A stretch of 64,000 nucleotides of DNA. Origin: Mucilaginibacter aquatilis (GTDB lineage Bacteria; Bacteroidota; Bacteroidia; Sphingobacteriales; Sphingobacteriaceae). The DNA lies in the NCBI RefSeq assembly GCF_009755275.1, contig NZ_WQLA01000002.1, forward strand, positions 62,001 through 126,000. Direction: 5' to 3'. Numbering within the stretch: position 1 is the stretch's first letter; each line of letters begins with the position of its first letter. Of this stretch, positions 1 to 64,000 are shown in pieces. The notes beneath the pieces were generated by a model, which was not told the DNA's origin, searched no databases, and worked only from the letters and a program-made list of their open reading frames with translations. Both the position numbers and the translations under genes were made by a program.

Positions 1-10
1 AATTATTCTA

Positions 11-18
11 TAAATTTG
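11..18 (+). promoter_or_regulatory. putative -7 promoter box of the ter cluster
   Basis: The sequence TAAATTTG matches the Bacteroidota -7 consensus TAnnTTTG and lies about 50 bp before the first terD start codon. The matching -33 box would lie off the left edge, so the call rests on one element only. The short leader has no Shine-Dalgarno sequence. Confidence 0.35.
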
Positions 19-67
19 AATTACTTAAGAAACCTTTTATTAGATCACGAAACAAAATTAGTACACC

Positions 68-622
68 ATGGCAATTAACTTGCAAAAAGGACAGCGCGAA
101 ACCATCAACGCACCAAAATTTGTTGTTGGCTTAGGCTGGGATACCAACAGTTCTTCCACAGGGTCAGCATTTGATTTGGATGCCTCTGTTTTTATCATGG
201 GCGATAACAAAAAAATATTAGCCGATGAATTTTTTGTGTTTTACAACAATACTACTTCTCCGGATGGAGCTGTTGAGCATACCGGCGACAACCTTACCGG
301 CGCAGGCGATGGCGACGACGAGCAAATTAAAATTGACCTGTCGAAAATAGATTCGCGCGTTACCGAGATATGCATCGTGATTACCATACATGAGGCCGAA
401 AGCCGCCGCCAGAATTTTGGGCAGGTGCGTAACTCGTTCATCCGCATTTTTGATGCCGATACCAACACCGATTTGCTGAAATACGAACTAGAGGAAGACT
501 TTTCAATAGAAACAGCCGTTGAATTTGGCCGTATTTACAAGCGCAACAACGAGTGGAAATTTGAAGCCGTTGGTGCAGGTATGAAAGGCGGATTACAGGA
601 TTACTTAAATAAATACAACTAA
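68..622 (+). CDS. TerD family tellurite/stress resistance protein (copy 1)
   Basis: A 184-residue single TerD domain. The family binds calcium and functions in ter-mediated resistance to tellurite, phage and envelope stress; it is cytoplasmic. Diagnostic segments are the DLDASVF strand near residue 38, the acidic stretch around residues 60-90 (SPDGAVEHTGDN followed by GAGDGDDE) that holds the Ca2+ ligands, and the C-terminal FGRIYKRNNEWKFEAVG. Length is normal for TerD. It lies 7 bp upstream of a second terD and is presumably co-transcribed with it; more ter genes may lie left of the window. Confidence 0.93.
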   Translation: MAINLQKGQRETINAPKFVVGLGWDTNSSSTGSAFDLDASVFIMGDNKKILADEFFVFYNNTTSPDGAVEHTGDNLTGAGDGDDEQIKIDLSKIDSRVTEICIVITIHEAESRRQNFGQVRNSFIRIFDADTNTDLLKYELEEDFSIETAVEFGRIYKRNNEWKFEAVGAGMKGGLQDYLNKYN

Positions 623-629
623 ACCTAAT

Positions 630-1244
630 ATGGCAATTAATCTGGAAAAAGGGCAGCGCATTAGTCTTGAAAAAAGCAATGGTAGCAAGCTGCAAAATAT
701 ATGTGTAGGCATTAACTGGGGTGCTATTGAAAAAAAAGGCCTGTTTGGCATTGGCGGCAGCAAAGAAGCGGTTGACCTTGACGGCAGCTGCGCCCTGTTT
801 AACGCCAACAAGCAACTGGAAGAAGTAGTATACTTTGGCAACCTGAAATCAAAAAACGGCTCGGTTAAACATAGCGGCGACGATTTAACCGGAGATATGG
901 GCGGCGACGATGGTATTGACAACGAGGTAATAACGCTCGATCTGTCGAAACTTAATGAAAGCACCACATATGTAGCTTTTGTACTCAACAGTTTCCGCGG
1001 ACATGATTTTGGTAAAATTCCGTTTGCCTCTATACGAATTTACGAAGGTACACCTACACGTGTAAACGAGGTGTTTGCTAAATATGATATTGCCAACGGG
1101 CCAGGTTTTGCCGGTCACGTGAGTATGGTTATGGGCGTATTTTACAAACGTAACGGCGAGTGGAAGTTTAACGCCATTGGCGAGCCTACTAAAGACAAAA
1201 AACTGCAGGAAACCGTAAATACGGTAATGCAGCAGTATTTGTAA
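630..1244 (+). CDS. TerD family protein (copy 2)
   Basis: A 204-residue TerD-domain paralogue of the preceding gene; both begin MAINL-KGQR. It keeps the VDLDGSC strand, the SVKHSGDDLTGDMGGDDG acidic loop and the C-terminal FYKRNGEWKFNAIGEPT. It is about 20 residues longer than copy 1 because of an insertion near residues 30-40 (KKGLFGIGGSKE) and extra residues late in the domain. The 7-bp gap and the shared N terminus point to tandem duplication and co-translation. Confidence 0.92.
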   Translation: MAINLEKGQRISLEKSNGSKLQNICVGINWGAIEKKGLFGIGGSKEAVDLDGSCALFNANKQLEEVVYFGNLKSKNGSVKHSGDDLTGDMGGDDGIDNEVITLDLSKLNESTTYVAFVLNSFRGHDFGKIPFASIRIYEGTPTRVNEVFAKYDIANGPGFAGHVSMVMGVFYKRNGEWKFNAIGEPTKDKKLQETVNTVMQQYL

Positions 1245-1254
1245 GCCCCATCCA

Positions 1255-1352
1255 ACCCTCCCCGGGAGGGAGGGCTTTTTATAATTTATAACTTAAAAAG
1301 TTTATCCCCGCAACTTTTAAAAGTCTCCCCTCCCGGGGGAGATTAAAGGGGG
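1255..1352. repeat. palindromic GC-rich intergenic repeat
   Basis: Between terD copy 2 and telA lie two GC-rich palindromes: CCCTCCCGGGAGGGAGGG near 1257, and CTCCCCTCCCGGGGGAG followed by ATTAAAGGGGGCT near 1325-1352. They are separated by an A+T-rich stretch containing AACTTTTAAAAGTCTC. The same AAAAGTCTCCC segment recurs in inverted orientation at 3462-3490, beyond the next two genes. This looks like a dispersed palindromic repeat family rather than a simple terminator, although the first palindrome followed by TTTTT could also stop transcription. Confidence 0.6.
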
Positions 1353-1359
1353 CTATATT

Positions 1360-2469
1360 ATGGAAATGGAAAACAACCTGCCACCCGTTCCTGAAACGAG
1401 CTTGGTTAGTAATAAAATAGATAAAGAGGGTAACGTAAACCTTGACCAAATCACTACCGACGACGTTAAAAAATATGAGAGCGTTAACAAAGACCTTAAC
1501 CCGGCCGATGTAAACTCCATATTAAACTATGGTGCCGACATACAAGGCTCAATGGAAAAGTACAGTAACCAGTTCTTGTCATCGGTACGTACATATAACT
1601 CGGGCGAGGTTGGTTTACTGGTGAACGAACTGCTTACCGAGCTTAATTATATTGATATTGATGAGCTGAATCAAAATGCGTTCAGTCGTTTCATAGCCGG
1701 TATACCGTTTCTTAAAAAAATGGTATTTGATGCTAAAAAGCTTTTTCAGAAATACGACACCGTTGTTAACAATATCGATAAAATCACCAATAAAATTAAA
1801 GCCGGTCGTGTAAACTCCATTAAAGATAATGCCTCGCTGCAAACCATGTTTGATAGCAATGTAGGCTACATTAAACAAATGGAGGAGCTGATTATAGCCG
1901 GACAGATCAAATACCAGGAGCTAAGCGAAAAGCTGGCAGTAATGGATGGTAACCCGGCAGCGTATCAAGATTACGAAATTGCCGATATGCGCGATTTTGT
2001 GAACCGACTTGACAAACGTCTGGCCGATATGAAAGTGGTGCGGTTTATTATGCTGCAATCATTAGCGCAAATACGCGTGGTGCAAAGCAACAATACATCA
2101 ATTGCCGAAAAGGCCCAATCAATAGTTACTACCACCATACCGGTATGGAAAAACCAGCTTACTATTGCCGTGGCCTTGCATCGCCAAAAGCAAAACGTGG
2201 AGATGCAGAAAAAAATATCGGACACTACCAATACCATTTTGCAAAAGAATGCCGAGCTGCTTAAACAAAACAGTATTGATGTTGCGCGCGAAAACGAGAA
2301 AACAGTAGTATCAATCGATACATTGAAACGCACAACCCAATCATTAATAGAAACCCTTAACGAGGTTAAGCAAATACATGAGCAAGGCGCTCAAAATCGC
2401 AAGGTATTAAACACCGAGCTTGCCACGCTTGAAACAGAACTTAAGAAGGGCGTAACCAACGCCAGCTAA
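1360..2469 (+). CDS. TelA/KlaA toxic anion resistance protein
   Basis: A 369-residue, largely alpha-helical protein of the TelA family, associated with tellurite and other toxic anion or stress resistance; the mechanism is unclear. The family pattern is visible: an N-terminal segment with DVNSILNYGADIQGSMEKYSNQFL (residues about 50-75), the central FDAKKLFQKYDTVVNNIDKITNKI helices, and MLQSLAQIRVVQSNNTSIAEKAQSI late in the protein. The C-terminal 90 residues are a coiled coil. There is no signal peptide. It follows the terD pair on the same strand and is 9 bp upstream of an unknown gene, so all four probably act in one ter-type stress response. Confidence 0.9.
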   Translation: MEMENNLPPVPETSLVSNKIDKEGNVNLDQITTDDVKKYESVNKDLNPADVNSILNYGADIQGSMEKYSNQFLSSVRTYNSGEVGLLVNELLTELNYIDIDELNQNAFSRFIAGIPFLKKMVFDAKKLFQKYDTVVNNIDKITNKIKAGRVNSIKDNASLQTMFDSNVGYIKQMEELIIAGQIKYQELSEKLAVMDGNPAAYQDYEIADMRDFVNRLDKRLADMKVVRFIMLQSLAQIRVVQSNNTSIAEKAQSIVTTTIPVWKNQLTIAVALHRQKQNVEMQKKISDTTNTILQKNAELLKQNSIDVARENEKTVVSIDTLKRTTQSLIETLNEVKQIHEQGAQNRKVLNTELATLETELKKGVTNAS

Positions 2470-2478
2470 CAAACGCTG

Positions 2479-3441
2479 ATGGATGAGAACAGGCGAAATA
2501 TATTAATTGAATCTACCCGGGCACTAAGCAAGCTGCACCTGCTTGCCGCATTTTTTGCCGATGAGATTGTGATGAAAGTATATGTAAGGAGCCAGGTTAT
2601 CCATCAGCTGTTTGAAAACAATTCAGAGCTCGATGTTAACAAACTCGAGCTTTTTCATTTGCAGTTTACTGATACGGTAATTGAACTGCTTCGTAAAATT
2701 AAAAAGAGCAACGAGCGCAACGTAAGTTTGCTTTTTGATGAAATACAGGTTAACGCCGATATGATCACACGCTTGGAAGCTTCCAGCTACTCAGAAAACG
2801 ATTACCGTTTAGAAAAACAGCGGCAGGCTCTCAAAATTAATAACTCGTTACGCAAGCTATACGAGGTTTTGAGTCACGATAGCAGCGAATACCCGTTTTC
2901 TAAAAACATCAACTCGTTCAGCGCGCGTTTTGCCTCGGGCTTTTACCCAACCGTTGAAGCCGATGTACTGGCTAAACTCACTCAATACGAGCCTAATGAG
3001 GTTTACACTAATGCCCATGCTGTAATTCAGCGCAAATTAATGGGCTTGTTGTGCAAATATGATTTTAAAAGCGAGTTTTACAGCGGGCTTAAAAGCGGAA
3101 GCTTAATTATAGAAGTATTCCGCATTAAGGAACCTGATATTTATTACATCTTTTATCCGTCGCGCAACTTGTTTTTATTGTGCGATGCTGCCGAGATACA
3201 GGATATTAATAACAGCATTGCCCTTGATAAGCCCGATACGCTGGTACAAGAGTTAAAAAACCGTAACGACCAATTGCACAGCAGCGTAGCCATAACCAAA
3301 ACTTTTTTACCCAACGAAATCCGTAATTTACTGGCCGACCACTACAAAAAAATCTCCGACATTAACTTCCTGCAAAACATGAGCAATTTTGATACGCAGG
3401 CTAATGTGCTAAAGGCTATGCTGAATACAGATTTGATGTGA
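2479..3441 (+). CDS. unknown helical protein in the ter cluster
   Basis: A 320-residue protein I do not recognise. It has no signal peptide or obvious membrane segment. The first 130 residues look like a charged helical bundle (SESTRALSKLHLLAAFFADEI-like helices) and the remainder is mixed alpha/beta with several Tyr-rich stretches (EPDIYYIFYPSRNLF). There is no recognisable catalytic motif. Its 9-bp spacing from telA suggests translation from the same mRNA, so it may be an accessory subunit of the TelA/TerD response; that is inference from position only. Confidence 0.7.
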   Translation: MDENRRNILIESTRALSKLHLLAAFFADEIVMKVYVRSQVIHQLFENNSELDVNKLELFHLQFTDTVIELLRKIKKSNERNVSLLFDEIQVNADMITRLEASSYSENDYRLEKQRQALKINNSLRKLYEVLSHDSSEYPFSKNINSFSARFASGFYPTVEADVLAKLTQYEPNEVYTNAHAVIQRKLMGLLCKYDFKSEFYSGLKSGSLIIEVFRIKEPDIYYIFYPSRNLFLLCDAAEIQDINNSIALDKPDTLVQELKNRNDQLHSSVAITKTFLPNEIRNLLADHYKKISDINFLQNMSNFDTQANVLKAMLNTDLM

Positions 3442-3451
3442 TAAAAGCCAC

Positions 3452-3491
3452 TTCTAAGCCGCCCTCGGAGGGGGAGACTTTTTAAAAGCTT
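3452..3491. repeat. GC-rich palindromic repeat, inverted relative to 1311-1350
   Basis: The segment GCCGCCCTCGGAGGGGGAGACTTTTTAAAAGC contains the reverse complement of the AAAAGTCTCCCCTCCCGG motif found before telA. The telA and unknown gene pair is therefore flanked by inverted copies of the same repeat. Confidence 0.55.
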
Positions 3492-3511
3492 TTTAAGCTA
3501 TCTGTCCCCTC

Positions 3512-3602
3512 ATGTCATCTCGAACGATAGTGAGAGATCCTGTTCGTGTTGCAAAGCATGTCCGCTCTAACAAGATTTCTCCTAATAGTCGAAACGACAT
3601 AG
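3512..3602. repeat. TGTCATCTCGA... long inverted repeat
   Basis: A near-perfect long palindrome. The left end TGTCATCTCGAACGATAGTGAGA mirrors the right end TCTCCTAATAGTCGAAACGACA, and AGATCCTGTT mirrors AACAAGATTTCT, with a central loop of about 25 bp. This is the type of short dispersed intergenic repeat (often written TGTCATTTCGA...GAAATGACA) common in Sphingobacteriaceae and Flavobacteria. It lies between the convergent unknown gene and folP and may also form a transcriptional hairpin. Confidence 0.65.
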
Positions 3603-3603
3603 T

Positions 3604-4467
3604 TTATAAAGAATTTTTCTTCGCCATTTCCCAAATCTTCACCGCCTCTACAGCCTCCTTCACATCATGCACACGCAAAATATTAGCTCCTTTAGTAAGG
3701 GCAATTGTATTTAAAACCGTAGTACCGTTCAAGGCATCGGCGGCAGTACCACCCAGTAAACCATAAATCATACGCTTACGCGATATGCCCACCAACACAG
3801 GCGATTCCAACATATCAAAATCCTGTAAACGGTTTATCAACGCATAACTCTGCTCGGCTGTTTTGGCAAAGCCAAAGCCCGGATCAAGTATTACATCATG
3901 CACGCCCAGCGCGCGTATTTTTTCATAACGTAAAACCAAATGGTCAAACACTTCGCTAAATACATCCCGGTATTGCGCCTGCTGTACCATGGTTTGCGGC
4001 GTGCCTTTCATGTGCATTAAAATATAAGGCACTTGCAGGCGGGCAACGGTGTCAAACATATTAGCATCCAAATCGCCACCGCCAATATCATTAATAATGT
4101 GTGCCCCTGCTTTGATGGCTGCTTCGGCAACCTCAGCACGAAAGGTATCAATAGAAAGTACAGCCTCGGGGTATTGCTTAACAATTGCATAAACGGCTGG
4201 CAGTAAACGGTCAAGCTCCTCCTGAACTGAAATATCTGCAGCGCCCGGACGGGATGAATATGCCCCCAAATCCAGCATCAATGCCCCGTCAGCAAGCATT
4301 TTACCGGCTTGCTGCACGGCCAATTCAACGTCAGGCTTCCTGCTGCCTTCAAAGAAAGAATCGGGCGTTAGGTTTATAATGCCCATAACCTGCGGTGTGC
4401 TTAAATCAATAAGCCTGCCGCCTGCGTTAATGGTTGCCTTTTTATTAAAAACTGTATCTTTAGCCAT
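3604..4467 (-). CDS. folP: dihydropteroate synthase
   Basis: A 287-residue cytoplasmic TIM-barrel enzyme that joins para-aminobenzoate to hydroxymethyl-dihydropterin diphosphate in folate synthesis; it is the sulfonamide target. Signatures: MGIINLTPDSFFEG (residues about 28-41, first DHPS motif), LDLGAYSSRPGA, the INDIGGG strand, ILDPGFGFAKT with the catalytic-site Asp/Gly loop, and GISRKRMIYGLLG. The C-terminal RVHDVKEAVEAVKIW is also typical. Length is normal. It is transcribed divergently from the DUF1599 gene with a 59-bp gap. Confidence 0.96.
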   Translation of the reverse strand: MAKDTVFNKKATINAGGRLIDLSTPQVMGIINLTPDSFFEGSRKPDVELAVQQAGKMLADGALMLDLGAYSSRPGAADISVQEELDRLLPAVYAIVKQYPEAVLSIDTFRAEVAEAAIKAGAHIINDIGGGDLDANMFDTVARLQVPYILMHMKGTPQTMVQQAQYRDVFSEVFDHLVLRYEKIRALGVHDVILDPGFGFAKTAEQSYALINRLQDFDMLESPVLVGISRKRMIYGLLGGTAADALNGTTVLNTIALTKGANILRVHDVKEAVEAVKIWEMAKKNSL

Positions 4468-4526
4468 TTACTACGGGTTTAACTGCCCGGGTGTAAATAT
4501 CGTTACAAAAATTAATTTCTACCGTT

Positions 4527-5072
4527 TTGAGCAATACCGCATCCGAATACGAAGCTGTTATAAATAACTGCCGGTCGCTTTTTATTAAAAAAACAAGCGA
4601 TTACGGCACTGCATGGCGCATTCTTCGTCCTTCATCCATAACCGATCAAATATTTATAAAAGCGCAGCGCATTCGTACCCTCGAGGAAAAAAAGGTATCA
4701 AAAGTAGGTGATGATGTTACCGGCGAATACATTGGCATTATTAACTACTGTATTATTGCCATGATGCAGCTGGAACTTAATGACGATGCCCCCTATGAGC
4801 TTCCGGTTGAGCAGGTAAGCCAGTTATTTGATAGATACGTGAACGAAACGCGCGACCTGATGTTTGCTAAAAATCATGATTATGGCGAGGCCTGGCGCGA
4901 TATGCGTATTAGCTCACTTACTGATTTAATACTCATGAAAATATTGCGTGTTAAACAAATAGAAGATAACCAGGGCCAAACGGTAGTATCAGAAGGCGTA
5001 AAAGCTAACTACCAGGACATGCTGAATTATTCTGTTTTTGCACTAATCAAACTTAGCCACCCAGCCCCCTGA
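4527..5072 (+). CDS. DUF1599 (nucleotide modification associated domain 1) protein
   Basis: A 181-residue protein with two DUF1599 repeats. Each contains a KTSDYGTAWRILR or KNHDYGEAWRDMR motif (residues about 22-34 and 113-125) and an IRTLEE / VKQIEDN follow-up. The family is distantly related to nucleotide-pocket MazG-like helical folds; its function is not established. The start is TTG: homologues begin about ten residues before the first helix, and no in-frame ATG occurs until around residue 80. The C-terminal HPAP and the stop codon are supplied by the palindromic repeat at 5061-5081, so the native C terminus may have been replaced. Confidence 0.85.
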   Translation: MSNTASEYEAVINNCRSLFIKKTSDYGTAWRILRPSSITDQIFIKAQRIRTLEEKKVSKVGDDVTGEYIGIINYCIIAMMQLELNDDAPYELPVEQVSQLFDRYVNETRDLMFAKNHDYGEAWRDMRISSLTDLILMKILRVKQIEDNQGQTVVSEGVKANYQDMLNYSVFALIKLSHPAP

Positions 5073-5170
5073 AGGGGGAGTGTTGACTCGCTTAAATATA
5101 TTCCCTTTTATAATGACCTCCGCATCTAAACAATATACATCAACTTCTACTCCCCCTTCAGGGGGCTGGG
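5061..5170. repeat. pair of inverted CCCCCTTCAGGGGG palindromic repeats
   Basis: Positions 5061-5081 read CCAGCCCCCTGAAGGGGGAGT, itself palindromic at its core. Positions 5149-5170 hold its reverse complement (ACTCCCCCTTCAGGGGG then CTGG). The roughly 67-bp interval holds the start codon of the next gene. The left copy provides the last codons of the DUF1599 gene and the right copy is translated as TPPSGGWG in the DoxX-like protein. A third copy lies inside radA at 28280-28301. Confidence 0.8.
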
Positions 5171-6309
5171 GGGTATGGCTTTGCCGCCTCTTGGTTGGCC
5201 TCCTCTTCATTTTTTCGGGCTTAATAAAGGCAAATGATCCTTTGGGTTTTTCTTATAAGCTGGAGGAGTATTTTGAAGTATTTCATGTAACTTTTTTAAA
5301 TGATCTTGCGCTAAGCCTGTCAATAATTTTGTGTGCGCTGGAAATGATACTGGGGTTTGCGCTGCTTATAGGCATCCGTGTTAATGCAATTGTTTGGGGC
5401 TTGCTGCTGTTGATTATCTTTTTCGGCTTCCTTACATTTTATTCTGCATTTTTTAAGGTTGTACAAACCTGCGGCTGTTTTGGGGATGCTATTCCGCTTA
5501 CACCCTGGGAATCCTTTGGTAAGGATATGGCCTTGCTCGTTTTGGTGTTGGTGCTGTTCTTTAACCGCCATCAAATACGTCCGCTGGTAAGCCATAAGGC
5601 CGAAGTGCGGTGGTTAGTTGCGGCCGTTATTATTTCACTAGGCGTTGGTTTTTATACTTACAATTTTTTACCCGTTATAGATTTTTTGCCCTACAAAATT
5701 GGCAACAACATTCCTGACGAGATGAAAACTCCACCAGGAGCTGTGCCTGATGAATTTGAGTTGACCTACCTGCTTAAAAACAAAAAATCGGGCGCTACAA
5801 AAACCGTTAGCGACAAAGAATATCTTAAAAGCGGCATTTGGAAGGATGCCAGCTGGGAAGTACAAGGCGACCCTGAACGCCGCTTGGTTAAAAAAGGTTT
5901 CGAACCCAAAATACGCGACCTGGGCATACAAGACGGGCAAGGCAACGATTATACGCAGGAATTGCTCAGCAACCCGTTTTATAACCTTATGGTTGTGGCT
6001 TATGATTTAAGGCATACTAACGTTGAAGCATTGGGCAGGCTGAATGCCTTGGCTATTAATCTTACCCAAAACTATAATATTCGCACGGTGCTGCTAACAG
6101 CAGCCTCCCCTGCGGATGCTCAGGCTTTCAGCAAAAAGCATCGTTTGGCGTTTGAAATATTTCATGCTGACGGCGTGCCTTTAAAAACCATGGTGAGGGC
6201 CAACCCTGGAATTATGCTGCTAAAAAACGGCACCGTAATTAACAAATGGCACCACCATACGATGCCCGATTACGATGCGCTGGTAAAAAAATATCTGCAA
6301 AAACAGTAA
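5113..6309 (+). CDS. BT_3928-like DoxX-family membrane protein
   Basis: A 398-residue inner-membrane protein. After a short N-terminal tail, four to five hydrophobic helices span about residues 20-155 in a DoxX/MauE-like arrangement, with a conserved Cys pair in VQTCGCFGDAIPLTP. A further helix follows near residue 180. The rest is periplasmic or cytosolic and ends in a thioredoxin-like module (residues about 295-395) without a CxxC. The family is predicted to be linked to redox or methylamine-dehydrogenase-type maturation. I chose ATG 5113 over an upstream TTG at 5080 because the upstream one overlaps the repeat. Residues about 15-22 (TPPSGGWG) are encoded by the palindromic repeat. Confidence 0.85.
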   Translation: MTSASKQYTSTSTPPSGGWGVWLCRLLVGLLFIFSGLIKANDPLGFSYKLEEYFEVFHVTFLNDLALSLSIILCALEMILGFALLIGIRVNAIVWGLLLLIIFFGFLTFYSAFFKVVQTCGCFGDAIPLTPWESFGKDMALLVLVLVLFFNRHQIRPLVSHKAEVRWLVAAVIISLGVGFYTYNFLPVIDFLPYKIGNNIPDEMKTPPGAVPDEFELTYLLKNKKSGATKTVSDKEYLKSGIWKDASWEVQGDPERRLVKKGFEPKIRDLGIQDGQGNDYTQELLSNPFYNLMVVAYDLRHTNVEALGRLNALAINLTQNYNIRTVLLTAASPADAQAFSKKHRLAFEIFHADGVPLKTMVRANPGIMLLKNGTVINKWHHHTMPDYDALVKKYLQKQ

Positions 6310-6313
6310 AATA

Positions 6314-7375
6314 ATGCTACGCTACCTCATCCGCAAAATTGGTTATAGTGCGGCAGTAATGCTGGGCATTGTGGTAGTAGTATTTTTTCTGTTCAACATT
6401 TTACCGGTTGACCCAGCCCGCATGACCCAAGGGCAGCGTGCCGATGTACAATCGCTCGAAGCAGTGCGTAAGGAATTTGGCCTGGATAAGCCCTTGCCGG
6501 TTCAATTTGCCTATTATCTGAATGATCTATCACCTGTTGGCTTACACGCCCGCACGCTTGAAGAGCGGGAACGTTATGGCTATGTGCAGTTGTTCCCGGT
6601 ATCAAATACACATGTAATTGCCCTAAAATGGCCATATCTGCGCCGGTCATACCAAACCCATAAAGAGGTTGGTGAGCTATTGCTCGATGTTATACCAAAC
6701 ACGTTGATACTGGCCGTTTTGGCTATGACTATGGCGGTTATACTTGGGGTGTTACTTGGCGTGCTGAGTGCCGTGCATCAAAATACATGGATAGACCGCC
6801 TTGCCGTAGGCTTTTCGGTATTGGGTATTTCGGCACCATCATTTTTTGCGGGTATAATAATAGCCTGGCTATTTGGTTTTGTATTGAGCCACTATACCGG
6901 CCTCAACATGACCGGTAGTTTGTACAGCTACGATCCGTTCAAAGGCGAAGTACTAACCTGGAGCAATGTAATTTTACCGGCTGTTACGCTGGGCTTGCGC
7001 CCGCTTGCCATTATTGTACAGCTTACACGCAGTTCAATGCTCGAAGTGCTGGCTCAGGATTATATTCGCACCGCAAAAGCAAAAGGATTGAGTCGGAACG
7101 CCATTGTTTATCGTCACGCGTTACCCAATGCTTTAAACCCGGTTATTACCGCTATTGCAAACTGGTTTGCTTCGCTGCTGGCAGGTTCATTTTTTGTAGA
7201 ATATGTATTTGGTTATAACGGCTTGGGCAAGGTAACGGTTGATGCGCTCGAAATGTCAGATTTTCCGGTTATCATCGGTTCTATACTATTTATTGCTTTT
7301 ATATTTGTGGTTATAAATATTTTGGTTGATTTACTTTATGTGTGGATTGACCCACGTGTAAAGTTCAACTCGTAA
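6314..7375 (+). CDS. DppB/OppB-type ABC transporter permease
   Basis: A 353-residue inner-membrane permease of a peptide/nickel-type ABC importer. The N-terminal LIRKIGYSAAVMLGIVVVVFFLFNILPVDPAR segment is typical, followed by a long loop (residues about 35-115) and five more helices. The EAA motif region reads RTAKAKGLSRNAIVYRHALPNALNPVI (about residues 252-278). It begins 4 bp after the DoxX-like gene. No partner permease, ATPase or binding protein is adjacent, so the transporter must be completed elsewhere. Confidence 0.9.
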   Translation: MLRYLIRKIGYSAAVMLGIVVVVFFLFNILPVDPARMTQGQRADVQSLEAVRKEFGLDKPLPVQFAYYLNDLSPVGLHARTLEERERYGYVQLFPVSNTHVIALKWPYLRRSYQTHKEVGELLLDVIPNTLILAVLAMTMAVILGVLLGVLSAVHQNTWIDRLAVGFSVLGISAPSFFAGIIIAWLFGFVLSHYTGLNMTGSLYSYDPFKGEVLTWSNVILPAVTLGLRPLAIIVQLTRSSMLEVLAQDYIRTAKAKGLSRNAIVYRHALPNALNPVITAIANWFASLLAGSFFVEYVFGYNGLGKVTVDALEMSDFPVIIGSILFIAFIFVVINILVDLLYVWIDPRVKFNS

Positions 7376-7407
7376 CAGCCACACATAATCAGCTTAATAA
7401 TTTTTAC

Positions 7408-7923
7408 ATGGCACGCATTTTTTTAATTGGTTATATGGGCAGCGGCAAAACCACGCTTGGCCGCAAACTGGCAACCCGCCTAAATTATCAATTTATTGAT
7501 CTGGACCATGTGCTGGAAGAGCAAGCCGGTATGACCATTGCCGAATACTTTGCCAGTTTTAGCGAAACTGCTTTCCGCGTGGCGGAATCAGAAATATTAA
7601 AAAGCACCGCCTATCCCGAAAATGCAGTAATATCAACCGGTGGCGGCCTGCCGTGCTTTTTTGATAATATGGAGTGGATGAACGCGAATGGTACCACGCT
7701 GTATATAAACCTTAACCCAAAAGCATTAATAAGCCGTTTAGGCAATAATAAAGACGACCGCCCCATTTTACGTGATAAACATGGCGATGAGCTATTAGCA
7801 TTTATTACCGAGAAGCTGGAAGAAAGAAATGCATTCTACCTAAAAGCAAACCTAATAGCGGATGGCCTGAACCTCACAGCTGAAAGGGCAGCTGCATTGA
7901 TTGCCGAAAAAACTGAATTATAG
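7408..7923 (+). CDS. aroK: shikimate kinase
   Basis: A 171-residue P-loop kinase that phosphorylates shikimate at the 3-hydroxyl with ATP in aromatic amino acid synthesis. Visible: Walker A GYMGSGKTT at residues 8-16, the shikimate-binding DLDHVLEE (D32/D34 region), GGGLP after VIST, and the lid/adenine loop NKDDRPIL with Arg. Length matches the family. It lies 32 bp after the permease gene and is probably part of the same transcript, with no obvious functional connection. Confidence 0.95.
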   Translation: MARIFLIGYMGSGKTTLGRKLATRLNYQFIDLDHVLEEQAGMTIAEYFASFSETAFRVAESEILKSTAYPENAVISTGGGLPCFFDNMEWMNANGTTLYINLNPKALISRLGNNKDDRPILRDKHGDELLAFITEKLEERNAFYLKANLIADGLNLTAERAAALIAEKTEL

Positions 7924-7947
7924 CATCCTATTGCTTTAAGAAGCTAA

Positions 7948-8733
7948 TTAAACCAACCTAATTAACCCTCTTTGTTGCAAACGGTTGAGGTAAGTATTAA
8001 TCTCCGCATCACCCATACCATAAATTGCTTCATCGCGCCAAAAGGCTTCATAAATTGCCTCCTGGTTGTTTACTCCATTTTGGTAAATAAGTAGTAGTTT
8101 TTCTTCAATATAATTTAAACCTTGTTCATTCACCTCTAGCCTGCGCATCTGTGCCTCAAGGGCAAATTTTAGTTGATGAAGCCCACCCCAAAATGGAGTG
8201 CTATCAATAAAGCGGTCTAACTTGTCGGCATTAAAAGTATTGTAAGCTCGCCAGGCTTCACTAGCTAATTTAAAATCATATTCGCCAAGGTGCAGGCGGT
8301 TGTCATATAACACTTCCAGTTGCTTGCCGGTCAGTTGCCCCATTCCTCTGAAGTTTGATACTCCTGGGAAGCAATCAGGACAAATAAGGTAAATTTCCGG
8401 ACCCGATAGGTCGACTTGCTGTTGAAGCAATTGCATTACACCAAGCATATTTACCTGGCAATGCAAATCAAAGTCAAACCACAGAGTAATATCGGTGTAA
8501 GGTTGATTTAACTTTTCCAGTTCATGCAGCACCTTATGCTCGTAACCATCGGGCGTATCATTAAAAGTAAGACCGGTAAATTTTTGTCTTTCATGCCAAA
8601 AATCTGCATCTAACTTTACAGCTAACGGTCCTTCAGAAAACACCTCACGCCAAACTAAAACATCCCCGTCAATACCTGTATCATTGAATTCTTGGAAGGT
8701 GGCATCGCCGTTAAGAATATGAAGCTGAGACAT
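7948..8733 (-). CDS. DUF1835 domain-containing protein
   Basis: A 261-residue soluble protein. The DUF1835 signature is at the N terminus: LHILNGD followed by DVLVWREVFSEGP. The rest includes FHE-like W(H)ERQKF and a C-terminal winged-helix-like region (INTYLNRLQQRGLIRLV). The family's function is unknown. I start at ATG 8733 rather than the in-frame TTG at 8739. It is convergent with aroK, with a 24-bp gap. Confidence 0.8.
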   Translation of the reverse strand: MSQLHILNGDATFQEFNDTGIDGDVLVWREVFSEGPLAVKLDADFWHERQKFTGLTFNDTPDGYEHKVLHELEKLNQPYTDITLWFDFDLHCQVNMLGVMQLLQQQVDLSGPEIYLICPDCFPGVSNFRGMGQLTGKQLEVLYDNRLHLGEYDFKLASEAWRAYNTFNADKLDRFIDSTPFWGGLHQLKFALEAQMRRLEVNEQGLNYIEEKLLLIYQNGVNNQEAIYEAFWRDEAIYGMGDAEINTYLNRLQQRGLIRLV

Positions 8734-8877
8734 GAGCAATAAGTGATTTACTGAATTAGAGAGTAATTAATTTGCCTATTCCCATATATAGCAATTGTGT
8801 TCAGCGAATGTTTTAAATTCGGTCATTCACACCATCACTCCCTCGCTCGTTAATTAAAACTATTAAATTTACCACCA

Positions 8878-10626
8878 ATGAAAAAACTGCTGCCCCTGTT
8901 AAGCATGGCCTTGCTGTTTGGTAAAGCCCACGCCCAGTTAACCCCATTTGAGCAAAGTACCGATAAAAATACCACAGCTACTTATGCTGAGGTTATGGCT
9001 CATTACCCTAAACTGGTAAAGCAGTTTCCGCAGCAGGTAAAACTTTTTAATTATGGCAGTACTGATGCCGGCAAACCCTTAACACTGGTAGTGCTATCAA
9101 AAGACGGCAACTTTGACCCAACCAAAATCAAACAACAGAATAAAAGGGTTATCCTTATAAACAACGGCATACATCCGGGCGAGCCCGAAGGCATTGATGC
9201 CAGTATGATGCTGGTGCGTGATATGCTTAAAAAAAAGCAATTGCCCAATGATGTGGTAGTGTGCTTTATTGCCCTGTATAATATTGACGGCAGCTTAAAC
9301 CGTGGACAATCTCGTGTGAGCCAAAACGGACCGAGGGCGTATGGTTTTAGGGGAAACTACCGCAACCTTGACCTTAACCGCGATTTTATTAAAGCTGATA
9401 GCCGCAACGCACTTGCCTTTTTGCAGATACTGAATACCTGGCAGCCGGAAGTTTTCTTAGATAACCACGCCAGCAATGGATCAGACTACCAATATGTAAT
9501 GACGCTTATTGAAACTCAAAAGGATAAGCAGCACCCTATACTGGCAGAATACACTGCCAAGACGTTATCTCCCAAACTTTATAAACGCATGGAGAAAAGC
9601 GGTTATGAGATGATTCCGTACGTTGAAAGTTTAAAACGCTCGCCCGATTCGGGTATTGTGGCCTTTTTAGAGACGCCGCGTTTTTCAACCGGCCACACCG
9701 TTCAGCATAATATTATAAGCTATGTAACCGAAACGCATATGCTTAAACCCTACGACAAAAAAGTTTATGCCACTTATGAATTTATGCACCACCTTATTGA
9801 TGTTTGCCAGCGTGATGCCAAACAAATTGGTGAGCTTAAGCACAAAGCCGATGAACAGGTAACACAGCAAAAAACCTTTGCCCTAACCTGGGCTTTAGAC
9901 GAGCAGAAGTTTAACAATATTACCTTTAAAGGCTACGAAGCGGGTTATAAGAACAGCGACATCAGTGGTTTGCCGCGCTTGTATTATGACCGAGCTAAGC
10001 CTTGGACAAAAACCATTAAATACTACAATACTTATAAAGCAACACTTACAGCCGATAAGCCTGTGGCCTACGTTGTTCCGCAAGCCTGGGGTAAAATAAT
10101 TGATTTGTTTAAACTTAATAAGGTTGCCATGAAGCGCTTAAAGCACGATACCACCTTAAACGTACAAACTTATTATATAACCGATTATAAAACAGTTCCG
10201 CGCCCTTATGAAGGCCATTACCTGCACAGCGGCGTACAGCTTAATGTGGTTAACAATAACAAGATTAAATTTTATGAGGGGGATTATGTGGTGTACACAA
10301 ACCAGCCTATAAACAGGTATATTGTAGAAACATTGGAACCGCAAGCTGTTGACTCTTTTTTTGCCTGGAACTTTTTTGATTCGATGCTGAGCCAGAAAGA
10401 GCATTACTCCGATTACGTTTTTGAAGACATTGCCGCACAATACCTTAAAGCCCACCCGGAATTACAGCAAAAACTGGACAAGGAAAAGGAGCGTAACCCG
10501 CAACTTGCCAAAAGCGCTGGGGCGCAGTTGGAGTTTGTATATAAAAACTCACCTTTTTACGAAAACACATACCTGCGTTACCCTGTTGCACGTTTACTTA
10601 CCGACACCAAACTCGATTTACAATAA
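8878..10626 (+). CDS. secreted M14 family zinc carboxypeptidase-like protein
   Basis: A 582-residue exported metallopeptidase. A signal peptide (residues 1-19, cleavage after AHA) precedes the catalytic domain. Zinc ligands are H99 and E102 in IHPGEPEG and the His of FLDNHAS (about 195); the likely general-base Glu is in ISYVTETHML (about residue 284). A long C-terminal region of about 270 residues is less typical and probably forms an accessory beta domain. It likely trims peptides or cell-wall stems in the periplasm. Its stop codon is immediately followed by the rhomboid ATG. Confidence 0.88.
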   Translation: MKKLLPLLSMALLFGKAHAQLTPFEQSTDKNTTATYAEVMAHYPKLVKQFPQQVKLFNYGSTDAGKPLTLVVLSKDGNFDPTKIKQQNKRVILINNGIHPGEPEGIDASMMLVRDMLKKKQLPNDVVVCFIALYNIDGSLNRGQSRVSQNGPRAYGFRGNYRNLDLNRDFIKADSRNALAFLQILNTWQPEVFLDNHASNGSDYQYVMTLIETQKDKQHPILAEYTAKTLSPKLYKRMEKSGYEMIPYVESLKRSPDSGIVAFLETPRFSTGHTVQHNIISYVTETHMLKPYDKKVYATYEFMHHLIDVCQRDAKQIGELKHKADEQVTQQKTFALTWALDEQKFNNITFKGYEAGYKNSDISGLPRLYYDRAKPWTKTIKYYNTYKATLTADKPVAYVVPQAWGKIIDLFKLNKVAMKRLKHDTTLNVQTYYITDYKTVPRPYEGHYLHSGVQLNVVNNNKIKFYEGDYVVYTNQPINRYIVETLEPQAVDSFFAWNFFDSMLSQKEHYSDYVFEDIAAQYLKAHPELQQKLDKEKERNPQLAKSAGAQLEFVYKNSPFYENTYLRYPVARLLTDTKLDLQ

Positions 10627-11244
10627 ATGGAACAATACTTACAAGCGGCTCCGGTAGCCTCATTTATATTCATTATTACTATTGCACTTTCTTTATGGGC
10701 TTTTTCAAATGAGCGCCTTTACGGTGAGTTTATGCTGCACCCTTACAGCGTGGCCCGCGGTCAGCGCGTATGGACCCTTGTTACCAGCGGCTTTATCCAT
10801 CGTGATTGGGCACACTTGCTGTTCAATATGTGGTCTTATTTTATATTTGCCCCTACCCTTGAAACGCTTGTTGGGCATTGGCAATTTGCACTACTGTATT
10901 TTTGCAGCTTAATTTTAAGCGATTTGCCTACGGTTAGCAAGTTTAAGGAAGCGTACAATTATCATAGCCTCGGCGCTTCGGGCGCAATAAGTGCTGTGCT
11001 ATTCAGCTATATTCTCTTCTTCCCGATGAACCGCATTGGTGTTTTCCCAATTCCGTTTGGTATACCTGCCGTTTTATTTGGGGTGCTTTATCTTATTTAT
11101 TGCGTGTATGCTTCGCGTCAGGCAAGGGGCACTATCAATCATGATGCACACTTTTTTGGAGCATTAAGCGGTATTATGATCACCGTTTTGCTTTATCATG
11201 ATGTGCTACTGAATTTTGTTGAGCAGATAAGAGCTTCATTTTAA
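10627..11244 (+). CDS. rhomboid family intramembrane serine protease
   Basis: A 205-residue polytopic protein with about six hydrophobic helices. Rhomboid hallmarks are FIHRDWAHLLFNM (His and Asn of the oxyanion region, residues 57-68), the catalytic Ser118 in GASGA and His175 in HDAHFFGAL. It would cleave transmembrane substrates inside the inner membrane. The TAA of the peptidase gene abuts this ATG with no gap, so translation is very likely coupled. Confidence 0.9.
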   Translation: MEQYLQAAPVASFIFIITIALSLWAFSNERLYGEFMLHPYSVARGQRVWTLVTSGFIHRDWAHLLFNMWSYFIFAPTLETLVGHWQFALLYFCSLILSDLPTVSKFKEAYNYHSLGASGAISAVLFSYILFFPMNRIGVFPIPFGIPAVLFGVLYLIYCVYASRQARGTINHDAHFFGALSGIMITVLLYHDVLLNFVEQIRASF

Positions 11245-11332
11245 ACAATATACTTACCAGCGATGTTACACTAAGATTACACTATTAAATGTTTAAACAT
11301 ATATTTTTGTATAATCTTAATTATCAAACATC

Positions 11333-11962
11333 ATGGCACTAAAAGAAGCTCTAGCTTGGCGGTACGCCACCAAAAAATTTGATCCGTCAAAAAAAATAAG
11401 TCAGGATACTTTAGACTATATACTAAACACCGTACAGTTAGCACCATCATCATATGGCTTACACCACTACAGAATTATTGTGGTAGAGGATGCAGCCATA
11501 CGTCAGCAGCTTAAGGCAGCCGCTTATAACCAGCCGCAGGTTACAGACGCTTCACACCTGATTGTGTTTGCTGCAGAAACCAATATAAACGAGGAATATG
11601 TGAAACGGTATGTAGATCAAGTTGCTCATATACGCAATATGGAACGTTCGGCCCTTGCCGGTTTTGAAGACATGCTGTTAAATAAAGTTTCATCGCTTTC
11701 TGCCGAAGAAAGTTTAGTGTGGGCGCATAAGCAAGCATATATAGCACTTGGCGTTTTATTGGCTGCTGCATCTGAAGTAAACGTTGATAGCGGCCCGATG
11801 GAGGGCTTTGATCCGGCTAAGTTTGATGAAATTTTAGGTTTAAAAGAACTTGGCTTAACCACCTCTGTAATATCAGCAATTGGTTACCGTGCAGAAGATG
11901 ACGAGTACAGCAAATTACCTAAAGTACGTAAATCGGCATCAGACTTGTTTATAAAAATATGA
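11333..11962 (+). CDS. NAD(P)H-dependent nitroreductase family oxidoreductase
   Basis: A 209-residue FMN enzyme of the NfsB/FRase I type. The N terminus LAWRYATKKFDPSKKIS and LAPSSYGLHHYRIIVVED carry the FMN-phosphate Arg/Lys and Ser residues; QAYIALGVLLAAASEVNVDSGPMEGFDP is the dimer-interface/FMN segment; and the C terminus has AIGYRAEDDEYSKLPKVRKS. It likely reduces nitroaromatics or quinones. Alone on its transcript, it is followed 150 bp later by a strong terminator. Confidence 0.93.
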   Translation: MALKEALAWRYATKKFDPSKKISQDTLDYILNTVQLAPSSYGLHHYRIIVVEDAAIRQQLKAAAYNQPQVTDASHLIVFAAETNINEEYVKRYVDQVAHIRNMERSALAGFEDMLLNKVSSLSAEESLVWAHKQAYIALGVLLAAASEVNVDSGPMEGFDPAKFDEILGLKELGLTTSVISAIGYRAEDDEYSKLPKVRKSASDLFIKI

Positions 11963-12295
11963 GTGTGATTGAGGCCTCAGTAAAATGAGGCAAAGTTAGT
12001 GATGAGTTCTGAATGGGGGATGAAATCGATGAGTGTAAATAAGATAGCGGGGAGAATTGACTCCCACCTCCGGCAGAACAATCATTAGTGTTTTTAATAA
12101 AGTTGAGGTTGTGAATGCCGGCCAGGGGTGGCCGGCATTTTTTTGTTCCTAACCTGCTATTTATTACATCACCTATAGTTGTGGAAACAACTCCCCTTTG
12201 TGAGGTTAACCTTATACATCATGAATTTACTTAATGGTTAAATATTGCATAAAGGGCATTAATGCATATGGCACATCAATTGCCAATACCTATAT
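11963..12295. other. 333-bp intergenic stretch
   Basis: No convincing coding sequence. About 150 bp separates the nitroreductase stop from a strong intrinsic terminator at 12114-12144. That stretch contains an imperfect GAGGC repeat (GAGGCCTCAGTAAAATGAGGC) and could be a long 3' UTR or a small RNA. Beyond the terminator the DNA is A+T-rich and presumably holds the promoter of the receiver gene. Confidence 0.5.
12114..12144 (+). terminator. intrinsic terminator
   Basis: A perfect 10-bp stem AATGCCGGCC / GGCCGGCATT with loop AGGGGT, followed by a run of T. The orientation suits transcripts coming from the nitroreductase side. Confidence 0.85.
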
Positions 12296-12682
12296 ATGAC
12301 TAAAACCATGTTTAAAAAAATTTTGGTGGTTGAAGATGACCGCAAAACATTATCATCATTATACACGCTGCTAATGCAGCATGGATATGAGGTGCAAACT
12401 TTAACCGAAGCAGAATATATCTTTCAAGAAGTTACAGCATTCAATCCGCACCTAATTTTACTGGGCGCTTTAAGCCATGGTTCAAACGGAGCTATGATTT
12501 GTGCAGCTTTAAAATCAGCTCCTTTAACAAGTAAAATACCGGTTATATCGGTGCTTGGCAGTAAGCAATCGTTGGTTAAGCTTTACGAAAATGCCGATTG
12601 CTCCCCGGATGATTTTATAATGAAACCCATAAATGCACAGGTGCTGCTTAACAAAATAGAATACCGCTTTATAGCTAACTAA
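12296..12682 (+). CDS. degenerate response-regulator receiver domain protein
   Basis: A 128-residue stand-alone CheY-like domain. The acidic pair is present (VVEDD near residues 11-15), as are the switch Ser (VISVLG) and the conserved Lys (FIMKPI). The phosphoacceptor Asp expected after LILL is Gly instead (LILLGALSHGSNG). It therefore probably cannot be phosphorylated in the usual way and may act as a constitutive or protein-binding pseudo-receiver. The start could also be ATG 12308. Its 3' end overlaps pgpA convergently by 8 bp. Confidence 0.85.
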   Translation: MTKTMFKKILVVEDDRKTLSSLYTLLMQHGYEVQTLTEAEYIFQEVTAFNPHLILLGALSHGSNGAMICAALKSAPLTSKIPVISVLGSKQSLVKLYENADCSPDDFIMKPINAQVLLNKIEYRFIAN

Positions 12683-13136
12683 GTCTGCCTATTGCAAAAA
12701 CTATTACCTGCAAAACTATATTGGCGTAAACACCCGCTAATACATCATCCATCATAACTCCCGTTCCTCCTTTCAGGTCTTCCATTTTACGTATGCCCAA
12801 AGGCTTCAGCATGTCAAAAAACCTGAATAATATTAAGCCGATAATTAAATTCTGCGTGGTAAGCGGAATAAAAAGCAGGGTAACCATTTGTCCGGCAACT
12901 TCGTCAATAACAACACGGTAGCTGTCTTTACCCCAGTCGGGCTCAACCTGGTTGCCTACGTATATGCCCAATAAAGTAATTAATACCGTAGCTAAAGGTA
13001 ATACCCATACCTGCTGCAACAATAGCTGCTGGTTTGCAAAATAAATAAGCAGGCAAGTTACTATGGCCGCAATGGTGCCGCCACCTTTAATATATCCTAT
13101 GCCTCCCCACGAGGCTATGACTTTATTGAGGTTCAT
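12675..13136 (-). CDS. pgpA: phosphatidylglycerophosphatase A
   Basis: A 153-residue inner-membrane enzyme that removes phosphate from phosphatidylglycerophosphate to give phosphatidylglycerol. Seen: the N-terminal ASWGGIGYIKGGGTIAAI, the VVIDEVAGQMVTL motif with catalytic Asp/Glu (residues about 75-87), FRFFDMLKPLGIRKMEDLKGGTGVMMDDVLAG, and three to four membrane helices. Length is normal for PgpA. Confidence 0.93.
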   Translation of the reverse strand: MNLNKVIASWGGIGYIKGGGTIAAIVTCLLIYFANQQLLLQQVWVLPLATVLITLLGIYVGNQVEPDWGKDSYRVVIDEVAGQMVTLLFIPLTTQNLIIGLILFRFFDMLKPLGIRKMEDLKGGTGVMMDDVLAGVYANIVLQVIVFAIGRLS

Positions 13137-13257
13137 ACTAATGTTGCGAAGTTAGAAAAAACCAGGTGTTAGCAGCACCATAAACATTACACACCATGCG
13201 TTTGTAAATGATTAAACTTATTTTGGCTGATTTAAACATTTTACCCTATTTGCGCCC

Positions 13258-13923
13258 ATGATACGAAAACCGCACGCCCTGATATTTGATATGAACGGAA
13301 CCATGATTAATGATATGGATTTCCATACCAAAGCCTGGCAACGTATATTTAATGAGGAACTTGGCGGCAACTTTACTTGGGATGAGGTTAAAGTGCAGAT
13401 GTATGGCAAAAACCCCGAAGTTTTAGAGCGTGTATTTGGCGCGCAGCGTTTTACCGAAGCCGAAAAAATTGAGTTATCATTGGCTAAAGAACAACGATAC
13501 CAGCAGGAGTACCTGCCACAACTAGCCCTGCTGCCCGGCTTAGCCGAATTTTTGGAACGTGCTTATCAACTCAATATTCCCATGGCGGTAGCCTCGGCAG
13601 CTATTCCCTTTAATATTGACTTTGTACTTGATAACCTCAACATACGCCATTACTTTAAAGCCATTGTAAGCGCCGATGATGTTTTGCTAAGCAAGCCTCA
13701 CCCCGAAACCTTTTTGAAAGCAGCGCAACAACTGCAAATTGCCCCAACTAACTGCCTGGTATTTGAAGATGTACCAAAAGGTGCCGAAGCTGCTTTAAAC
13801 GCCCAAATGCCTGCGGTTATACTAACCACTACGCATGAGCAACATGAGTTTACGCACCTGCCAAACATCATCCATTACTCGCCCGATTTTAACGGCAGCT
13901 TTTTTTCTGAACTGCTGTCTTAA
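13258..13923 (+). CDS. HAD-superfamily phosphatase, beta-phosphoglucomutase-like
   Basis: A 221-residue soluble HAD protein with a C1-type cap. Motif I reads FDMNGTM (residues 10-16): the nucleophile Asp is present but the usual second Asp of DxD is Asn. Motif II is the Ser of VASAA, motif III the Lys of SKPHPETF, and motif IV FEDVPKGAEAALNA. The substrate is probably a sugar phosphate. The Asn at the general acid position could slow turnover or mark a subfamily; I have the impression that DMNGT is common in this lineage. Confidence 0.88.
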   Translation: MIRKPHALIFDMNGTMINDMDFHTKAWQRIFNEELGGNFTWDEVKVQMYGKNPEVLERVFGAQRFTEAEKIELSLAKEQRYQQEYLPQLALLPGLAEFLERAYQLNIPMAVASAAIPFNIDFVLDNLNIRHYFKAIVSADDVLLSKPHPETFLKAAQQLQIAPTNCLVFEDVPKGAEAALNAQMPAVILTTTHEQHEFTHLPNIIHYSPDFNGSFFSELLS

Positions 13924-14027
13924 ATAAAAGCATAGTAAGTATTGTAGCCCGTATTACACCAAAAAAACCATCCAAGCGTTTAGTATAGCAATTATATATT
14001 GTATATTGGTTACACTATTTAACTGAC

Positions 14028-14528
14028 ATGGATCTTATCTCTGAACTGGCGGAGCTGGCTTTGGCTACGCGTTTAAAAAGGTTGAGCGACCGTTTGGCGC
14101 ACGATGTAAATAAAATTTACAAAGAGCTCAATCTTAACTTTGAATCAAAGTGGTTTTTGGTACTTGAGTTACTTAACCGGAGAAAAACCCTGTCAATAGT
14201 TGATATTGCCGAAGAACTTAAGCTTACCCACCCGGCCATAGTGCAGTTTGTTGATCAAATGCTGAGCGCTAAGCTCATAAATGCCCACAAAGACAAAACC
14301 GACGGCAGGAAACGCCTGGTATCACTGTCGGCTAATGGAAAAAAGCTATTACGGGAGCTTGCCCCGGTACTTGAGGCCATTAAAATTGAAAATGAGAACT
14401 GGCTCACCCAGGCTGATAACAATTTACTGGTAACCATAGCACAATTAGAAAAAGCACTGGAAGAAAAAAACATGTATGAGCGCATTAAAACACGTTTAGA
14501 GCCGCCAATACAAGCCCCGATATTATAG
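14028..14528 (+). CDS. MarR family transcriptional regulator
   Basis: A 166-residue winged-helix regulator. The recognition region LSIVDIAEELKLTHPAIVQFVDQMLSAKLI (about residues 58-87) is followed by the wing Asp-Gly-Arg (KDKTDGRKRLVSLS), and helical dimerisation segments lie at both ends. It is alone on its transcript; the target is not evident from the neighbours. Confidence 0.9.
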   Translation: MDLISELAELALATRLKRLSDRLAHDVNKIYKELNLNFESKWFLVLELLNRRKTLSIVDIAEELKLTHPAIVQFVDQMLSAKLINAHKDKTDGRKRLVSLSANGKKLLRELAPVLEAIKIENENWLTQADNNLLVTIAQLEKALEEKNMYERIKTRLEPPIQAPIL

Positions 14529-14728
14529 TTACACATTTTGTTCCCGCAATTTGACGCTCATCTTTGTTATCAGCAAGTCACAACTTCAAGCTATAAGTAA
14601 TATATTTTCAAATAAGTCCGGTTGGTTGTAACCATTTAAACGGCAAAGCAGTATAAGTCAGAGATTCCTAAAAACACCAAATAAGTGGGTTTTTTAAAAT
14701 CAAACCACTGACTAACTGCATTTTACAA

Positions 14729-15415
14729 ATGAAAATTATTTTTATTGTTGCTTTATATCTTTCATGCTGCTCTTACTTTGTACATGCTCAATCGCAACCG
14801 GTGGCACCGGTTGCCCCAGCCAATAAAATTTCTTTTCAGCTGCAAGCTGGTACGCAGGGCATTGGCGGCGATTTGCGTTACGGTTTAACCAGCCGCATTT
14901 CGCTAAGAGGCGGCGCCTCGTTTATACCTGTAAAAGCCAATAACATTTTCACTTTCTCGGGGTTTGACTCAAATAACAGCCTGTCGGTTAAGTTCTCCAA
15001 TGTTCATCTTTGGGCTGATGTTGTTCCGTTTAAAAAACTTCAGGGGTTACGCCTGATAACCGGCGCGGGCTACCTGTTTAAGGCCAACGGCAACATTAAT
15101 GTGCTGCCAACCGGAACTTACTCGGTAGGCAACTATAAATTAACTCCTGCCGACTTAGGATCTCTTAACATTGATATGAGCTGGCGGGGTGTTGCGCCTT
15201 ACCTTGGGCTTGGTTTATTTAAAGGATTTCCTAAAAACCGCTTCAATGTAAACCTTGATTTAGGTACATACTACTTGTCATCACCCAAATCAAAAGTTAC
15301 CGGCACCGAAATGCTGGCCGATAACTACAAACTTGAGCCGCAACTTAATGCCAACATGAAAGGTTACCGCTGGCTGCCTGTTGCTCAACTGAACTTCAAT
15401 TTCCGTTTACGCTAA
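14729..15415 (+). CDS. exported outer-membrane beta-barrel-like protein
   Basis: A 228-residue protein with a signal peptide (residues 1-21, cleavage near VHA-QS). The rest is rich in alternating hydrophobic/polar strands (LRYGLTSRISLRGGASFIPV, FNVNLDLGTYYLSSP) and ends LNFNFRLR, a terminal pattern typical of Bacteroidota outer-membrane barrels. No specific function can be given. It is 22 bp upstream of a large lipoprotein gene. Confidence 0.7.
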   Translation: MKIIFIVALYLSCCSYFVHAQSQPVAPVAPANKISFQLQAGTQGIGGDLRYGLTSRISLRGGASFIPVKANNIFTFSGFDSNNSLSVKFSNVHLWADVVPFKKLQGLRLITGAGYLFKANGNINVLPTGTYSVGNYKLTPADLGSLNIDMSWRGVAPYLGLGLFKGFPKNRFNVNLDLGTYYLSSPKSKVTGTEMLADNYKLEPQLNANMKGYRWLPVAQLNFNFRLR

Positions 15416-15437
15416 AAATCCTGATAAAATTTATACT

Positions 15438-17099
15438 ATGAAATTATTTACCAAATCTGCTTTGGTTGCCGTTGCGTGTGTTGTTTTGATTGGTGCTGAG
15501 GCCTGTAAAAAGCCAATTGACGATCTGGACATTATTGTAAATACCGGCACACTATCAACCACACCTATGCTGGTGCAGTTTGTTAATGCCAACACAACAA
15601 GCACAACTAAACTGCCTGATGCCTTCAAGGTAACCGTCAACGGTACCGGAGCGCAATACCTACAGGTTGATGGCGGCGGAAAAAATTTTACTGCGTTAAA
15701 AGGCTACCTGCCTTTAAGTTTGGTAAAAGGAATAGTACCCACTAAAAACAACCCTATTACTTTTTGCATATCGGCTACTTTGCCGGGCTATGCACCTATA
15801 TCGCAAACTATATCGTTAACCAGCTCTACTCCATCGGCGCCGGTTATAAAATTAGTTGAGTACGCCAAACCGGTAAACGGCACCACCGCCATCACCCGCG
15901 AAAACAGTGTTACAGCAGGTACTACTGCTACCATTAATATAAACACACCAACCGGCAATGGCGTAGATGAAGCCAGCCGCATTAATATAACCACTGGCAC
16001 CAAATTACTTGATGCCGATAACAACCCAATTAACGCCTCTCAGCTATCATCAAAAATAGTTTACTTTGGTACGGGGAATGAAAACGCGGCAGCTGCATTT
16101 CCTGGTGGGTTTGATTTGATTAATGCTATTGGCCCCAACGGACAGCCGGTTAATAACGGAGCAACATTTGTTACCGCCGGACTGCTTTCTATTGACATGA
16201 CTGCAGGATCAACTGCAGTGAAAGCCTTTTCAAAGCCGGTAAATGTTACCATGGAAATTAACCCTGATCTTATAAACCCGCAAACAAAAAAAGCGGTTAA
16301 AGCGGGCGACGCCATACCTGTTTGGAGCCTTAACGAGCAAACCGGCCAGTGGAAGTATGAAAGCAATACTACAATTACCTATAACAGCAGTAACAAGCTT
16401 TCAGTAAGTTTTCCAATCACCCATCTATCGGCCTGGAGTGCAAACTGGTACACAACCAATTGCAATTCTGACTTAAATGTAAACGTACGTATACCAAATA
16501 CCGACGAAGATATAAACGGTGATTACCAAATAAGCCTGGTTACAGCAAATGACCAGCCGGTAGCAAGCGCCATTACATCTTCCATAAGAAATGGTTTTAA
16601 AGCCGTTTTAAGCAACTTTCCATCAGATGCCGGCAACTTAAAAGTTGTAGTATATGCACAAACAGCTAACGGCCTTAACAAGTTAGGCGAAACATCGTTT
16701 TTTGAGGCTTGCGGCAAGGGATCTGTTGATGTAACGCTTACAGGCATAACTGTTATTGATTATGTACAAACCACAGTTAAGATAAGCGCGCGTTGTACCA
16801 ATCAGCGGGTAGTAGCTCAGCCATCAACCTGGTTAACGCTAAAAGACAATACAACCGGCCAAAGCATTAACATTTATATGACTGATGGTGTATCATCGGC
16901 CAACCTTATAAACGGACATACTTACAGCATCAGCACTACTTTTGCAGGTAAAAATTATAACTCTGCTTCATTTAAGCTTGACAAAACGGCGGGTATCAAT
17001 ATTCCATCAGTTGATGGCTTAAGTGGAACGGCTAACTACGACCAAACCGCTGATGCCATTACGGTTGAGGCTAAATTTGTACTGGCAGATTGTAATTAA
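15438..17099 (+). CDS. large surface lipoprotein of unknown function
   Basis: A 553-residue protein with an N-terminal hydrophobic segment and Cys23 in AEACKK, consistent with a lipoprotein. The body is Thr/Asn/Gly-rich with repeated beta-sandwich-like strands and no catalytic motif. Ser/Thr content and Ig-like spacing suggest an extracellular adhesion or polysaccharide-binding role, but that is inference. It is likely co-transcribed with the preceding barrel protein. Confidence 0.75.
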   Translation: MKLFTKSALVAVACVVLIGAEACKKPIDDLDIIVNTGTLSTTPMLVQFVNANTTSTTKLPDAFKVTVNGTGAQYLQVDGGGKNFTALKGYLPLSLVKGIVPTKNNPITFCISATLPGYAPISQTISLTSSTPSAPVIKLVEYAKPVNGTTAITRENSVTAGTTATININTPTGNGVDEASRINITTGTKLLDADNNPINASQLSSKIVYFGTGNENAAAAFPGGFDLINAIGPNGQPVNNGATFVTAGLLSIDMTAGSTAVKAFSKPVNVTMEINPDLINPQTKKAVKAGDAIPVWSLNEQTGQWKYESNTTITYNSSNKLSVSFPITHLSAWSANWYTTNCNSDLNVNVRIPNTDEDINGDYQISLVTANDQPVASAITSSIRNGFKAVLSNFPSDAGNLKVVVYAQTANGLNKLGETSFFEACGKGSVDVTLTGITVIDYVQTTVKISARCTNQRVVAQPSTWLTLKDNTTGQSINIYMTDGVSSANLINGHTYSISTTFAGKNYNSASFKLDKTAGINIPSVDGLSGTANYDQTADAITVEAKFVLADCN

Positions 17100-17113
17100 G
17101 CCTATAAATAGTT

Positions 17114-17157
17114 GTAAACAAATAAAGCCGATGATACCATCGGCTTTATTTGTTTAC
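17114..17157. terminator. bidirectional intrinsic terminator, 20-bp stem
   Basis: A perfect 20-bp inverted repeat (GTAAACAAATAAAGCCGATG with its complement) around the loop ATAC. It lies between convergent genes ending at 17099 and 17170 and can serve both. Confidence 0.85.
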
Positions 17158-17169
17158 ATATCATGTTTA

Positions 17170-17748
17170 TTAATGAGCCCACACAAAACCAGCCGTGGTA
17201 AATTCCATTATCTGCAAACCAGATTCGTAAAACTCAGCTTGTACATTCATCTTTTTAGATTTTTTTAAACGGCTTATAAATTTTTTTGTGTTGTTTATAA
17301 AAAGTAAATCCGAACTGTTATCAGATGCTTCGCTACATTCAAAAGTAACAGGTTTATCATCATCAAATCTTACCGTAATGGAAGTACCATCAACGCCTGT
17401 ATTAAATTGTCCCTTCGAAATGCTAAGCATTACATCGGTTTCACCATTTTTTTTGCGTATCATAATGCTGCCTGTAGACCCTCCATCATAAGGAAAATCA
17501 AAATTAAGCTCATTATTTGCCTCAATGTCTGCAAAATACTTCTTCTTCGACGTCATTTTATCTTCTTCTTCTTTGTAAGTCCATTTTGAAGTATTTTCGG
17601 CAGGTTTTTCTTTTGCTTGCGAAAAATCCGTCTCTATTACAGCAGAGGTGTCGACAGTTATAGAATCTGACAATGAAGAAGATGAAGTGCTTGAGCCGCA
17701 AGATGAAAACAAGCCGGCCATAAGTAATAAGGTAAAGATTTTTTTCAT
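17170..17748 (-). CDS. small lipoprotein of unknown function
   Basis: A 192-residue lipoprotein: signal peptide with lipobox FSSC (Cys17) followed by a Ser-rich linker, then a mostly beta domain (residues about 60-190). I do not recognise the family. It is convergent with the large lipoprotein gene and monocistronic. Confidence 0.75.
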   Translation of the reverse strand: MKKIFTLLLMAGLFSSCGSSTSSSSLSDSITVDTSAVIETDFSQAKEKPAENTSKWTYKEEEDKMTSKKKYFADIEANNELNFDFPYDGGSTGSIMIRKKNGETDVMLSISKGQFNTGVDGTSITVRFDDDKPVTFECSEASDNSSDLLFINNTKKFISRLKKSKKMNVQAEFYESGLQIMEFTTAGFVWAH

Positions 17749-17886
17749 TTTAAGTGATTTGTTTGCGCTAAAATAATTCTATTTTCATAAAACAAAAATG
17801 TTTTTTGCTATTTTTTTTAGCATTTCAATGGGGTGGGTTATACCTTAGCATTGCGGCCAAAATAGATCGAGTTGGTTTTAAACAAC

Positions 17887-17914
17887 AAAGGTTGCCTTAA
17901 GAAAGGCAACCTTG
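17887..17914 (-). terminator. intrinsic terminator of the DUF308-like gene
   Basis: The 10-bp stem AAGGTTGCCT...AGGCAACCTT lies 23 bp after the stop codon of the gene at 17937 on the minus strand. It lacks a long T-run, so termination efficiency is uncertain. Confidence 0.55.
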
Positions 17915-17936
17915 TATAGAATAGCTAAACATTTAT

Positions 17937-18506
17937 CTATTCCACCGTGTTGGTCCTGTTTAGCCTGATTGCCGCCAGCAGGTAGTAAAAAGCCCCAAAG
18001 GCCGAATATCCCGCCAGATTTACAATGCCCATGTTTGGCGAATGTGCCATGGCAATGAAGGAAACCCCGGCCAAGACCGATTGCCCGCCGCTTATGATCA
18101 TAGGCCATTGCCCGCCCAAAACCCGTCTGCGCTTAATGCCCAGCACCAATTGAATTAGTCCGGTAAGCATGGCCCATACGCCAAATACAATTAATGCTTC
18201 GGGAACGCCTTTTTGTATGGCAATAGCCACAGCAATGGTGGTAAGTATGCTTATTACCGTATTAATGTACTGTGGCAACAGGCTGATGCCCGCGTTTTTA
18301 TTGGCACGGATATCCAGCAACGTGCCTACCACATCCCAGGCGGGATAAATTATTAAAAGCACGGTAGCAAGGCCCGGCGATGATTTAGCAAACAGCGCTA
18401 CCAGCGTAACCCATATTACTGAAAATATAGTGCGGGTAAAATAAAGTGAGCGCAATGCACGTGCAGTTGGCAGCGCATTGGGTAATGTTGTTGTTGTAGT
18501 TGACAT
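17937..18506 (-). CDS. DUF308/HdeD-like membrane protein
   Basis: A 189-residue inner-membrane protein with about six helices arranged in three hairpins. Arg-flanked segments such as RSLYFTRTIFSVIWVTLVALF and RRVLGGQWPMIISGGQSVLAG resemble the HdeD/DUF308 repeat. The start is ATG 18506 (MSTTTTTLPN) rather than 18536, because the first ten residues of the longer form are atypical. It lies 78-108 bp downstream of a Crp/Fnr regulator on the same strand and may be its target. Confidence 0.75.
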   Translation of the reverse strand: MSTTTTTLPNALPTARALRSLYFTRTIFSVIWVTLVALFAKSSPGLATVLLIIYPAWDVVGTLLDIRANKNAGISLLPQYINTVISILTTIAVAIAIQKGVPEALIVFGVWAMLTGLIQLVLGIKRRRVLGGQWPMIISGGQSVLAGVSFIAMAHSPNMGIVNLAGYSAFGAFYYLLAAIRLNRTNTVE

Positions 18507-18614
18507 GGTTTTAACGTTTGTGATCTTTGTATGCACAAAGGTGAAAACTTAAAAACCCGCAAATTTTCACTTAAGTGAAAAATTGAACGGCATTTATGTC
18601 AACCTGAAATAATT

Positions 18615-19223
18615 TTAGCTGCCCAGCCCCCTATTGCTTTGCTGCAAGCGCTTTTTGATACGTGTTAACGATGGGTTTTTTATGCCCAGATACGATGAGA
18701 TGTGGTAAGCTGCCACCCGGTTCACAATACCAGGATGCTCATTCAGCATTTTAAGGTAGCGCTCTTCGGGGGTGTTAAATAAAAATTCTTCCGTACGCGA
18801 TTGGGAGTAGTTGAAGAACAGCTCGGCTATTAAGCGGCCAAACTTTTGCCATCCGGTTGGCGTGCTGTAAAGGTATTGCAGATCGGTGTAATGGATGGAC
18901 AGTATTTCCGCATCTTCCAATGCCTCAATAAAGTAGTAACACGGGTACTGGTTAATAAAGCTACGGAACGAAACCAGGAACTGCTGCTCCGAAAAAAAGT
19001 ACATGTTCTTTTCTTCCTGCGTTTCGGGATGTATAAAATAAACCCTGAATATCCCGCTAACGATGAGCGCCAGATCGGTACATACAAAGTTCTGAATGTT
19101 AAAAAACTCGCCTTTGGCAATTTTGCGGCTGCGCCAATAGGTTAAACTTACCGCTACATCGTTATCGGTAAGGGCAGCAAAGGGTATGAGTACATCTCTT
19201 AAAAACTGGTGTTTGCTGTTCAT
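18615..19223 (-). CDS. Crp/Fnr family transcriptional regulator
   Basis: A 202-residue protein with an N-terminal cyclic-nucleotide-binding-like beta roll (residues about 15-125) and a C-terminal helix-turn-helix (AAYHISSYLGIKNPSLTRIKKRL, about 173-195). The beta roll lacks the canonical phosphate-binding RxA motif, as is usual for the Bacteroidota subgroup whose ligand is unknown. It probably regulates the adjacent membrane-protein gene. Confidence 0.88.
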   Translation of the reverse strand: MNSKHQFLRDVLIPFAALTDNDVAVSLTYWRSRKIAKGEFFNIQNFVCTDLALIVSGIFRVYFIHPETQEEKNMYFFSEQQFLVSFRSFINQYPCYYFIEALEDAEILSIHYTDLQYLYSTPTGWQKFGRLIAELFFNYSQSRTEEFLFNTPEERYLKMLNEHPGIVNRVAAYHISSYLGIKNPSLTRIKKRLQQSNRGLGS

Positions 19224-19403
19224 GTGCCGGGCAAAAAACTAAGATAGTATTACGGCACTATATGGGCGTGGCATTCCTGCATATTTTACAGTATAGTGTA
19301 GGTTGCTAACATCATCAACACACGCCCAAAATCTCTTTTTTCTTCGTTCGTCATTTTTGTGGTTTATACCTAACTTTGCCCAGCAAAAATTATAGCAAAA
19401 ACT

Positions 19404-20801
19404 ATGAATTTCAGAACCGAACATGACACCATGGGCGCGGTACAGGTACCGGCCGATAAATACTGGGGCGCACAAACAGAGCGTTCACGCAACAATTTTA
19501 AAATTGGCCCCGAAGCTTCGATGCCGAAAGAAATTATTGCTGCTTTCGCTTATCTTAAAAAGGCCGCTGCTTACACCAATACCGATTTAGGCGTATTAGC
19601 TGCCGAAAAACGCGACCTGATTGCCCAGGTTTGTGACGAAATTTTAGATAACAAACTTGAAGGTGAGTTTCCATTAGTAATATGGCAAACCGGTTCGGGT
19701 ACCCAAAGCAACATGAACGTTAACGAGGTTGTTGCTAACCGTGCACATGTTTTACAAGGTAACACCCTGGGCGAAGGCAAAACCTTTATTCACCCGAATG
19801 ATGATGTAAACAAGTCACAATCATCGAACGATACCTACCCTACTGCAATGCACATTGCAGCTTATAAAATATTAATTGATGTTACCATTCCGGGTATTGA
19901 AAAATTACGCGATACCTTAAAAGCAAAATCAGAAGCTTTTAAAAGTGTGGTTAAAATTGGCCGTACGCACTTAATGGATGCAACTCCCCTAACTTTAGGA
20001 CAGGAGTTTTCAGGCTATGTATCACAATTAGACCATGGTTTAAAAGCACTGCGTAACACGTTAGATCACCTTTCAGAGCTTGCTTTGGGTGGTACTGCCG
20101 TTGGTACCGGTATTAACACACCTAAAGGTTATGATGTTAAAGTTGCCGAGTACATTGCACAATTTACCGGCTTACCATTCATTACTGCCGAAAATAAATT
20201 TGAGGCATTGGCTGCTCATGACGCTATTGTGGAAACCCACGGTGCACTGAAACAAATTGCAGTAGCTTTAATGAAAATTGCTAACGATATCCGTATGCTG
20301 GCTTCTGGTCCGCGTTCAGGTATTGGCGAAATTCATATTCCTGATAATGAGCCAGGCTCATCAATTATGCCTGGTAAAGTTAATCCTACCCAAAATGAGG
20401 CTGTTACTATGGTAGCTGCACAAGTTATGGGTAACGATGTTGCCATTTCAATAGGCGGCTCAAACGGTCATTACGAATTAAACGTATTTAAACCGGTTAT
20501 GGCTGCAAACTTCCTGCAATCGGCTCGTTTAATTGGTGATGCCTGCGTGTCATTCAATGACCATTGCGCAGTTGGTATTGAGCCAAACTACGAGGGCATT
20601 AAAAAACACCTTGAAAATTCGTTAATGCTGGTAACCGCGCTTAACCCGCACATTGGTTACGACAACGCAGCTAAAATTGCCAAAACGGCATTAAAAGAAG
20701 GCTTATCACTTCGCGAAGCTGCCCTTAAGCTTGAGTTGTTAACCAACGAACAGTTTGACCAGTGGGTACGCCCCGAAGATATGATCGGAAGTTTAAAATA
20801 A
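19404..20801 (+). CDS. fumC: class II fumarate hydratase
   Basis: A 465-residue cytoplasmic TCA-cycle enzyme converting fumarate to L-malate. Seen: the N-terminal [38 protein letters not shown], the [13 protein letters not shown] substrate loop, the [20 protein letters not shown] catalytic His, and the fumarase/aspartase signature [15 protein letters not shown] (residues about 317-331) with catalytic Ser. Length is normal. It is followed by an intrinsic terminator. Confidence 0.97.
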
Positions 20802-20816
20802 ACGCTATCCTTAAAA

Positions 20817-20847
20817 TCCCTCTCCAAATGGAGAGGGACTTTTTTTT
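20817..20847 (+). terminator. intrinsic terminator after fumC
   Basis: A perfect 9-bp stem TCCCTCTCC / GGAGAGGGA with loop AAAT, followed by C and eight T. It ends 5 bp before the next start codon, so it may attenuate rather than fully separate the genes. A similar CCCTCTCTCC palindrome occurs at 60332-60360. Confidence 0.8.
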
Positions 20848-20851
20848 GTTT

Positions 20852-21382
20852 ATGCTAAAAAAGCCTTTTATTCATCCTTTTTTGCCCGTATTGTTACTCG
20901 TAGCTTTTAGCTGCTGGCTTTTAGCACTCACATCTTGCGCACCTAATGCCAACATGCAGGGCCGTGGCAACGATGCTATGCAGGGCGAATGGAAACAAGT
21001 ACCCGAAGCCGTAAATAACCAATTAGTAACTTATACTTTATATAACTTTAAGTTTACCTGCGATTCGTTTTTTGTGGCCATGCAAACCCATAGCCGCGTT
21101 AACTACGGTACCGACACCTGCATGAACAAAGGCCAATGGACAGAGTATGTAAAGGGTCGTTATCAGCAAACAAAAGATACGGTTTGGATGAGAGGCTTCT
21201 TTTGTAATCCAAACTATAGTCTTAAAAATCCTGGCGGTTGCTTCAGATCAGGCGTTTACGAAGCTTATTTTAAAGTTGAAAACGTAGCAGATACGTTACT
21301 CAGGCTTACGCCAACATCAAGCGTTTTGCCTGTAACTTTACACTTGGTTAAACGCACAAACTGTGTTCCCAAACCACTATAA
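20852..21382 (+). CDS. lipoprotein of unknown function downstream of fumC
   Basis: A 176-residue lipoprotein; the signal peptide ends in the lipobox LTSC (Cys29). The mature part contains the MQGEWKQVPE start of a lipocalin-like domain, and four Cys residues that may form disulfides. Homologous neighbours of fumarase occur in related genomes but the role is unknown. The longer reading frame from 20762 overlaps fumC and its terminator, so I chose ATG 20852. Confidence 0.75.
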   Translation: MLKKPFIHPFLPVLLLVAFSCWLLALTSCAPNANMQGRGNDAMQGEWKQVPEAVNNQLVTYTLYNFKFTCDSFFVAMQTHSRVNYGTDTCMNKGQWTEYVKGRYQQTKDTVWMRGFFCNPNYSLKNPGGCFRSGVYEAYFKVENVADTLLRLTPTSSVLPVTLHLVKRTNCVPKPL

Positions 21383-21385
21383 AAC

Positions 21386-22180
21386 ATGAAAACTAATTTA
21401 TTAAAAAAACTATTGATTGGAGCCGCCATTATTTATGCTCCACTGCAAAGTATGGCCTGGGGCGATAAGGGGCACCGTATAGTTGGCCAAATAGCTTCCA
21501 GCTATTTAACTCCTAAAGCACGGGCCGCGGTAAAAGCTATTTTAGGTAACGAGAGTATTGCCATGACCAGTACCTGGGCCGATTTTATAAAGTCAGACCC
21601 ATCTTACAGTTACCTATCATCATGGCATTATATTGATTTCGATAAACCGTTTAACTACCCCGAACTGCAATCTTTTTTAAAGCAGGACACCAGCGTTGAT
21701 GCTTATACAAAAATGCAGTTTATGATAGGTGAGCTTAAGAAAAAGTCGCTTCCGCAAGAGAAGAAACTACTTTACCTGCGTATGCTGATTCATGTGGTTG
21801 AAGATGTGCATCAACCTATGCATACCGCTCACACCGATGATAAGGGTGGTAATGATTATAAAGTGCAATGGTTTAACGAGCCATCAAACCTGCACTCGGT
21901 TTGGGATAGCAAATTAATTGAGTTTCAAAACCTGAGTTATACCGAATATGCATCGGCCATTAATTTTACTACAGTTGCGCAACGTACCGAATGGCAAAAA
22001 GAGCCTATAAGCAAATGGTTATTTGACAGCAAGGAAATTGCCGAGAAAATATATGCCGGTACCCAGCGTGATGAAAAGATAGGCTACAAGTATAACTTTC
22101 AGTTTGTAGGTATATTGAACCAGCAACTGCTTAAAGGCGGTGTACACTTAGCCGGTTTGCTGAATCAAATATTTGCTTAG
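21386..22180 (+). CDS. S1/P1-type secreted zinc nuclease
   Basis: A 264-residue exported nuclease acting on single-stranded nucleic acid. The signal peptide ends before Trp25, which becomes the N-terminal zinc ligand, as in the family (MA-WGDKGHR). Further ligands sit in SSWHYIDFD, LIHVVEDVHQPMHTAH, DDKGGNDYKV and NLHSVWD. Length is normal for bacterial members. It starts 3 bp after the lipoprotein gene and probably shares its transcript; the product would recycle nucleotides from extracellular DNA or RNA. Confidence 0.93.
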   Translation: MKTNLLKKLLIGAAIIYAPLQSMAWGDKGHRIVGQIASSYLTPKARAAVKAILGNESIAMTSTWADFIKSDPSYSYLSSWHYIDFDKPFNYPELQSFLKQDTSVDAYTKMQFMIGELKKKSLPQEKKLLYLRMLIHVVEDVHQPMHTAHTDDKGGNDYKVQWFNEPSNLHSVWDSKLIEFQNLSYTEYASAINFTTVAQRTEWQKEPISKWLFDSKEIAEKIYAGTQRDEKIGYKYNFQFVGILNQQLLKGGVHLAGLLNQIFA

Positions 22181-22206
22181 TCTTTGCGCAACCTGTATAT
22201 AAAAGC

Positions 22207-22641
22207 ATGAAGATATTGATGATATGCCTTGGCAACATTTGCCGCTCACCATTGGCAGAGGGCATTATGCAGCATCTTGTACAGCAGCGAGGGCTTGATT
22301 GGACGGTTGACTCGGCCGGAACCGGCAGCTGGCATGTTGGGCAATGCCCTGATTACCGGTCTGTAAGGGTTGCAAAAAGTTACGGAGTAGATATAAGCAA
22401 GCAGGTTTGTCGCCAATTTAACGTAAGCGATTTTGACACCTTCGACCTGTTGCTTGCCATGGATAAAAACAATTTAAACGATGTTTTAAGCCTTGCACGT
22501 AATGACCTGGATAAGGCAAAGGTGCGCTTGTTATTAAACAAGCAGGAGGTGCCCGACCCTTACTATGATGACAACTCGTTTGACCCTGTTTACAAGCTGG
22601 TAGAGGACGGTTGTAAGAAAATAATTGAAGAATATAGTTAA
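22207..22641 (+). CDS. low-molecular-weight protein-tyrosine phosphatase
   Basis: A 144-residue enzyme of the arsenate-reductase-like LMW-PTP fold. The P-loop CLGNICRSP (C(X)5R, residues 7-15) and the general-acid VPDPYYDD (about residues 119-126) are intact. It could dephosphorylate capsule or regulatory kinases. The 26-bp gap after the nuclease and a terminator downstream mark the end of this operon. Confidence 0.94.
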   Translation: MKILMICLGNICRSPLAEGIMQHLVQQRGLDWTVDSAGTGSWHVGQCPDYRSVRVAKSYGVDISKQVCRQFNVSDFDTFDLLLAMDKNNLNDVLSLARNDLDKAKVRLLLNKQEVPDPYYDDNSFDPVYKLVEDGCKKIIEEYS

Positions 22642-22643
22642 CA

Positions 22644-22673
22644 AAAAACGCCGGTTAAATAACCGGCGTTTTT
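22644..22673. terminator. bidirectional intrinsic terminator
   Basis: A perfect 13-bp stem AAAAACGCCGGTT / AACCGGCGTTTTT with loop AAAT between the convergent phosphatase and M20 peptidase genes; runs of A and T on both sides suit both strands. Confidence 0.88.
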
Positions 22674-22683
22674 GTTTAAAAAT

Positions 22684-24009
22684 TTATTTAGCTAATCCTG
22701 CTTCGGCAAGTAATAACAGCAAGGCACGTTGTGTTGCCTGGTATCCTTTATCATCTAAAAACCATTCGCCCAAGGCGTGCGCTCCGCCCGATTTACCTCC
22801 GCTACCAATGGTTACTGCGGGGATCCCTTTTGAGATTGGTATGTTGGCATTAGTTGAACTTACTGCCAACATGGGCGATGCTCCAAAATAGCTGGTTGCA
22901 GCAATTGCGCGCTGCACAAAGGGAATTGTTGCATCCTCAACGCCCGATGGCCGGTCTCCGGTCATTTTTATGTCTAATGTGAGGTCTGCACCACGCATCT
23001 TCATTGCATTTTCTTCATTTAAGGCTCTTTTTACAGCGGCTTGTAAAAGCTTATCAATTGCAGCCACCCTTGCCGGGTCTTCTGAGCGCATATCAACATC
23101 CATCCATGATTCAAATGGAATTGAGTTAACCGATGTACCGCCCCCAAATACGCCAACGTTATAAGTTAAGCGGGCGCCGGGCTGCCTAACCAGTTTATCA
23201 GCATCAGTTATCCAGTAATGAATTGCCCGGGCCAGCGCATTATGTGGATTTGCCATGCCAAAGGCACCTGATGAGTGTCCACCCGGCCCTTTATAAGTAA
23301 TGCGGTAACGGTGCGATCCTAAGCCTCGATGAACAATGCCATCCATACCTGTACCATCCACCGCAATATAGGTATCAATTTTACCAGGGCCTTTGTCACT
23401 GAACAGATTTTTCACCCCGCGTAAATCGCCTGGTCCTTCCTCACCAACAGCACCTATAAACAGTACATCAGCCTCAGTTTCTAAGCTGTTTTTCTCCATG
23501 GCTTTAAGTACCGTAAGTACTACGGCTAATGCGCGCGTATCATCAGCAATGCCGGGAGCATATAGTGTATCGGCCTTATGCTTCACCTTAACATCTGTAC
23601 CTTCAGGGAAAACAGTGTCTAGGTGGCCTTCCAGTACAACTACCTTTTTACCGGTTTTGCCCTTTCGCCTGGCTATCACATTTCCAACGTTATCAATCCA
23701 AACCGAGTCGGCTCCTGCCATTTTTAGCAGTTGGGCATACTTCTTTGCACGTTCCATTTCTTTAAAAGGAGGTGCAGGTATTTCCGTTAGCAGTATATGA
23801 TCTTTAAGCGTTTCGGGTTGCAAGTCAACTATGGTTTGAAATGCTTTTTTCACAAGCAGCTTACCCGCAATATCATTAATTTGCCTGGTGTAGGTTTTAG
23901 TTGCAACGGCTGTATTGGGCTTTTGCGTTTCTTCTTCCTGTGCAAATAGGCATTGACTGCTGAATGTTGCAGCTATTAAAAACATGGTTTTAAGTAAGTG
24001 TTTCTTCAT
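22684..24009 (-). CDS. exported M20 family metallopeptidase
   Basis: A 441-residue di-zinc peptidase with a signal peptide (residues 1-23). Metal-binding elements are VVLEGHLDTVF (His, Asp), GIADDTRA (bridging Asp), GAVGEEGPGD (catalytic Glu-Glu), the Asp of AVDGTGMDG and the late HALGEWF. A lid domain is signalled by YKGPGGHSSGAFGMANPHNAL. It likely cleaves di- or tripeptides or acylated amino acids in the periplasm. Confidence 0.92.
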   Translation of the reverse strand: MKKHLLKTMFLIAATFSSQCLFAQEEETQKPNTAVATKTYTRQINDIAGKLLVKKAFQTIVDLQPETLKDHILLTEIPAPPFKEMERAKKYAQLLKMAGADSVWIDNVGNVIARRKGKTGKKVVVLEGHLDTVFPEGTDVKVKHKADTLYAPGIADDTRALAVVLTVLKAMEKNSLETEADVLFIGAVGEEGPGDLRGVKNLFSDKGPGKIDTYIAVDGTGMDGIVHRGLGSHRYRITYKGPGGHSSGAFGMANPHNALARAIHYWITDADKLVRQPGARLTYNVGVFGGGTSVNSIPFESWMDVDMRSEDPARVAAIDKLLQAAVKRALNEENAMKMRGADLTLDIKMTGDRPSGVEDATIPFVQRAIAATSYFGASPMLAVSSTNANIPISKGIPAVTIGSGGKSGGAHALGEWFLDDKGYQATQRALLLLLAEAGLAK

Positions 24010-24140
24010 GCATGGAGTGGTTGCGTACTGTTACTGTATTGAAAAGTATAAATTAAAAAATCAAAAAGCAGCTTTATAATAACATTGTTATGTTTTTACC
24101 GCCAACAGGCCGGTAAACTGTTAACTTTGAATTTTTACTT

Positions 24141-25061
24141 ATGCACGGAATTGTAACCAAATCAACAGGCAGCTGGTACCAGGTGCAAACGGCCGATGGC
24201 AAACGCTATGACTGCCGTATAAAAGGAAAATTCCGTATTAAAGGGCTTACTACAACCAACCCGGTTGCCGTTGGTGATAAGGTAGACTTTGACCTTGAAC
24301 CTGATCAGGATCAAGGCGTTATTACCAAACTTTATGATCGTAGTAATTACATTATCCGTAAATCAATTAACCTTAGCAAGCAAGCACAAATAATTGCGGC
24401 CAATCTTGATCAGGCTTTTTTGGTGGTTACCCTGGCGTCGCCACGTACGTCACTGGGCTTTATTGATCGATTTTTAGTTACTGCCGAAGCATATGACATA
24501 CCAGCATCACTGGTTTTTAACAAGCTGGATATGTTCAGTGACGAGGGCCTGGAAATTTTGGCTGAGTATAAAGCCATGTACGAAAACTTAGGCTACCCCT
24601 GCCACCAGGTTTCGGCACTTGAAGGTACTAACATACAACACTTAACCAGCCTGCTTAAAGATAAAATCACTCTCTTTTCGGGCCACTCGGGTGTTGGTAA
24701 ATCAAGCTTAATGAATGCCATACTCCCTGATTTGCAGTTGCGCACAACTGAAATATCAGACTGGAGCGACAAGGGTATGCACACTACAACTTTTGCCGAA
24801 ATGTATGACCTGCCCGGAGGCGGAAACATCATTGACACCCCGGGTATACGCGAGTTAGGCATCATAGACATTGAACAACAAGAGCTTAGTCACTTTTTTC
24901 CCGAGATGCGGCAGCGCATGCATGATTGCCGCTTTAACAATTGCCGCCACATAAATGAGCCGGGCTGTGCAGTTTTAGAAGCTTTAGAAAACGGCGAGAT
25001 TGAACCTTCAAGATACGAGAGCTATTTAAGCATATATCATGGCAATGATACCCGTAGCTAA
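24141..25061 (+). CDS. rsgA: ribosome small subunit-dependent GTPase A
   Basis: A 306-residue GTPase that checks late 30S maturation. N-terminal OB fold (residues 1-75), then a circularly permuted G domain: G4 NKLD, G5-like SALEG, G1 GHSGVGKSSL (about 175-184), G2 TT pair, G3 DTPGIRELG. The C-terminal zinc finger reads CRFNNCRHINEPGC (C-x4-C-x-H-x5-C). Length is normal. Confidence 0.96.
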   Translation: MHGIVTKSTGSWYQVQTADGKRYDCRIKGKFRIKGLTTTNPVAVGDKVDFDLEPDQDQGVITKLYDRSNYIIRKSINLSKQAQIIAANLDQAFLVVTLASPRTSLGFIDRFLVTAEAYDIPASLVFNKLDMFSDEGLEILAEYKAMYENLGYPCHQVSALEGTNIQHLTSLLKDKITLFSGHSGVGKSSLMNAILPDLQLRTTEISDWSDKGMHTTTFAEMYDLPGGGNIIDTPGIRELGIIDIEQQELSHFFPEMRQRMHDCRFNNCRHINEPGCAVLEALENGEIEPSRYESYLSIYHGNDTRS

Positions 25062-25133
25062 GATCAGCACAGGTTAATCGCACACTTAAGTTTTATAGCA
25101 TTGATTTTGCCTGTAATAAGCGTTTTACGGCCT

Positions 25134-26147
25134 TTAGCTCCCAAAGTCAAGCTCTACATCATCTGTAACGGCATATCCGGTACAAGTGAGTATCCAGCCC
25201 TGGCTTAGCTCAGCATCTGTAAGCACTTCGTTTTTAACAACAGTTACCTTACCGCGGGTACATTTTACAGCACATGCCGCACACACACCCGCGCCACAGC
25301 TGTATGGCAAATGCAGGTTATTTTGCAGGGCAGCCTGTAGTACGGTTTGATTTTCGCCCTGTTGCAAATCATGCAGTTTGCCTTGAAAGTTTATCCGCAG
25401 CTTTTGAGGCGCAAACGTAATGCCCGAGGTGCTTACCGGCACCGTTTCAAGTACATAGTTTTCCTTGTGAATTTTTTCGGCATCCACGCCCATGTAAAGC
25501 AGCGTTAGGCGCACCATACGCATATAAGCAAACGGACCGCACAGGTAATAATCAATTTCGGTAAAGCCTTGTGGCAAGTATTGTTTTACCAGTTTTTCAA
25601 CTACCAGATTGTTAAGTCGTTTCCCTTCATCACTTATTAGGTTAACTACCGTCAATTGGCTTGGGTAACGTTCACTTAACTCATTCAGCTCGTTTTTAAA
25701 AATGACCGATTGCTGCGTTAAGTTACTATACACAACAATGATACGACTTGAAGGCTGATGATTTAAAACGTATTTGATGTGCGCATAAACAGGAGAAATG
25801 CCACTGCCAGCCGCAAAGTAAAAAAGTGTTTTCCCCTGTAAATTATCAGGCAGTACAAAGCGGCCGGCCGGTTCAACAGCATTCCAAACGTCGCCCGGCT
25901 TGCTGTAAGTATGCAAGTAGCGTGTTATTTCGCCGTTTGGAATGCGTTTAATGGTTATAGAAAGCAGTTCTTCATCAGGCGATGAACTGAGAGAGTAAGA
26001 TCTCCGTATCTCCTCGCCATGATGATTAACAACCAGCGTTATAAATTGGCCCGCCTTGTAGTTTACCTTGTTGCCCGATACATTGCTTAAATAAAATGTG
26101 CGGGTATCAGGTGTTTCCTGCTTTATATGCTCAACCTTAAGCTGCAT
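25134..26147 (-). CDS. PaaE-like flavin/2Fe-2S reductase
   Basis: A 337-residue electron-transfer protein: FNR-type FAD domain (RRSYSLSSSPDEE near residue 50), NAD(P)-binding domain (FYFAAGSGISPVYAHI, CGPFAYM), then a C-terminal plant-type ferredoxin with cysteines in SCGAGVCAAC and ILTC. The order matches PaaE (phenylacetyl-CoA epoxidase reductase) and related oxygenase reductases. No oxygenase genes are adjacent, so the acceptor is unknown. It starts 2 bp after the alcohol dehydrogenase-like gene stop. Confidence 0.88.
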   Translation of the reverse strand: MQLKVEHIKQETPDTRTFYLSNVSGNKVNYKAGQFITLVVNHHGEEIRRSYSLSSSPDEELLSITIKRIPNGEITRYLHTYSKPGDVWNAVEPAGRFVLPDNLQGKTLFYFAAGSGISPVYAHIKYVLNHQPSSRIIVVYSNLTQQSVIFKNELNELSERYPSQLTVVNLISDEGKRLNNLVVEKLVKQYLPQGFTEIDYYLCGPFAYMRMVRLTLLYMGVDAEKIHKENYVLETVPVSTSGITFAPQKLRINFQGKLHDLQQGENQTVLQAALQNNLHLPYSCGAGVCAACAVKCTRGKVTVVKNEVLTDAELSQGWILTCTGYAVTDDVELDFGS

Positions 26148-26149
26148 TG

Positions 26150-27145
26150 TTAAACGGTTATTACCAGTTTACCAAATTGAGACGAGCTACCCATTTTCTC
26201 TACCGCCTGCTGCGTTTGTGTCAATGGAAATACCTCATCAACTACCGGAACAATTTTGTGCGTGTTAATGAATTCAAGCATATTGCTAAAATCATCGGGC
26301 GAGCCCATCATGGTACCTAATAGTTGTATTTGCTTGGAGAATAGCGTACGCGGATTAAGCTCAGGTATTGATCCTGCAGTTGCACCAAAAAACACAATGC
26401 GCGCTCCCGGATTACTTAGCTCGGGTATTTTAGCAAAATCTTTACCCAGGGCACTGTCAATTACTACGTCGAACCCACCGCACATATGCTTCAACTCTTC
26501 GGCCCAGTCTTGCGCTTTATAGTTTACACCTGCCGCAGCACCCAATTGCCGGGCGCGTTCAATTTTTTCGCCCGAGCCAGAGGTAACAAATACCTGGCAA
26601 CCAGCCGCAACGGCAAATTGCACCGCGTACGTACCCGTACCGGCACCGGCTCCAACAACCAATACTTTGCTACCGGCTGTTATACCGCCCTTGGTAAACA
26701 ATGCACGGTACGCCGTTAAACCTGCTAAAGGTATGGCTGCAGCATGTTCAAAGGTAAGGTGAGCCGGCTTAGGATGAAGATATTCAACATTCACCCGTAC
26801 ATATTCTGCAAGTGTTCCATCATCAGGCAGACCTAATATTTTAAAATCCGCTCCCTGGTATTGATCATCGTTACCCCAGTTATGTCCGGGATTAATAATT
26901 ACTTCTTTGTTGAGCCATTGCCTGCCGGCTTCGTCTGCAGCCTCAACCACTACGCCTGCACCGTCTGACCCTAATATGGTTGGGTACTTGATGCCTGCAT
27001 ATTTACCTATAGTTATCCAGTAATCACGACGGTTCAGTGCCGCCGCTTTTATTTGTACTAAAACCTCGTTTTGTTTTAAAACCGGCTTTTCAACGTCTTT
27101 ATATGCCAAAGGCTCATCAGGCCCCGTTAATACCATTGCTTTCAT
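26150..27145 (-). CDS. zinc-binding dehydrogenase/quinone oxidoreductase family protein
   Basis: A 331-residue MDR-superfamily enzyme: GroES-like N terminus (LGSDGAGVVVEA, residues about 57-68), Rossmann motif VVGAGAGTGTYAVQFA (about 164-179) and a C-terminal VVDEVFPLTQTQQAVEKM. No catalytic zinc Cys/His set is evident, so it is probably a zinc-independent enoyl or quinone reductase using NADPH. It forms a tight two-gene operon with the PaaE-like reductase (2-bp gap). Confidence 0.88.
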   Translation of the reverse strand: MKAMVLTGPDEPLAYKDVEKPVLKQNEVLVQIKAAALNRRDYWITIGKYAGIKYPTILGSDGAGVVVEAADEAGRQWLNKEVIINPGHNWGNDDQYQGADFKILGLPDDGTLAEYVRVNVEYLHPKPAHLTFEHAAAIPLAGLTAYRALFTKGGITAGSKVLVVGAGAGTGTYAVQFAVAAGCQVFVTSGSGEKIERARQLGAAAGVNYKAQDWAEELKHMCGGFDVVIDSALGKDFAKIPELSNPGARIVFFGATAGSIPELNPRTLFSKQIQLLGTMMGSPDDFSNMLEFINTHKIVPVVDEVFPLTQTQQAVEKMGSSSQFGKLVITV

Positions 27146-27297
27146 AAAATTTAAACTTCGGCCAAGTTTTATACCCTGTTACCAATAAACAGCGCAATGC
27201 CGAGGCCGGCTGTTAAATTAACTTTTAAAGTGCTTATAAGTTTGGGGCATTACTGTCGCCTGGCCCATAAATGGGCCCTACGTTAAAAAGTTCCCCT

Positions 27298-28734
27298 TTA
27301 ACCAAACAGTAAGCCAAATACCTCTTCAATACGGCTTACCGCTTTAATTTCAATTTTATAGTGTGATAAGTCCAACTGATTTTTGTCGGCCTTACCTGAT
27401 GGTAAGTTATATTTTGATATAAATATTTGCTCAAAGCCTAGTTTTTGTGCTTCGGCAATACGTTGCTCAACACGGTTTACAGCACGTACTTCTCCTGAAA
27501 GACCCAGCTCTGCCGCAAAACAGGTTTTTGAGGATATAGGCATATCTTCATGTGAAGAAATAATGGCCGCAGCCAAACCCAGATCAATAGCAGGATCTTC
27601 CACCTTAATGCCACCCGTGATATTTAAGAAAACATCCTGCGTGCCTAAGCGAAAACCACAACGCTTTTCCAGCACTGCCAACAACATGTTCATACGGCGC
27701 GTATCAAAGCCCGTAGCCGAACGTTGAGGCGTACCATAAGCCGATGTGCTCACCAAGGCCTGCGTTTCAATAAGCATGGGCCTTAAGCCCTCTAGTGTTA
27801 CACTAATGGTTATGCCGCTTAAAGCCTCATCGCGCTGCGAAAGCAATATTTCTGATGGATTTGATACCTCACGTAAGCCGGCACCCTTCATTTCGTAAAT
27901 ACCCAGCTCCGAGGCTGAGCCAAAACGGTTTTTAATAGCGCGCAAAATTCGGTATACATGATGCCTGTCTCCCTCAAATTGCAGCACAGTATCAACCATA
28001 TGTTCGAGTATTTTAGGGCCAGCTATCATACCGTCTTTGGTAATGTGGCCTATCAGGAAAACAGGGGTTGAGCTTTCTTTGGCAAACCTTAGCAGTTCAG
28101 CTGTACACTCGCGCACCTGCGATACACTGCCCGGCGTGCTTTCAATATGCGCAGAGTAAAGCGTTTGTATCGAATCCACAATCACCATATCAGGCTGTAA
28201 TTGCTCTATCTGCTTAAAAATATTTTGAGTTGAGGTTTCGGTAAGCACAAAGCAACCTGTGCCGCTGTATCCGCTTATTCCCCCTTCAGGGGGCAGGGGG
28301 GTAATCCGTTCCGCCCTCATTTTAATTTGCCGGTCGCTCTCCTCGCCCGATACGTAAAGTATTTTAGCTGCAGGCATACTCAACGCCAGTTGCAGCATCA
28401 GTGTTGATTTACCGATACCCGGCTCGCCGCCGATGAGTACCAGTGAACCAGGAACAATGCCACCACCTAAAACACGGTTAAGTTCTTTATCAGGAGTATA
28501 AATGCGGTGTTCTTCGGTAAACGTAATGCTTGATACAGGCACGGCTTTGTTTGCGCGCTGCATAGAGGTTGAGCCACTGCCGGGTGCCTTCCAATCAGGA
28601 ATAGCTGCATTAGGCTTTTCAATTACTTCCTCTACAAAAGTATTCCATTGCTGGCAGGCCGGGCATTTACCCAACCATTTTGGCGATTCGTAGCCACAGC
28701 TTTGGCAAAAATATGCTGATTTGGTTTTAGCCAT
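27298..28734 (-). CDS. radA: DNA repair protein RadA, with a repeat-derived insertion
   Basis: A 478-residue RadA/Sms recombination protein that promotes branch migration. N-terminal zinc finger CQSCGYESPKWLGKCPAC (residues 9-26), Walker A GGEPGIGKST, Walker B-type MVIVDSIQT, the RadA-specific KNRFG motif, and a C-terminal Lon-like domain. After RAER, where homologues have a short loop before the CFLLTETS strand, the protein reads ITPLPPEGGISGYSGTG. This is encoded by a dispersed palindromic repeat inserted in frame (28280-28301). Confidence 0.96.
   Translation of the reverse strand: MAKTKSAYFCQSCGYESPKWLGKCPACQQWNTFVEEVIEKPNAAIPDWKAPGSGSTSMQRANKAVPVSSITFTEEHRIYTPDKELNRVLGGGIVPGSLVLIGGEPGIGKSTLMLQLALSMPAAKILYVSGEESDRQIKMRAERITPLPPEGGISGYSGTGCFVLTETSTQNIFKQIEQLQPDMVIVDSIQTLYSAHIESTPGSVSQVRECTAELLRFAKESSTPVFLIGHITKDGMIAGPKILEHMVDTVLQFEGDRHHVYRILRAIKNRFGSASELGIYEMKGAGLREVSNPSEILLSQRDEALSGITISVTLEGLRPMLIETQALVSTSAYGTPQRSATGFDTRRMNMLLAVLEKRCGFRLGTQDVFLNITGGIKVEDPAIDLGLAAAIISSHEDMPISSKTCFAAELGLSGEVRAVNRVEQRIAEAQKLGFEQIFISKYNLPSGKADKNQLDLSHYKIEIKAVSRIEEVFGLLFG
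28280..28301. repeat. palindromic repeat copy inside radA
   Basis: CCCCCTTCAGGGGG followed by CAGGGGGG matches the pair at 5061-5170. It is translated on the minus strand as part of TPLPPEGG. The reading frame remains open on both sides, so the element has been tolerated in a surface loop. Confidence 0.8.
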
Positions 28735-28740
28735 TTTTTC

Positions 28741-28884
28741 TGATTTCGGAAGTCGAATGTTCGATTTCGGGTTTACTTGTAAAGGTATAAATTTACTAAT
28801 AATATTAGCTTAAAAGATAATGGCTTAAACAAGAAAAGGCTTCAATATGAAGCCTTTTCTTGTTTTCTGAAATCCGAAATCGAA
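28741..28884. repeat. GATTTCGGA / TCCGAAATC repeats between radA and RNase G
   Basis: Copies of TTCGATTTCGG (28759-28769) and TCCGAAATCGAAC (28873-28885 region) face each other around the rng terminator. The same TCCGAAATCGAAC recurs before the WYL gene at 60463-60475. Probably a dispersed short repeat; function unknown. Confidence 0.5.
28827..28865 (-). terminator. intrinsic terminator of rng
   Basis: A perfect 17-bp stem AAACAAGAAAAGGCTTC with its complement around loop AATAT, 36 bp after the rng stop on the minus strand. It separates rng from radA. Confidence 0.85.
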
Positions 28885-28900
28885 CGACCGGCTTTCGAAC

Positions 28901-30451
28901 TTATAATTTAATTTCCTCATCCTTGGCGTTCATAAAGCGGAACTCCGTGATTTGGTAAGAAGGGTTACTTTTTACTTTAATCCATTGTCCGTACTTGAAG
29001 TACCATTTCATTTGGCGGCTTACAATGCCCTTTTTAATATAAGCTTCAATGTACGGGTGTACACAAAGCGTAATACCTTTTTCGTTTTGTTCTACCAGAA
29101 TGTAATTGAAGTTATTTTCAATATCATCCATCAGCAAAACGGTTGGCCTTATGGTGCCAGTACCATGACAGCTAGGGCAAACCTCGCTGGTTACAATATT
29201 CATTTCGGGCCTTACACGCTGACGTGTAATTTGCACCAAACCAAATTTGCTTGGCGGCAAAATGGTATGCTTGGCCCTATCGTGCGACATTTGCTCGCGC
29301 AGGTAGTCAAACAAATCTTTGCGGTTGGTTGGCTTGTGCATGTCAATAAAATCAACAACCACAATACCGCCCATATCGCGCAAGCGCAGCTGGCGGGCGA
29401 TTTCGCGCGCAGCCTCTTTGTTTACCTGCAGGGCATTGTCTTCCTGGTTTTCTTTGTTAGCCGTGCGGTTACCGCTGTTTACGTCAATAACGTGCAGGGC
29501 TTCAGTGTGTTCTATTACCAGATAAGCTCCACCGGCCAGATTTACGGTTTTACCGAAGGCCGATTTAATTTGCTTTTCAATGCCGTAATGCTCAAATATA
29601 GGGTCGCGGTGCTTATGCAGGCGAACAATGCTCTCTAAATCAGGCGATATTTCATGCACGTATGATTTTACTTCCTCAAATATTGAGTTTTCATTTACGT
29701 ATATGTGCTGAAAATCGGCGTTCAATATATCGCGCAACAAGGTTGATGTGCGGTCTATTTCGCCTAATACCTTTTTTGAAGGCTCTGTTGCGGGTAAACG
29801 CGTCATGAAAGATTCCCACTTTGATATTAAATCAAGCAGGTCTTTTTGCATTTCGGTTACACCCTTACCCTCTGATACGGTACGGATAATTACTCCAAAG
29901 TTTGCCGGTTTAATACCTTCTACAATTTTGCGCAGGCGCGTACGCTCTGTATTACTCTTTATCTTTTTTGAGATAGAGATTACATCAGAAAACGGCACCA
30001 GCACTACATAGCGGCCGGCAATTGACAGGTCGGAACTCAGCCTCGGGCCCTTTGTTGATATAGGCTCTTTGGCAATTTGCACCGGTATAAGCTGGTTTTT
30101 AGTTAACACCTCGGATATTTTACCCGCTTTATTAATATCGGCTTCCAGCTTTAAATCATCTAATAACTTGGTTTGGTAACTACCCCCACGTACCTGTTTG
30201 GTTAATTTGAGCAGGCTTTGCACCTGCGGACCTAAATCCAGGTAGTGCAAAAAAGCATCCTTCTCGTATCCAACATCAATAAAGGCAGCATTAAGCCCGG
30301 GCATAATTTTTTTAACACGGCCCAGGTAAATGTCACCAACAGTATAATTGTTAGTTATTTGCTCTTTATGAAGTTCAACGAGTTGTTTATCCTGTAACAG
30401 GGCAATAGTTGCCCCGTTAGGGGATGAATCGATAATTAATTCTTTTACCAA
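28901..30451 (-). CDS. rng: ribonuclease E/G family endoribonuclease
   Basis: A 516-residue RNase G-type enzyme for rRNA and mRNA processing. S1 domain with VGDIYLGRVKKIMPGLNAAFIDVG (residues about 38-61); catalytic metal Asp residues in LHVIDVNSGNR and VVVDFIDM; and the zinc-link CPSCHGTG. It lacks the long C-terminal scaffold of RNase E. It lies downstream of the HU/TPR/COX24-like cluster but is separated from it by a terminator. Confidence 0.95.
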   Translation of the reverse strand: MVKELIIDSSPNGATIALLQDKQLVELHKEQITNNYTVGDIYLGRVKKIMPGLNAAFIDVGYEKDAFLHYLDLGPQVQSLLKLTKQVRGGSYQTKLLDDLKLEADINKAGKISEVLTKNQLIPVQIAKEPISTKGPRLSSDLSIAGRYVVLVPFSDVISISKKIKSNTERTRLRKIVEGIKPANFGVIIRTVSEGKGVTEMQKDLLDLISKWESFMTRLPATEPSKKVLGEIDRTSTLLRDILNADFQHIYVNENSIFEEVKSYVHEISPDLESIVRLHKHRDPIFEHYGIEKQIKSAFGKTVNLAGGAYLVIEHTEALHVIDVNSGNRTANKENQEDNALQVNKEAAREIARQLRLRDMGGIVVVDFIDMHKPTNRKDLFDYLREQMSHDRAKHTILPPSKFGLVQITRQRVRPEMNIVTSEVCPSCHGTGTIRPTVLLMDDIENNFNYILVEQNEKGITLCVHPYIEAYIKKGIVSRQMKWYFKYGQWIKVKSNPSYQITEFRFMNAKDEEIKL

Positions 30452-30524
30452 CTGCTACTCCATTTCTTCAAATTGCGGCTAAAAAGCCGCGTACAATATG
30501 AGGATAAAAACTTCAATAAAAAAA

Positions 30525-30558
30525 TTGCCTGCCACTACCTTTAAGCAGCCGCAGGCAA
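30525..30558 (-). terminator. intrinsic terminator after the HU-TPR-COX24 operon
   Basis: On the minus strand TTGCCTGC...GCAGGCAA forms an 8-bp stem around an 18-nt loop followed by a T-run (complement of 30518-30524). It lies 18 bp after the stop codon of the 29-residue gene. Confidence 0.75.
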
Positions 30559-30575
30559 ACCACCGTAGTAACGGC

Positions 30576-30665
30576 TTATTTCTTTTTATGTCTGTTTTTT
30601 CTTAAACGTTTTTTACGTTTGTGAGTAGCCATTTTATGTCTTTTACGTTTTTTACCGCTTGGCAT
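30576..30665 (-). CDS. 29-residue AURKAIP1/COX24 (mS38/bS22-like) small basic protein
   Basis: An extremely basic 29-residue protein starting MPSGKKRKRHKMATHKRKKR and ending RHKKK; more than half the residues are Lys, Arg or His. The pattern KRKRHKM..HKRKKRLRKNRHKKK is that of the AURKAIP1/COX24 family, whose mitochondrial member mS38 and mycobacterial member bS22 are small ribosomal subunit proteins. It is the third gene after HU and a TPR protein, 20 bp downstream, and before a terminator. Intact frame and strong family match make it a genuine gene despite its size. Confidence 0.85.
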   Translation of the reverse strand: MPSGKKRKRHKMATHKRKKRLRKNRHKKK

Positions 30666-30685
30666 AATAATAATTTTTTAAAGGG

Positions 30686-31603
30686 TTAATTTTTTAATTC
30701 GTTAATATAGTTGTCAATGGTTTGGCCCATGGTCGGGTCGCCCATTAATTCCTTACATTTAAGGTAAGCCTCAATGGCTTCTTTTTTACGGCCCAGCTGC
30801 TTATAGCTTTCGGCCAGGTAAAAGTAAGGCTCAACCTTACTTCTTTGCGCACTTTCGGGCATTGCCACCATTTTACTAAAGCGGTCAACTGCTTTTTGGT
30901 ACTGGCCCGATTTCATGGCAAACTGACCCAAGTTCAGGTTAGCTTTCCAGTTGTCAGGCTCTTTGGCTACTACATCAAGCAACAAGGTAATACCTTGCAT
31001 TGGGCTTCCGCCTTCAGCATCAGTAATACCCAGGCTGGTTTGGTTTACATAAGCTATACCTAAGCCGGTTTGTGCTTCCAGGTCGGCCGGTTTAATTGCT
31101 TTTGCTGCTTTAAATGCTTCAATAGCATTTTTAACCATTGCCGGTTGTACTGCAGTATCTTGGGTAAACTTGTAGGCATCGTTAAAACGGTTACCTGCGT
31201 TTACCCAGTTTTCAAAGCTGTTATTGCTTTGAGCGAGTGCCTTATAATAAAAAGCAGCAGGAGCTTGCTGATGTGCAGCATCCCATGCTTTAGCCAGTTC
31301 TAATTGTAATTTTTGTTTTTGCGCCGGAGCCGAGGCTTTTACAAGCTCGGCTTCCATTGCAGTAATTTTTTCAGAAGCTTCGCCGCCAATGGCAGCTTTG
31401 GCAGGTTGCGATACGGTAGTTACATCAACCACGGCAGTTTCATGATCATGATCATGATCATGGCCTTCATGCTCGTCCTGTCCGGCTTTGCCCGGCGCGG
31501 TGCGTTCTTCTTTTGGCTTAATTAACCCTTTTACGGGCTGCGCATACAAATAGCCCATAACCGCAATAACGGCCACCATTGTAACTATTTGTTTTGCTTT
31601 CAT
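30686..31603 (-). CDS. membrane-anchored TPR protein with His-rich linker
   Basis: A 305-residue protein. One N-terminal membrane helix (residues 5-22), a charged linker with a His/Asp cluster (EHEGHDHDHDHE, residues 44-55) that could bind metal, then TPR repeats (residues about 95-300; e.g. YQKAVDRFSKMVAMPESAQ and PYFYLAESYKQLGRKKEAIEAYLK). It probably scaffolds a periplasmic complex. It lies 12 bp downstream of the HU gene and is likely co-expressed with it. Confidence 0.85.
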   Translation of the reverse strand: MKAKQIVTMVAVIAVMGYLYAQPVKGLIKPKEERTAPGKAGQDEHEGHDHDHDHETAVVDVTTVSQPAKAAIGGEASEKITAMEAELVKASAPAQKQKLQLELAKAWDAAHQQAPAAFYYKALAQSNNSFENWVNAGNRFNDAYKFTQDTAVQPAMVKNAIEAFKAAKAIKPADLEAQTGLGIAYVNQTSLGITDAEGGSPMQGITLLLDVVAKEPDNWKANLNLGQFAMKSGQYQKAVDRFSKMVAMPESAQRSKVEPYFYLAESYKQLGRKKEAIEAYLKCKELMGDPTMGQTIDNYINELKN

Positions 31604-31615
31604 ATACTTAATGTA

Positions 31616-31918
31616 TTAAGCTTTTGCTGTTTTAGTTTTGTTGCCTGTTTTTACTTTTTCAACAAATGTTTTTGCTGGTTTGAAGCTGGGCACAAAGTGC
31701 TCAGGTATAATGATAGCTGTATTTTTTGAAATGTTACGTGCAGTTTTCTTAGCTCTCTTTTTAACAACAAAGCTACCGAAGCCTCTAACATATACATTTT
31801 CGCCACTTACCATTGACGATTTAACTACTTTAAAAAACGCCTCAACAGTTTCCTGAACATCAACTTTCTCAATCCCGGTCTTAGTTGATATTTCAGCTAT
31901 AATTTCCGCCTTAGTCAT
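31616..31918 (-). CDS. HU family DNA-binding protein
   Basis: A 100-residue nucleoid protein. It shows the HU/IHF fold: MTKAEIIAEISTKTGI helix, ETVEAFFKVVKSSM helix, VYVRGFGSFVVKKRAKKTARN beta arm base, and the FKPAKTFVEKV C-terminal helix. It bends DNA nonspecifically. First gene of the HU-TPR-COX24-like transcript. Confidence 0.95.
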   Translation of the reverse strand: MTKAEIIAEISTKTGIEKVDVQETVEAFFKVVKSSMVSGENVYVRGFGSFVVKKRAKKTARNISKNTAIIIPEHFVPSFKPAKTFVEKVKTGNKTKTAKA

Positions 31919-32095
31919 ATCTGTTTTCTGTTAATAATTTTATGTAAATACTTAACTGTTTTGGGGTTGCAAAAGTATGGCTTTAATTGGAAAGTTTGAA
32001 ATAAATGTGCTTTTTTTTACAATGTGTTATAACACCTATATAAACTACTACTACTAATAGCAATTGCAACTGCCTTATGCTTAATTTTGAATTTC

Positions 32096-33166
32096 ATGAA
32101 TTTTGCAAATCAACTGGTACAATGGTACCATGAAAATAAACGCGATTTACCGTGGCGCCATACAACCAACGCCTATATTATATGGCTGTCTGAGGTTATA
32201 CTTCAGCAAACCCGTGTTGAACAGGGTTTACCCTACTTTAACCGCTTTTTAGCAGCCTACCCAACAGTAACTGATTTTGCCAACGCCAGTGAAGATGAGA
32301 TATTAAAGCTTTGGCAGGGACTGGGCTATTACTCGCGTGGCCGCAATATGCTTAAAACAGCACGCCTTGTGCGCGATGAGTATAAAGGAAACTTTCCTGA
32401 TACATACCAGGAGCTCATAAAACTTAAAGGTATTGGCGAGTATACGGCAGCTGCAATATCATCATTCGCAGCAAATGAAGCCAGGGCTGTTGTTGATGGG
32501 AACGTTTACCGCGTACTTGCCCGGTACTTTGGCATTGATGAACCTATAAACAGCACAAAAGGTAAAAAGCTTTTTCAGCAGCTTGCCGATGAAGTACTTA
32601 ATAAAGAGCAACCCGGCTTACACAACCAGGCCATGATGGAATTTGGCGCAGTAATTTGCAAGCCAAAAAACCCTGCCTGTGGTATATGTATGGTGCGGTT
32701 AGGCTGCGAGGCTTTTAAAACTAACGCAACTACACAACTGCCTGTAAAGCTAAAAACGGTCAAAGTAAAAGAGCGCTTTTTTAACTATTTCTTAATAACA
32801 GATGGCAACCGTATTTTGATGAATAAACGAACAGGCAACGACATTTGGACAGGTCTTTACGATTTACCTTTAGTTGAAACACCGACGTTGCCAGAAACCC
32901 ATGAAATTGTTACATTGCCACAAGTGAAGGCTTATTTTGGTCCTAAACTGGAAATTGAAGAGGCCTTTGGCTTGCAAAAACATGTACTCACGCACCAAAG
33001 GTTAATTGTACGTTTCGTTAAAGTTAAAAGCAAACCGGTGCTTTTTGAACCGGATTGGTTCTATGTTGATATAGAAAAGCTTCATAAACTCGCACTTCCC
33101 AAAATCATTTTTAAATTTCTAACTAATTTTTTTAAATTTGAAAACAATTCTCTTTTTTCTAACTAA
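32096..33166 (+). CDS. mutY: A/G-specific adenine DNA glycosylase
   Basis: A 356-residue base-excision enzyme that removes adenine opposite 8-oxoguanine. HhH-GPD domain with RDLPWRHTTNAYIIWLSEVILQQT (catalytic Glu), LKGIGEYTAAAISSFA hairpin and the catalytic Asp in AVVDGNVYRV. The 4Fe-4S loop is C-x6-C-x2-C-x5-C (CKPKNPACGICMVRLGC). The C-terminal third is the NUDIX-like 8-oxoG recognition domain. I start at ATG 32096; an in-frame TTG lies 9 bp upstream. Confidence 0.95.
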   Translation: MNFANQLVQWYHENKRDLPWRHTTNAYIIWLSEVILQQTRVEQGLPYFNRFLAAYPTVTDFANASEDEILKLWQGLGYYSRGRNMLKTARLVRDEYKGNFPDTYQELIKLKGIGEYTAAAISSFAANEARAVVDGNVYRVLARYFGIDEPINSTKGKKLFQQLADEVLNKEQPGLHNQAMMEFGAVICKPKNPACGICMVRLGCEAFKTNATTQLPVKLKTVKVKERFFNYFLITDGNRILMNKRTGNDIWTGLYDLPLVETPTLPETHEIVTLPQVKAYFGPKLEIEEAFGLQKHVLTHQRLIVRFVKVKSKPVLFEPDWFYVDIEKLHKLALPKIIFKFLTNFFKFENNSLFSN

Positions 33167-33169
33167 AAC

Positions 33170-33592
33170 ATGTCTGGAATAAATAAAGTAATTTTAGTAG
33201 GGCACTTAGGCAAGGATCCCGAGATACGTTACCTGGAGGGCAATGTATCGGTTGTTAGCTTTCCGCTGGCTACCTCGGAGACCTTTAGTAAGGACGGACG
33301 CAAAATTGAACAAACGGAGTGGCACAATATAGTAATGTGGCGTGGATTGGCCGATGTTGCTGCTAAGTATTTGCAAAAAGGCAAATTGGTTTACATTGAA
33401 GGTAAGTTACGTACCCGCTCATTTGAAGACAAAACAGGCATTAAAAAATACACAACAGAGATTGTTGCCGAAAACTTTACGCTGCTAGGCCGTAAAAGCG
33501 ACTTTGACAATGAAAACCGCCAGGCTGTACGCACTGAAGATGCTGATGCCGGTTATGACCATAACAGCGAGGCTGATAACCTGCCGTTTTAA
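33170..33592 (+). CDS. ssb: single-stranded DNA-binding protein
   Basis: A 140-residue SSB: OB fold beginning INKVILVGHLGKDPEIRYLE, with EWHNIVMWRGLADVAAKYLQKGKLVYIEG, an acidic flexible tail and the terminal DNLPF that recruits partner proteins. It lies 3 bp after mutY and is presumably translated from the same mRNA. Confidence 0.96.
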   Translation: MSGINKVILVGHLGKDPEIRYLEGNVSVVSFPLATSETFSKDGRKIEQTEWHNIVMWRGLADVAAKYLQKGKLVYIEGKLRTRSFEDKTGIKKYTTEIVAENFTLLGRKSDFDNENRQAVRTEDADAGYDHNSEADNLPF

Positions 33593-33612
33593 ATTTCACG
33601 ATATTTTATAGT

Positions 33613-33642
33613 AAGCTTCTTGTATTGCAAGGGGCTTTTTTT
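33613..33642 (+). terminator. intrinsic terminator after ssb
   Basis: A 10-bp stem AAGCTTCTTG / CAAGGGGCTT (two G-T pairs) with loop TATTG, followed by seven T, 20 bp past the ssb stop. Confidence 0.8.
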
Positions 33643-33740
33643 GTACCTTTTTGTCAGCTTAAGTACATAAATTAAGTTGTAGCGGCGGCCTGCCGAACTT
33701 TTAAAATCTGTTTGTGTTGTTATAAAAAAACACAAACAAA

Positions 33741-34589
33741 ATGTCTGCAACAGAAAAATCATTAACTTATAAAATTGGTGGCGATATTGAGATTAACCGT
33801 TTGGGTTACGGTGCCATGCAACTTACCGGCAACGGCGTATTTGGCGAGGTAAGCGATAGAGATAATGCTATTGAAGTACTGAAAACAGCTGTAGAAAGCG
33901 GCGTAAACTTCATTGATACAGCCGAAGCTTATGGCCCTAAATTTAACGAAAGCCTTATTGCCGATGCCTTGCATCCGTATAAACAAGGATTGGTAATTGC
34001 TACCAAGGGTGGCTTCAACCGCCCCGGCCCTAACCAGTGGGTGCCAAATGGCAATGCCGAATACATAAAGTCAAACATTGAAGGCAGCCTGGAACGTTTG
34101 ATGGTTGATACTATTGACCTATGGCAATTACACCGCATTGACCCCAATGTTGATGTTGAGGAAACCTTAAAGCCGGTAATGGAAGCTGTTGATGCGGGTA
34201 AGATTAAATACGTTGGCCTTTCGGAGGTTGATGTTGAGCAAATTGAGCGCGTACGCAAACTGCTTCCAATTGTATCGGTACAAAACCTGTACAACCTGGG
34301 CGAGCGTAAGTGGGAAGATGTACTTGATTACACCGCAGAGCAAGGCCTGGCGTTTATACCATGGTACCCACTTGCATCAGGCCCCGATAAAATGGCAGAA
34401 AGAATACAGCATATTGCTCAAAAACATGAAGCAACCACAGCGCAAATTGCATTGGCATGGCTGCTAAGGCGTTCTGACAATATATTGCTTATCCCGGGTA
34501 CAAAATCTGTAACCCACCTGCATGAAAACCTCGCCGCCGCAAACATCACCTTAAGTGATGATGAGTTTGAAGCTTTATCAAAGCAATAG
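33741..34589 (+). CDS. aldo/keto reductase
   Basis: A 282-residue NADPH-dependent TIM-barrel oxidoreductase. Tetrad residues: Asp and Tyr in NFIDTAEAYGP (about residues 56-66), Lys in VIATKGGFN, His in WQLHRID. The C-terminal IPGTKSVTHLHENLAAANITLSDDEFEAL is the family's cofactor-binding end. Monocistronic, with a terminator after it. Confidence 0.95.
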   Translation: MSATEKSLTYKIGGDIEINRLGYGAMQLTGNGVFGEVSDRDNAIEVLKTAVESGVNFIDTAEAYGPKFNESLIADALHPYKQGLVIATKGGFNRPGPNQWVPNGNAEYIKSNIEGSLERLMVDTIDLWQLHRIDPNVDVEETLKPVMEAVDAGKIKYVGLSEVDVEQIERVRKLLPIVSVQNLYNLGERKWEDVLDYTAEQGLAFIPWYPLASGPDKMAERIQHIAQKHEATTAQIALAWLLRRSDNILLIPGTKSVTHLHENLAAANITLSDDEFEALSKQ

Positions 34590-34964
34590 TTAAAAAATAC
34601 CTGTTAATATTAAAGGCCATTGCTAAGCAATGGCCTTTTTATGTTCATTAATACTATCAAAAGTCAACACTTTAAGTTATAGCATAAAATCACCGGAATC
34701 GGGTATTGTGAACAACTGCGGCATGCTACATTTTTGCAATTAAGTTAATAGTGTTCCTAAATAGAAGTAGTAGATCCCTTTAGGAGTAATAGCATGTTAA
34801 CAACAGGTATAGGAGCACAGATAGCAGCGAGTGTTTATCATGTGCTTCTTTTTTTTTGCCCGTTTAAATCATCAAGCTTCCCTTTATTTTTTTGATTAGC
34901 GCATTAATTTGCACTACTTTGCCACCTTAACGTATCAGAAATCTCTGATTGAATACTATTTGTT
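34590..34964. other. 375-bp intergenic stretch before the Anbu gene
   Basis: It holds the aldo/keto reductase terminator at 34612-34640 and then about 320 bp of A+T-rich DNA without a clear gene. A 33-codon frame from ATG 34794, preceded by AGGAGT, is possible but its composition is not protein-like. The promoter of the Anbu/transglutaminase operon must lie here. Confidence 0.5.
34612..34640 (+). terminator. intrinsic terminator after the aldo/keto reductase
   Basis: A perfect 12-bp stem AAAGGCCATTGC / GCAATGGCCTTT with a 3-nt loop TAA and a run of T. Confidence 0.85.
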
Positions 34965-35717
34965 ATGACTTACTGCTTAGGCATTAAAGTGAAAGAGGGG
35001 CTGGTTGCCATTGCCGATACACGCATTACCTCAGGTACAGATGTTACCATCAAGAAGAAATTAACCACGCTGCAAAAACCCGATTGCTCATTGTTTATCA
35101 TGACCAGCGGGCTTCGCTCTGTACGCGATAAAGCTATTGTTTATTTTGACGAACTGCTGGAGGGCAATATTGATGAATACAACAAGCTTTACAAAGTAGT
35201 GAATGCCTTTGGCGAGCAGGTTAAACGTGTAGGCGAGGAAGACCGGGAAACACTGGAAAAATCGGGCTTTAAGTTTAACCTCAATACCATAATTGGCGGT
35301 CAAATGAAAGATGATGAAGAGCATAAGCTGTTTTTGCTTTACCCCGAGGGTAACTGGGTTGAACTGGGTAACGGGGCACCCTACGTTATTATTGGTAACG
35401 CCGCACAGGGCAAAGCCATACTTAACCGCATACTTAATGAGAATACCAGCATGAAACTGGCCCTAAAAGCCGGCTTCCTTTCTTTTGATTCTACACGCAT
35501 AAGTGCTGCTGATGTTGATTTTCCTATTGATGTTGCTTTGTATAAAAACGGTAGCTTTGACATGGTTGAACAGCACTACGAACAAAACGATCTTGCAGCA
35601 GTATCGGCCAGGTGGGATAAGGAATTAAAAACAGCGCTTAAAAACATACCAAACCAATGGATGGATACCGTGTTGGAGAAAATGAGCAAAACATCAAAAA
35701 AACGAAAGAAAGCATGA
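34965..35717 (+). CDS. Anbu, proteasome beta-like protease
   Basis: A 250-residue Ntn-hydrolase of the Anbu (ancestral beta subunit, proteasome-type protease) family. MTYCLGIKVKEGLVAIADTRITSG places Thr2 as the prospective N-terminal nucleophile after Met removal, with Asp18 (ADTR) and Lys34 region (TIKKKLTTL) completing the site. Family members form helical open-ring assemblies. It overlaps the following transglutaminase gene by ATGA, consistent with the known Anbu gene neighbourhood. Confidence 0.9.
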   Translation: MTYCLGIKVKEGLVAIADTRITSGTDVTIKKKLTTLQKPDCSLFIMTSGLRSVRDKAIVYFDELLEGNIDEYNKLYKVVNAFGEQVKRVGEEDRETLEKSGFKFNLNTIIGGQMKDDEEHKLFLLYPEGNWVELGNGAPYVIIGNAAQGKAILNRILNENTSMKLALKAGFLSFDSTRISAADVDFPIDVALYKNGSFDMVEQHYEQNDLAAVSARWDKELKTALKNIPNQWMDTVLEKMSKTSKKRKKA

Positions 35718-36559
35718 AGCTAAGGGTTGCCGGCACATTGGGCTACGAGGTTATTACACCAACAACGTTTATTTTAAACATACATGCCCTGCGTACCCCG
35801 GCCCAGGCGGTACTTGAAGAAAACTTTACAGTTGAGCCATATTTTAAGTTTGAAGAACTGGCACCCCAACATAATGAAAGCCGCTTTATACGCCTTGAAG
35901 TGCCCGAGCCGGCGAAGGTTAATATCAGCTACAGCGCAATAATTGATACCTCGTTTAAGCAAACACCTTGTAACCAGCTAAACCATGTGCCTGTTGCTGC
36001 TATGGATGCTTCGGTATTGCCATACCTGTTTCCAAGCCGCTATTGCCAGTCAGACAAATTGTACCGCTTTGCGCATAGCAAATTTGGTAAAATTGATAAT
36101 GCCTTTGAAAAGGTATTAACCCTTACCAACTGGATACATGATAATGTTGAGTACTTAAGCGGCTCAACAAATTCACAAACCTCGGCTTATGATACGGTTG
36201 CCGAGCTTGCCGGTGTATGCCGCGACTTTGCGCACCTGGGCATAACCCTTTGTCGCGCACTCGATATTCCGGCAAGGTATTTTACCGGTTATGCCTACCA
36301 GCTTAACCCACCGGATTTTCATGCGTGCTTTGAAGCCTTTATTGGCAACGAGTGGATAATATTTGACGCTACGCGACTTGTACCGCTTAATGGCTTGGTT
36401 AAAATAGCAACAGGGCGTGATGCTGCAGACGCCGCCATTGCCAGCATATTTGGCGAGGTTAACTTTATGGGAATATCAGCATCATGCCAATTGGCCGATG
36501 ATAACTTTGAGCCCGTATTTTACAACGGAAATGATAGCCATGGCCTAACCTATCTTTAA
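35714..36559 (+). CDS. transglutaminase-like cysteine protease family protein
   Basis: A 281-residue protein with an N-terminal bacterial transglutaminase-like beta domain (residues about 1-85) and a transglutaminase core. The catalytic triad is visible: Cys in AGVCRDFAHLG (about residue 173), His in PDFHACFEAFI, Asp in WIIFDATRL. The start is chosen at ATG 35714, which overlaps the Anbu stop by 4 bp. In many bacteria this protein accompanies Anbu together with an alpha-E protein and a circularly permuted ATP-grasp; those two are absent here. The 3' end overlaps the next gene convergently by 4 bp. Confidence 0.9.
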   Translation: MKLRVAGTLGYEVITPTTFILNIHALRTPAQAVLEENFTVEPYFKFEELAPQHNESRFIRLEVPEPAKVNISYSAIIDTSFKQTPCNQLNHVPVAAMDASVLPYLFPSRYCQSDKLYRFAHSKFGKIDNAFEKVLTLTNWIHDNVEYLSGSTNSQTSAYDTVAELAGVCRDFAHLGITLCRALDIPARYFTGYAYQLNPPDFHACFEAFIGNEWIIFDATRLVPLNGLVKIATGRDAADAAIASIFGEVNFMGISASCQLADDNFEPVFYNGNDSHGLTYL

Positions 36560-37560
36560 TTCGCTGCCATCCACTTTTCCATGCTTTCAACCTGCTGTGC
36601 ATTGGCCGCAACCCATGCTGCTGCTCTTTTATCATTTGCCTGACTAATGTAAAAGGCAAATGCCTGCATATGCGGAGATTGACTGAGCTTATAATATGTT
36701 AAAGCAAACTGCGTACGGAAATAACGATTACCCGATTGCTTTTGCGCAAGGGCACCTACAGCAGTAAAAACAGCTTTAAGCTGATCGGAAAACTTTTCGG
36801 CATATTTGTATGGCTTTTTACTTTCTACCCCGGCAACAGCACTTGTTATAGCCTGGTTCAATGCCAATGCTTCTGCACCTGGCTGCGGTGCTTTTTGCCC
36901 CGGTTCAGTTTTTAAAACGCCTCCTTGAATTATACTTTGAATATTACTGTAGGCCTCATCAGCCCGGCTTCCTTTAGGGTCGAGGTATAAAAAATTGCAA
37001 AGGCTCAACAACGCGGGAGCTCGTTCATTTTGATGAAAAGTTACCAGGCCGTATAATCTTAAACTGGCAGGCTGCCTCGCATTCAATCTTAGAGCATTTA
37101 CGGCACGTTGTTCTGCCTCCACATATTGCTTATTCCTGAAATAGGTTAAACCCAGGCCGTAATTTAAATCATAGCTTGCCGAATCTAATTCAATAGCTGT
37201 TTTGTAAGCACTTATTGCTTTGGCGGCCTGCCCAATACGGTCATAAATCCCCGCCATTAGCGTATAAGAACTCAATAGCACAGGCGCCGTTGGGGCGGCG
37301 TTAACCACATCTTGTAAATAAGGTAAAGCTTCGGCTCCCCTGCCTGCGGTATTTAAAGCAAACGCCAGCTGATACTTTGCTGTAACGTTAGCCGGGTCGA
37401 CAGCCAGGGCCGCTTTGTATTTTTCAATGGCAGCCGCATAGTTTTTGCTTTTCTGCAGGTCGGAGGCCTCCCTAAGCAAATCGGGCACATTTTGGGCTGC
37501 TGCAAAAAAGGCTGGCAGCAGCAACAACAGCAACAGGCTATTTCTGAGTGATTTAATCAT
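36556..37560 (-). CDS. exported TPR-repeat protein
   Basis: A 334-residue periplasmic protein: signal peptide (residues 1-22, cleavage near FAAAQ) and about five tetratricopeptide repeats (e.g. NYAAAIEKYKAALAVDPANV and AAKAISAYKTAIELDSASYD). A C-terminal helical region contains no repeats. It is probably a scaffold for a periplasmic complex; partner unknown. Confidence 0.85.
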   Translation of the reverse strand: MIKSLRNSLLLLLLLPAFFAAAQNVPDLLREASDLQKSKNYAAAIEKYKAALAVDPANVTAKYQLAFALNTAGRGAEALPYLQDVVNAAPTAPVLLSSYTLMAGIYDRIGQAAKAISAYKTAIELDSASYDLNYGLGLTYFRNKQYVEAEQRAVNALRLNARQPASLRLYGLVTFHQNERAPALLSLCNFLYLDPKGSRADEAYSNIQSIIQGGVLKTEPGQKAPQPGAEALALNQAITSAVAGVESKKPYKYAEKFSDQLKAVFTAVGALAQKQSGNRYFRTQFALTYYKLSQSPHMQAFAFYISQANDKRAAAWVAANAQQVESMEKWMAAN

Positions 37561-37698
37561 TTTCCACTAAGCTAACATTCAACATCTTTTGTAAAATCAA
37601 GGATAAGGTTATAACTATTAAGGCACTTCTTACCGTATAAGTACGCATTGATCGCTGAAATTAAAATAAGTTAAAAATTTATCACTTAAGCAATTTTT

Positions 37699-38142
37699 AT
37701 GAAAAACACCGACCTTACAGCCAGAACGTCTGTTGCAATCTCGGTTTCGGAAGCTATCAGGCGCACAACCAACTGGCGCGAATTTATGAACGTGAATTTG
37801 CAGGGTACCAATGAAAACATGGTGCCAAAGGCCGTTTACATGTCTCGCGCTGATATTTTGGCTATGGCCGATGCCTTAAAAGATCCATCTGTAGTGGGCG
37901 CGCGTGCTTATTTCAGCTTAGACAGCACTGAAGCCGAAGCTGAAAAGAATGTTGTTACCTTTTGCATGGTAATGGTAAGATCATGCGAAGACAAGCGATG
38001 CGGCAAAGATGTTATATATTTGCCTAACAGCACCGACGGTGAAAACGGCAGTATTGACGATTCAGGTATATATGACTATACAAGGCCATGCCCTGATTTT
38101 TGCGACATCGATAGTCCGTTGTACCGCGGTGAGCACCCTTAA
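37699..38142 (+). CDS. hypothetical protein upstream of a sensor kinase operon
   Basis: A 147-residue soluble protein, not recognised. The first half is helical (SVSEAIRRTTNWREFMNVNLQG), the second half contains five Cys (FCMVMVRSCEDKRCGKD, RPCPDFCD) that might bind metal. It lies 16 bp before a membrane-protein gene and so is probably the first gene of the histidine-kinase operon. Confidence 0.65.
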   Translation: MKNTDLTARTSVAISVSEAIRRTTNWREFMNVNLQGTNENMVPKAVYMSRADILAMADALKDPSVVGARAYFSLDSTEAEAEKNVVTFCMVMVRSCEDKRCGKDVIYLPNSTDGENGSIDDSGIYDYTRPCPDFCDIDSPLYRGEHP

Positions 38143-38158
38143 CTATTGATTTTTGTTT

Positions 38159-38815
38159 ATGAAGGCTTTCTGGCTTTTTTTTATGACTTACGTTGTGCCT
38201 GCGAGCACACTATTACCTTTAGGAGCCGGACTGCTTTACTATAAACAAATTAACAAACCACTGCGCACGCTGCTTTTATACCTGGGCATGGCCCTTATAA
38301 TGAATATTATAGGTATAACCCTGGCTAGCTTTAAAATAAACAACTTGCCGGGCCTGCATGTGTACACCATATTAGAGGTGGTAACCTTAATGTGGTATTT
38401 TAAACATGCTTTTGAAAGTGAGCGTGCAAATAAATGGATTAACGTAATTTTAATAGCGTTCCCGCTGCTTTGTATTGTTAATTTCTCATTTTTTCAGAGC
38501 ATCTACGAGTTCAATACCTACACAAGGCCGCTGGGGGCGCTCTTTGTAATTGTAGCAAGCATACTTTACCTTGCCGTTCAAAGCGATTTTAAGCGCACCG
38601 ACCTTATAACTACATCGGGTAGGATTGTTGCCGCCGGCTTTCTCATATACTTCTGCAGTTCGTTATTCCAGTTTATTTTTTCAAACGTGGTAAGCCATCA
38701 TGTATCTAAAGATGTAAAGAAAACAATATGGATTTTGCATGCCATCCTGGTTGTAATTATGTACCTGTTTTTTTTGGCTGCTATATTAAATGAACGAAGT
38801 AAGCGACAACATTGA
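38159..38815 (+). CDS. multi-spanning membrane protein of the kinase operon
   Basis: A 218-residue integral membrane protein with about seven hydrophobic helices and short loops, suggesting a sensory 7TM module. ATG 38159 is used instead of an in-frame TTG 6 bp earlier. It overlaps the histidine-kinase start by 26 bp. The kinase itself has only one membrane helix and no extracytoplasmic domain, so this protein may be its input subunit (inference). Confidence 0.75.
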
Positions 38816-40433
38816 GGTACTGGTTATAACAGCAATGATGTGTTCATTCACCATTGTTGTTTGCTTTTTAATTGTTTTGAATCGCAAGCAGCTTGATGCG
38901 CTGCGCCAAAAGAAAGCCAACCAGGCAAAAAGTGTATTTCTGGCCACCATGAGTCATGAAATACGCACACCAATGAACGGCGTGCTTGGCATGGCAGCCC
39001 TGCTTAAAGAAACCGAACTTACCACCGAGCAGCGCGAATTTACCCAATCCATTATTCAAAGCGGTGAAGCATTATTAAGCGTTATTAATGATATACTCGA
39101 TTTCTCCAAAATAGAATCGGGGCGGATGGAGATTGATTTGCACGAATTTAATCTTCGCACCTGCATTGAAGACGCGCTTGACCTGTTTGCAGCAAAGCTT
39201 TCCAAACTACCGGTTGAGCTGTTTTATGAAATGGACGATACAGTACCCGAACTTATTGTAGCTGATAGCTCACGCTTGCGGCAAGTATTGGTAAACCTGG
39301 TTGGCAATGCTGTAAAGTTTACCCGGGAGGGCCAAATTATGCTGACGGTAACACAGGGGCAGCAACAGGAAGAAAGGCCACAACTAAAATTTAGTGTAAG
39401 CGATACCGGAATTGGTATTGCTACCGAAAACCTACCCAAGCTTTTTGAAGAATTTACCCAAGCCAATGCTGCTACCTACCGCAAGTACGGTGGGTCTGGG
39501 CTTGGCTTGCTCATCAGCAAAAAACTGGTGCAGCTTATGGGTGGTGAAATTACAGTGGTAAGTGAGCCAAACGTTGGTTCATGTTTCAGTTTCAGTATTG
39601 AGTATCAATTTACACGCAAGCTTGATAAAGCCATTGACCTTACAGTATTAAACGGTAAAAGCGTGCAGGTTATTTATCCTAATCAACAATTTAATAAGGC
39701 TTTAAGTCAACGTTTAATGAAGTGCGGTCTCAATGTTATATCCGCATTAAGTGTCGCACAAGCTCAAAGCGACCTTTACAGCGCTCCTAATATTGACTTA
39801 TTCATCATTGATTATTCGCTTCTGCAACCTGATCAAATTAAGCTAGCTGCATTAGTTAACGCACGACACCCACATGCCGCGGTCATATTGCTTAGTAAAG
39901 CAGGTTTTGAAATCCTTTCCAATCAGCACTATCCTGTTTTTGGTGTTTTAACGCTACCCGTTAAGCAAAACCATCTAATACGCGAACTGCTCAAAGCTTT
40001 TAAACAAACGCATTTAGATGCTGGCATTAGTAAGTCAGATGCCTTGTTAAAAGAAGAATTTGCCGCTCTGCACCCTTTAAGCATTCTAGTAGCCGAAGAC
40101 AACCAAATGAATCAGTTGGTTATTTTAAAGGTGCTTAAACGCCTTGGCTACTCACCTATCCTGGCCTGTAACGGAAAAGAGACTGTTGATGCATTGGCCC
40201 AAACGCATTATGATGTTGTATTGATGGACGTGCAAATGCCGGAGATGGATGGGCTTGAAGCAACGCGGTATATACGTAAGCACCACAGGCACCAACCGCA
40301 TATTGTTGCCATGACGGCCAATGCAATGGTTGAAGACAGGCAGGAATGCTATGATGCCGGTATGAATAACTTTTTAACCAAGCCCATAAAGCTGGAAGCG
40401 CTGATGTCGGTATTAGAGAATATTCCGGTTTAG
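38790..40433 (+). CDS. hybrid sensor histidine kinase/response regulator
   Basis: A 547-residue protein: one membrane helix (residues 11-30), HisKA with H-box [15 protein letters not shown] (His56), HATPase with [18 protein letters not shown] and [14 protein letters not shown], a first receiver-like domain (about 290-410) and a genuine receiver (about 430-547) with phospho-Asp about 480 in [13 protein letters not shown]. The first receiver lacks the acidic pair (QVIYPNQ) and looks like a pseudo-receiver. No output domain is present, so signal must pass by phosphorelay. Confidence 0.92.
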
Positions 40434-40437
40434 ACTA

Positions 40438-40809
40438 TTAATAGTCTCCGGTTGATAGCATAACCAGCGTACAGGCCGATAGTGTTTCAATTCCGCGTTC
40501 ACGGGCCAGACTGCGCAATTCGGGATTTTCCGTACCCGGATTAAATATGATACGCTTTGGGTTGGTAGCCAATATGTAATCATATAATGGCGGTTGATTT
40601 TGAGGACCAACGTACAAAGTTATCGTATCAATATCTGCATGTATCTCTTCTGCCTTTTCAATGGCAACACCAGCTACTTCCCCTTTTTTTATACCCACGT
40701 TTACTATGGGGTGCCCGGTGCGCACCAGCCTGTTGGCGGCAAGGTAGGCGTAACGGCTAGAGTCGGGCGTGGCTCCTAATATGAGTGTTTTCTTTTGGCT
40801 AGTAAGCAT
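40438..40809 (-). CDS. CoA-binding (YccU-like) domain protein
   Basis: A 123-residue Rossmann-fold protein of the CoA_binding_2 family: TLILGATPDSSRYAYLAANRLVRTGHPIVNVG at the N terminus, YVGPQNQPPLYDYIL and IIFNPGTENPELRSLARERGIE. Function unproven; homologues bind CoA. It overlaps the upstream DinB gene by 11 bp, so the pair is translationally coupled. Confidence 0.85.
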   Translation of the reverse strand: MLTSQKKTLILGATPDSSRYAYLAANRLVRTGHPIVNVGIKKGEVAGVAIEKAEEIHADIDTITLYVGPQNQPPLYDYILATNPKRIIFNPGTENPELRSLARERGIETLSACTLVMLSTGDY

Positions 40810-41284
40810 GGTTAATACGGTTTAATAATGCAATTTGGCCGGCGTGATAAACCTGGTGCTCAATAAGCCCATAAACCAAGTCTTTATACGTAGTAACGGG
40901 TTCGCCCATATTGCGTTTATCGTTAATTAAATCATTCCATTTCTCATCAGGAAATGCCTGCAATGTTTTAATTAAATTGCTGTTGGCTTCATCTAAATCA
41001 ATAACCAATTGCTGCCAGTTTTGTTCAGATGCTTCTCCCGGTTCCGGCCAGTCGCCACGCTGAGGTAACTGCGCCTCATTACCTTTTAACCGGCTGATGG
41101 TTTCCTCTGTCCAGGTGGTCATATGCAGTACAATGTGAGCAATACTATGCACCGAGCCATGCGGCTTGTTGAAGGCCGCCATCCAGCTACCCTCGGTTAC
41201 AATAGTACTAATGGGCGTACCGTACCAGGGCTGGCCAACAAAAACGGTTTCTAATTGGTGCTGCAGTTTACCGGCAATATTCAT
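40799..41284 (-). CDS. DinB superfamily protein
   Basis: A 161-residue four-helix bundle of the DinB/YfiT type. Metal-binding His candidates are in HSIAHIVLHMTTWTEE (about residues 40-55) and GLIEHQVYHAGQIALLNR near the C terminus. The family includes thiol transferases and hydrolases. The start is ATG 41284 (MNIAGKL), not the in-frame TTG at 41299. Confidence 0.87.
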   Translation of the reverse strand: MNIAGKLQHQLETVFVGQPWYGTPISTIVTEGSWMAAFNKPHGSVHSIAHIVLHMTTWTEETISRLKGNEAQLPQRGDWPEPGEASEQNWQQLVIDLDEANSNLIKTLQAFPDEKWNDLINDKRNMGEPVTTYKDLVYGLIEHQVYHAGQIALLNRINHAY

Positions 41285-41398
41285 ATTCTTAATAAGCAAA
41301 TGTGGTGTTACATTACACCAACTGTTATACAGGCAAAATAATAAAACAATAAGCTCTTTAATAACTTTCCTATCTTTATAAATAAACCTATCCTAAAC

Positions 41399-43786
41399 AT
41401 GGAATTTCTGTATACCGTTCTTATCATCTTCATTATATACCTCATAATTTCGCAAAAGCGCGCTTACGAATTAAAAATTGAGCAGCTCCATTTTCAGGTA
41501 GTAGAATTACAGCGTTTAATTAAACAACTTATAGACCGGCCTTATACCCCACCCCCGGTTCCTGAAATAAAACCTGAAGTTAAGGCGCCAGAGCCCGTGC
41601 CCGTGCCTGCACCTCAACCTAAGCCTCAGGTTCCGGAAACGCCGATATTTCCGCAGACAACACCTCAGGAAATTTACAAACCGAAGGAGGAAAGCATACC
41701 TGCGCCTCGCATTGAGCCACCTGTTTACCAAGAACCAAAACCTCAGCCGCCCGTTGCAGAGCCGCGTATACCCAAACCATCCTTTTTTGAACGCCACCCC
41801 GATCTTGAAAAATTTATTGGCGAAAACCTCATCAACAAAATTGGCATTGCCATATTGGTTTTAGCTATTGGCTACTTTGTAAAATATGCTATTGACAATA
41901 ATTGGGTTGGCCCGGTAGGCCGCGTTGGAATTGGCGTATTGTGCGGTGCAATACTTGTAGGCATTGCGCATAGGCTACGCAACACTTTTAAATCATTTAG
42001 CTCGGTGCTTGTAGGCGGAGGCCTGGCGGTATTTTACTTTACTATAACGCTGGCTTACCATCAGTTTCACCTCTTTAACCAAACGGCAGCATTCATCATT
42101 CTTATTATAATTACCGTTTTTGCCGTAGTACTATCTCTATTATACAACCGGCAGGAACTGGCTGTTATTGCGCTGGTGGGCGGTTTAGCCAGCCCGTTTA
42201 TGGTTAGCAATGGCAGCGGCAACTATCATGCGCTGTTCATTTACCTTATTATATTAAACGCCGGGCTACTCGCCATTGCCTATTACAAGCTTTGGCGTAT
42301 ACTTAACATTGTATCATTTGCCCTAACCGTTATTATTTGCAGCGCTGTATTGTTAGCCATGCCTGCTACAGTTTACGTTGCTGCATTTTGGTATTGCACT
42401 GTTTTGTATCTAATGTTTTTTGCAATAAACGTTGCTAACAACATTAAAGAAAACAAAGCCTTCATAGGGGTTGATTTCAGCATTTTGCTAATCAATACTT
42501 CCTTGTACTTTGCTGCCGGGCTGTACTTGCTTACTGCTATGCAACACGCAGAACTGCGCGGCTTATTCTCGGCAAGCCTTGCAGTTATGAATCTTGCGCT
42601 ATCGTTTATATTATTTAAACTGCGTAAAACCGATAGCAATGTGCTTTACCTGCTTATTGGCATTACGTTAACCTTTATTTCGCTTACAGCCCCTATACAG
42701 TTGCACGGACATTATATTACTATGTTTTGGGCTGCCGAAACCGTATTGTTGTATTGGCTGTACCTAAAATCTGGCATCAAGCTTATGCGGCTAACCTCAA
42801 TCATTTTGTGGGGAGCTATGCTCATTAGCCTGTTGCTGGATTGGTCTCTTTTATATTCATCACCACTGCTTACCTTGAATGTAATTGCTAATAAAGGCTT
42901 TATTACTACACTGGTTACAGCTTTGGGCTCATACGGGGTAAGCATATTTATGGCCAAAGATGATCATCCCGAGATTTACAGCTTGCGCCTAAATCACAAC
43001 CACTTCAAGTACGCGGCAATTATACTATTGTTTATGAGCGGCCTGCTTGAAATTAACCACCAGTTTTTAAACAGATATGGTAACACATCGCTAAACACTA
43101 CATACCTTATGCTTTATGTGCCAGCCTTTGCTTGTTTGTTATACCTGGTATTGAGAAAGGCCGCCTTTGTTAGTTTAAGCAAGGCGGTATGGTTTATAAT
43201 ATTTACGGTTGCTATTGTAGTGTACTTGCTAAACATACCATCTTACTTTTACACCCAAGCCGATTTGTTGGTACATCACCGTGCATCGCGGCTACATTTT
43301 GCGGCTCATTGGGTAAGCGCTGTTATCATCGGCATGATGTTTTACAGGCTTACAACATCTATTAGTGAGACGTTGAAAGAAAGCGCTATCACTGCTGCCA
43401 CATGGTTAATGCCTGCTGCTATAACGCTGTTTTTAAGTTTCGAGGTGTGTTTGTTAAGCAACAGCATATTTTACTCACCGGCTACAACAATTAGCCATAT
43501 TGAAACAATTTATATTAAAACCGGGCTGCCTGTATTGTGGGGACTTATTTCTTTTGCACTGATGTGGCTGGGTATGCGACATAAACTGCGTAGCCTGCGT
43601 GTTATATCACTTACGCTGTTTTCAATTACATTGCTCAAGCTGTTTATTTTTGATATACGCAATATACCGCCTGCGGGCAAAATAGCTGCCTTTTTCTGTT
43701 TGGGCGTATTGCTGCTCATTATTTCATTTATGTATCAAAAAGTTAAAAAGATCATTGCCGACGATAATGAAACACCTACAAGTTAA
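41399..43786 (+). CDS. DUF2339 multi-spanning membrane protein
   Basis: A 795-residue protein. N-terminal membrane helix (residues 2-16), a short coiled coil, a Pro/Glu/Lys-rich linker (about residues 45-130), then some 20 membrane helices beginning FIGENLINKIGIAILVLAIGYFVKYAIDNNWVGP, the family's hallmark. Function unknown. It is always found near DUF3999 in many bacteria, and here its 3' end overlaps the DUF3999 gene by 20 bp. Confidence 0.88.
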   Translation: MEFLYTVLIIFIIYLIISQKRAYELKIEQLHFQVVELQRLIKQLIDRPYTPPPVPEIKPEVKAPEPVPVPAPQPKPQVPETPIFPQTTPQEIYKPKEESIPAPRIEPPVYQEPKPQPPVAEPRIPKPSFFERHPDLEKFIGENLINKIGIAILVLAIGYFVKYAIDNNWVGPVGRVGIGVLCGAILVGIAHRLRNTFKSFSSVLVGGGLAVFYFTITLAYHQFHLFNQTAAFIILIIITVFAVVLSLLYNRQELAVIALVGGLASPFMVSNGSGNYHALFIYLIILNAGLLAIAYYKLWRILNIVSFALTVIICSAVLLAMPATVYVAAFWYCTVLYLMFFAINVANNIKENKAFIGVDFSILLINTSLYFAAGLYLLTAMQHAELRGLFSASLAVMNLALSFILFKLRKTDSNVLYLLIGITLTFISLTAPIQLHGHYITMFWAAETVLLYWLYLKSGIKLMRLTSIILWGAMLISLLLDWSLLYSSPLLTLNVIANKGFITTLVTALGSYGVSIFMAKDDHPEIYSLRLNHNHFKYAAIILLFMSGLLEINHQFLNRYGNTSLNTTYLMLYVPAFACLLYLVLRKAAFVSLSKAVWFIIFTVAIVVYLLNIPSYFYTQADLLVHHRASRLHFAAHWVSAVIIGMMFYRLTTSISETLKESAITAATWLMPAAITLFLSFEVCLLSNSIFYSPATTISHIETIYIKTGLPVLWGLISFALMWLGMRHKLRSLRVISLTLFSITLLKLFIFDIRNIPPAGKIAAFFCLGVLLLIISFMYQKVKKIIADDNETPTS

Positions 43787-44984
43787 AGTATATGCCTGGC
43801 TACTGCTGCTGTTACTAAATGCTTTTGCCGCAATGGCCCAGCAACAACATAAGTATAAAGCCAAGCTGGCCACTATTGATACATCGCGGTTTTATACCAT
43901 AGGTATTGGCCCTAATTTGATGGCACTGTGCCGTATAGATATGGCCGACATTAGGCTAAGCGATGAACGTGGCAAACCTGTACCCTATATAACAGGGAAT
44001 AGTTTGCCGGTAAAGGAAGAAACTGCTTACGAAACATTACCGGCAGTAAAAAATCCCAGCCCCGATACTTTAACATGCTACATTGCCGAAAACACGGCCA
44101 AAGTAAGTATCAGGCAATTGTGGATTAAGCTTCGCAATACTGCCGTTACCCGTACTATAAACATTTTAGGAAGCGATGATTTGCAAAACTGGTTTGCTAT
44201 TAAAGAGCATGTGCTTCTAGATGCATCATCAAATGCAGAAGATGGCGTTACAGAGCAATTACTCAACTTTCCGGCAAGCACTTACCGGTATATAAAAATA
44301 CAGGTAAATGATAAGAAAGAAGCTCCCATATACATTTTACAGGCCGGCATTTATCTTAAACAACAAAGCAGGCCGCAATATGATCAATTGCCCAACCCCC
44401 ATTTCACGCAAAAAAACAGTGCTGATACTACGTATGTAAGTATTAATTTTGATAAGCCTTACCGGGTTGATAAACTGAACTTAAAGTTCGAAGGTGCAAA
44501 GTACTACAATCGTCGCGTGCAGGTTTACAGTATTACCGGAAGAATCAGGGAATGGATTGGCGAGTTGAACCTGAGTGCAGCCAATACTGGTGATTTGCTT
44601 TTTGTAGCTAAAAGTAGAAAACTGGAGTTAGTAATTTACAACGAAGACAACCCAGCGTTAACATTACAGGCAGTAAAGGCTTACCAACTGCAACAGTCAA
44701 TAGTTGCTTATTTAGAAAAGGGTGTAAAGTATACCTTACTTGCCGGTAACCCCAATGCAGTTGCCCCGCGTTACGACCTGCAATATTTCACAGATAGCAT
44801 TGACCATGTGCTGCCAGCCGTGGGATATAGTGACATTACACCTTACGGTTCAATTAACAGTACTAAAAAGCCGGAAAGTACAATTCCTGTTTGGATTATT
44901 TGGGTAGCAGGTGCAGCCGCATTGCTTATACTATTACTGTTAACCTTGAAGATGACGAGGGAAATTGGTAAAGGCAATAAGTAG
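43767..44984 (+). CDS. DUF3999 family membrane-anchored protein
   Basis: A 405-residue protein with a signal peptide (residues 1-25), a large periplasmic beta-rich region (galactose-binding-like strands such as YVSINFDKPYRVDKLNLKFEG) and one C-terminal membrane helix (IPVWIIWVAGAAALLILLLL). It is the typical partner of DUF2339, and the pair is likely one membrane complex of unknown function. ATG 43767 lies in the DUF2339 frame's last codons; an upstream TTG at 43755 is less likely. Confidence 0.82.
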   Translation: MKHLQVKVYAWLLLLLLNAFAAMAQQQHKYKAKLATIDTSRFYTIGIGPNLMALCRIDMADIRLSDERGKPVPYITGNSLPVKEETAYETLPAVKNPSPDTLTCYIAENTAKVSIRQLWIKLRNTAVTRTINILGSDDLQNWFAIKEHVLLDASSNAEDGVTEQLLNFPASTYRYIKIQVNDKKEAPIYILQAGIYLKQQSRPQYDQLPNPHFTQKNSADTTYVSINFDKPYRVDKLNLKFEGAKYYNRRVQVYSITGRIREWIGELNLSAANTGDLLFVAKSRKLELVIYNEDNPALTLQAVKAYQLQQSIVAYLEKGVKYTLLAGNPNAVAPRYDLQYFTDSIDHVLPAVGYSDITPYGSINSTKKPESTIPVWIIWVAGAAALLILLLLTLKMTREIGKGNK

Positions 44985-44986
44985 TT

Positions 44987-45322
44987 TTAGTAATCAAGCT
45001 CGTTGGCTGGGTCCCAGTAAACGGTTTTAAAGTTTTGCACCTTGTCACCGGTTACCATTACACCCTCCGCTGCCAGCAGGGCTTTGCGGTGCTCAATGCC
45101 ACCCGTGTCACCGGTTAGGCGGCCCTGACTGTTTACCACCCGCTGAAAAGGAACGGGTGGTGTAACACCATCAAGCAATCCCATTGCCTTACCCACCTTG
45201 CGCGACCAGTTGCCCGCACCCAAGAAACGGGCAATGGCACCGTATGAAGTTACCCTTCCCGGCGGAACCTGGCGGGCAACCTCAAAAACGTGATTGTTAA
45301 AGTTTGCATCGGCGGCACACAT
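44987..45322 (-). CDS. MGMT-family alkyltransferase-like (ATL) protein
   Basis: A 111-residue protein with the MGMT DNA-binding domain: VPPGRVTSYGAIARFLG (helix-turn-helix region) and SRKVGKAMGLLDG. The active-site PCHR is replaced by PFQR (VPFQRVVNSQG), so the alkyl-acceptor Cys is missing. ATL proteins bind O6-alkylguanine and hand it to nucleotide excision repair. It lies 3 bp downstream of trmB. Confidence 0.85.
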   Translation of the reverse strand: MCAADANFNNHVFEVARQVPPGRVTSYGAIARFLGAGNWSRKVGKAMGLLDGVTPPVPFQRVVNSQGRLTGDTGGIEHRKALLAAEGVMVTGDKVQNFKTVYWDPANELDY

Positions 45323-45325
45323 ATA

Positions 45326-45976
45326 TTAATCAAACGAAAATTTAAGGTAGTTGATGTTCTTATTATCCTTTAAATACTTCTTTTCGTAGTAAGTTTTAAT
45401 ATTAAGCACTTCATCTGCATACGGGGAGTGATAAAGGTCCTCTGTTTTTACATGCAGCTTAAGGCCTAACTCTTCTATTTTTTCGGCAGTGTAGGCATGC
45501 AGCCCGTCGTTATCAGTTTTAAGGTTAATAAAACCTCCCGGTTTAAGCAGCTGCTTGTATTTTTCGAGGAAACGAGGAGCGGTTAACCGCTTTTTTTCCC
45601 GGCTTATTTGTGGCTGCGGATCAGGGAAGGTAATCCATATTTCATCAACCTCTCCGGGGGCAAAAAAATCAGTAAGGTTTTCTATCTGGATACGCAAAAA
45701 GCCAACGTTGGTAATACCTTCTTCAAGCGCAGTTTTGGCACCCCGCCATATGCGGTTACCTTTGTAATCTACCCCAATAAAGTTTTTTTGCGAAAATAAC
45801 TGTGCAAGGTTCACGGTGTATTCGCCCTTACCGCAGGCCAGCTCAAGTACTACGGGCTGGTTATTTTTAAAAAATTCAGCAGCCCAATTGCCTTTATAAG
45901 GAATACCTGCATCTAACTGTACCACATTGCTGAATGTGTCAACCTCGGCAAAACGTTTTAATTTATCTTTTCCCAC
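45326..45976 (-). CDS. trmB: tRNA (guanine-N7)-methyltransferase
   Basis: A 216-residue SAM-dependent enzyme that makes m7G46 in tRNA. SAM motif [16 protein letters not shown] (residues about 46-60), [13 protein letters not shown] motif II, and the substrate motif [12 protein letters not shown] (about 113-124). It is transcribed divergently from hisS (116-bp gap) and immediately precedes the ATL gene. Confidence 0.95.
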
Positions 45977-46092
45977 TTGTGTTTAAAAACGTCAAAAATA
46001 CAAAGAATATAACAAGCGCAAACATTGCATTGCCAGCAAAGCCTGCCAAACGTAAAAACAGCCTGCATGTTAAAAATTATTACATTTGCCGC

Positions 46093-47460
46093 ATGGCTTC
46101 TGTTAAACCCTCGGTACCTAAAGGCATGCGCGATTTCTCGCCGGCCGAAATGGTAAAACGCAATTATATTTTCGACACCATAAAATCAGTTTTCCGTAAA
46201 TTTGGCTATCAGCAAATTGAAACCCCAACTATGGAAAACTCGGCCACGCTGATGGGAAAATATGGCGATGAGGGCGACAGGTTGATATTTAAAGTTCTTA
46301 ACAGCGGCGATTATTTAAGTAAAGCACAACCCGAGTGGCTGGCAACAACTAATGCCAAGCTTACTAATCATATATCAGAAAAAGCACTGCGGTACGACCT
46401 TACCGTGCCTTTTGCCCGCTATGTAGTGCAGCACCAAAATGAAATTACTTTCCCTTTTAAGCGCTTTCAGGTGCAGCCGGTTTGGCGCGCAGACAGGCCG
46501 CAAAAAGGCCGTTACCGCGAGTTTTACCAGTGCGATGCTGATGTTGTAGGATCAAACTCGTTATTAAATGAGGCCGAGTTTATTTTGATTTATGATGAAG
46601 TGTTGAGCAAGCTTGGACTAACTGATTTTACTATCAAAATTAACAACCGTAAAATACTGGCCGGTATTGCCGAAATTATAGGTAAGCCCGAGCTTATAGT
46701 TGACATGACGGTGGCCATTGATAAGCTTGATAAAATTGGACTTGAAGGTGTGGTAAGCGAGTTACTGACCAAAGGATTTACCCAGGAAGATGTTGACCGT
46801 TTGCAACCGGTTATATTACTACAGGGTGCCAATGCCGAAAAGCTGGAAAAACTAAAAATCATTCTTTCGGCATCTGAAACTGGGCTTAAGGGTATTGCCG
46901 AATTGGAAACAATATTTGGTTACCTGCAAAGCTTTACGCTGCTTAAAGCCACTGTTGAAGTTGATATTACCCTTGCCCGCGGATTGAATTATTATACAGG
47001 AGCAATTTTTGAGGTTAAAACTAATGAAACCGTTATGGGCAGCATTGGCGGCGGCGGCCGTTATGATGACCTTACCGGCATGTTTGGCCTTAAAGGATTA
47101 ACCGGTGCAGGCATTTCTTTTGGCGCCGACCGTATATATGACGTATTAGAAGAACTTAAGCTTTTCCCCGAAGCAAGTAACCAAACCACACGAGTTTTAA
47201 TTTGCCCGTTTGATATTTCGGCCGAAACGTTTGCGCTGCCGCTATTGCAGCAATTGCGCACTGCCGGTATTAATGCTGAACTATACCCTGCGGGTGCCAA
47301 AATTAAAAAGCAGCTTGATTATGCCAATAATAAAAACATACCGTATGTAGTGGTTATAGGCAGCGATGAAGTGCAAAGCGGAGAAATTACGCTTAAAAAC
47401 ATGCAAACCGGCGAGCAGCAAAAAGTTTCTGCTGCCCAGGTATCAGAGGCCGTAAAATAA
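46093..47460 (+). CDS. hisS: histidyl-tRNA synthetase
   Basis: A 455-residue class II synthetase. Motif 2 ([32 protein letters not shown]), HisA-type [14 protein letters not shown] and motif 3 [13 protein letters not shown] with [11 protein letters not shown], then an anticodon-binding domain (residues about 360-455). The start is ATG 46093: the reading frame extends upstream but only [18 protein letters not shown] is conserved. Confidence 0.95.
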
Positions 47461-47490
47461 AGCAAATAGCAGCGATGTATATTAATAACA

Positions 47491-50043
47491 TCACTCCTCT
47501 ACCTGCTCTTTTAAATATTCCAGCGCCTTCTTTAAATCAGCTTTGGTTTTGTGGATGTCTTTCCAGGGGTCGTCAATGTTTTTAAGCCTGTCGGGCATGG
47601 TGTAAATAGTATAATCAGCAAGAGAAAGCTTATCATTTACTTCATCCCAGTGCAGCGGCGTTGACACCGTTGCCCCAGGTTTAGGCCGTACCGAATATGG
47701 CGCAGCAATGGTTTGTCCGCGGCGGTTCTGCAAAAAATCAATATAGGTTTTGTTTGGCCGCTTAGCCGGACTACGTTCTATGCTGGTAATATCGGGTAGC
47801 TCGGCATGCACCAGCGTTGCTGCATACTCGGCAAACATTTTTACAAAATCATAATCGTATTTAGCACCCAGATAACAGTAAATATGCAGTCCTTTTGAGC
47901 CTGATGTTTTGATAAACGTTTCAAGCTTCATGCGTTTAAATATTTCCCGGGTTTTAAGGGCCACCTCTACGGCATCGGTAAAAGGCACGTCGTGCGGGTC
48001 AACATCAATTACTACATAATCAGGCTTATCGGGTGTTTGATAGCTGCTTAGCCATGGGTTAATCTCTATGCTGCCTAAGTTTACTACATATAATAACGTA
48101 GCCTCATCATGGCCAACAATGTAGTTTATGTTTTTATCATTACTTTCCGAGTAAAGCTTTTCGGTTTTTATCCACGAAGGCAGGTGCGTTTCATCCACAT
48201 CTTTTTGAAAAAAACCAGGGTCATCAATGCCGTTAGGCTGCCTGCGCATTGATAAGGCTTTGTTTTTAAGATAAGGTAGCATATAAGGTGCTATGTCACG
48301 GTAATAGTTTAAAAGCTCTCCTTTGCTTATGCCTTCCTTTTTCCAGTACAGCTTATTTTGGTTAGTTAACTTAACTTTTTTGCGGCCGTAAGTCACGGTA
48401 GTTTCGTCGGCCAGTTGCTTGTCGGGGGTTTCCTGTAAAACGTTGCCGGCTTCTTTGTCCATACGCAAACCTTTAAACACCGGATGGCGCATGCTTCCGT
48501 CTTCTGTCCACTCCGAATAAAAAACTTCGCACACCAATTCGGGCTTTACCCAGGTAACCTTGCCGTGATAATTAATTTTGTCGGCAAAGGGTCGCTCATC
48601 GGTAATTAAAGGTTCAAGCTTTTCATATAAGTCTTTCAAGCTTTCAGTATTGAAACCGGTACCGCAATTACCAATGTATCTTAAATCTTCCCCTTGCTGC
48701 AAACCCAGTACCAGCGAGCCTAAATGCTTACGGCTTCCCTTTGGCTCGGTAAACCCGCAAATAACTGCCTCCTGCGAGTTTTGTAACTTAAACTTCAACC
48801 ACCGGTCAGAACGGCGACCACCGTCATATGCGCTCTGCGTATCTTTACCTATCACGCCTTCCCAGCCTTGCTTTTGCGCTTTTATCAGCATGTCTTTACC
48901 CTTACCTACGGTATGCTCCATATAAAAAATGGAAGTATCATCAGGGAAGGTATCAACAAAAGCCTTCAACAGTTCCTTGCGTTTTATCAACGGCAGTTCG
49001 CGCAAATCATGACCATCCAGCCGCAATAAATCAAATACATAGTATTTAAGTGTGCGCTTGTTTTTCTGGCTGTCGTAATTTTGCAGGTCCTGAAAAACGC
49101 TGCGGCCATTGTTGTCTTCCAATACAATTTCACCATCCAGCACGGCGCCTTTTGGCAAAGCCTTAATGTCTTCAAAAACCTTTTCGTATTTACCATTAAA
49201 TTCAATGCCGTTACGTGATATAAGGGCGGCATCTTTACCTGTATAGCCCAGCGCACGGTAACCGTCTATCTTCATTTCGTATAACCAGTTCTTGTCGTCG
49301 AAGATCTTTGGCTCGAGTTTAGCCAGCATAGGTTTATACCTGCGGGCAGTTACGTCCTTTTCTTCAGCATTACTGCCTGCTACCTTATTTTCCTTTTTTT
49401 TTGCTGCTGGCTGGGCTTTAGGTAAGTCAATATTCAGCAATTTATGCTTAGGCAGTTTTTTTACTTTACCATCCTTGTTATTTTTCAGTTCCTTAATGTT
49501 TTCAGGAATCAAATCTTCACTGCTGAATTTTTTAGTTACGGCATACTCATCTTTATGCTTTATGAGCAGCCATGAATTGTCATCATCCTTATCGGCATTG
49601 TGTAACTTTACCAATGCAAATTCACCGTTTAACACTTTTCCTTTAAGCCTGAATTTTAAGTTACCCGCCTTCAATCCTTTGTGTAACTCCTTCACATCAT
49701 CGCTACGGTTTTCGGCTAGTGACTCATAAGTACCCTGGTCAAATGTTATTACTATACCCGCGCCGTACTCACCGTTAGGTATAATGCCTTCAAAGTACTG
49801 ATAGTCGTACGGATGATCCTCTACCATCATAGCCAATCGTTTATCACCGGGGTTTAGCGAAGGACCTTTGGGCACTGCCCAGCTTTTGAGCACACCATCT
49901 AACTCAAGCCTGAAATCATAATGCAAATGCGAGGCATGATGCCGCTGCACTACAAAACGCAGTTCTTTATTATCGCTTTTACCACCCTTAGGCTCCGATG
50001 TTTTTTTGAAGTTACGCTTGGCTTCATACTTTTCTAAACTCAT
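47491..50043 (-). CDS. ligD: multifunctional DNA ligase D (NHEJ)
   Basis: An 850-residue protein. N-terminal 3'-phosphoesterase domain (residues about 27-165; VVQRHHASHLHYDFRLELDG), central ATP-dependent ligase with nucleotidyl Lys258 in YEMKIDGYR, OB fold, and a C-terminal AEP primase/polymerase domain (about 560-850) with the metal motif VVIDVDPHD. It seals double-strand breaks together with Ku. The domain order PE-Lig-Pol differs from mycobacterial LigD (Pol-PE-Lig). It lies 3 bp after ku. Confidence 0.95.
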   Translation of the reverse strand: MSLEKYEAKRNFKKTSEPKGGKSDNKELRFVVQRHHASHLHYDFRLELDGVLKSWAVPKGPSLNPGDKRLAMMVEDHPYDYQYFEGIIPNGEYGAGIVITFDQGTYESLAENRSDDVKELHKGLKAGNLKFRLKGKVLNGEFALVKLHNADKDDDNSWLLIKHKDEYAVTKKFSSEDLIPENIKELKNNKDGKVKKLPKHKLLNIDLPKAQPAAKKKENKVAGSNAEEKDVTARRYKPMLAKLEPKIFDDKNWLYEMKIDGYRALGYTGKDAALISRNGIEFNGKYEKVFEDIKALPKGAVLDGEIVLEDNNGRSVFQDLQNYDSQKNKRTLKYYVFDLLRLDGHDLRELPLIKRKELLKAFVDTFPDDTSIFYMEHTVGKGKDMLIKAQKQGWEGVIGKDTQSAYDGGRRSDRWLKFKLQNSQEAVICGFTEPKGSRKHLGSLVLGLQQGEDLRYIGNCGTGFNTESLKDLYEKLEPLITDERPFADKINYHGKVTWVKPELVCEVFYSEWTEDGSMRHPVFKGLRMDKEAGNVLQETPDKQLADETTVTYGRKKVKLTNQNKLYWKKEGISKGELLNYYRDIAPYMLPYLKNKALSMRRQPNGIDDPGFFQKDVDETHLPSWIKTEKLYSESNDKNINYIVGHDEATLLYVVNLGSIEINPWLSSYQTPDKPDYVVIDVDPHDVPFTDAVEVALKTREIFKRMKLETFIKTSGSKGLHIYCYLGAKYDYDFVKMFAEYAATLVHAELPDITSIERSPAKRPNKTYIDFLQNRRGQTIAAPYSVRPKPGATVSTPLHWDEVNDKLSLADYTIYTMPDRLKNIDDPWKDIHKTKADLKKALEYLKEQVEE

Positions 50044-50046
50044 GGC

Positions 50047-50814
50047 TTAAGCTCCTTTTTTGTTAAGACTTTGCATTAGCTGTTCGTATAAATCATCGCC
50101 TTTAGTTTTGGCAACTTTAAGCTTTTTAATGGTTGGGCGTTTGCCTTTAGCTTTGGCTTTAATAATTTTTAAAAGTTCGTCGGTGTAATCATCTTTAAAC
50201 TTCGATACGTTAAAATCTTCGGTATACTGTTTTATGAGGGCAAGTCCCATATCAAGCTCCTTTTTACTTACGTTAGCATCAGGCAGTTTAAGGTCATCAG
50301 TATTACGCAACTCCTGGGCAAAACGTATCTTACTTACCACCAAAGCGTTTTCTACCGGGTGTATAATGCATAAGCTTTCGGTATTACGCAGCACAAAGCG
50401 GCCAAAACCGGCTTTGCCTGTCTTTTTTAAGGCTTGTAACAGTAGGTTATAGGCTTTGCTGTTTTTTGCATCGGGCTCGGCGTAATACGATGTTTCGTAG
50501 TACATAGGGTTAATATCCTGCGCCTCCACAAAACTTTCTATTTCAATAAGCTTCGTTTTCTCAGGACTGGCATCTTCAAAGTCGCGCTGCTCAAGCACTA
50601 CATAATCATCGTTAAGCTTGTAAGCACGTACAATTTTATCATAAGGCACCTCCTTGTGTGTATGTTCATTAACGCGCAAGAAACGGATTTTGGCGTGGTC
50701 GCGCCCGTCGAGCATATCCAGGTCAAGAGAGCTGCTTTGCACGGCGGAGTACAGTTTTACCGGTATATTTACCAAACCGAAACCAATTGAACCTTTCCAT
50801 ATAGACCTCATCAT
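50047..50814 (-). CDS. ku: Ku protein
   Basis: A 255-residue bacterial Ku homodimer subunit that encircles DNA ends and recruits LigD. Family signatures: MRSIWKGSIGFGLVNIPVKLYSAV, RFLRVNEHTHKEVPYDKIVRAYKL, and FVEAQDINPMYYETSYYAEPD. The C terminus is a Lys-rich extension. ATG 50814 is used because upstream codons of the frame (to 50901) are not conserved. Spacing of 3 bp to ligD indicates an NHEJ operon. Confidence 0.93.
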   Translation of the reverse strand: MMRSIWKGSIGFGLVNIPVKLYSAVQSSSLDLDMLDGRDHAKIRFLRVNEHTHKEVPYDKIVRAYKLNDDYVVLEQRDFEDASPEKTKLIEIESFVEAQDINPMYYETSYYAEPDAKNSKAYNLLLQALKKTGKAGFGRFVLRNTESLCIIHPVENALVVSKIRFAQELRNTDDLKLPDANVSKKELDMGLALIKQYTEDFNVSKFKDDYTDELLKIIKAKAKGKRPTIKKLKVAKTKGDDLYEQLMQSLNKKGA

Positions 50815-50946
50815 AACAACAGCGTTTAGGTATATATAACCGTTAAACTGCTCAATGAGTTTTTGCATCAACAAACGAATGTTTAAGTTGATATACAACA
50901 ATATATCGTTTCAACTGTAGTTATACTACTCTTTGCCTTTACCTGT

Positions 50947-51351
50947 ATGAATGCTCAGTTACAACAAATACAAAGCGCATTGAAAGAGATGGTACTCACC
51001 TATATTGAAGCACAAAAGGTGGATATAGAATCATCATACGATGCCAGGGTTAACGCTGCCGAAACCAACATAAGGGTTATTGCTAATAAACGCCTGCCTT
51101 TTTCAGTATACGATTTGATGAAGCATTTGCATGTGCTGGATGAAATTGAGTTTGAAAGCTCAGAAGCATCGGTACAATATGTGGTGCAAATAATTGCCAG
51201 TATAACCAACTTTACAACTATTTGGGAACGATGCCTGAGCCGTTGGGGAAACCAGGGAGCAGCGCAGGTTGCCCTGCAAAACGTATTTGAGCTTTGCGAC
51301 AGTATGAAGAGCAACTATCAAACTATTACCGCCTTTGCTGCCAATTCGTAG
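50947..51351 (+). CDS. hypothetical helical protein
   Basis: A 134-residue all-helical soluble protein I do not recognise. It opens with MNAQLQQIQSALKEMVLTYIEAQKVDIES and contains no catalytic motif. It is divergent from the ku-ligD operon and monocistronic; any link to end joining is speculative. Confidence 0.6.
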   Translation: MNAQLQQIQSALKEMVLTYIEAQKVDIESSYDARVNAAETNIRVIANKRLPFSVYDLMKHLHVLDEIEFESSEASVQYVVQIIASITNFTTIWERCLSRWGNQGAAQVALQNVFELCDSMKSNYQTITAFAANS

Positions 51352-51603
51352 TACACGCGTACTGCCCCTTCAATTTTACTTTGGCCTTACGGGTTAAGCC
51401 TGAGGTAACTGCATGATTAATGAACTGCATTTTGTACCTTTGTAAACTTTTTTGCATTGGTTTAACAGTTACACTAAAGGCTAACGTATAACGCCTTTGT
51501 AAATATTAATCCTTCGCTTAAACAAGCAATCATTTGCAGGTTAAGGGTAAGCTATGCTATCCCTCAGTTGCAATAATGGCTTCAAAAAATGAGATAATAC
51601 ATC

Positions 51604-52677
51604 ATGTTAGATAAATTAGAACTGATACGTGACCGCTGGCAAACAGTAGAGAACGAACTAAGCAGCCCGGATGCAATGGCTGATATGAAACGCTTTGCCC
51701 AGCTTAACAAGGAATATAAAGATCTTACCGCCGTTGTTGAGCAGTATAAAATTTACAAAAACATACTGAGCAACATTGATACAAACAAAGAAATTTTAGC
51801 TACCGAAAAAGACGAGGAGTTTCGTGAGATGGCTAAAATGGAACTGGACGAATTAATTACACAGCGCGAGGAGAAGGAAGAAGAAATACGCTTAATGCTG
51901 ATTCCGAAAGATCCGGAAGATGCGCGCCCTGCTATTGTTGAGATACGTGGCGGCACCGGTGGTGATGAGGCTGCTCTTTTTGCCGGCGACCTTTACCGCA
52001 TGTACATGCGGTATTGCGAGCGCATGGGCTGGAAAACAGAACTGGTTGATTTTACCGAGGGAACATCGGGCGGCTACAAAGAGATTGTGTTTAACGTAAA
52101 TGCAGAGGATGCTTACGGTACGCTGAAATATGAATCGGGCGTGCACCGTGTGCAGCGTGTGCCTGATACGGAAACGCAGGGTCGTGTTCATACATCGGCC
52201 GCAACAGTAGTTGTGCTACCAGAGGCTGACGAGTTTGATATTGACCTTAAGGTAAGCGATATACGTAAAGATTTATTCTGTGCGTCTGGTCCGGGTGGGC
52301 AATCGGTAAATACCACTTACTCGGCGGTGCGTTTAACCCACATACCTACCGGTATTGTGGCGCAGTGCCAGGATCAGAAGTCGCAGTTGAAAAACTATGA
52401 CAAGGCTTTACAGGTACTTCGCTCACGTATTTACGAGGTTGAACTTCAAAAACACCTGGAAGAAACGTCGAAAAAACGCAAAACCATGGTATCAACCGGC
52501 GACCGCTCGGCCAAGGTTCGCACCTATAATTACCCACAGGGCCGTGTTACCGAGCACCGTATTGGATTAACTATTTATAACCTTCCAAACGTTATGAACG
52601 GTGATTTACAAGAGATTATGGAATCATTACAGTTTGCTGAAAATGCCGAAAAACTGAAAGAAGGAACAGTTGCATAA
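51604..52677 (+). CDS. prfA: peptide chain release factor 1
   Basis: A 357-residue factor that recognises UAA and UAG. Codon-reading tripeptide PDT in [18 protein letters not shown] (RF1-type PxT), peptidyl-hydrolase GGQ in [13 protein letters not shown], and the N-terminal [19 protein letters not shown]. Length is normal and the frame is uninterrupted. The 60-bp interval to tRNA-Asp may hold its terminator. Confidence 0.96.
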
Positions 52678-52739
52678 TTTTTAAAAAAAGTTCTTGCACA
52701 AAGCAAATGTGATTTCTATATTTGCAGTCCCAAACGGGA

Positions 52740-52813
52740 GGAGTGGTAGTTCAGCTGGTTAGAATACATGCCTGTCACGCATGGGGTCGCGGGTTCGAGT
52801 CCCGTCCATTCCG
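52740..52813 (+). tRNA. tRNA-Asp (GTC)
   Basis: A complete cloverleaf of 74 nt: acceptor GGAGTGG / CCATTCC, D arm with GTTCAGCTGGTTAGAAT, anticodon loop CTGTCAC (anticodon GTC), T arm with GGTTCGAGTCC. CCA is not encoded. It is followed by a strong terminator at 52838-52872. Confidence 0.95.
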
Positions 52814-52837
52814 CTAAAAGAGCCGCAAGGCACACCG

Positions 52838-52872
52838 AAAGCGCTTAAATCAATGATTTAGGCGCTTTTTTT
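52838..52872 (+). terminator. intrinsic terminator of tRNA-Asp
   Basis: A stem of about 14 bp (AAAGCGCTTAAATC with GATTTAGGCGCTTT, one G-T pair) and loop AAT, followed by seven T, 24 nt after the tRNA. Confidence 0.85.
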
Positions 52873-52983
52873 GTGCGCAAAGGTGTCGGTTCTTATCATC
52901 AGGGGAATTCTGCTATATGGATTTGTTTATCCATTTGCCATGTAGATTTTTTGATCATTTTAAACTAAAGCATAAACTATAAG

Positions 52984-53088
52984 TGAAAGAGCAACAATCG
53001 GCAGATGTGTATCGGGACTCGAACCCGGGTTCATGTGTTGCTACATGTTTTCAACCTGCGAAGTATCATCCGCCTACGGCATCTCTCA
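52984..53088 (-). ncRNA. Y-RNA-like unit 6 of TROVE-linked array
   Basis: About 105 nt, read on the minus strand. The ends pair (TGAGAGA at 53088-53082 with TCTTTCA at 52990-52984, one G-T pair). It carries GATGCCGTAG (53074-53083), ATACTTCGC (53058-53066) and GTTGC (52991-52995), the array's conserved motifs. Internally, CATGT-AGCAAC-ACATG forms a perfect hairpin (53032-53047) and CGGG-TTCGAGT-CCCG a T-arm (53013-53027). Boundaries are inferred from the closing stem. Confidence 0.6.
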
Positions 53089-53100
53089 TTATAAGCTAAA

Positions 53101-53194
53101 TGACAGAAGGCAACTAATGAAGTTATTATTCGATTACAACGACCGATATCGAACCGGCGAGACAAAGTAGCGCATATTTAACTCACCTTAACTT
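53101..53194 (-). ncRNA. Y-RNA-like unit 5, most degenerate
   Basis: About 94 nt on the minus strand. Conserved motifs are altered: GGTGAGTTAAAT (53176-53187) replaces GGTGTCGTAAAT, CTACTTTGTC replaces TTACTTCGC, and GTTGC (53110-53114) is kept. The closing stem is reduced to AAGG/CCTT. A T-arm remains: CCGG-TTCGATA-TCGG (53143-53157). It may be a decaying copy. Confidence 0.5.
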
Positions 53195-53205
53195 TTCAAT
53201 CTCTT

Positions 53206-53353
53206 AAAAAAGGGTAACAGGCAACAAGTGAAATGCACCTTGCGGTGCTCCTGCTCTACCAACTGAGCTACACTGGCCTAAGCCAATGACCGGACTCGAA
53301 CCGGCGACCTGGACGTTAACAGCGAAGTAACACTCATTTACGACACCTTTTTT
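53206..53353 (-). ncRNA. Y-RNA-like unit 4 with a permuted tRNA mimic
   Basis: 148 nt on the minus strand, closed by AAAAAAGG (53353-53346) with CCTTTTTT (53213-53206). After GGTGTCGTAAAT (53336-53347) and TTACTTCGC (53322-53330) comes a T arm (GCCGG-TTCGAGT-CCGGT, 53289-53305), then CATTGGC-TTAG-GCCAGTG (53271-53288): a 7-bp acceptor stem closed by a tetraloop. Next are TA (the tRNA position 8-9 equivalent) and a D arm (GCTC-AGTTGGTA-GAGC, 53253-53268), then GCACC-GCAA-GGTGC (53235-53248). This is a tRNA elbow with new ends at the anticodon side, as in the effector module of bacterial YrlA Y RNAs. Confidence 0.75.
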
Positions 53354-53360
53354 TATATGT

Positions 53361-53478
53361 AAGAGGGGCAATTACCTCAGTAGTTAACTCCACCCTACTT
53401 TTTTTTAACCATACACCAATGAATTTGACGAGCATCTCAGGTTCTGACTCAAAATAATAATTTTTCACGACACCTCTT
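53361..53478 (-). ncRNA. Y-RNA-like unit 3, no tRNA module
   Basis: About 118 nt on the minus strand. The closing stem is AAGAGG (53478-53473) with CCTCTT (53366-53361). It keeps GGTGTCGTG (53466-53474) and TTGC (53368-53371) but lacks TTACTTCGC and any T-arm. The interior is A+T-rich. It may be a shorter Y RNA type or a decayed unit. Confidence 0.5.
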
Positions 53479-53482
53479 TTTA

Positions 53483-53581
53483 AAAGAAGGGTAAAAAGCA
53501 ATAAGCCATTCCTATCCGTCCGTAAGCAAGGCCCCGGCCGCGGATCCAAGCGAAGTAAGACTTATTTACGACACCTTCTTT
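53483..53581 (-). ncRNA. Y-RNA-like unit 2, alternative interior hairpin
   Basis: 99 nt on the minus strand, closed by AAAGAAGG (53581-53574) with CCTTCTTT (53490-53483). GGTGTCGTAAAT (53564-53575), TTACTTCGC (53550-53558) and TTGC are intact. The tRNA module is replaced by a GC-rich fold in which ATCCG (53541-53545) pairs with CGGAT (53514-53518) around GGCC repeats. Only 3 nt separate it from unit 1. Confidence 0.6.
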
Positions 53582-53584
53582 GTA

Positions 53585-53710
53585 ATAAGGAGCAACAGGC
53601 GAACGCGGGACCGGGGCACGCCTTGGGACTCGAACCCACAGTTTAGTTAAACAATACTGACCAGCCCCTGAAATGGTGAGCGAAGTAACCCGTTTCTACG
53701 GCATCCTTAT
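53585..53710 (-). ncRNA. Y-RNA-like unit 1, nearest the TROVE gene
   Basis: 126 nt on the minus strand, starting 51 nt after the TROVE stop codon. The ends ATAAGGA (53710-53704) and TCCTTAT (53591-53585) are perfectly complementary. Motifs: GATGCCGTAG (53696-53705), TTACTTCGC (53680-53688), GTTGC (53592-53596). A T-arm TGGG-TTCGAGT-CCCA lies around 53624-53638, and AGGCG/CGCCT pairs just 3' of it in the acceptor position. No D-arm is evident. Confidence 0.6.
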
Positions 53711-53760
53711 GTTTTTTATTTCTTTTTAAAATATGAGGCGTTAGCTTCCTCATACTTGGT

Positions 53761-55347
53761 TTATAGTTCTATATTATGGATAGCATCCAATGCCGAACCT
53801 CCGTTTTCTAAAGCAGCTAACACTTCAAAAACCTTATCGCTCCAGCCGGCTATCAGGTATACATCATTGCGCAATATTTGCAAAGGCGCTTGTCCGTAAC
53901 CTTTCAGGTCAAACAGGTAGAGCTTTGCACTTGGCAATACCTCTGCCTTGTAGCGTAACCACAAGGGTTGTATGTAATCGCCGGTGGTTGACGAACTGTT
54001 CCATAACTGGGCATCAGTAAACATAAACACTTTGTCCATTTTTACCTTGCGCTGTAACAGGTCTTTGATAACCAGGTAGCCATTGGTGCTGTAACCCACC
54101 TCGCCCTCGCGGCGATAAAACTCCTGCACGTTACCTAAAATGTTATTACGCGGTACAGCAATGGTTTTCCATGTATCACCAAACATACCCACTTCTACAT
54201 TTTTGCAGCGGCTTTGCAGTAACATGGCCAGCATCAAACCCACATCGTAAAGCAATACCTTGCTTTTAGCCGATACCGGTGTTTGCATCGATCCAGAAAC
54301 GTCGCAGGCTAGCAGTACGCGGGTTTCATAACCGAAACCTTTAATGTTGGCAGCACTTGCCTGTACGGCTTTTTCCAATGCATTCAACAGTTCGCCGGTA
54401 TAACCCTTATTGCCGCCGTGAATTAAAGCAGTTAGTTTTTTTGCCAGGCTTTGCGCAGGAACTTTGGTAACTGCGGGGTTAACCAGCTCGCGGTAGGCAG
54501 CCAAATAACGAAACGGAAACTGCTTTGCTTTAGTCACCTCATTGGCATCGGCTAAACGGACGCATACTTTTTCAAAGTGCGCGTAGCTTACACCGGCCTC
54601 CTGTATGTTGCGCAGGTTACGCAGCAGGGCCATGTAGCCCAGCTTGCCGCTGTCTATCAGTTCTTCCCACTTGGTGCGGAACGCTATGACCTTGGCCTCG
54701 TTGCTATCAAAGTTAAACTGACCTAAGGCCGACAGCTCCGTTTCCCAGGTGTAAGGCGTTTGCAAGTCTCCGTTCACTATTTTATTGAATAGTAGTTGCT
54801 GCAATTCGTCTTTTGCTTTAGGGTGCACCAAAAACAAGGCGTCGCGCAGTTTAATGGCGCCATCGCGGTTGTATTTACCAAATTGATATTCGTCAAAACG
54901 GTTAAAGGCTGTGCTTAATCCTTTTTGCAATTGCTTGCTCAGGCGGTTCAGCTTTTTAGTGCCGGTACGCTTGTTCAGCATTTCGTAGCAGGCCAGTAAT
55001 TCGGTAATTTCATCGGCACGGCCGATTACACCATCGGCAACCCGGGCAACCAGGCTATCGCCCGAGTGCAGCGCAGCTAACTCAGTTACCAGTACCAGTG
55101 GTACCGAACGCATGTGCATTTTGGTACGGGCATATACGGCCAGCTTACCCACAAATTCGGGCTTACACGCATATATTAGTTGGCGCAGGCGTGTTAAACG
55201 CGTCTCATCTTTTTCATAAAAGGAATCATTTAAGCTCCAGGTAACCACGGCGGTATACAGCTCCATTTCGGGCGATAGCGTATATGCTATTTCACCTGCG
55301 TGGTTAACGGTCTGGTTTTTGAATTTGCTTAACAGGTTGAATTTCAT
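53761..55347 (-). CDS. rsr: Ro60-like TROVE/vWA RNA-binding protein (Rsr)
   Basis: A 528-residue bacterial orthologue of the Ro autoantigen. The TROVE domain (residues about 10-340, HEAT-like ring) begins NQTVNHAGEIAYTLSPEMELYTAVVT and is followed by a vWA domain with an intact MIDAS: DVSGSM (Asp349, Ser351, Ser353), a Thr in STNGYLV and Asp in FTDAQLW. Ro rings bind Y RNA and misfolded RNA and work with PNPase or other RNases. I chose ATG 55347, preceded by a strong AGGAGG ribosome site, over 55380, which would overlap the promoter. The Y-RNA-like array follows on the same strand. Confidence 0.93.
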   Translation of the reverse strand: MKFNLLSKFKNQTVNHAGEIAYTLSPEMELYTAVVTWSLNDSFYEKDETRLTRLRQLIYACKPEFVGKLAVYARTKMHMRSVPLVLVTELAALHSGDSLVARVADGVIGRADEITELLACYEMLNKRTGTKKLNRLSKQLQKGLSTAFNRFDEYQFGKYNRDGAIKLRDALFLVHPKAKDELQQLLFNKIVNGDLQTPYTWETELSALGQFNFDSNEAKVIAFRTKWEELIDSGKLGYMALLRNLRNIQEAGVSYAHFEKVCVRLADANEVTKAKQFPFRYLAAYRELVNPAVTKVPAQSLAKKLTALIHGGNKGYTGELLNALEKAVQASAANIKGFGYETRVLLACDVSGSMQTPVSAKSKVLLYDVGLMLAMLLQSRCKNVEVGMFGDTWKTIAVPRNNILGNVQEFYRREGEVGYSTNGYLVIKDLLQRKVKMDKVFMFTDAQLWNSSSTTGDYIQPLWLRYKAEVLPSAKLYLFDLKGYGQAPLQILRNDVYLIAGWSDKVFEVLAALENGGSALDAIHNIEL

Positions 55348-55353
55348 TGTGAA

Positions 55354-55361
55354 CCTCCTTT
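55354..55361 (-). promoter_or_regulatory. unusually strong Shine-Dalgarno site of the TROVE gene
   Basis: The minus strand reads AAAAAGGAGGTTCACAATG: an AGGAGG seven nucleotides from the start. Most genes in this window have no such site, as is typical of Bacteroidota. It supports the chosen start and could indicate high or special translation. Confidence 0.7.
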
Positions 55362-55377
55362 TTCTTTTATGTTGATA

Positions 55378-55415
55378 CAAAGAAATAGTGGCACTGCGCA
55401 GTGTATTTGCGTAGG
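55378..55415 (-). promoter_or_regulatory. TROVE promoter with WYL-type operator
   Basis: The operator at 55393-55415 reads ACTGCGCA-GTGTATT-TGCGTAGG; 20 of 23 bases match the operator between rtcB and the WYL gene. Eight bp away on the minus-strand downstream side lies TTTCTTTG (55385-55378), a weak match to the -7 box TAnnTTTG. A transcript would start near 55371, giving a short leader with the AGGAGG site. The operator covers the -33 region. Confidence 0.7.
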
Positions 55416-55714
55416 TGAATAATTTTGAAAAAAAGTTAAAATTTTTTCTAGACCAAAGATAGATTCGGATTCTTTGAGTTGTACGAGTTCGAATTTCGTT
55501 CAGGGTACTGCGAATTGCCGAATTTAGTAGGGAACCTTATTATGATAAAGGCACACGCGACACGTACGCCAGCAAGGAGGGCGTACATTAGGAATACTAC
55601 TAGAAATGAGTAACTTGCAGAACTTTTACTAGTTAATATTGTTAATAACTTGTAGTTTACTAAAATTTTTAGTATATTTGATACCCCCATTAATCCCAAT
55701 TGTGAACACATTTT
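55416..55714. other. 299-bp intergenic stretch between the TROVE operator and the Panacea gene
   Basis: No convincing gene. It contains an inverted repeat GTACGCC...GGCGTAC (about 55569-55589) and, at 55673-55680, TATATTTG, a perfect -7 box with TTG 20 bp upstream, which would start the Panacea gene transcript about 27 nt before its ATG. An 87-codon minus-strand frame (55448-55711) is probably fortuitous. The left boundary of the A+T-rich insertion probably lies here. Confidence 0.5.
55673..55680 (+). promoter_or_regulatory. -7 box of the Panacea/toxin operon
   Basis: TATATTTG fits TAnnTTTG exactly; TTG at 55650-55652 can serve as the -33 box with a 20-bp spacer. The leader to ATG 55715 would be about 27 nt. 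Confidence 0.55.
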
Positions 55715-56287
55715 ATGTCAAATTCATTTAAATTTAAAAAGTCAGTGCAATCAGTAACTTTTTTTGCTCAAAAAGAAGGAGGTACTATCAACTACATGAA
55801 AGCTGGCAAATTAGTTTATTTAGCTGATAAATTGCACTTACGTAAATATGGACGATCAATCACTAATGATACTTATGTGGCAATGAAAAATGGGCCTGTC
55901 CCTTCGAGGACAAAAGATATTATCCTTAAATCAGAATGGTTTGGGCATGATATAGTTGAGTACTCTAATATGTATTTAACTAGGCCGGAAGGTTATAATA
56001 TTTCTTCAATAGGCGAACTAGAGAGTAAGGTGTTTTCACAAACGGACCTTGCTCTTTTGGAGCAGGTTTACAATGAATACGGACATCTAAATGAGTTCGA
56101 TTTGAGTGATTACACCCATACGTTCCCTGAATGGAAGCGCTTTGAATCACAGTTGACTGCTGATCGGAACAGGGCATTTCCAATAATTTCGGATGATTTG
56201 TTTTTACCATTGAATAGTGATAGAACATTATCTCAAAATGAAGAACTCTTGGCTATGAGCAAAGAGGTTTACCAAAACATGTATTAA
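55715..56287 (+). CDS. Panacea (DUF4065) domain antitoxin-like protein
   Basis: A 190-residue protein with a Panacea/SocA-like domain: INYMKAGKLVYLADKLHLRKYGRSITNDTYVAMKNGPVPSRTKDII (residues about 25-70) is the typical core. Panacea domains act as antitoxins or proteolytic adaptors for varied toxins. It is 6 bp upstream of a small gene that would be its toxin. Codon use is more A+T-rich than the flanking genes, suggesting transfer. Confidence 0.85.
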   Translation: MSNSFKFKKSVQSVTFFAQKEGGTINYMKAGKLVYLADKLHLRKYGRSITNDTYVAMKNGPVPSRTKDIILKSEWFGHDIVEYSNMYLTRPEGYNISSIGELESKVFSQTDLALLEQVYNEYGHLNEFDLSDYTHTFPEWKRFESQLTADRNRAFPIISDDLFLPLNSDRTLSQNEELLAMSKEVYQNMY

Positions 56288-56293
56288 GCTTTT

Positions 56294-56734
56294 ATGGTAC
56301 CTCTTAATGTGCTTGTAGAAAGTTTGGTTATCGGTAATATCTATTATTTCATTAACCCACAGATCAACTCTCAAGAACCTCACCCGCATTTATATGTAGG
56401 TGATAAAGATGACAAATCTGCTTTTTTAATTTGTGGTACTTCTCAATTTGAGAAGAGAAAACGCTATTTCGAGTTAGTCGGTTTACCTTACGAGACCTTG
56501 GTAAGAATACGTCCTTCAGAAGATAATAAGTTAACAACTGATACATACATTAATTGTAATGATGTGCAGACCCATGATTTTAATTCACTTTTTACATACA
56601 GTAAATTTTCATTCTACGGGACGACTACAAAATCCGAACAATATGAAGTTAAAAACGGAATTTCGATAAGTGTCCTTGTTGAAGAGGATGATAAAGAAAT
56701 TATCTTGGGTCAATTTCCAGATTTTGATCTATAA
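56294..56734 (+). CDS. putative toxin partner of the Panacea protein
   Basis: A 146-residue protein I cannot assign with certainty. The segment VIGNIYYFINPQINSQEPHPHLYVGDKDDKSAFLICGTSQFEKRKRYFE resembles the SH3-like barrel start of MazF/PemK-type endoribonucleases, but the fit is weak and no catalytic Arg pattern is clear. Position directly after the antitoxin-like gene and small size support a toxin role. A+T-rich composition like its partner. Confidence 0.6.
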   Translation: MVPLNVLVESLVIGNIYYFINPQINSQEPHPHLYVGDKDDKSAFLICGTSQFEKRKRYFELVGLPYETLVRIRPSEDNKLTTDTYINCNDVQTHDFNSLFTYSKFSFYGTTTKSEQYEVKNGISISVLVEEDDKEIILGQFPDFDL

Positions 56735-57354
56735 CAACCACTATAAAGAAGTCATTGCTCTTAGCTGGCACATAAGTATACTCATAATGATCACCCTTTA
56801 ATCCTCACCTCCCGCAAGCGTCCCGCCTGTGGTTGAACCCCTGTAGATTATCGCGTTTTCTTTGTCAATCTATAACTTGACCATAAGCGGTATCCTTGCG
56901 GTAGCGGGGCACATGCGGCATCCTTGCGCTATCAGGGGGATGATGGTTAAATTGCAGATAATAAAATTCACTTAATAGCTATTTTCAATTTCACCTTGAG
57001 GAAAAACTTTCTATTTTTGTCCTAATGGTAATTACAATTACCCTACTAAAAGTAGTTTACTACGGATTAGGAATTTTATTGACAATAATAAAAATTCACC
57101 GAGAGGTTAAGGGAATGAATTGAAGGTAGGATAGCAATATCCCCCTTTGGAGTAATGTCCATAAATACACCAGATAATAAAACATTAGTTTATGGGGCTC
57201 TGCCCCTTTTTTATTTTTTTAACTTCATTTTACGGTATAATACCCTAAGAGTTAGATTAAGTTTTTTAGCTAACTCTCAAGGTTAATTGTAAATGATAGG
57301 ACAGTGCTTGCATTATGTTTAAGAGTAGTAAAGAGGAAATTGAGCCGTTTGACA
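56735..57354. other. 620-bp intergenic stretch with GC-rich repeats
   Basis: No gene seen. A GC-rich patch (about 56805-56945) in otherwise A+T-rich DNA contains two 19-bp direct repeats, GCGGTATCCTTGCGGTAGC (56887-56905) and GCGGCATCCTTGCGCTATC (56915-56933), and CCCGCAAGCGTCCCGCCTG just before. A palindrome GGTAATT-AC-AATTACC lies near 57023. A short plus-strand terminator is at 57194-57212. Confidence 0.55.
57194..57212 (+). terminator. short intrinsic terminator
   Basis: GGGGC-TCT-GCCCC followed by six T. It lies 460 bp after the toxin-like gene, so it may belong to an unannotated small RNA or a long 3' end. Confidence 0.6.
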
Positions 57355-58794
57355 TTATTTCAATAGAATCCTTAAGCTATCAACAGAATTCTTTATAGAT
57401 TTATCGTTTTTCAAATTATCAAGATTACTTGAAAATTTCTCAATCTTCTCAATCAATTCTTTTACTGGAGGGGATGTTACTATTGGTTTCACAAGCTCGA
57501 TCATTGCTCTGAATTTCCTTGCACATAAGCTGTGCTGTAGCTTATCTGACACTTTAGAATCATTAAACGATAACACTGCTACATTTGCTTGATGTGAATC
57601 CAATTGTGATAAAAGAGAAATATAAATTGGTTGTGCTGCCATAGTGATACCGTTGCCATTTGTAATAAATACTTCAACTAAAGCAAGAACGTATTTTTTA
57701 CTTATTTGCTTAGGTAGTTTTGGAGGGTCGCCAACAACACGTTGTAATTGTTTGGCAAATGAGGGTTCATTATAAAAATTATTCATGCCCCTGTGTGCCG
57801 TTAATAAATTGTTAATTGATGTTTCAATTTCGACGCCTCTTAAATCATTAGGGATATAACTTTCGCCATTAACAATCTGTAAAAACTCTCTTGATAATTT
57901 CTTCTCATGTTGGTAATTTGCAGCAACAAAATTTCCATATTTTAATCCAAAGGTGTCTCTTGTATCTTCATCAACTCTATTCCAAATCAGAGGAAGTAGG
58001 CGATTAATGTTTTGAAGCGTTTGACTATTAGTATCAGGCTTAGTGTAAATACCAAAGAAGCCAGAGACCAGATTGTTAACTTGCTCTTGTGTTAAATTTG
58101 TAAAGAAAACTGCGATTTCTTGGGCTTCCTGTGAAGATATACTACTTGTTTTTATCCCAGCTAAGAGTTGCTTGATTTTCGTGGTTTGATTTGATATTGG
58201 TAAAGAGATAACCTCATTTACGCATGTTTCGAGCCACGAAATTAATTGTAAACCAGTTATTGCGTTCTGATTAGGATGTGCAGCACTTGCCCAATTTCGC
58301 ATATAATTGATATATTCTAAATGCTTAGCTCCTAATTCCGATATAAGGCCAATTTCTTTAGCCCCTTTAATTAAATCATAATCATCAACTTTATTAAGAT
58401 CACTTTCATCTCTGAGTCTTTTTCTTTTATCTCCAGAAACGGCATTATCGTAGAAATATTCCAAATCATATTGAACAACTCTTTTTCGGATTTGAATAAT
58501 TGTTTCATCCCATAAATAGTTTAAAGCCGCATCAAATAATCCAGACGCTACTCCGGCTATAAATTTTGACAGATACAAGGATTGCTCTTTTTCTTTGCGA
58601 TCAATTTGTGAAATCACAGATTCAAGGTTTTTAAAAACTTTAACTCTTTCCGGTACATTAACAAATATATTATCTGATGGCAAATTGTGTTGTTCTAAAA
58701 AATCTATAAGCCCACCTTCAAATTCACGAAGTTGTAAATCATAGTTTGCTTGCTTTATTATTTCTGGTTTATTTTCCATAACATAATGTATCAT
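57355..58794 (-). CDS. unknown protein with a HEPN-like motif, downstream of rtcB
   Basis: A 479-residue, nearly all-helical protein; start may be 58794 or 58779. I do not recognise the family. Residues 79-105 (IAGVASGLFDAALNYLWDETIIQIR) and 158-180 with RNWASAAH (Arg166, Asn167, His173) fit the helical arrangement and R-N-x5-H (Rx4-6H) motif of HEPN ribonucleases, suggesting RNA cleavage; this is inference. The C-terminal 250 residues look like HEAT repeats. It is A+T-rich and lies 43 bp after rtcB on the same strand. Confidence 0.6.
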   Translation of the reverse strand: MIHYVMENKPEIIKQANYDLQLREFEGGLIDFLEQHNLPSDNIFVNVPERVKVFKNLESVISQIDRKEKEQSLYLSKFIAGVASGLFDAALNYLWDETIIQIRKRVVQYDLEYFYDNAVSGDKRKRLRDESDLNKVDDYDLIKGAKEIGLISELGAKHLEYINYMRNWASAAHPNQNAITGLQLISWLETCVNEVISLPISNQTTKIKQLLAGIKTSSISSQEAQEIAVFFTNLTQEQVNNLVSGFFGIYTKPDTNSQTLQNINRLLPLIWNRVDEDTRDTFGLKYGNFVAANYQHEKKLSREFLQIVNGESYIPNDLRGVEIETSINNLLTAHRGMNNFYNEPSFAKQLQRVVGDPPKLPKQISKKYVLALVEVFITNGNGITMAAQPIYISLLSQLDSHQANVAVLSFNDSKVSDKLQHSLCARKFRAMIELVKPIVTSPPVKELIEKIEKFSSNLDNLKNDKSIKNSVDSLRILLK

Positions 58795-58837
58795 TATTAA
58801 TTAATAAAAATATTTAAATAATATCACTTTGAAAGCC

Positions 58838-60292
58838 TCAATCCTCCGGCTTCTCCCTTGCATCCGCCATCCTTACAATTCTTGGTTCAAACCTGGCCAG
58901 TACCTCTACCAAATTTTCCTGCGCGGCCATTACGGCGTGGATGTCTTTGTAGGCCATAGGGGCTTCGTCCATGTCGCTACCCATGAGGGTAATTCGTTTA
59001 TCAACCAGGTTGGCGGCTATCAAAGCTTTATCCAGCCTTTTAAAGGCGGCGCTACGGCTCATGGCCCTTCCGGCACCATGACTGGCCGAATTAATACTTT
59101 CGGTATTACCTCTACCGCGTACCAAAAATCCGGGCGTACTCATGCTGCCGGGGATAATACCCAACACACCTTCGCCGGCCGGGGTTGCACCTTTACGGTG
59201 TACCATTACCTCCGTACCATCGGCTAGTTGCTCTTTCCAGGCAAAGTTGTGGTGGTTCTCTACCATTGCCATGGGTTTAAGGCCTAAAGCACGGGCAATT
59301 TTATTGTGGATTTCGTGGTGATTGGCGCTGGCATACTCGCCGGCCAGGTTCATGGCTATCCAGTATTCTTGTCCTTCGTCTTTATCCAGGTCTAACCAGG
59401 CCAAATGCTTGGCTTCTGTAGGCAGCTTGGTTTTGGTCATGGCTATCTTACTGTAATGGTCGGCCACGCTGCCACCAAAACCACGCGAGCCAGAGTGTGA
59501 CAACAAAGCCAGGTATTTACCTGCCGGGATGCCAGCCATAGCGCCTTCGGCAATAGTCAGTTCGCCCCATTCCACAAAGTGGTTGCCGGTTCCGCTGGTG
59601 CCTAACTGCGCATAAGCCTTATCTTTTAACGAGCGAATAACTTTGGTTTCGTTCCAGGTTTTGCTATCAAACAATGAACTGTCAAAGTAAGATTTGGTAG
59701 TACAGCCCATCCCAAAGTAAGTGTTGTCTACCAATATGTTTTTCAGCTTGTCCGTTTCAGTATCCACCGCTTCGGCAGGTAAATCAAAAATGCTTAAACA
59801 CATACGGCAGGCAATATCAACACCTACGGCAAAGGGTATAATGGTATTGGCCGTAGTAGCCAAAACGCCGCCAATAGGCAAGCCATAGCCCTGGTGCGCA
59901 TCGGGCATCAGTGCGCCGGCAACAGCAATAGGTAATTGTACCGCAGTTTTCATCTGCGCCAGCGCACCTACTTCAATATGCTCCAATCCCCATACCGGGA
60001 AATCGGCAATCTCTTCTTTCAGCTTAAAGTTGGTGCGCTCCTGCTTTATAAATTTCCCTTTTTTACGCAGGGCTATTACGTCTTCGGCCAGGTTTTTGAA
60101 CTTACCGCCTTTCTTTAAGGCATAAGGCATAGGGTCGTTAATCAAGGCTTCTAAGTTGGCCAGTATTTCGGGCTTGGCCATTACGCCGTGTTTTAGCAAA
60201 CCGTTAGCCACGCGGCTAAAGTTTACCAGTATTTCTACATCATCAATGCCTAATGCATTTAATTCGTTGTTGCTTATTTTATGCTTTTCCAT
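58838..60292 (-). CDS. rtcB: RtcB-type RNA ligase
   Basis: A 484-residue GTP/Mn2+-dependent ligase that joins 2',3'-cyclic-phosphate or 3'-phosphate ends to 5'-OH ends of RNA. Metal ligands are in VGVDIACRM (Asp159, Cys162), GNHFVEW and HSGSRGFG; the guanylylated His is His405 in SASHGAGRAMSR. The RKGATPAGEGV and IPGSMSTPGFLV motifs are intact, so it should be active. It is divergent from the WYL regulator and shares an operator sequence with the TROVE gene. In Salmonella, rtcB sits in one operon with rsr and Y RNA. Confidence 0.94.
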   Translation of the reverse strand: MEKHKISNNELNALGIDDVEILVNFSRVANGLLKHGVMAKPEILANLEALINDPMPYALKKGGKFKNLAEDVIALRKKGKFIKQERTNFKLKEEIADFPVWGLEHIEVGALAQMKTAVQLPIAVAGALMPDAHQGYGLPIGGVLATTANTIIPFAVGVDIACRMCLSIFDLPAEAVDTETDKLKNILVDNTYFGMGCTTKSYFDSSLFDSKTWNETKVIRSLKDKAYAQLGTSGTGNHFVEWGELTIAEGAMAGIPAGKYLALLSHSGSRGFGGSVADHYSKIAMTKTKLPTEAKHLAWLDLDKDEGQEYWIAMNLAGEYASANHHEIHNKIARALGLKPMAMVENHHNFAWKEQLADGTEVMVHRKGATPAGEGVLGIIPGSMSTPGFLVRGRGNTESINSASHGAGRAMSRSAAFKRLDKALIAANLVDKRITLMGSDMDEAPMAYKDIHAVMAAQENLVEVLARFEPRIVRMADAREKPED

Positions 60293-60331
60293 ATCTGTAG
60301 CAATAATTGAATTTATAATCTCCGGGCTGGA

Positions 60332-60360
60332 AACCCTCTCTCCAATTTAAGAGAGAGGGG
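60332..60360. repeat. CCCTCTCTCC palindromic repeat
   Basis: CCCTCTCTCC-AATTTAA-GAGAGAGGG in the leader of rtcB on the minus strand. A related CCCTCTCC palindrome is at the fumC terminator (20817-20838). It may be a dispersed repeat or an attenuator for rtcB. Confidence 0.5.
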
Positions 60361-60392
60361 GCGTTTTAAACGCTATTGGCCTTTCAACAATA

Positions 60393-60430
60393 CAAAGAGA
60401 AACAACAACTGCGCAGCGTATTTGCGCAGT
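60393..60430. promoter_or_regulatory. operator/promoter shared with the TROVE gene, rtcB-WYL region
   Basis: A perfect 8-bp inverted repeat with 7-bp spacer, ACTGCGCA-GCGTATT-TGCGCAGT (60408-60430). On the minus strand TCTCTTTG (60400-60393) follows it by 8 bp as a weak -7 box for rtcB; the same ATACAAAG + 10 bp + operator arrangement occurs before the TROVE gene. The WYL protein encoded next door is the obvious candidate to bind it. Confidence 0.72.
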
Positions 60431-60496
60431 AAAAATTAATTTATAATTTCATCAAAAAATAGTCCGAAATCGAACTTCCTACATCCAAAATCAAGA

Positions 60497-61546
60497 ATGC
60501 CTGTTAACCGCAATGCCCTCATCCGTTACCGTACCATTGACCAGTGCCTGCAAAATCGCAAAAGAAGGTGGACGCTGGACGATTTGATTGAAGCATGCAG
60601 CGATGCCATTTATGAATACCAAGGTATTGATACCGGCGTAAGCCGCCGTACCGTGCAGGCCGATATTGAAATGATGCGCAGCAACAAGCTGGGTTACGAA
60701 GCGCCCATAGCAGTAATTGATAAAAAGTATTACACTTATACCGATAAAACGTACAGCATTACCAACAGCCCGCTAAATCAACAGGATATGCAGGTACTGA
60801 GCGAGGTTTCGGGTTTGTTAAAGCAGTTTAAAGGTTTTGGTCACTTTGCCGACGTTAACGAAATGGTAAGCAAACTGGAAGACAAAATTTACACCCAAAA
60901 AACGCACAGCGCCCCGGTTATTGATTTTGAAAAGAACGATAATTTAAAAGGCCTGGAGTGGCTAGAGGTAATTAGGAAAGCCATTGTTGCTAAACGAACG
61001 CTGTGTGTTACCTATCAATCGTTCAAGGCCCGTGGTCCCAGTACGTTTTGCATCAGCGGTTATTTGCTTAAAGAGTATCGTAACCGCTGGTTTGTGCTGG
61101 GGCAATCACACCAGCGTAATTCGCCTTTGCTTACCCTGGCTTTAGATCGTATACAAACCGTTGAAGAACACGCTGACGATTACCGCGAGAACACCGAGTT
61201 AGACTTGACCACTTATTATAACGATGTTATAGGTGTAACCAAAACCCCTAATCAACGTGACTGTGAGGTGGTTTTTTGGATAGATAAAGACAATGCGCCC
61301 TATATTATAACCAAGCCCCTGCACCACACGCAAAAGCTGCTGAGCGAGGATCAAACCGGCAAAATATTCAGCATACGTGTTATTTTAAATTTTGAACTGG
61401 AGCGTGAACTGTTAGGCTTTGGCGCTAAGATACGGGTGTTAGGCCCGCGCATATTGGTTAAACAAATAAAGGAGCAGTTTTGGAAAGCTTTGGAAGGATA
61501 TAAACAGGAGCAGCGTGATGATGAGGCGGAAGAAACGGCAAGGTAA
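60497..61546 (+). CDS. WYL-domain transcriptional regulator of the RNA-repair genes
   Basis: A 349-residue regulator: N-terminal winged helix (RYRTIDQCLQNRKRRWTLDDLIEACSDAIYEYQGIDTGVSRRTVQADIEMMRS, residues about 9-62) followed by WYL (about residues 150-235, containing TYQSFKARGPSTFCISGYLLKEYRNRWFVLG) and a WCX-like C-terminal domain. WYL domains sense single-stranded nucleic acid or nucleotides. It is divergent from rtcB and probably controls it and the TROVE gene through the shared operator; whether as activator or repressor is unknown. Confidence 0.9.
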   Translation: MPVNRNALIRYRTIDQCLQNRKRRWTLDDLIEACSDAIYEYQGIDTGVSRRTVQADIEMMRSNKLGYEAPIAVIDKKYYTYTDKTYSITNSPLNQQDMQVLSEVSGLLKQFKGFGHFADVNEMVSKLEDKIYTQKTHSAPVIDFEKNDNLKGLEWLEVIRKAIVAKRTLCVTYQSFKARGPSTFCISGYLLKEYRNRWFVLGQSHQRNSPLLTLALDRIQTVEEHADDYRENTELDLTTYYNDVIGVTKTPNQRDCEVVFWIDKDNAPYIITKPLHHTQKLLSEDQTGKIFSIRVILNFELERELLGFGAKIRVLGPRILVKQIKEQFWKALEGYKQEQRDDEAEETAR

Positions 61547-61685
61547 ATGCAACTGTAGCTCTCCTGTAAACACTCCCTTCCTTATATATTCATTTCTTAA
61601 TATATTTAAGAGCATGATGTGTTACGTTTCATAAAAAGTCCGCGTATTGGTTTAAGTAACCTTTAACAAACTTAAAGCAGGTATC

Positions 61686-62156
61686 ATGCGGCATAGTTTC
61701 ATTTTTACCCTTACTATAATTGCAGGTATTTTAGTTTCAGTTTCTTCATGTATTAAAGAAGCCGATGAACCGGTAATAGGCTGCGAACCAAGACCACAAT
61801 TGGTGTTGCCGCTAAACATAGTAGATGCTGCAACATCAGAAAATCTGTTTTTTTCTGCTACACCTCGGTATCAGGTTAAAGACCTTTACTTTTTCCGTAA
61901 AGCCGATGTTAATAGAAAAGATACCATCCGCCCTACCGTGTATGGCAACGCGAACGTAAAAGTATTCCTTGTGCCGTTAAAAATACAAAGCACCGGCGAT
62001 ACGCTGATTATGAAAACCGGAAACCACGCAGATGATGCCATCATTTACTCGGTAAAAAATGTGAATGGAGACTGCCCTTATACAACGCTCTACAACGTTT
62101 TGTATAATGGGTCAGAACTGGCAGCTAGCGGGTCGGGATACATCATCAAAAGATAA
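61686..62156 (+). CDS. lipoprotein of unknown function
   Basis: A 156-residue lipoprotein with lipobox VSSC (Cys22). The mature part is beta-rich with two further Cys and resembles RagB-type lipoprotein accessory domains only loosely. Function unknown. It is on the same strand as the WYL gene (139-bp gap) and probably a separate transcript. Confidence 0.7.
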   Translation: MRHSFIFTLTIIAGILVSVSSCIKEADEPVIGCEPRPQLVLPLNIVDAATSENLFFSATPRYQVKDLYFFRKADVNRKDTIRPTVYGNANVKVFLVPLKIQSTGDTLIMKTGNHADDAIIYSVKNVNGDCPYTTLYNVLYNGSELAASGSGYIIKR

Positions 62157-62267
62157 ATCGCATTCCGTGTAGGTGTAAAACATGTTTAACCATTAATTTC
62201 CCGACACAATGAGCATTTTTTAAAGTTAAGATATGGTTGCTATTAAAAAAAGCAACATATCTACCCA

Positions 62268-63983
62268 TTGACACGTCATACACCTCATTTAAAAATAGCA
62301 ATATTGGGCGGCGGACCAAGTGCATTGTTCATTTACAAGCGACTAGTCGAATCAGGCAGAAGCAATATAGAAATTGACATTTTTGAAAAAGGTGGCCGGT
62401 TAGGTGCGGGCATGCCTTACAGTGCCGATGGCGCTAATGATGAACATATAACAAACGTATCAGGCAATGAAATACCTGATATTGTTACACTCGTTGCCGA
62501 GTGGATATGCACTGTACCTAAAGATACGCTCGACAAATTTCGTATTGACCCAAAGCAGTTTAACGAGTATAAAACCCTACCACGCCTATTATTCGGGCAG
62601 TATTTGGGCGATCAGTTTAAGCTGCTGCAACAACAAGCTAAAGAGGCCGGCATAGTAACCAATGTTCACTTTAACTGCACAGTAACCGACGTAGCAGATA
62701 ACACTGCAAATGAAAAAGTAACAGTAACCTTGAATGGGGATAGCGGTGCTGAGTTTGATAGAGTAATTATTTGCACCGGGCATTTGTGGCCTAAAAAACA
62801 TGAAGGTAAAATTGAGGGCTATTATGATTCGCCTTATCCCCCATCAAAATTAACTTTTAAGGCTAATCATCCGGTAGCGGTTCGCGGGTCATCATTAACT
62901 GCAATTGATGCTATACGCACATTAGGCCGATATAACGGAACCTTTAATAAAGATGAGCGTGGCAAAGTTGTGTATAAGGTTAAAGCCGACTCGCCCGACT
63001 TTAAAATTCAAATGCACTCGCGCAACGGTTTGTTACCTGCCTTACGCTTTCACCTGGAAGATTCTCATCTGGGTAAAGACACCATACTTACTGCAGATGA
63101 AATTGCAGCTGTAAGAGCAGAAAACGACGGTTTCCTGCCGTTAGATTATGTTTTTGACAAAAACTTTAAGGCCGGCGTACAACAAAATGATCCGGCTTAT
63201 TATGAAGAAATTAAAGACCTCTCTATTGAAGGGTTTGTAGGCAAGGTTATGGAGCTACGTGAACGGGTTGATGCTTTTAAGTTGCTTGCAGCCGAATACA
63301 CCGAAGCAGACAGATCGATTAAGCGTCGCGAATCTATTTACTGGAAAGAAATGCTCGGCGTTTTAAGCTTTGCAATGAACTATCCGGCCAAATACTTCTC
63401 AGCAGAAGACATGCTTCGTCTAAAACGTGAATTAATGCCTTTAATATCTGTCGTAATTGCTTACGTACCTCAAAGCTCAGCTGCAGAAATGCTTGCCATG
63501 CACCAGGCCGGGCACCTCGATATAGTGTCGGTTGGTGATGACAGTAAGGTTGAAGCATTAGATACAGGTGGCATCATTTATCACTATACTGATGAACAGG
63601 GTGAGCATCATGAACACTATCAAACATTTGTTGATTGTATTGGTCAGCCCCATTTGTCGTTTGATGAATTGCCCTTTAAAGGACTGGTAGATGGCAAAAC
63701 AGTTAGCAGAGCTAAACTATACTTTAGAGATCAGCAGCAAGGAAAGCAAGAGCAGGAAAAACAAGGTGACCAGGTTGGTGTGGACAGGGATGGGCGGTAT
63801 TACCTAACCGTTCCGGGTATTACCATTAATGATAGCTTTCAGGCTGTTGACGAGTACAACGCACTCAACGAGCGTATATACGTAATGGCCGTGCCATTTA
63901 TTGGCGGTTACAACCCTGATTATTCGGGTTTGGACTTTGGCGAGGCCGCATCAGTAGCAATTGTAAAAACACTATTGGCATAA
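62268..63983 (+). CDS. FAD/NAD(P)-binding protein
   Basis: A 571-residue flavoprotein with an N-terminal Rossmann fold (KIAILGGGPSALFIYKRL, residues 9-26) and a second region VIICTGHLWPKKH that is the FAD/NAD(P)-binding core of the PF13454-type family. The substrate is unknown. The start is TTG 62268: the dinucleotide motif begins at residue 9 and no nearby in-frame ATG exists. Near the right edge of the window but complete. Confidence 0.82.
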   Translation: MTRHTPHLKIAILGGGPSALFIYKRLVESGRSNIEIDIFEKGGRLGAGMPYSADGANDEHITNVSGNEIPDIVTLVAEWICTVPKDTLDKFRIDPKQFNEYKTLPRLLFGQYLGDQFKLLQQQAKEAGIVTNVHFNCTVTDVADNTANEKVTVTLNGDSGAEFDRVIICTGHLWPKKHEGKIEGYYDSPYPPSKLTFKANHPVAVRGSSLTAIDAIRTLGRYNGTFNKDERGKVVYKVKADSPDFKIQMHSRNGLLPALRFHLEDSHLGKDTILTADEIAAVRAENDGFLPLDYVFDKNFKAGVQQNDPAYYEEIKDLSIEGFVGKVMELRERVDAFKLLAAEYTEADRSIKRRESIYWKEMLGVLSFAMNYPAKYFSAEDMLRLKRELMPLISVVIAYVPQSSAAEMLAMHQAGHLDIVSVGDDSKVEALDTGGIIYHYTDEQGEHHEHYQTFVDCIGQPHLSFDELPFKGLVDGKTVSRAKLYFRDQQQGKQEQEKQGDQVGVDRDGRYYLTVPGITINDSFQAVDEYNALNERIYVMAVPFIGGYNPDYSGLDFGEAASVAIVKTLLA

Positions 63984-64000
63984 TTACTGTTAACTAATAA

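Follow-up and report, generated by a model that had tools for sequence, protein, structure and literature searches.

Tandem Y-RNA-like units with a common stem and differing heads beside TROVE/Ro60 genes of Bacteroidota

Bacterial Y RNAs are bound at their lower stem by the Ro60 ortholog Rsr, and the heads of YrlA-type RNAs mimic tRNA (PMC4726728, PMC8394870, PMC7790460). Salmonella has an operon, rsr-yrlBA-rtcBA, which combines a Ro60 ortholog, Y RNAs and rtcBA and is activated by damaged tRNAs (PMC7790460), and in Deinococcus radiodurans RYPER a Y RNA tethers Rsr to PNPase (PMC4726728, PMC8394870). In Bacteroides thetaiotaomicron, which belongs to the same phylum as the organism studied here, Y RNAs were found in immunoprecipitated Ro60 RNPs (Greiling et al. 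2018, cited in PMC11277228), so that one species of Bacteroidota or more can be said to have them.

Here we analysed a 64-kb stretch of the Mucilaginibacter aquatilis genome (the window) in which six Y-RNA-like units follow a TROVE/Ro60-like gene. The locus resembles the Salmonella RNA repair operon in combining a Ro60 ortholog, Y-RNA-like units and an RtcB ligase, and D. radiodurans RYPER in placing a TROVE protein beside Y-RNA-like genes; the window genome also has a PNPase gene. It differs from the Salmonella operon in its multi-unit array, in having a WYL-type rather than an RtcR regulator by rtcB, and in a putative operator shared between genes in place of a single operon. Relative to D. 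radiodurans, multiple head types are a feature of the window, and a partnership with PNPase would be a putative one here. More broadly, Chen and colleagues reportedly counted over 250 species with Y RNAs close to Ro60 in 2014, each with at least one tRNA-like Y RNA.

The TROVE gene of the window (53761..55380, minus strand) is an ORF of 539 aa with the features of the Ro60/Rsr family, namely a TROVE domain (3.2e-30) and a Ro60-type vWA domain (vWA_Ro60, 5.6e-7), both above the Pfam cut-off. Among PDB entries it matched chains 9kop and 9l5y (‘TROVE domain-containing protein’) at 1.9e-19, and it is the single TROVE gene of this 4.33-Mb genome. On the same strand, 3' of this gene, six units with complementary ends lie head-to-tail at 53710-52984, as an earlier note on this DNA had read from the letters; the motifs GRUGYCGUA, UUACUUCG and UUGC that it named are likewise present, as are the four T-loops, TTCGAGT in units 1, 4 and 6 and TTCGATA in unit 5. 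The note's measurements of 94-148 nt for the units and 3-12 nt for the gaps held as to six units with short gaps and were revised in extent, since by our boundaries the units span 83-148 nt and the gaps 3, 4, 7, 16 and 18 nt. Unit 1 (53585..53710, 126 nt, minus strand, as are all six) has a class I head with a G-rich acceptor-like helix, a 9-bp hairpin and a 4-bp T-arm, and scored 116 bits with the class I model, in whose training set it was included. Unit 2 (53483..53581, 99 nt) carries a class II head, a hairpin without a T-arm that follows the class II consensus fold. Unit 4 (53206..53353, 148 nt) has a class III head, a YrlA-like permuted tRNA domain with T-arm, acceptor hairpin and D-arm, and scored 126 bits with the class III model, for which it too served as a training unit. 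Unit 6 (52984..53088, 105 nt) has a class VI head of hairpin and T-arm and clusters with the final unit of many relatives. Class V is absent from the window.

The six units are not equally well formed. In a test against shuffles that scored the closing stem jointly with the upper stem and the 3' loop, units 1, 2, 4 and 6 passed, while unit 3 (53361..53478, 118 nt; score 15.0) and unit 5 (53107..53189, 83 nt; score 10.8) failed, 95% of shuffles lying below 19.8. Unit 3 has lost its upper stem and UACUUCG, and unit 5 retains a closing stem of 4 bp. A class III model built from 46 units, including unit 4, found five of the six units in the window and gave no further match there up to E = 1; unit 3 reached 20.5 bits and unit 5 had no match. 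Because both failed the stem test and scored so poorly with the model, units 3 and 5 look like decayed copies, so that the six-member array of the earlier note stands with four well-formed members. By eye, the head of unit 3 has a class III likeness, and unit 5 looks like a shortened member of that class in which the T-arm survives and the D-arm is gone. A weight matrix for the 5' core (25 positions, trained on 140 sites from the array and its relatives) exceeded 8 bits on either strand of the window at units 4, 2, 1 and 6 only, against a maximum of 4.3 over 309,750 positions of Markov-shuffled sequence.

To define what the units have in common, we assembled 204 candidate units from 39 loci of relatives, the window locus included. 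The joint stem score of 191 of these exceeded the 95th percentile of shuffles, and that of 187 the 99th; the 13 units below the structure threshold were left out of the clustering. The 191 good units measure 67-176 nt (median 127) and follow a common order. The closing stem, some 5-11 bp long, leads into a bulge of a single U, a G-C pair with a pyrimidine-purine pair, and an internal loop that starts with CGUA; after this come roughly 8 bp of upper stem, UACUUCG and the head. The pyrimidine-purine pair covaries (GUC with UAC, GCC with UGC), being U-A in 28, C-G in 14 and U-G in 4 of 46 sequences. GRUGYCGUA and UUGC are thus the two strands of a single covarying element. The lower stem, bulge and internal loop of Y RNAs are thus all found, the pyrimidine-purine pair with 14 double changes in 46 sequences, and by such testable features the units likely belong with bacterial Y RNAs.

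The units keep close company with TROVE genes. In the family, 42 of 301 genomes had a TROVE match, and a relaxed scan found candidate units at 39 of the 42 loci; the three loci at which that scan found none (G046, G082 and G095) hold TROVE fragments only. A strict 25-base core pattern occurred in at least two same-strand copies in 30 of the 42 genomes with TROVE and in none of the 259 without. The closest named relative among the loci listed was Mucilaginibacter galii (90% protein identity). We also surveyed named loci across Bacteroidota, taking the best 80 of 159 confirmed TROVE loci. In 76 of these best 80 of 159, the 3 kb that follow the gene contained units on the TROVE strand, with at least two in 72 and at least three in 69 (385 in total, maximum 9), and no units, downstream or upstream, on the opposite strand in any of the 80. 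The four loci lacking downstream units comprise L082 and L120, which have units upstream; L075, which ends one base past the gene; and L090, whose one unit is cut by the contig start. TROVE-strand units upstream numbered 12 in three loci (five in L082, six in L120, one in L108). Many Mucilaginibacter loci are in both the family and the named set, which makes these tallies dependent on each other.

A class-wide draw of 395 genomes gave a comparable picture. TROVE was present in 18, and the class III model, run on an equally large draw in which the genome labels recur, reached at least 55 bits in 17 of these and in none of the 377 others, whose best score was 50.6 bits. Training units had come from three or more of the 17 matching genomes (the window genome, G072 and G021). 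The exceptions are G377, with matches about 26 kb from TROVE, G653, with matches on a different contig, and G596, with none at 55 bits or more. A family-trained model gave 248 matches, all on the TROVE strand, in 51 other named loci, one of them titled Pedobacter, that had no part in its training. Some partial matches in these 51 loci may be tandem tRNAs. Judged from sequence, unit arrays are a usual feature of Bacteroidota TROVE loci and are not peculiar to the window genome. The earlier note had thought a six-unit array unlike those of studied bacteria, a view that the 385 units at the best 80 of 159 loci qualify. According to Chen et al. in 2014, some species were reportedly already known to have several Y RNAs close to Ro60, and the note's ‘one or two’ Y RNAs per studied bacterium may understate prior knowledge.

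Clustering resolved the heads into recurrent classes whose order is largely kept in the closer relatives: I, then II or III, IV, V, and VI last. A simple motif rule, strict enough to overlook some shortened T-arms, assigned both a T-arm and a D-arm to 51 of the 191 good units, only a T-arm to 83, only a D-arm to 2 and neither arm to 55; a unit with both arms is present in 37 of the 39 family loci when all candidates are counted. Class III has the YrlA design, with the Y stem at the place of the tRNA anticodon arm. Unit 4 and its class contain the permuted T-arm/acceptor/D-arm domain, with covarying T-stem, acceptor hairpin and D-stem; the same domain was not found in units 1, 2 and 6 by the motif rule. 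In class V the D-arm is split, its 3' half opening the head and its 5' half closing it; between the halves lie a hairpin, the T-arm and a second hairpin that is acceptor-like, and in our model this head seems to be a cloverleaf opened in the D-loop. In class I, a 9-bp hairpin and a T-arm lie within a G-rich helix joined to the Y stem, so modelled that the Y stem seems to enter a tRNA-like fold at the acceptor end. Class IV units are short (67-81 nt), with a short loop, and contain CCTGTCACG in 8 of 16 aligned units. The classes extend beyond the family: class V outscored class III in L098 (91.9 vs 56.8 bits), L095 (85.0 vs 42.6), L087 (80.6 vs 39.1) and L113 (75.8 vs 42.8), and the class I model scored 115-119 bits in the Dyadobacter loci L070, L073 and L076. 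Units of 222 nt contain a stretch of 24-31 nt that matched the 23S region of the window genome (blastn E 1.4e-5 to 1e-6); Rfam gave no LSU rRNA match at E <= 1 in the L109 sequence scanned, and the pattern of the 222-nt unit had no match in viral contigs. An insert in the T-loop was considered as a mini-intron and this reading was rejected; related inserts also occur at apparent duplicated tRNA 3' ends in G180, which makes a small mobile or attachment-site element the likelier source.

Covariation was counted under imposed structures in structure-free MAFFT alignments, with 500 shuffles each. Class III (46 of 66 units) had 96.7% of cells paired and 190 double-change cells vs 39.3 in shuffles; class I (33 sequences) 93.9% and 89 vs 25.2; class VI (18 sequences) 94.1% and 49 vs 14.8; and class V (16 sequences) 92.6% and 48 vs 13.4. 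In all four classes the observed pairing and double changes were reached by none of the 500 shuffles, and sliding the partners by 1-3 columns left at most 57% of cells paired. Seven class-I-like units of cluster 16 were left out of the class I alignment, one of 17 class IV units was left out of its 16-row alignment, and class IV and clusters of fewer than three units were outside these counts. The 3' ends of family units were set by a score that favours pairing of the closing and upper stems, with the head helices outside the score, and the figures for these two stems are therefore inflated; with this in mind, the closing stems, whose covariation the earlier note had proposed as a check, are 98-100% paired and include double changes. 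The best 150 matches outside the family, in a model-fitted alignment, had 96.1% of cells paired and 1251 double changes vs 319 in shuffles.

Unconstrained folding with RNAalifold recovered the closing stem, bulge, upper stem, T-arm, acceptor hairpin and D-arm of class III and the hairpin head of class II. For classes V and I it recovered the closing stem, inner hairpin and T-arm, together with the upper stem in class V, and it missed the class V D-stem and acceptor hairpin and the class I upper stem and acceptor-like helix. The D-stem (75% paired), the acceptor hairpin (78%; both class V) and the acceptor-like helix (83%; class I) accordingly rest on the imposed-structure counts. Pairs of the class V D-stem are missed by at most 5 of 16 rows, and a sub-cluster with a shifted, shorter D-stem comprises five rows. 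The earlier note had named a lack of conserved stems and motifs beside the TROVE genes of relatives as evidence against its reading; conservation was found there by a wide margin, and the covarying stems together with the tie to TROVE support a family of Y RNA genes.

Comparison with Rfam clarified how these units relate to YrlA. On the array, no family reached its gathering score: the YrlA model (RF02553) matched unit 4 only, at 38.1 bits (E 4.7e-6; gathering score 69), and the other match was tmRNA, at 9.6 bits, at the T-arm of unit 1. The best YrlA score in the 395 genomes was 51.5 bits, below the gathering score, and four class V units that were scanned matched no Rfam family at E <= 0.1. 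The YrlA model also had matches at E <= 0.001 in 6 of 14 control genomes, none over the cut-off. We rejected Rfam as sole evidence for the units, as RF02553 stayed below its gathering score in all searches and fired in 6 of 14 controls. By score, the units are not members of Rfam YrlA. YrlA, as known from Salmonella and Mycobacterium, is like class III in its closing stem, internal loop, upper stem and permuted tRNA domain. It differs in that the loop of our units is UGYCGUA/UUGC with UACUUCG rather than the Rfam consensus, and in that each locus has several heads, many of them of non-YrlA form.

In the neighbourhood of the TROVE gene, an rtcB RNA ligase gene (58838..60292, minus strand; Pfam RtcB 1.2e-83) is oriented like TROVE at a distance of about 3.5 kb, with three ORFs of at least 140 aa in between (a SocA/Panacea-like gene and two ORFs without a Pfam match), and a gene for a WYL-domain regulator (60497..61546, plus strand; WYL 1.7e-11, WCX 3.6e-10) is divergent from rtcB. 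A putative operator, the imperfect palindrome CTGCGCAGTGTATTTGCGTAG, lies upstream of the TROVE ORF (55394..55414), with a second copy between rtcB and the WYL gene (60409..60429), 13 and 116 bases before the listed ORF starts of TROVE and rtcB, respectively. The site pattern CTGCGCAGYGTATTTGCGYAG was written from these two copies, so their perfect match to it is by construction; at up to 3 mismatches, the 4.33-Mb genome holds one extra site only, with 3 mismatches. Within 300 bp upstream of TROVE, again at up to 3 mismatches, the site was found in 45 of the named loci (best 80 of 159), many of these 45 being close relatives, vs 3 of 77 control stretches. Of the same best 80 of 159, at least 33 have RtcB no more than 4 kb from TROVE, at least 27 have a WYL gene upstream, and at least 7 have an RlaP-like gene downstream (Pfam names RlaP in L033); these are lower bounds because some flanks are cut by contig ends, and in 47 of the 80 RtcB was not seen in flanks of which some end with the contig. 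The best reading of this arrangement is that TROVE and rtcB share an operator-like site and form a putative RNA-repair regulon.

As regards transcription, a hairpin at 53729..53757 (minus strand), followed by UUUUAAAA, lies between the TROVE stop codon and unit 1, and most of 35 such spacers folded into a hairpin in single-sequence folds that had no shuffle control. Two sigma-70-like matches fall within the array on its strand (53483-53454 and 53152-53125), at chance level: the sigma-70 scan gave 6 matches vs 4.4 ± 2.3 in shuffled sequence, and the terminator scan 5 vs 3.6 ± 1.7. With a terminator-like hairpin before unit 1 and sigma-70-like matches inside, the array might be transcribed apart from TROVE, in one RNA or more. 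Two observations favour a single transcript of the units: good units that follow each other are mostly close, with at most 20 nt between them in 109 of 141 cases (median 12), and TAnnTTTG, the -7 promoter motif of Bacteroidota, was not found within the first 1000 nt in the six loci inspected. The very short linkers and the absence of this motif would also suit an RNA that is left uncut and serves as a long multivalent scaffold, with several TROVE rings side by side, one per stem, as would the largely kept order of head classes in closer relatives. We nevertheless regard such a scaffold as unlikely, because the number of good units per locus varies from 1 to 9 and single units decay individually, some arrays are loose (gaps above 60 nt in 15 of 141 pairs) and that of G101 is interrupted, and most units match in size the modular bacterial Y RNAs, which are given as 90-150 nt (PMC8394870).

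Two other explanations dispense with separate Y RNAs or with a function altogether. The units could form a structured 3' UTR of the TROVE mRNA, acting in its stability or autoregulation, as they follow right after the stop codon on the same strand and their stems could offer TROVE a binding site on the mRNA that encodes it. We give this very little credence: the units stand upstream of TROVE in L082 and L120 and about 26 kb away in G377, they are retained beside a TROVE remnant of 61 aa in G216, and the diversity of the heads would have no role. Alternatively, the T- and D-arms could be what is left of a decayed tRNA gene cluster that came to lie beside TROVE by chance. Some heads do match the 16S-23S spacer of the window genome, with its presumed tRNA genes, at up to 22 of 22 nt among the matches listed, and the Rfam YrlA model also fires at possible tandem tRNAs. 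Yet ARAGORN found no tRNA in the array, the heads are permuted, and the common core and covarying stems are not features of tRNA; moreover, the stems are still paired in 96-97% of cells, head and core helices covary, and the 55 of 191 good units with neither arm (by the strict rule, which misses some shortened T-arms) have no place in such a cluster. A tRNA graveyard thus strikes us as scarcely credible.

We consider it quite probable, in place of these alternatives, that an array with one stem and differing heads gives Ro60 a choice of adaptor RNAs. The six units would be copied as one RNA, from which cuts in or close to the closing stems would release individual Y RNAs, and the common stem would be held by the TROVE ring at the bulge and internal loop, for which the binding of lower stems by Ro60 and Rsr elsewhere is the model. 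The head would set the task of the ring, docking a partner that recognises tRNA-like folds, such as PNPase or tRNA-modifying and tRNA-repair enzymes, or it may instead serve as a gate for the central hole of the ring. Together with RtcB, the system could act, probably controlled by the divergent WYL regulator, in a response to RNA damage in which TROVE RNPs sort broken structured RNAs to decay or repair. A more elaborate proposal, which we hold tentatively and would rate a little below an even chance, is that Bacteroidota keep a co-transcribed library of Ro60 adaptors in which one Ro clamp joins the tRNA fold by grafting at three alternative points, namely the anticodon arm (class III), the D-loop (class V) and the acceptor end (class I), the other heads being of non-tRNA form (one opening with 23S rRNA), with each head addressing a different enzyme in an RNA-repair regulon shared with RtcB. 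Under this grafting proposal, class V would be a near-complete cloverleaf with a hairpin at the place of the anticodon arm and the Y clamp in the opened D-loop, and swapping RNAs would reprogram a single Ro60 protein.

The open-licence PMC literature that we searched held no description of such arrays. As far as this open library shows, the phylum-wide tandem arrays, the ordered non-YrlA heads, the head opened in the D-loop and the site that TROVE shares with rtcB are new, and some of these have perhaps already been reported. Why Ro60 needs Y RNAs, and why several are kept, is a long-standing question that touches on a lupus autoantigen. Sets of Y-RNA-like units are found in many named species, isolates included, often near an RNA ligase gene, and the D-loop-opened head, if true, would add a topology of tRNA mimicry. 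With up to nine paralogous units that combine a constant stem with recurrent heads, the role of the Y RNA head becomes testable.

Three orthologous array units of 221-222 nt, found at the TROVE loci of relatives (L085:7011-7231, L109:7550-7771 and L118:8333-8554), carry a head that begins with TAACGGYCCTAAGGTAGC. By blastn and alignment, this head start was 87-92% identical across 24-31 nt to the 23S rRNA of the M. aquatilis genome, and blastn of the L085, L109 and L118 units against the 4.7-kb stretch holding that rRNA gave E values of 4e-6, 1.4e-5 and 1.1e-6. Judged from sequence, these units are possibly rRNA-mimic Y RNAs. The likeness is notable because Rsr aids 23S maturation in Deinococcus (PMC4030889).

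At L006, in the relative's genome G101, the array is split, with three strict-core matches near TROVE and three others ~2 kb beyond. At L043, in genome G216, five units that pass the joint stem test are retained next to a 61-aa TROVE remnant, which is the sole TROVE match in that genome. Since the units persist beside a remnant, Y RNAs may outlast their own protein or bind a different one. Unit 6 of this array (about 4979, plus strand) and unit 4 of L010 (about 3640, plus strand) have a T-loop interrupted by an insert of ~44 nt, TTGAGCGGG...GYGCGAAAAA. Related inserts lie near tRNA-like 3' ends in genome G180 and also once in G121, and the insert resembles a small mobile or attachment-site element targeting T-loops. 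The observation on this insert also covers L129-L132.

In the window, a SocA/Panacea-like gene (55715-56287, plus strand) and ORFs of 146 aa (56294-56734, plus strand) and 479 aa (57355-58794, minus strand), neither ORF with a match in Pfam, lie between TROVE and rtcB. Because the TROVE-rtcB distance is far shorter in the relatives' loci L053 and L064, these three genes may be an inserted module. A hairpin rich in GCGC and bordered by runs of A and T (52838-52873) is situated between the array end and a convergent tRNA-Asp (52740-52814, plus strand), by eye a putative two-way terminator; it was absent from the output of a terminator scan.

At E <= 0.001 the Rfam YrlA model, RF02553, found matches in 6 of the 14 control genomes, all below the model's cut-off. 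Our guess is that these matches fall at tandem-tRNA junctions, where the order is T-arm, acceptor, D-arm, as in the permuted YrlA head. If the model does match such junctions, this would also suggest a possible origin of the permuted head.
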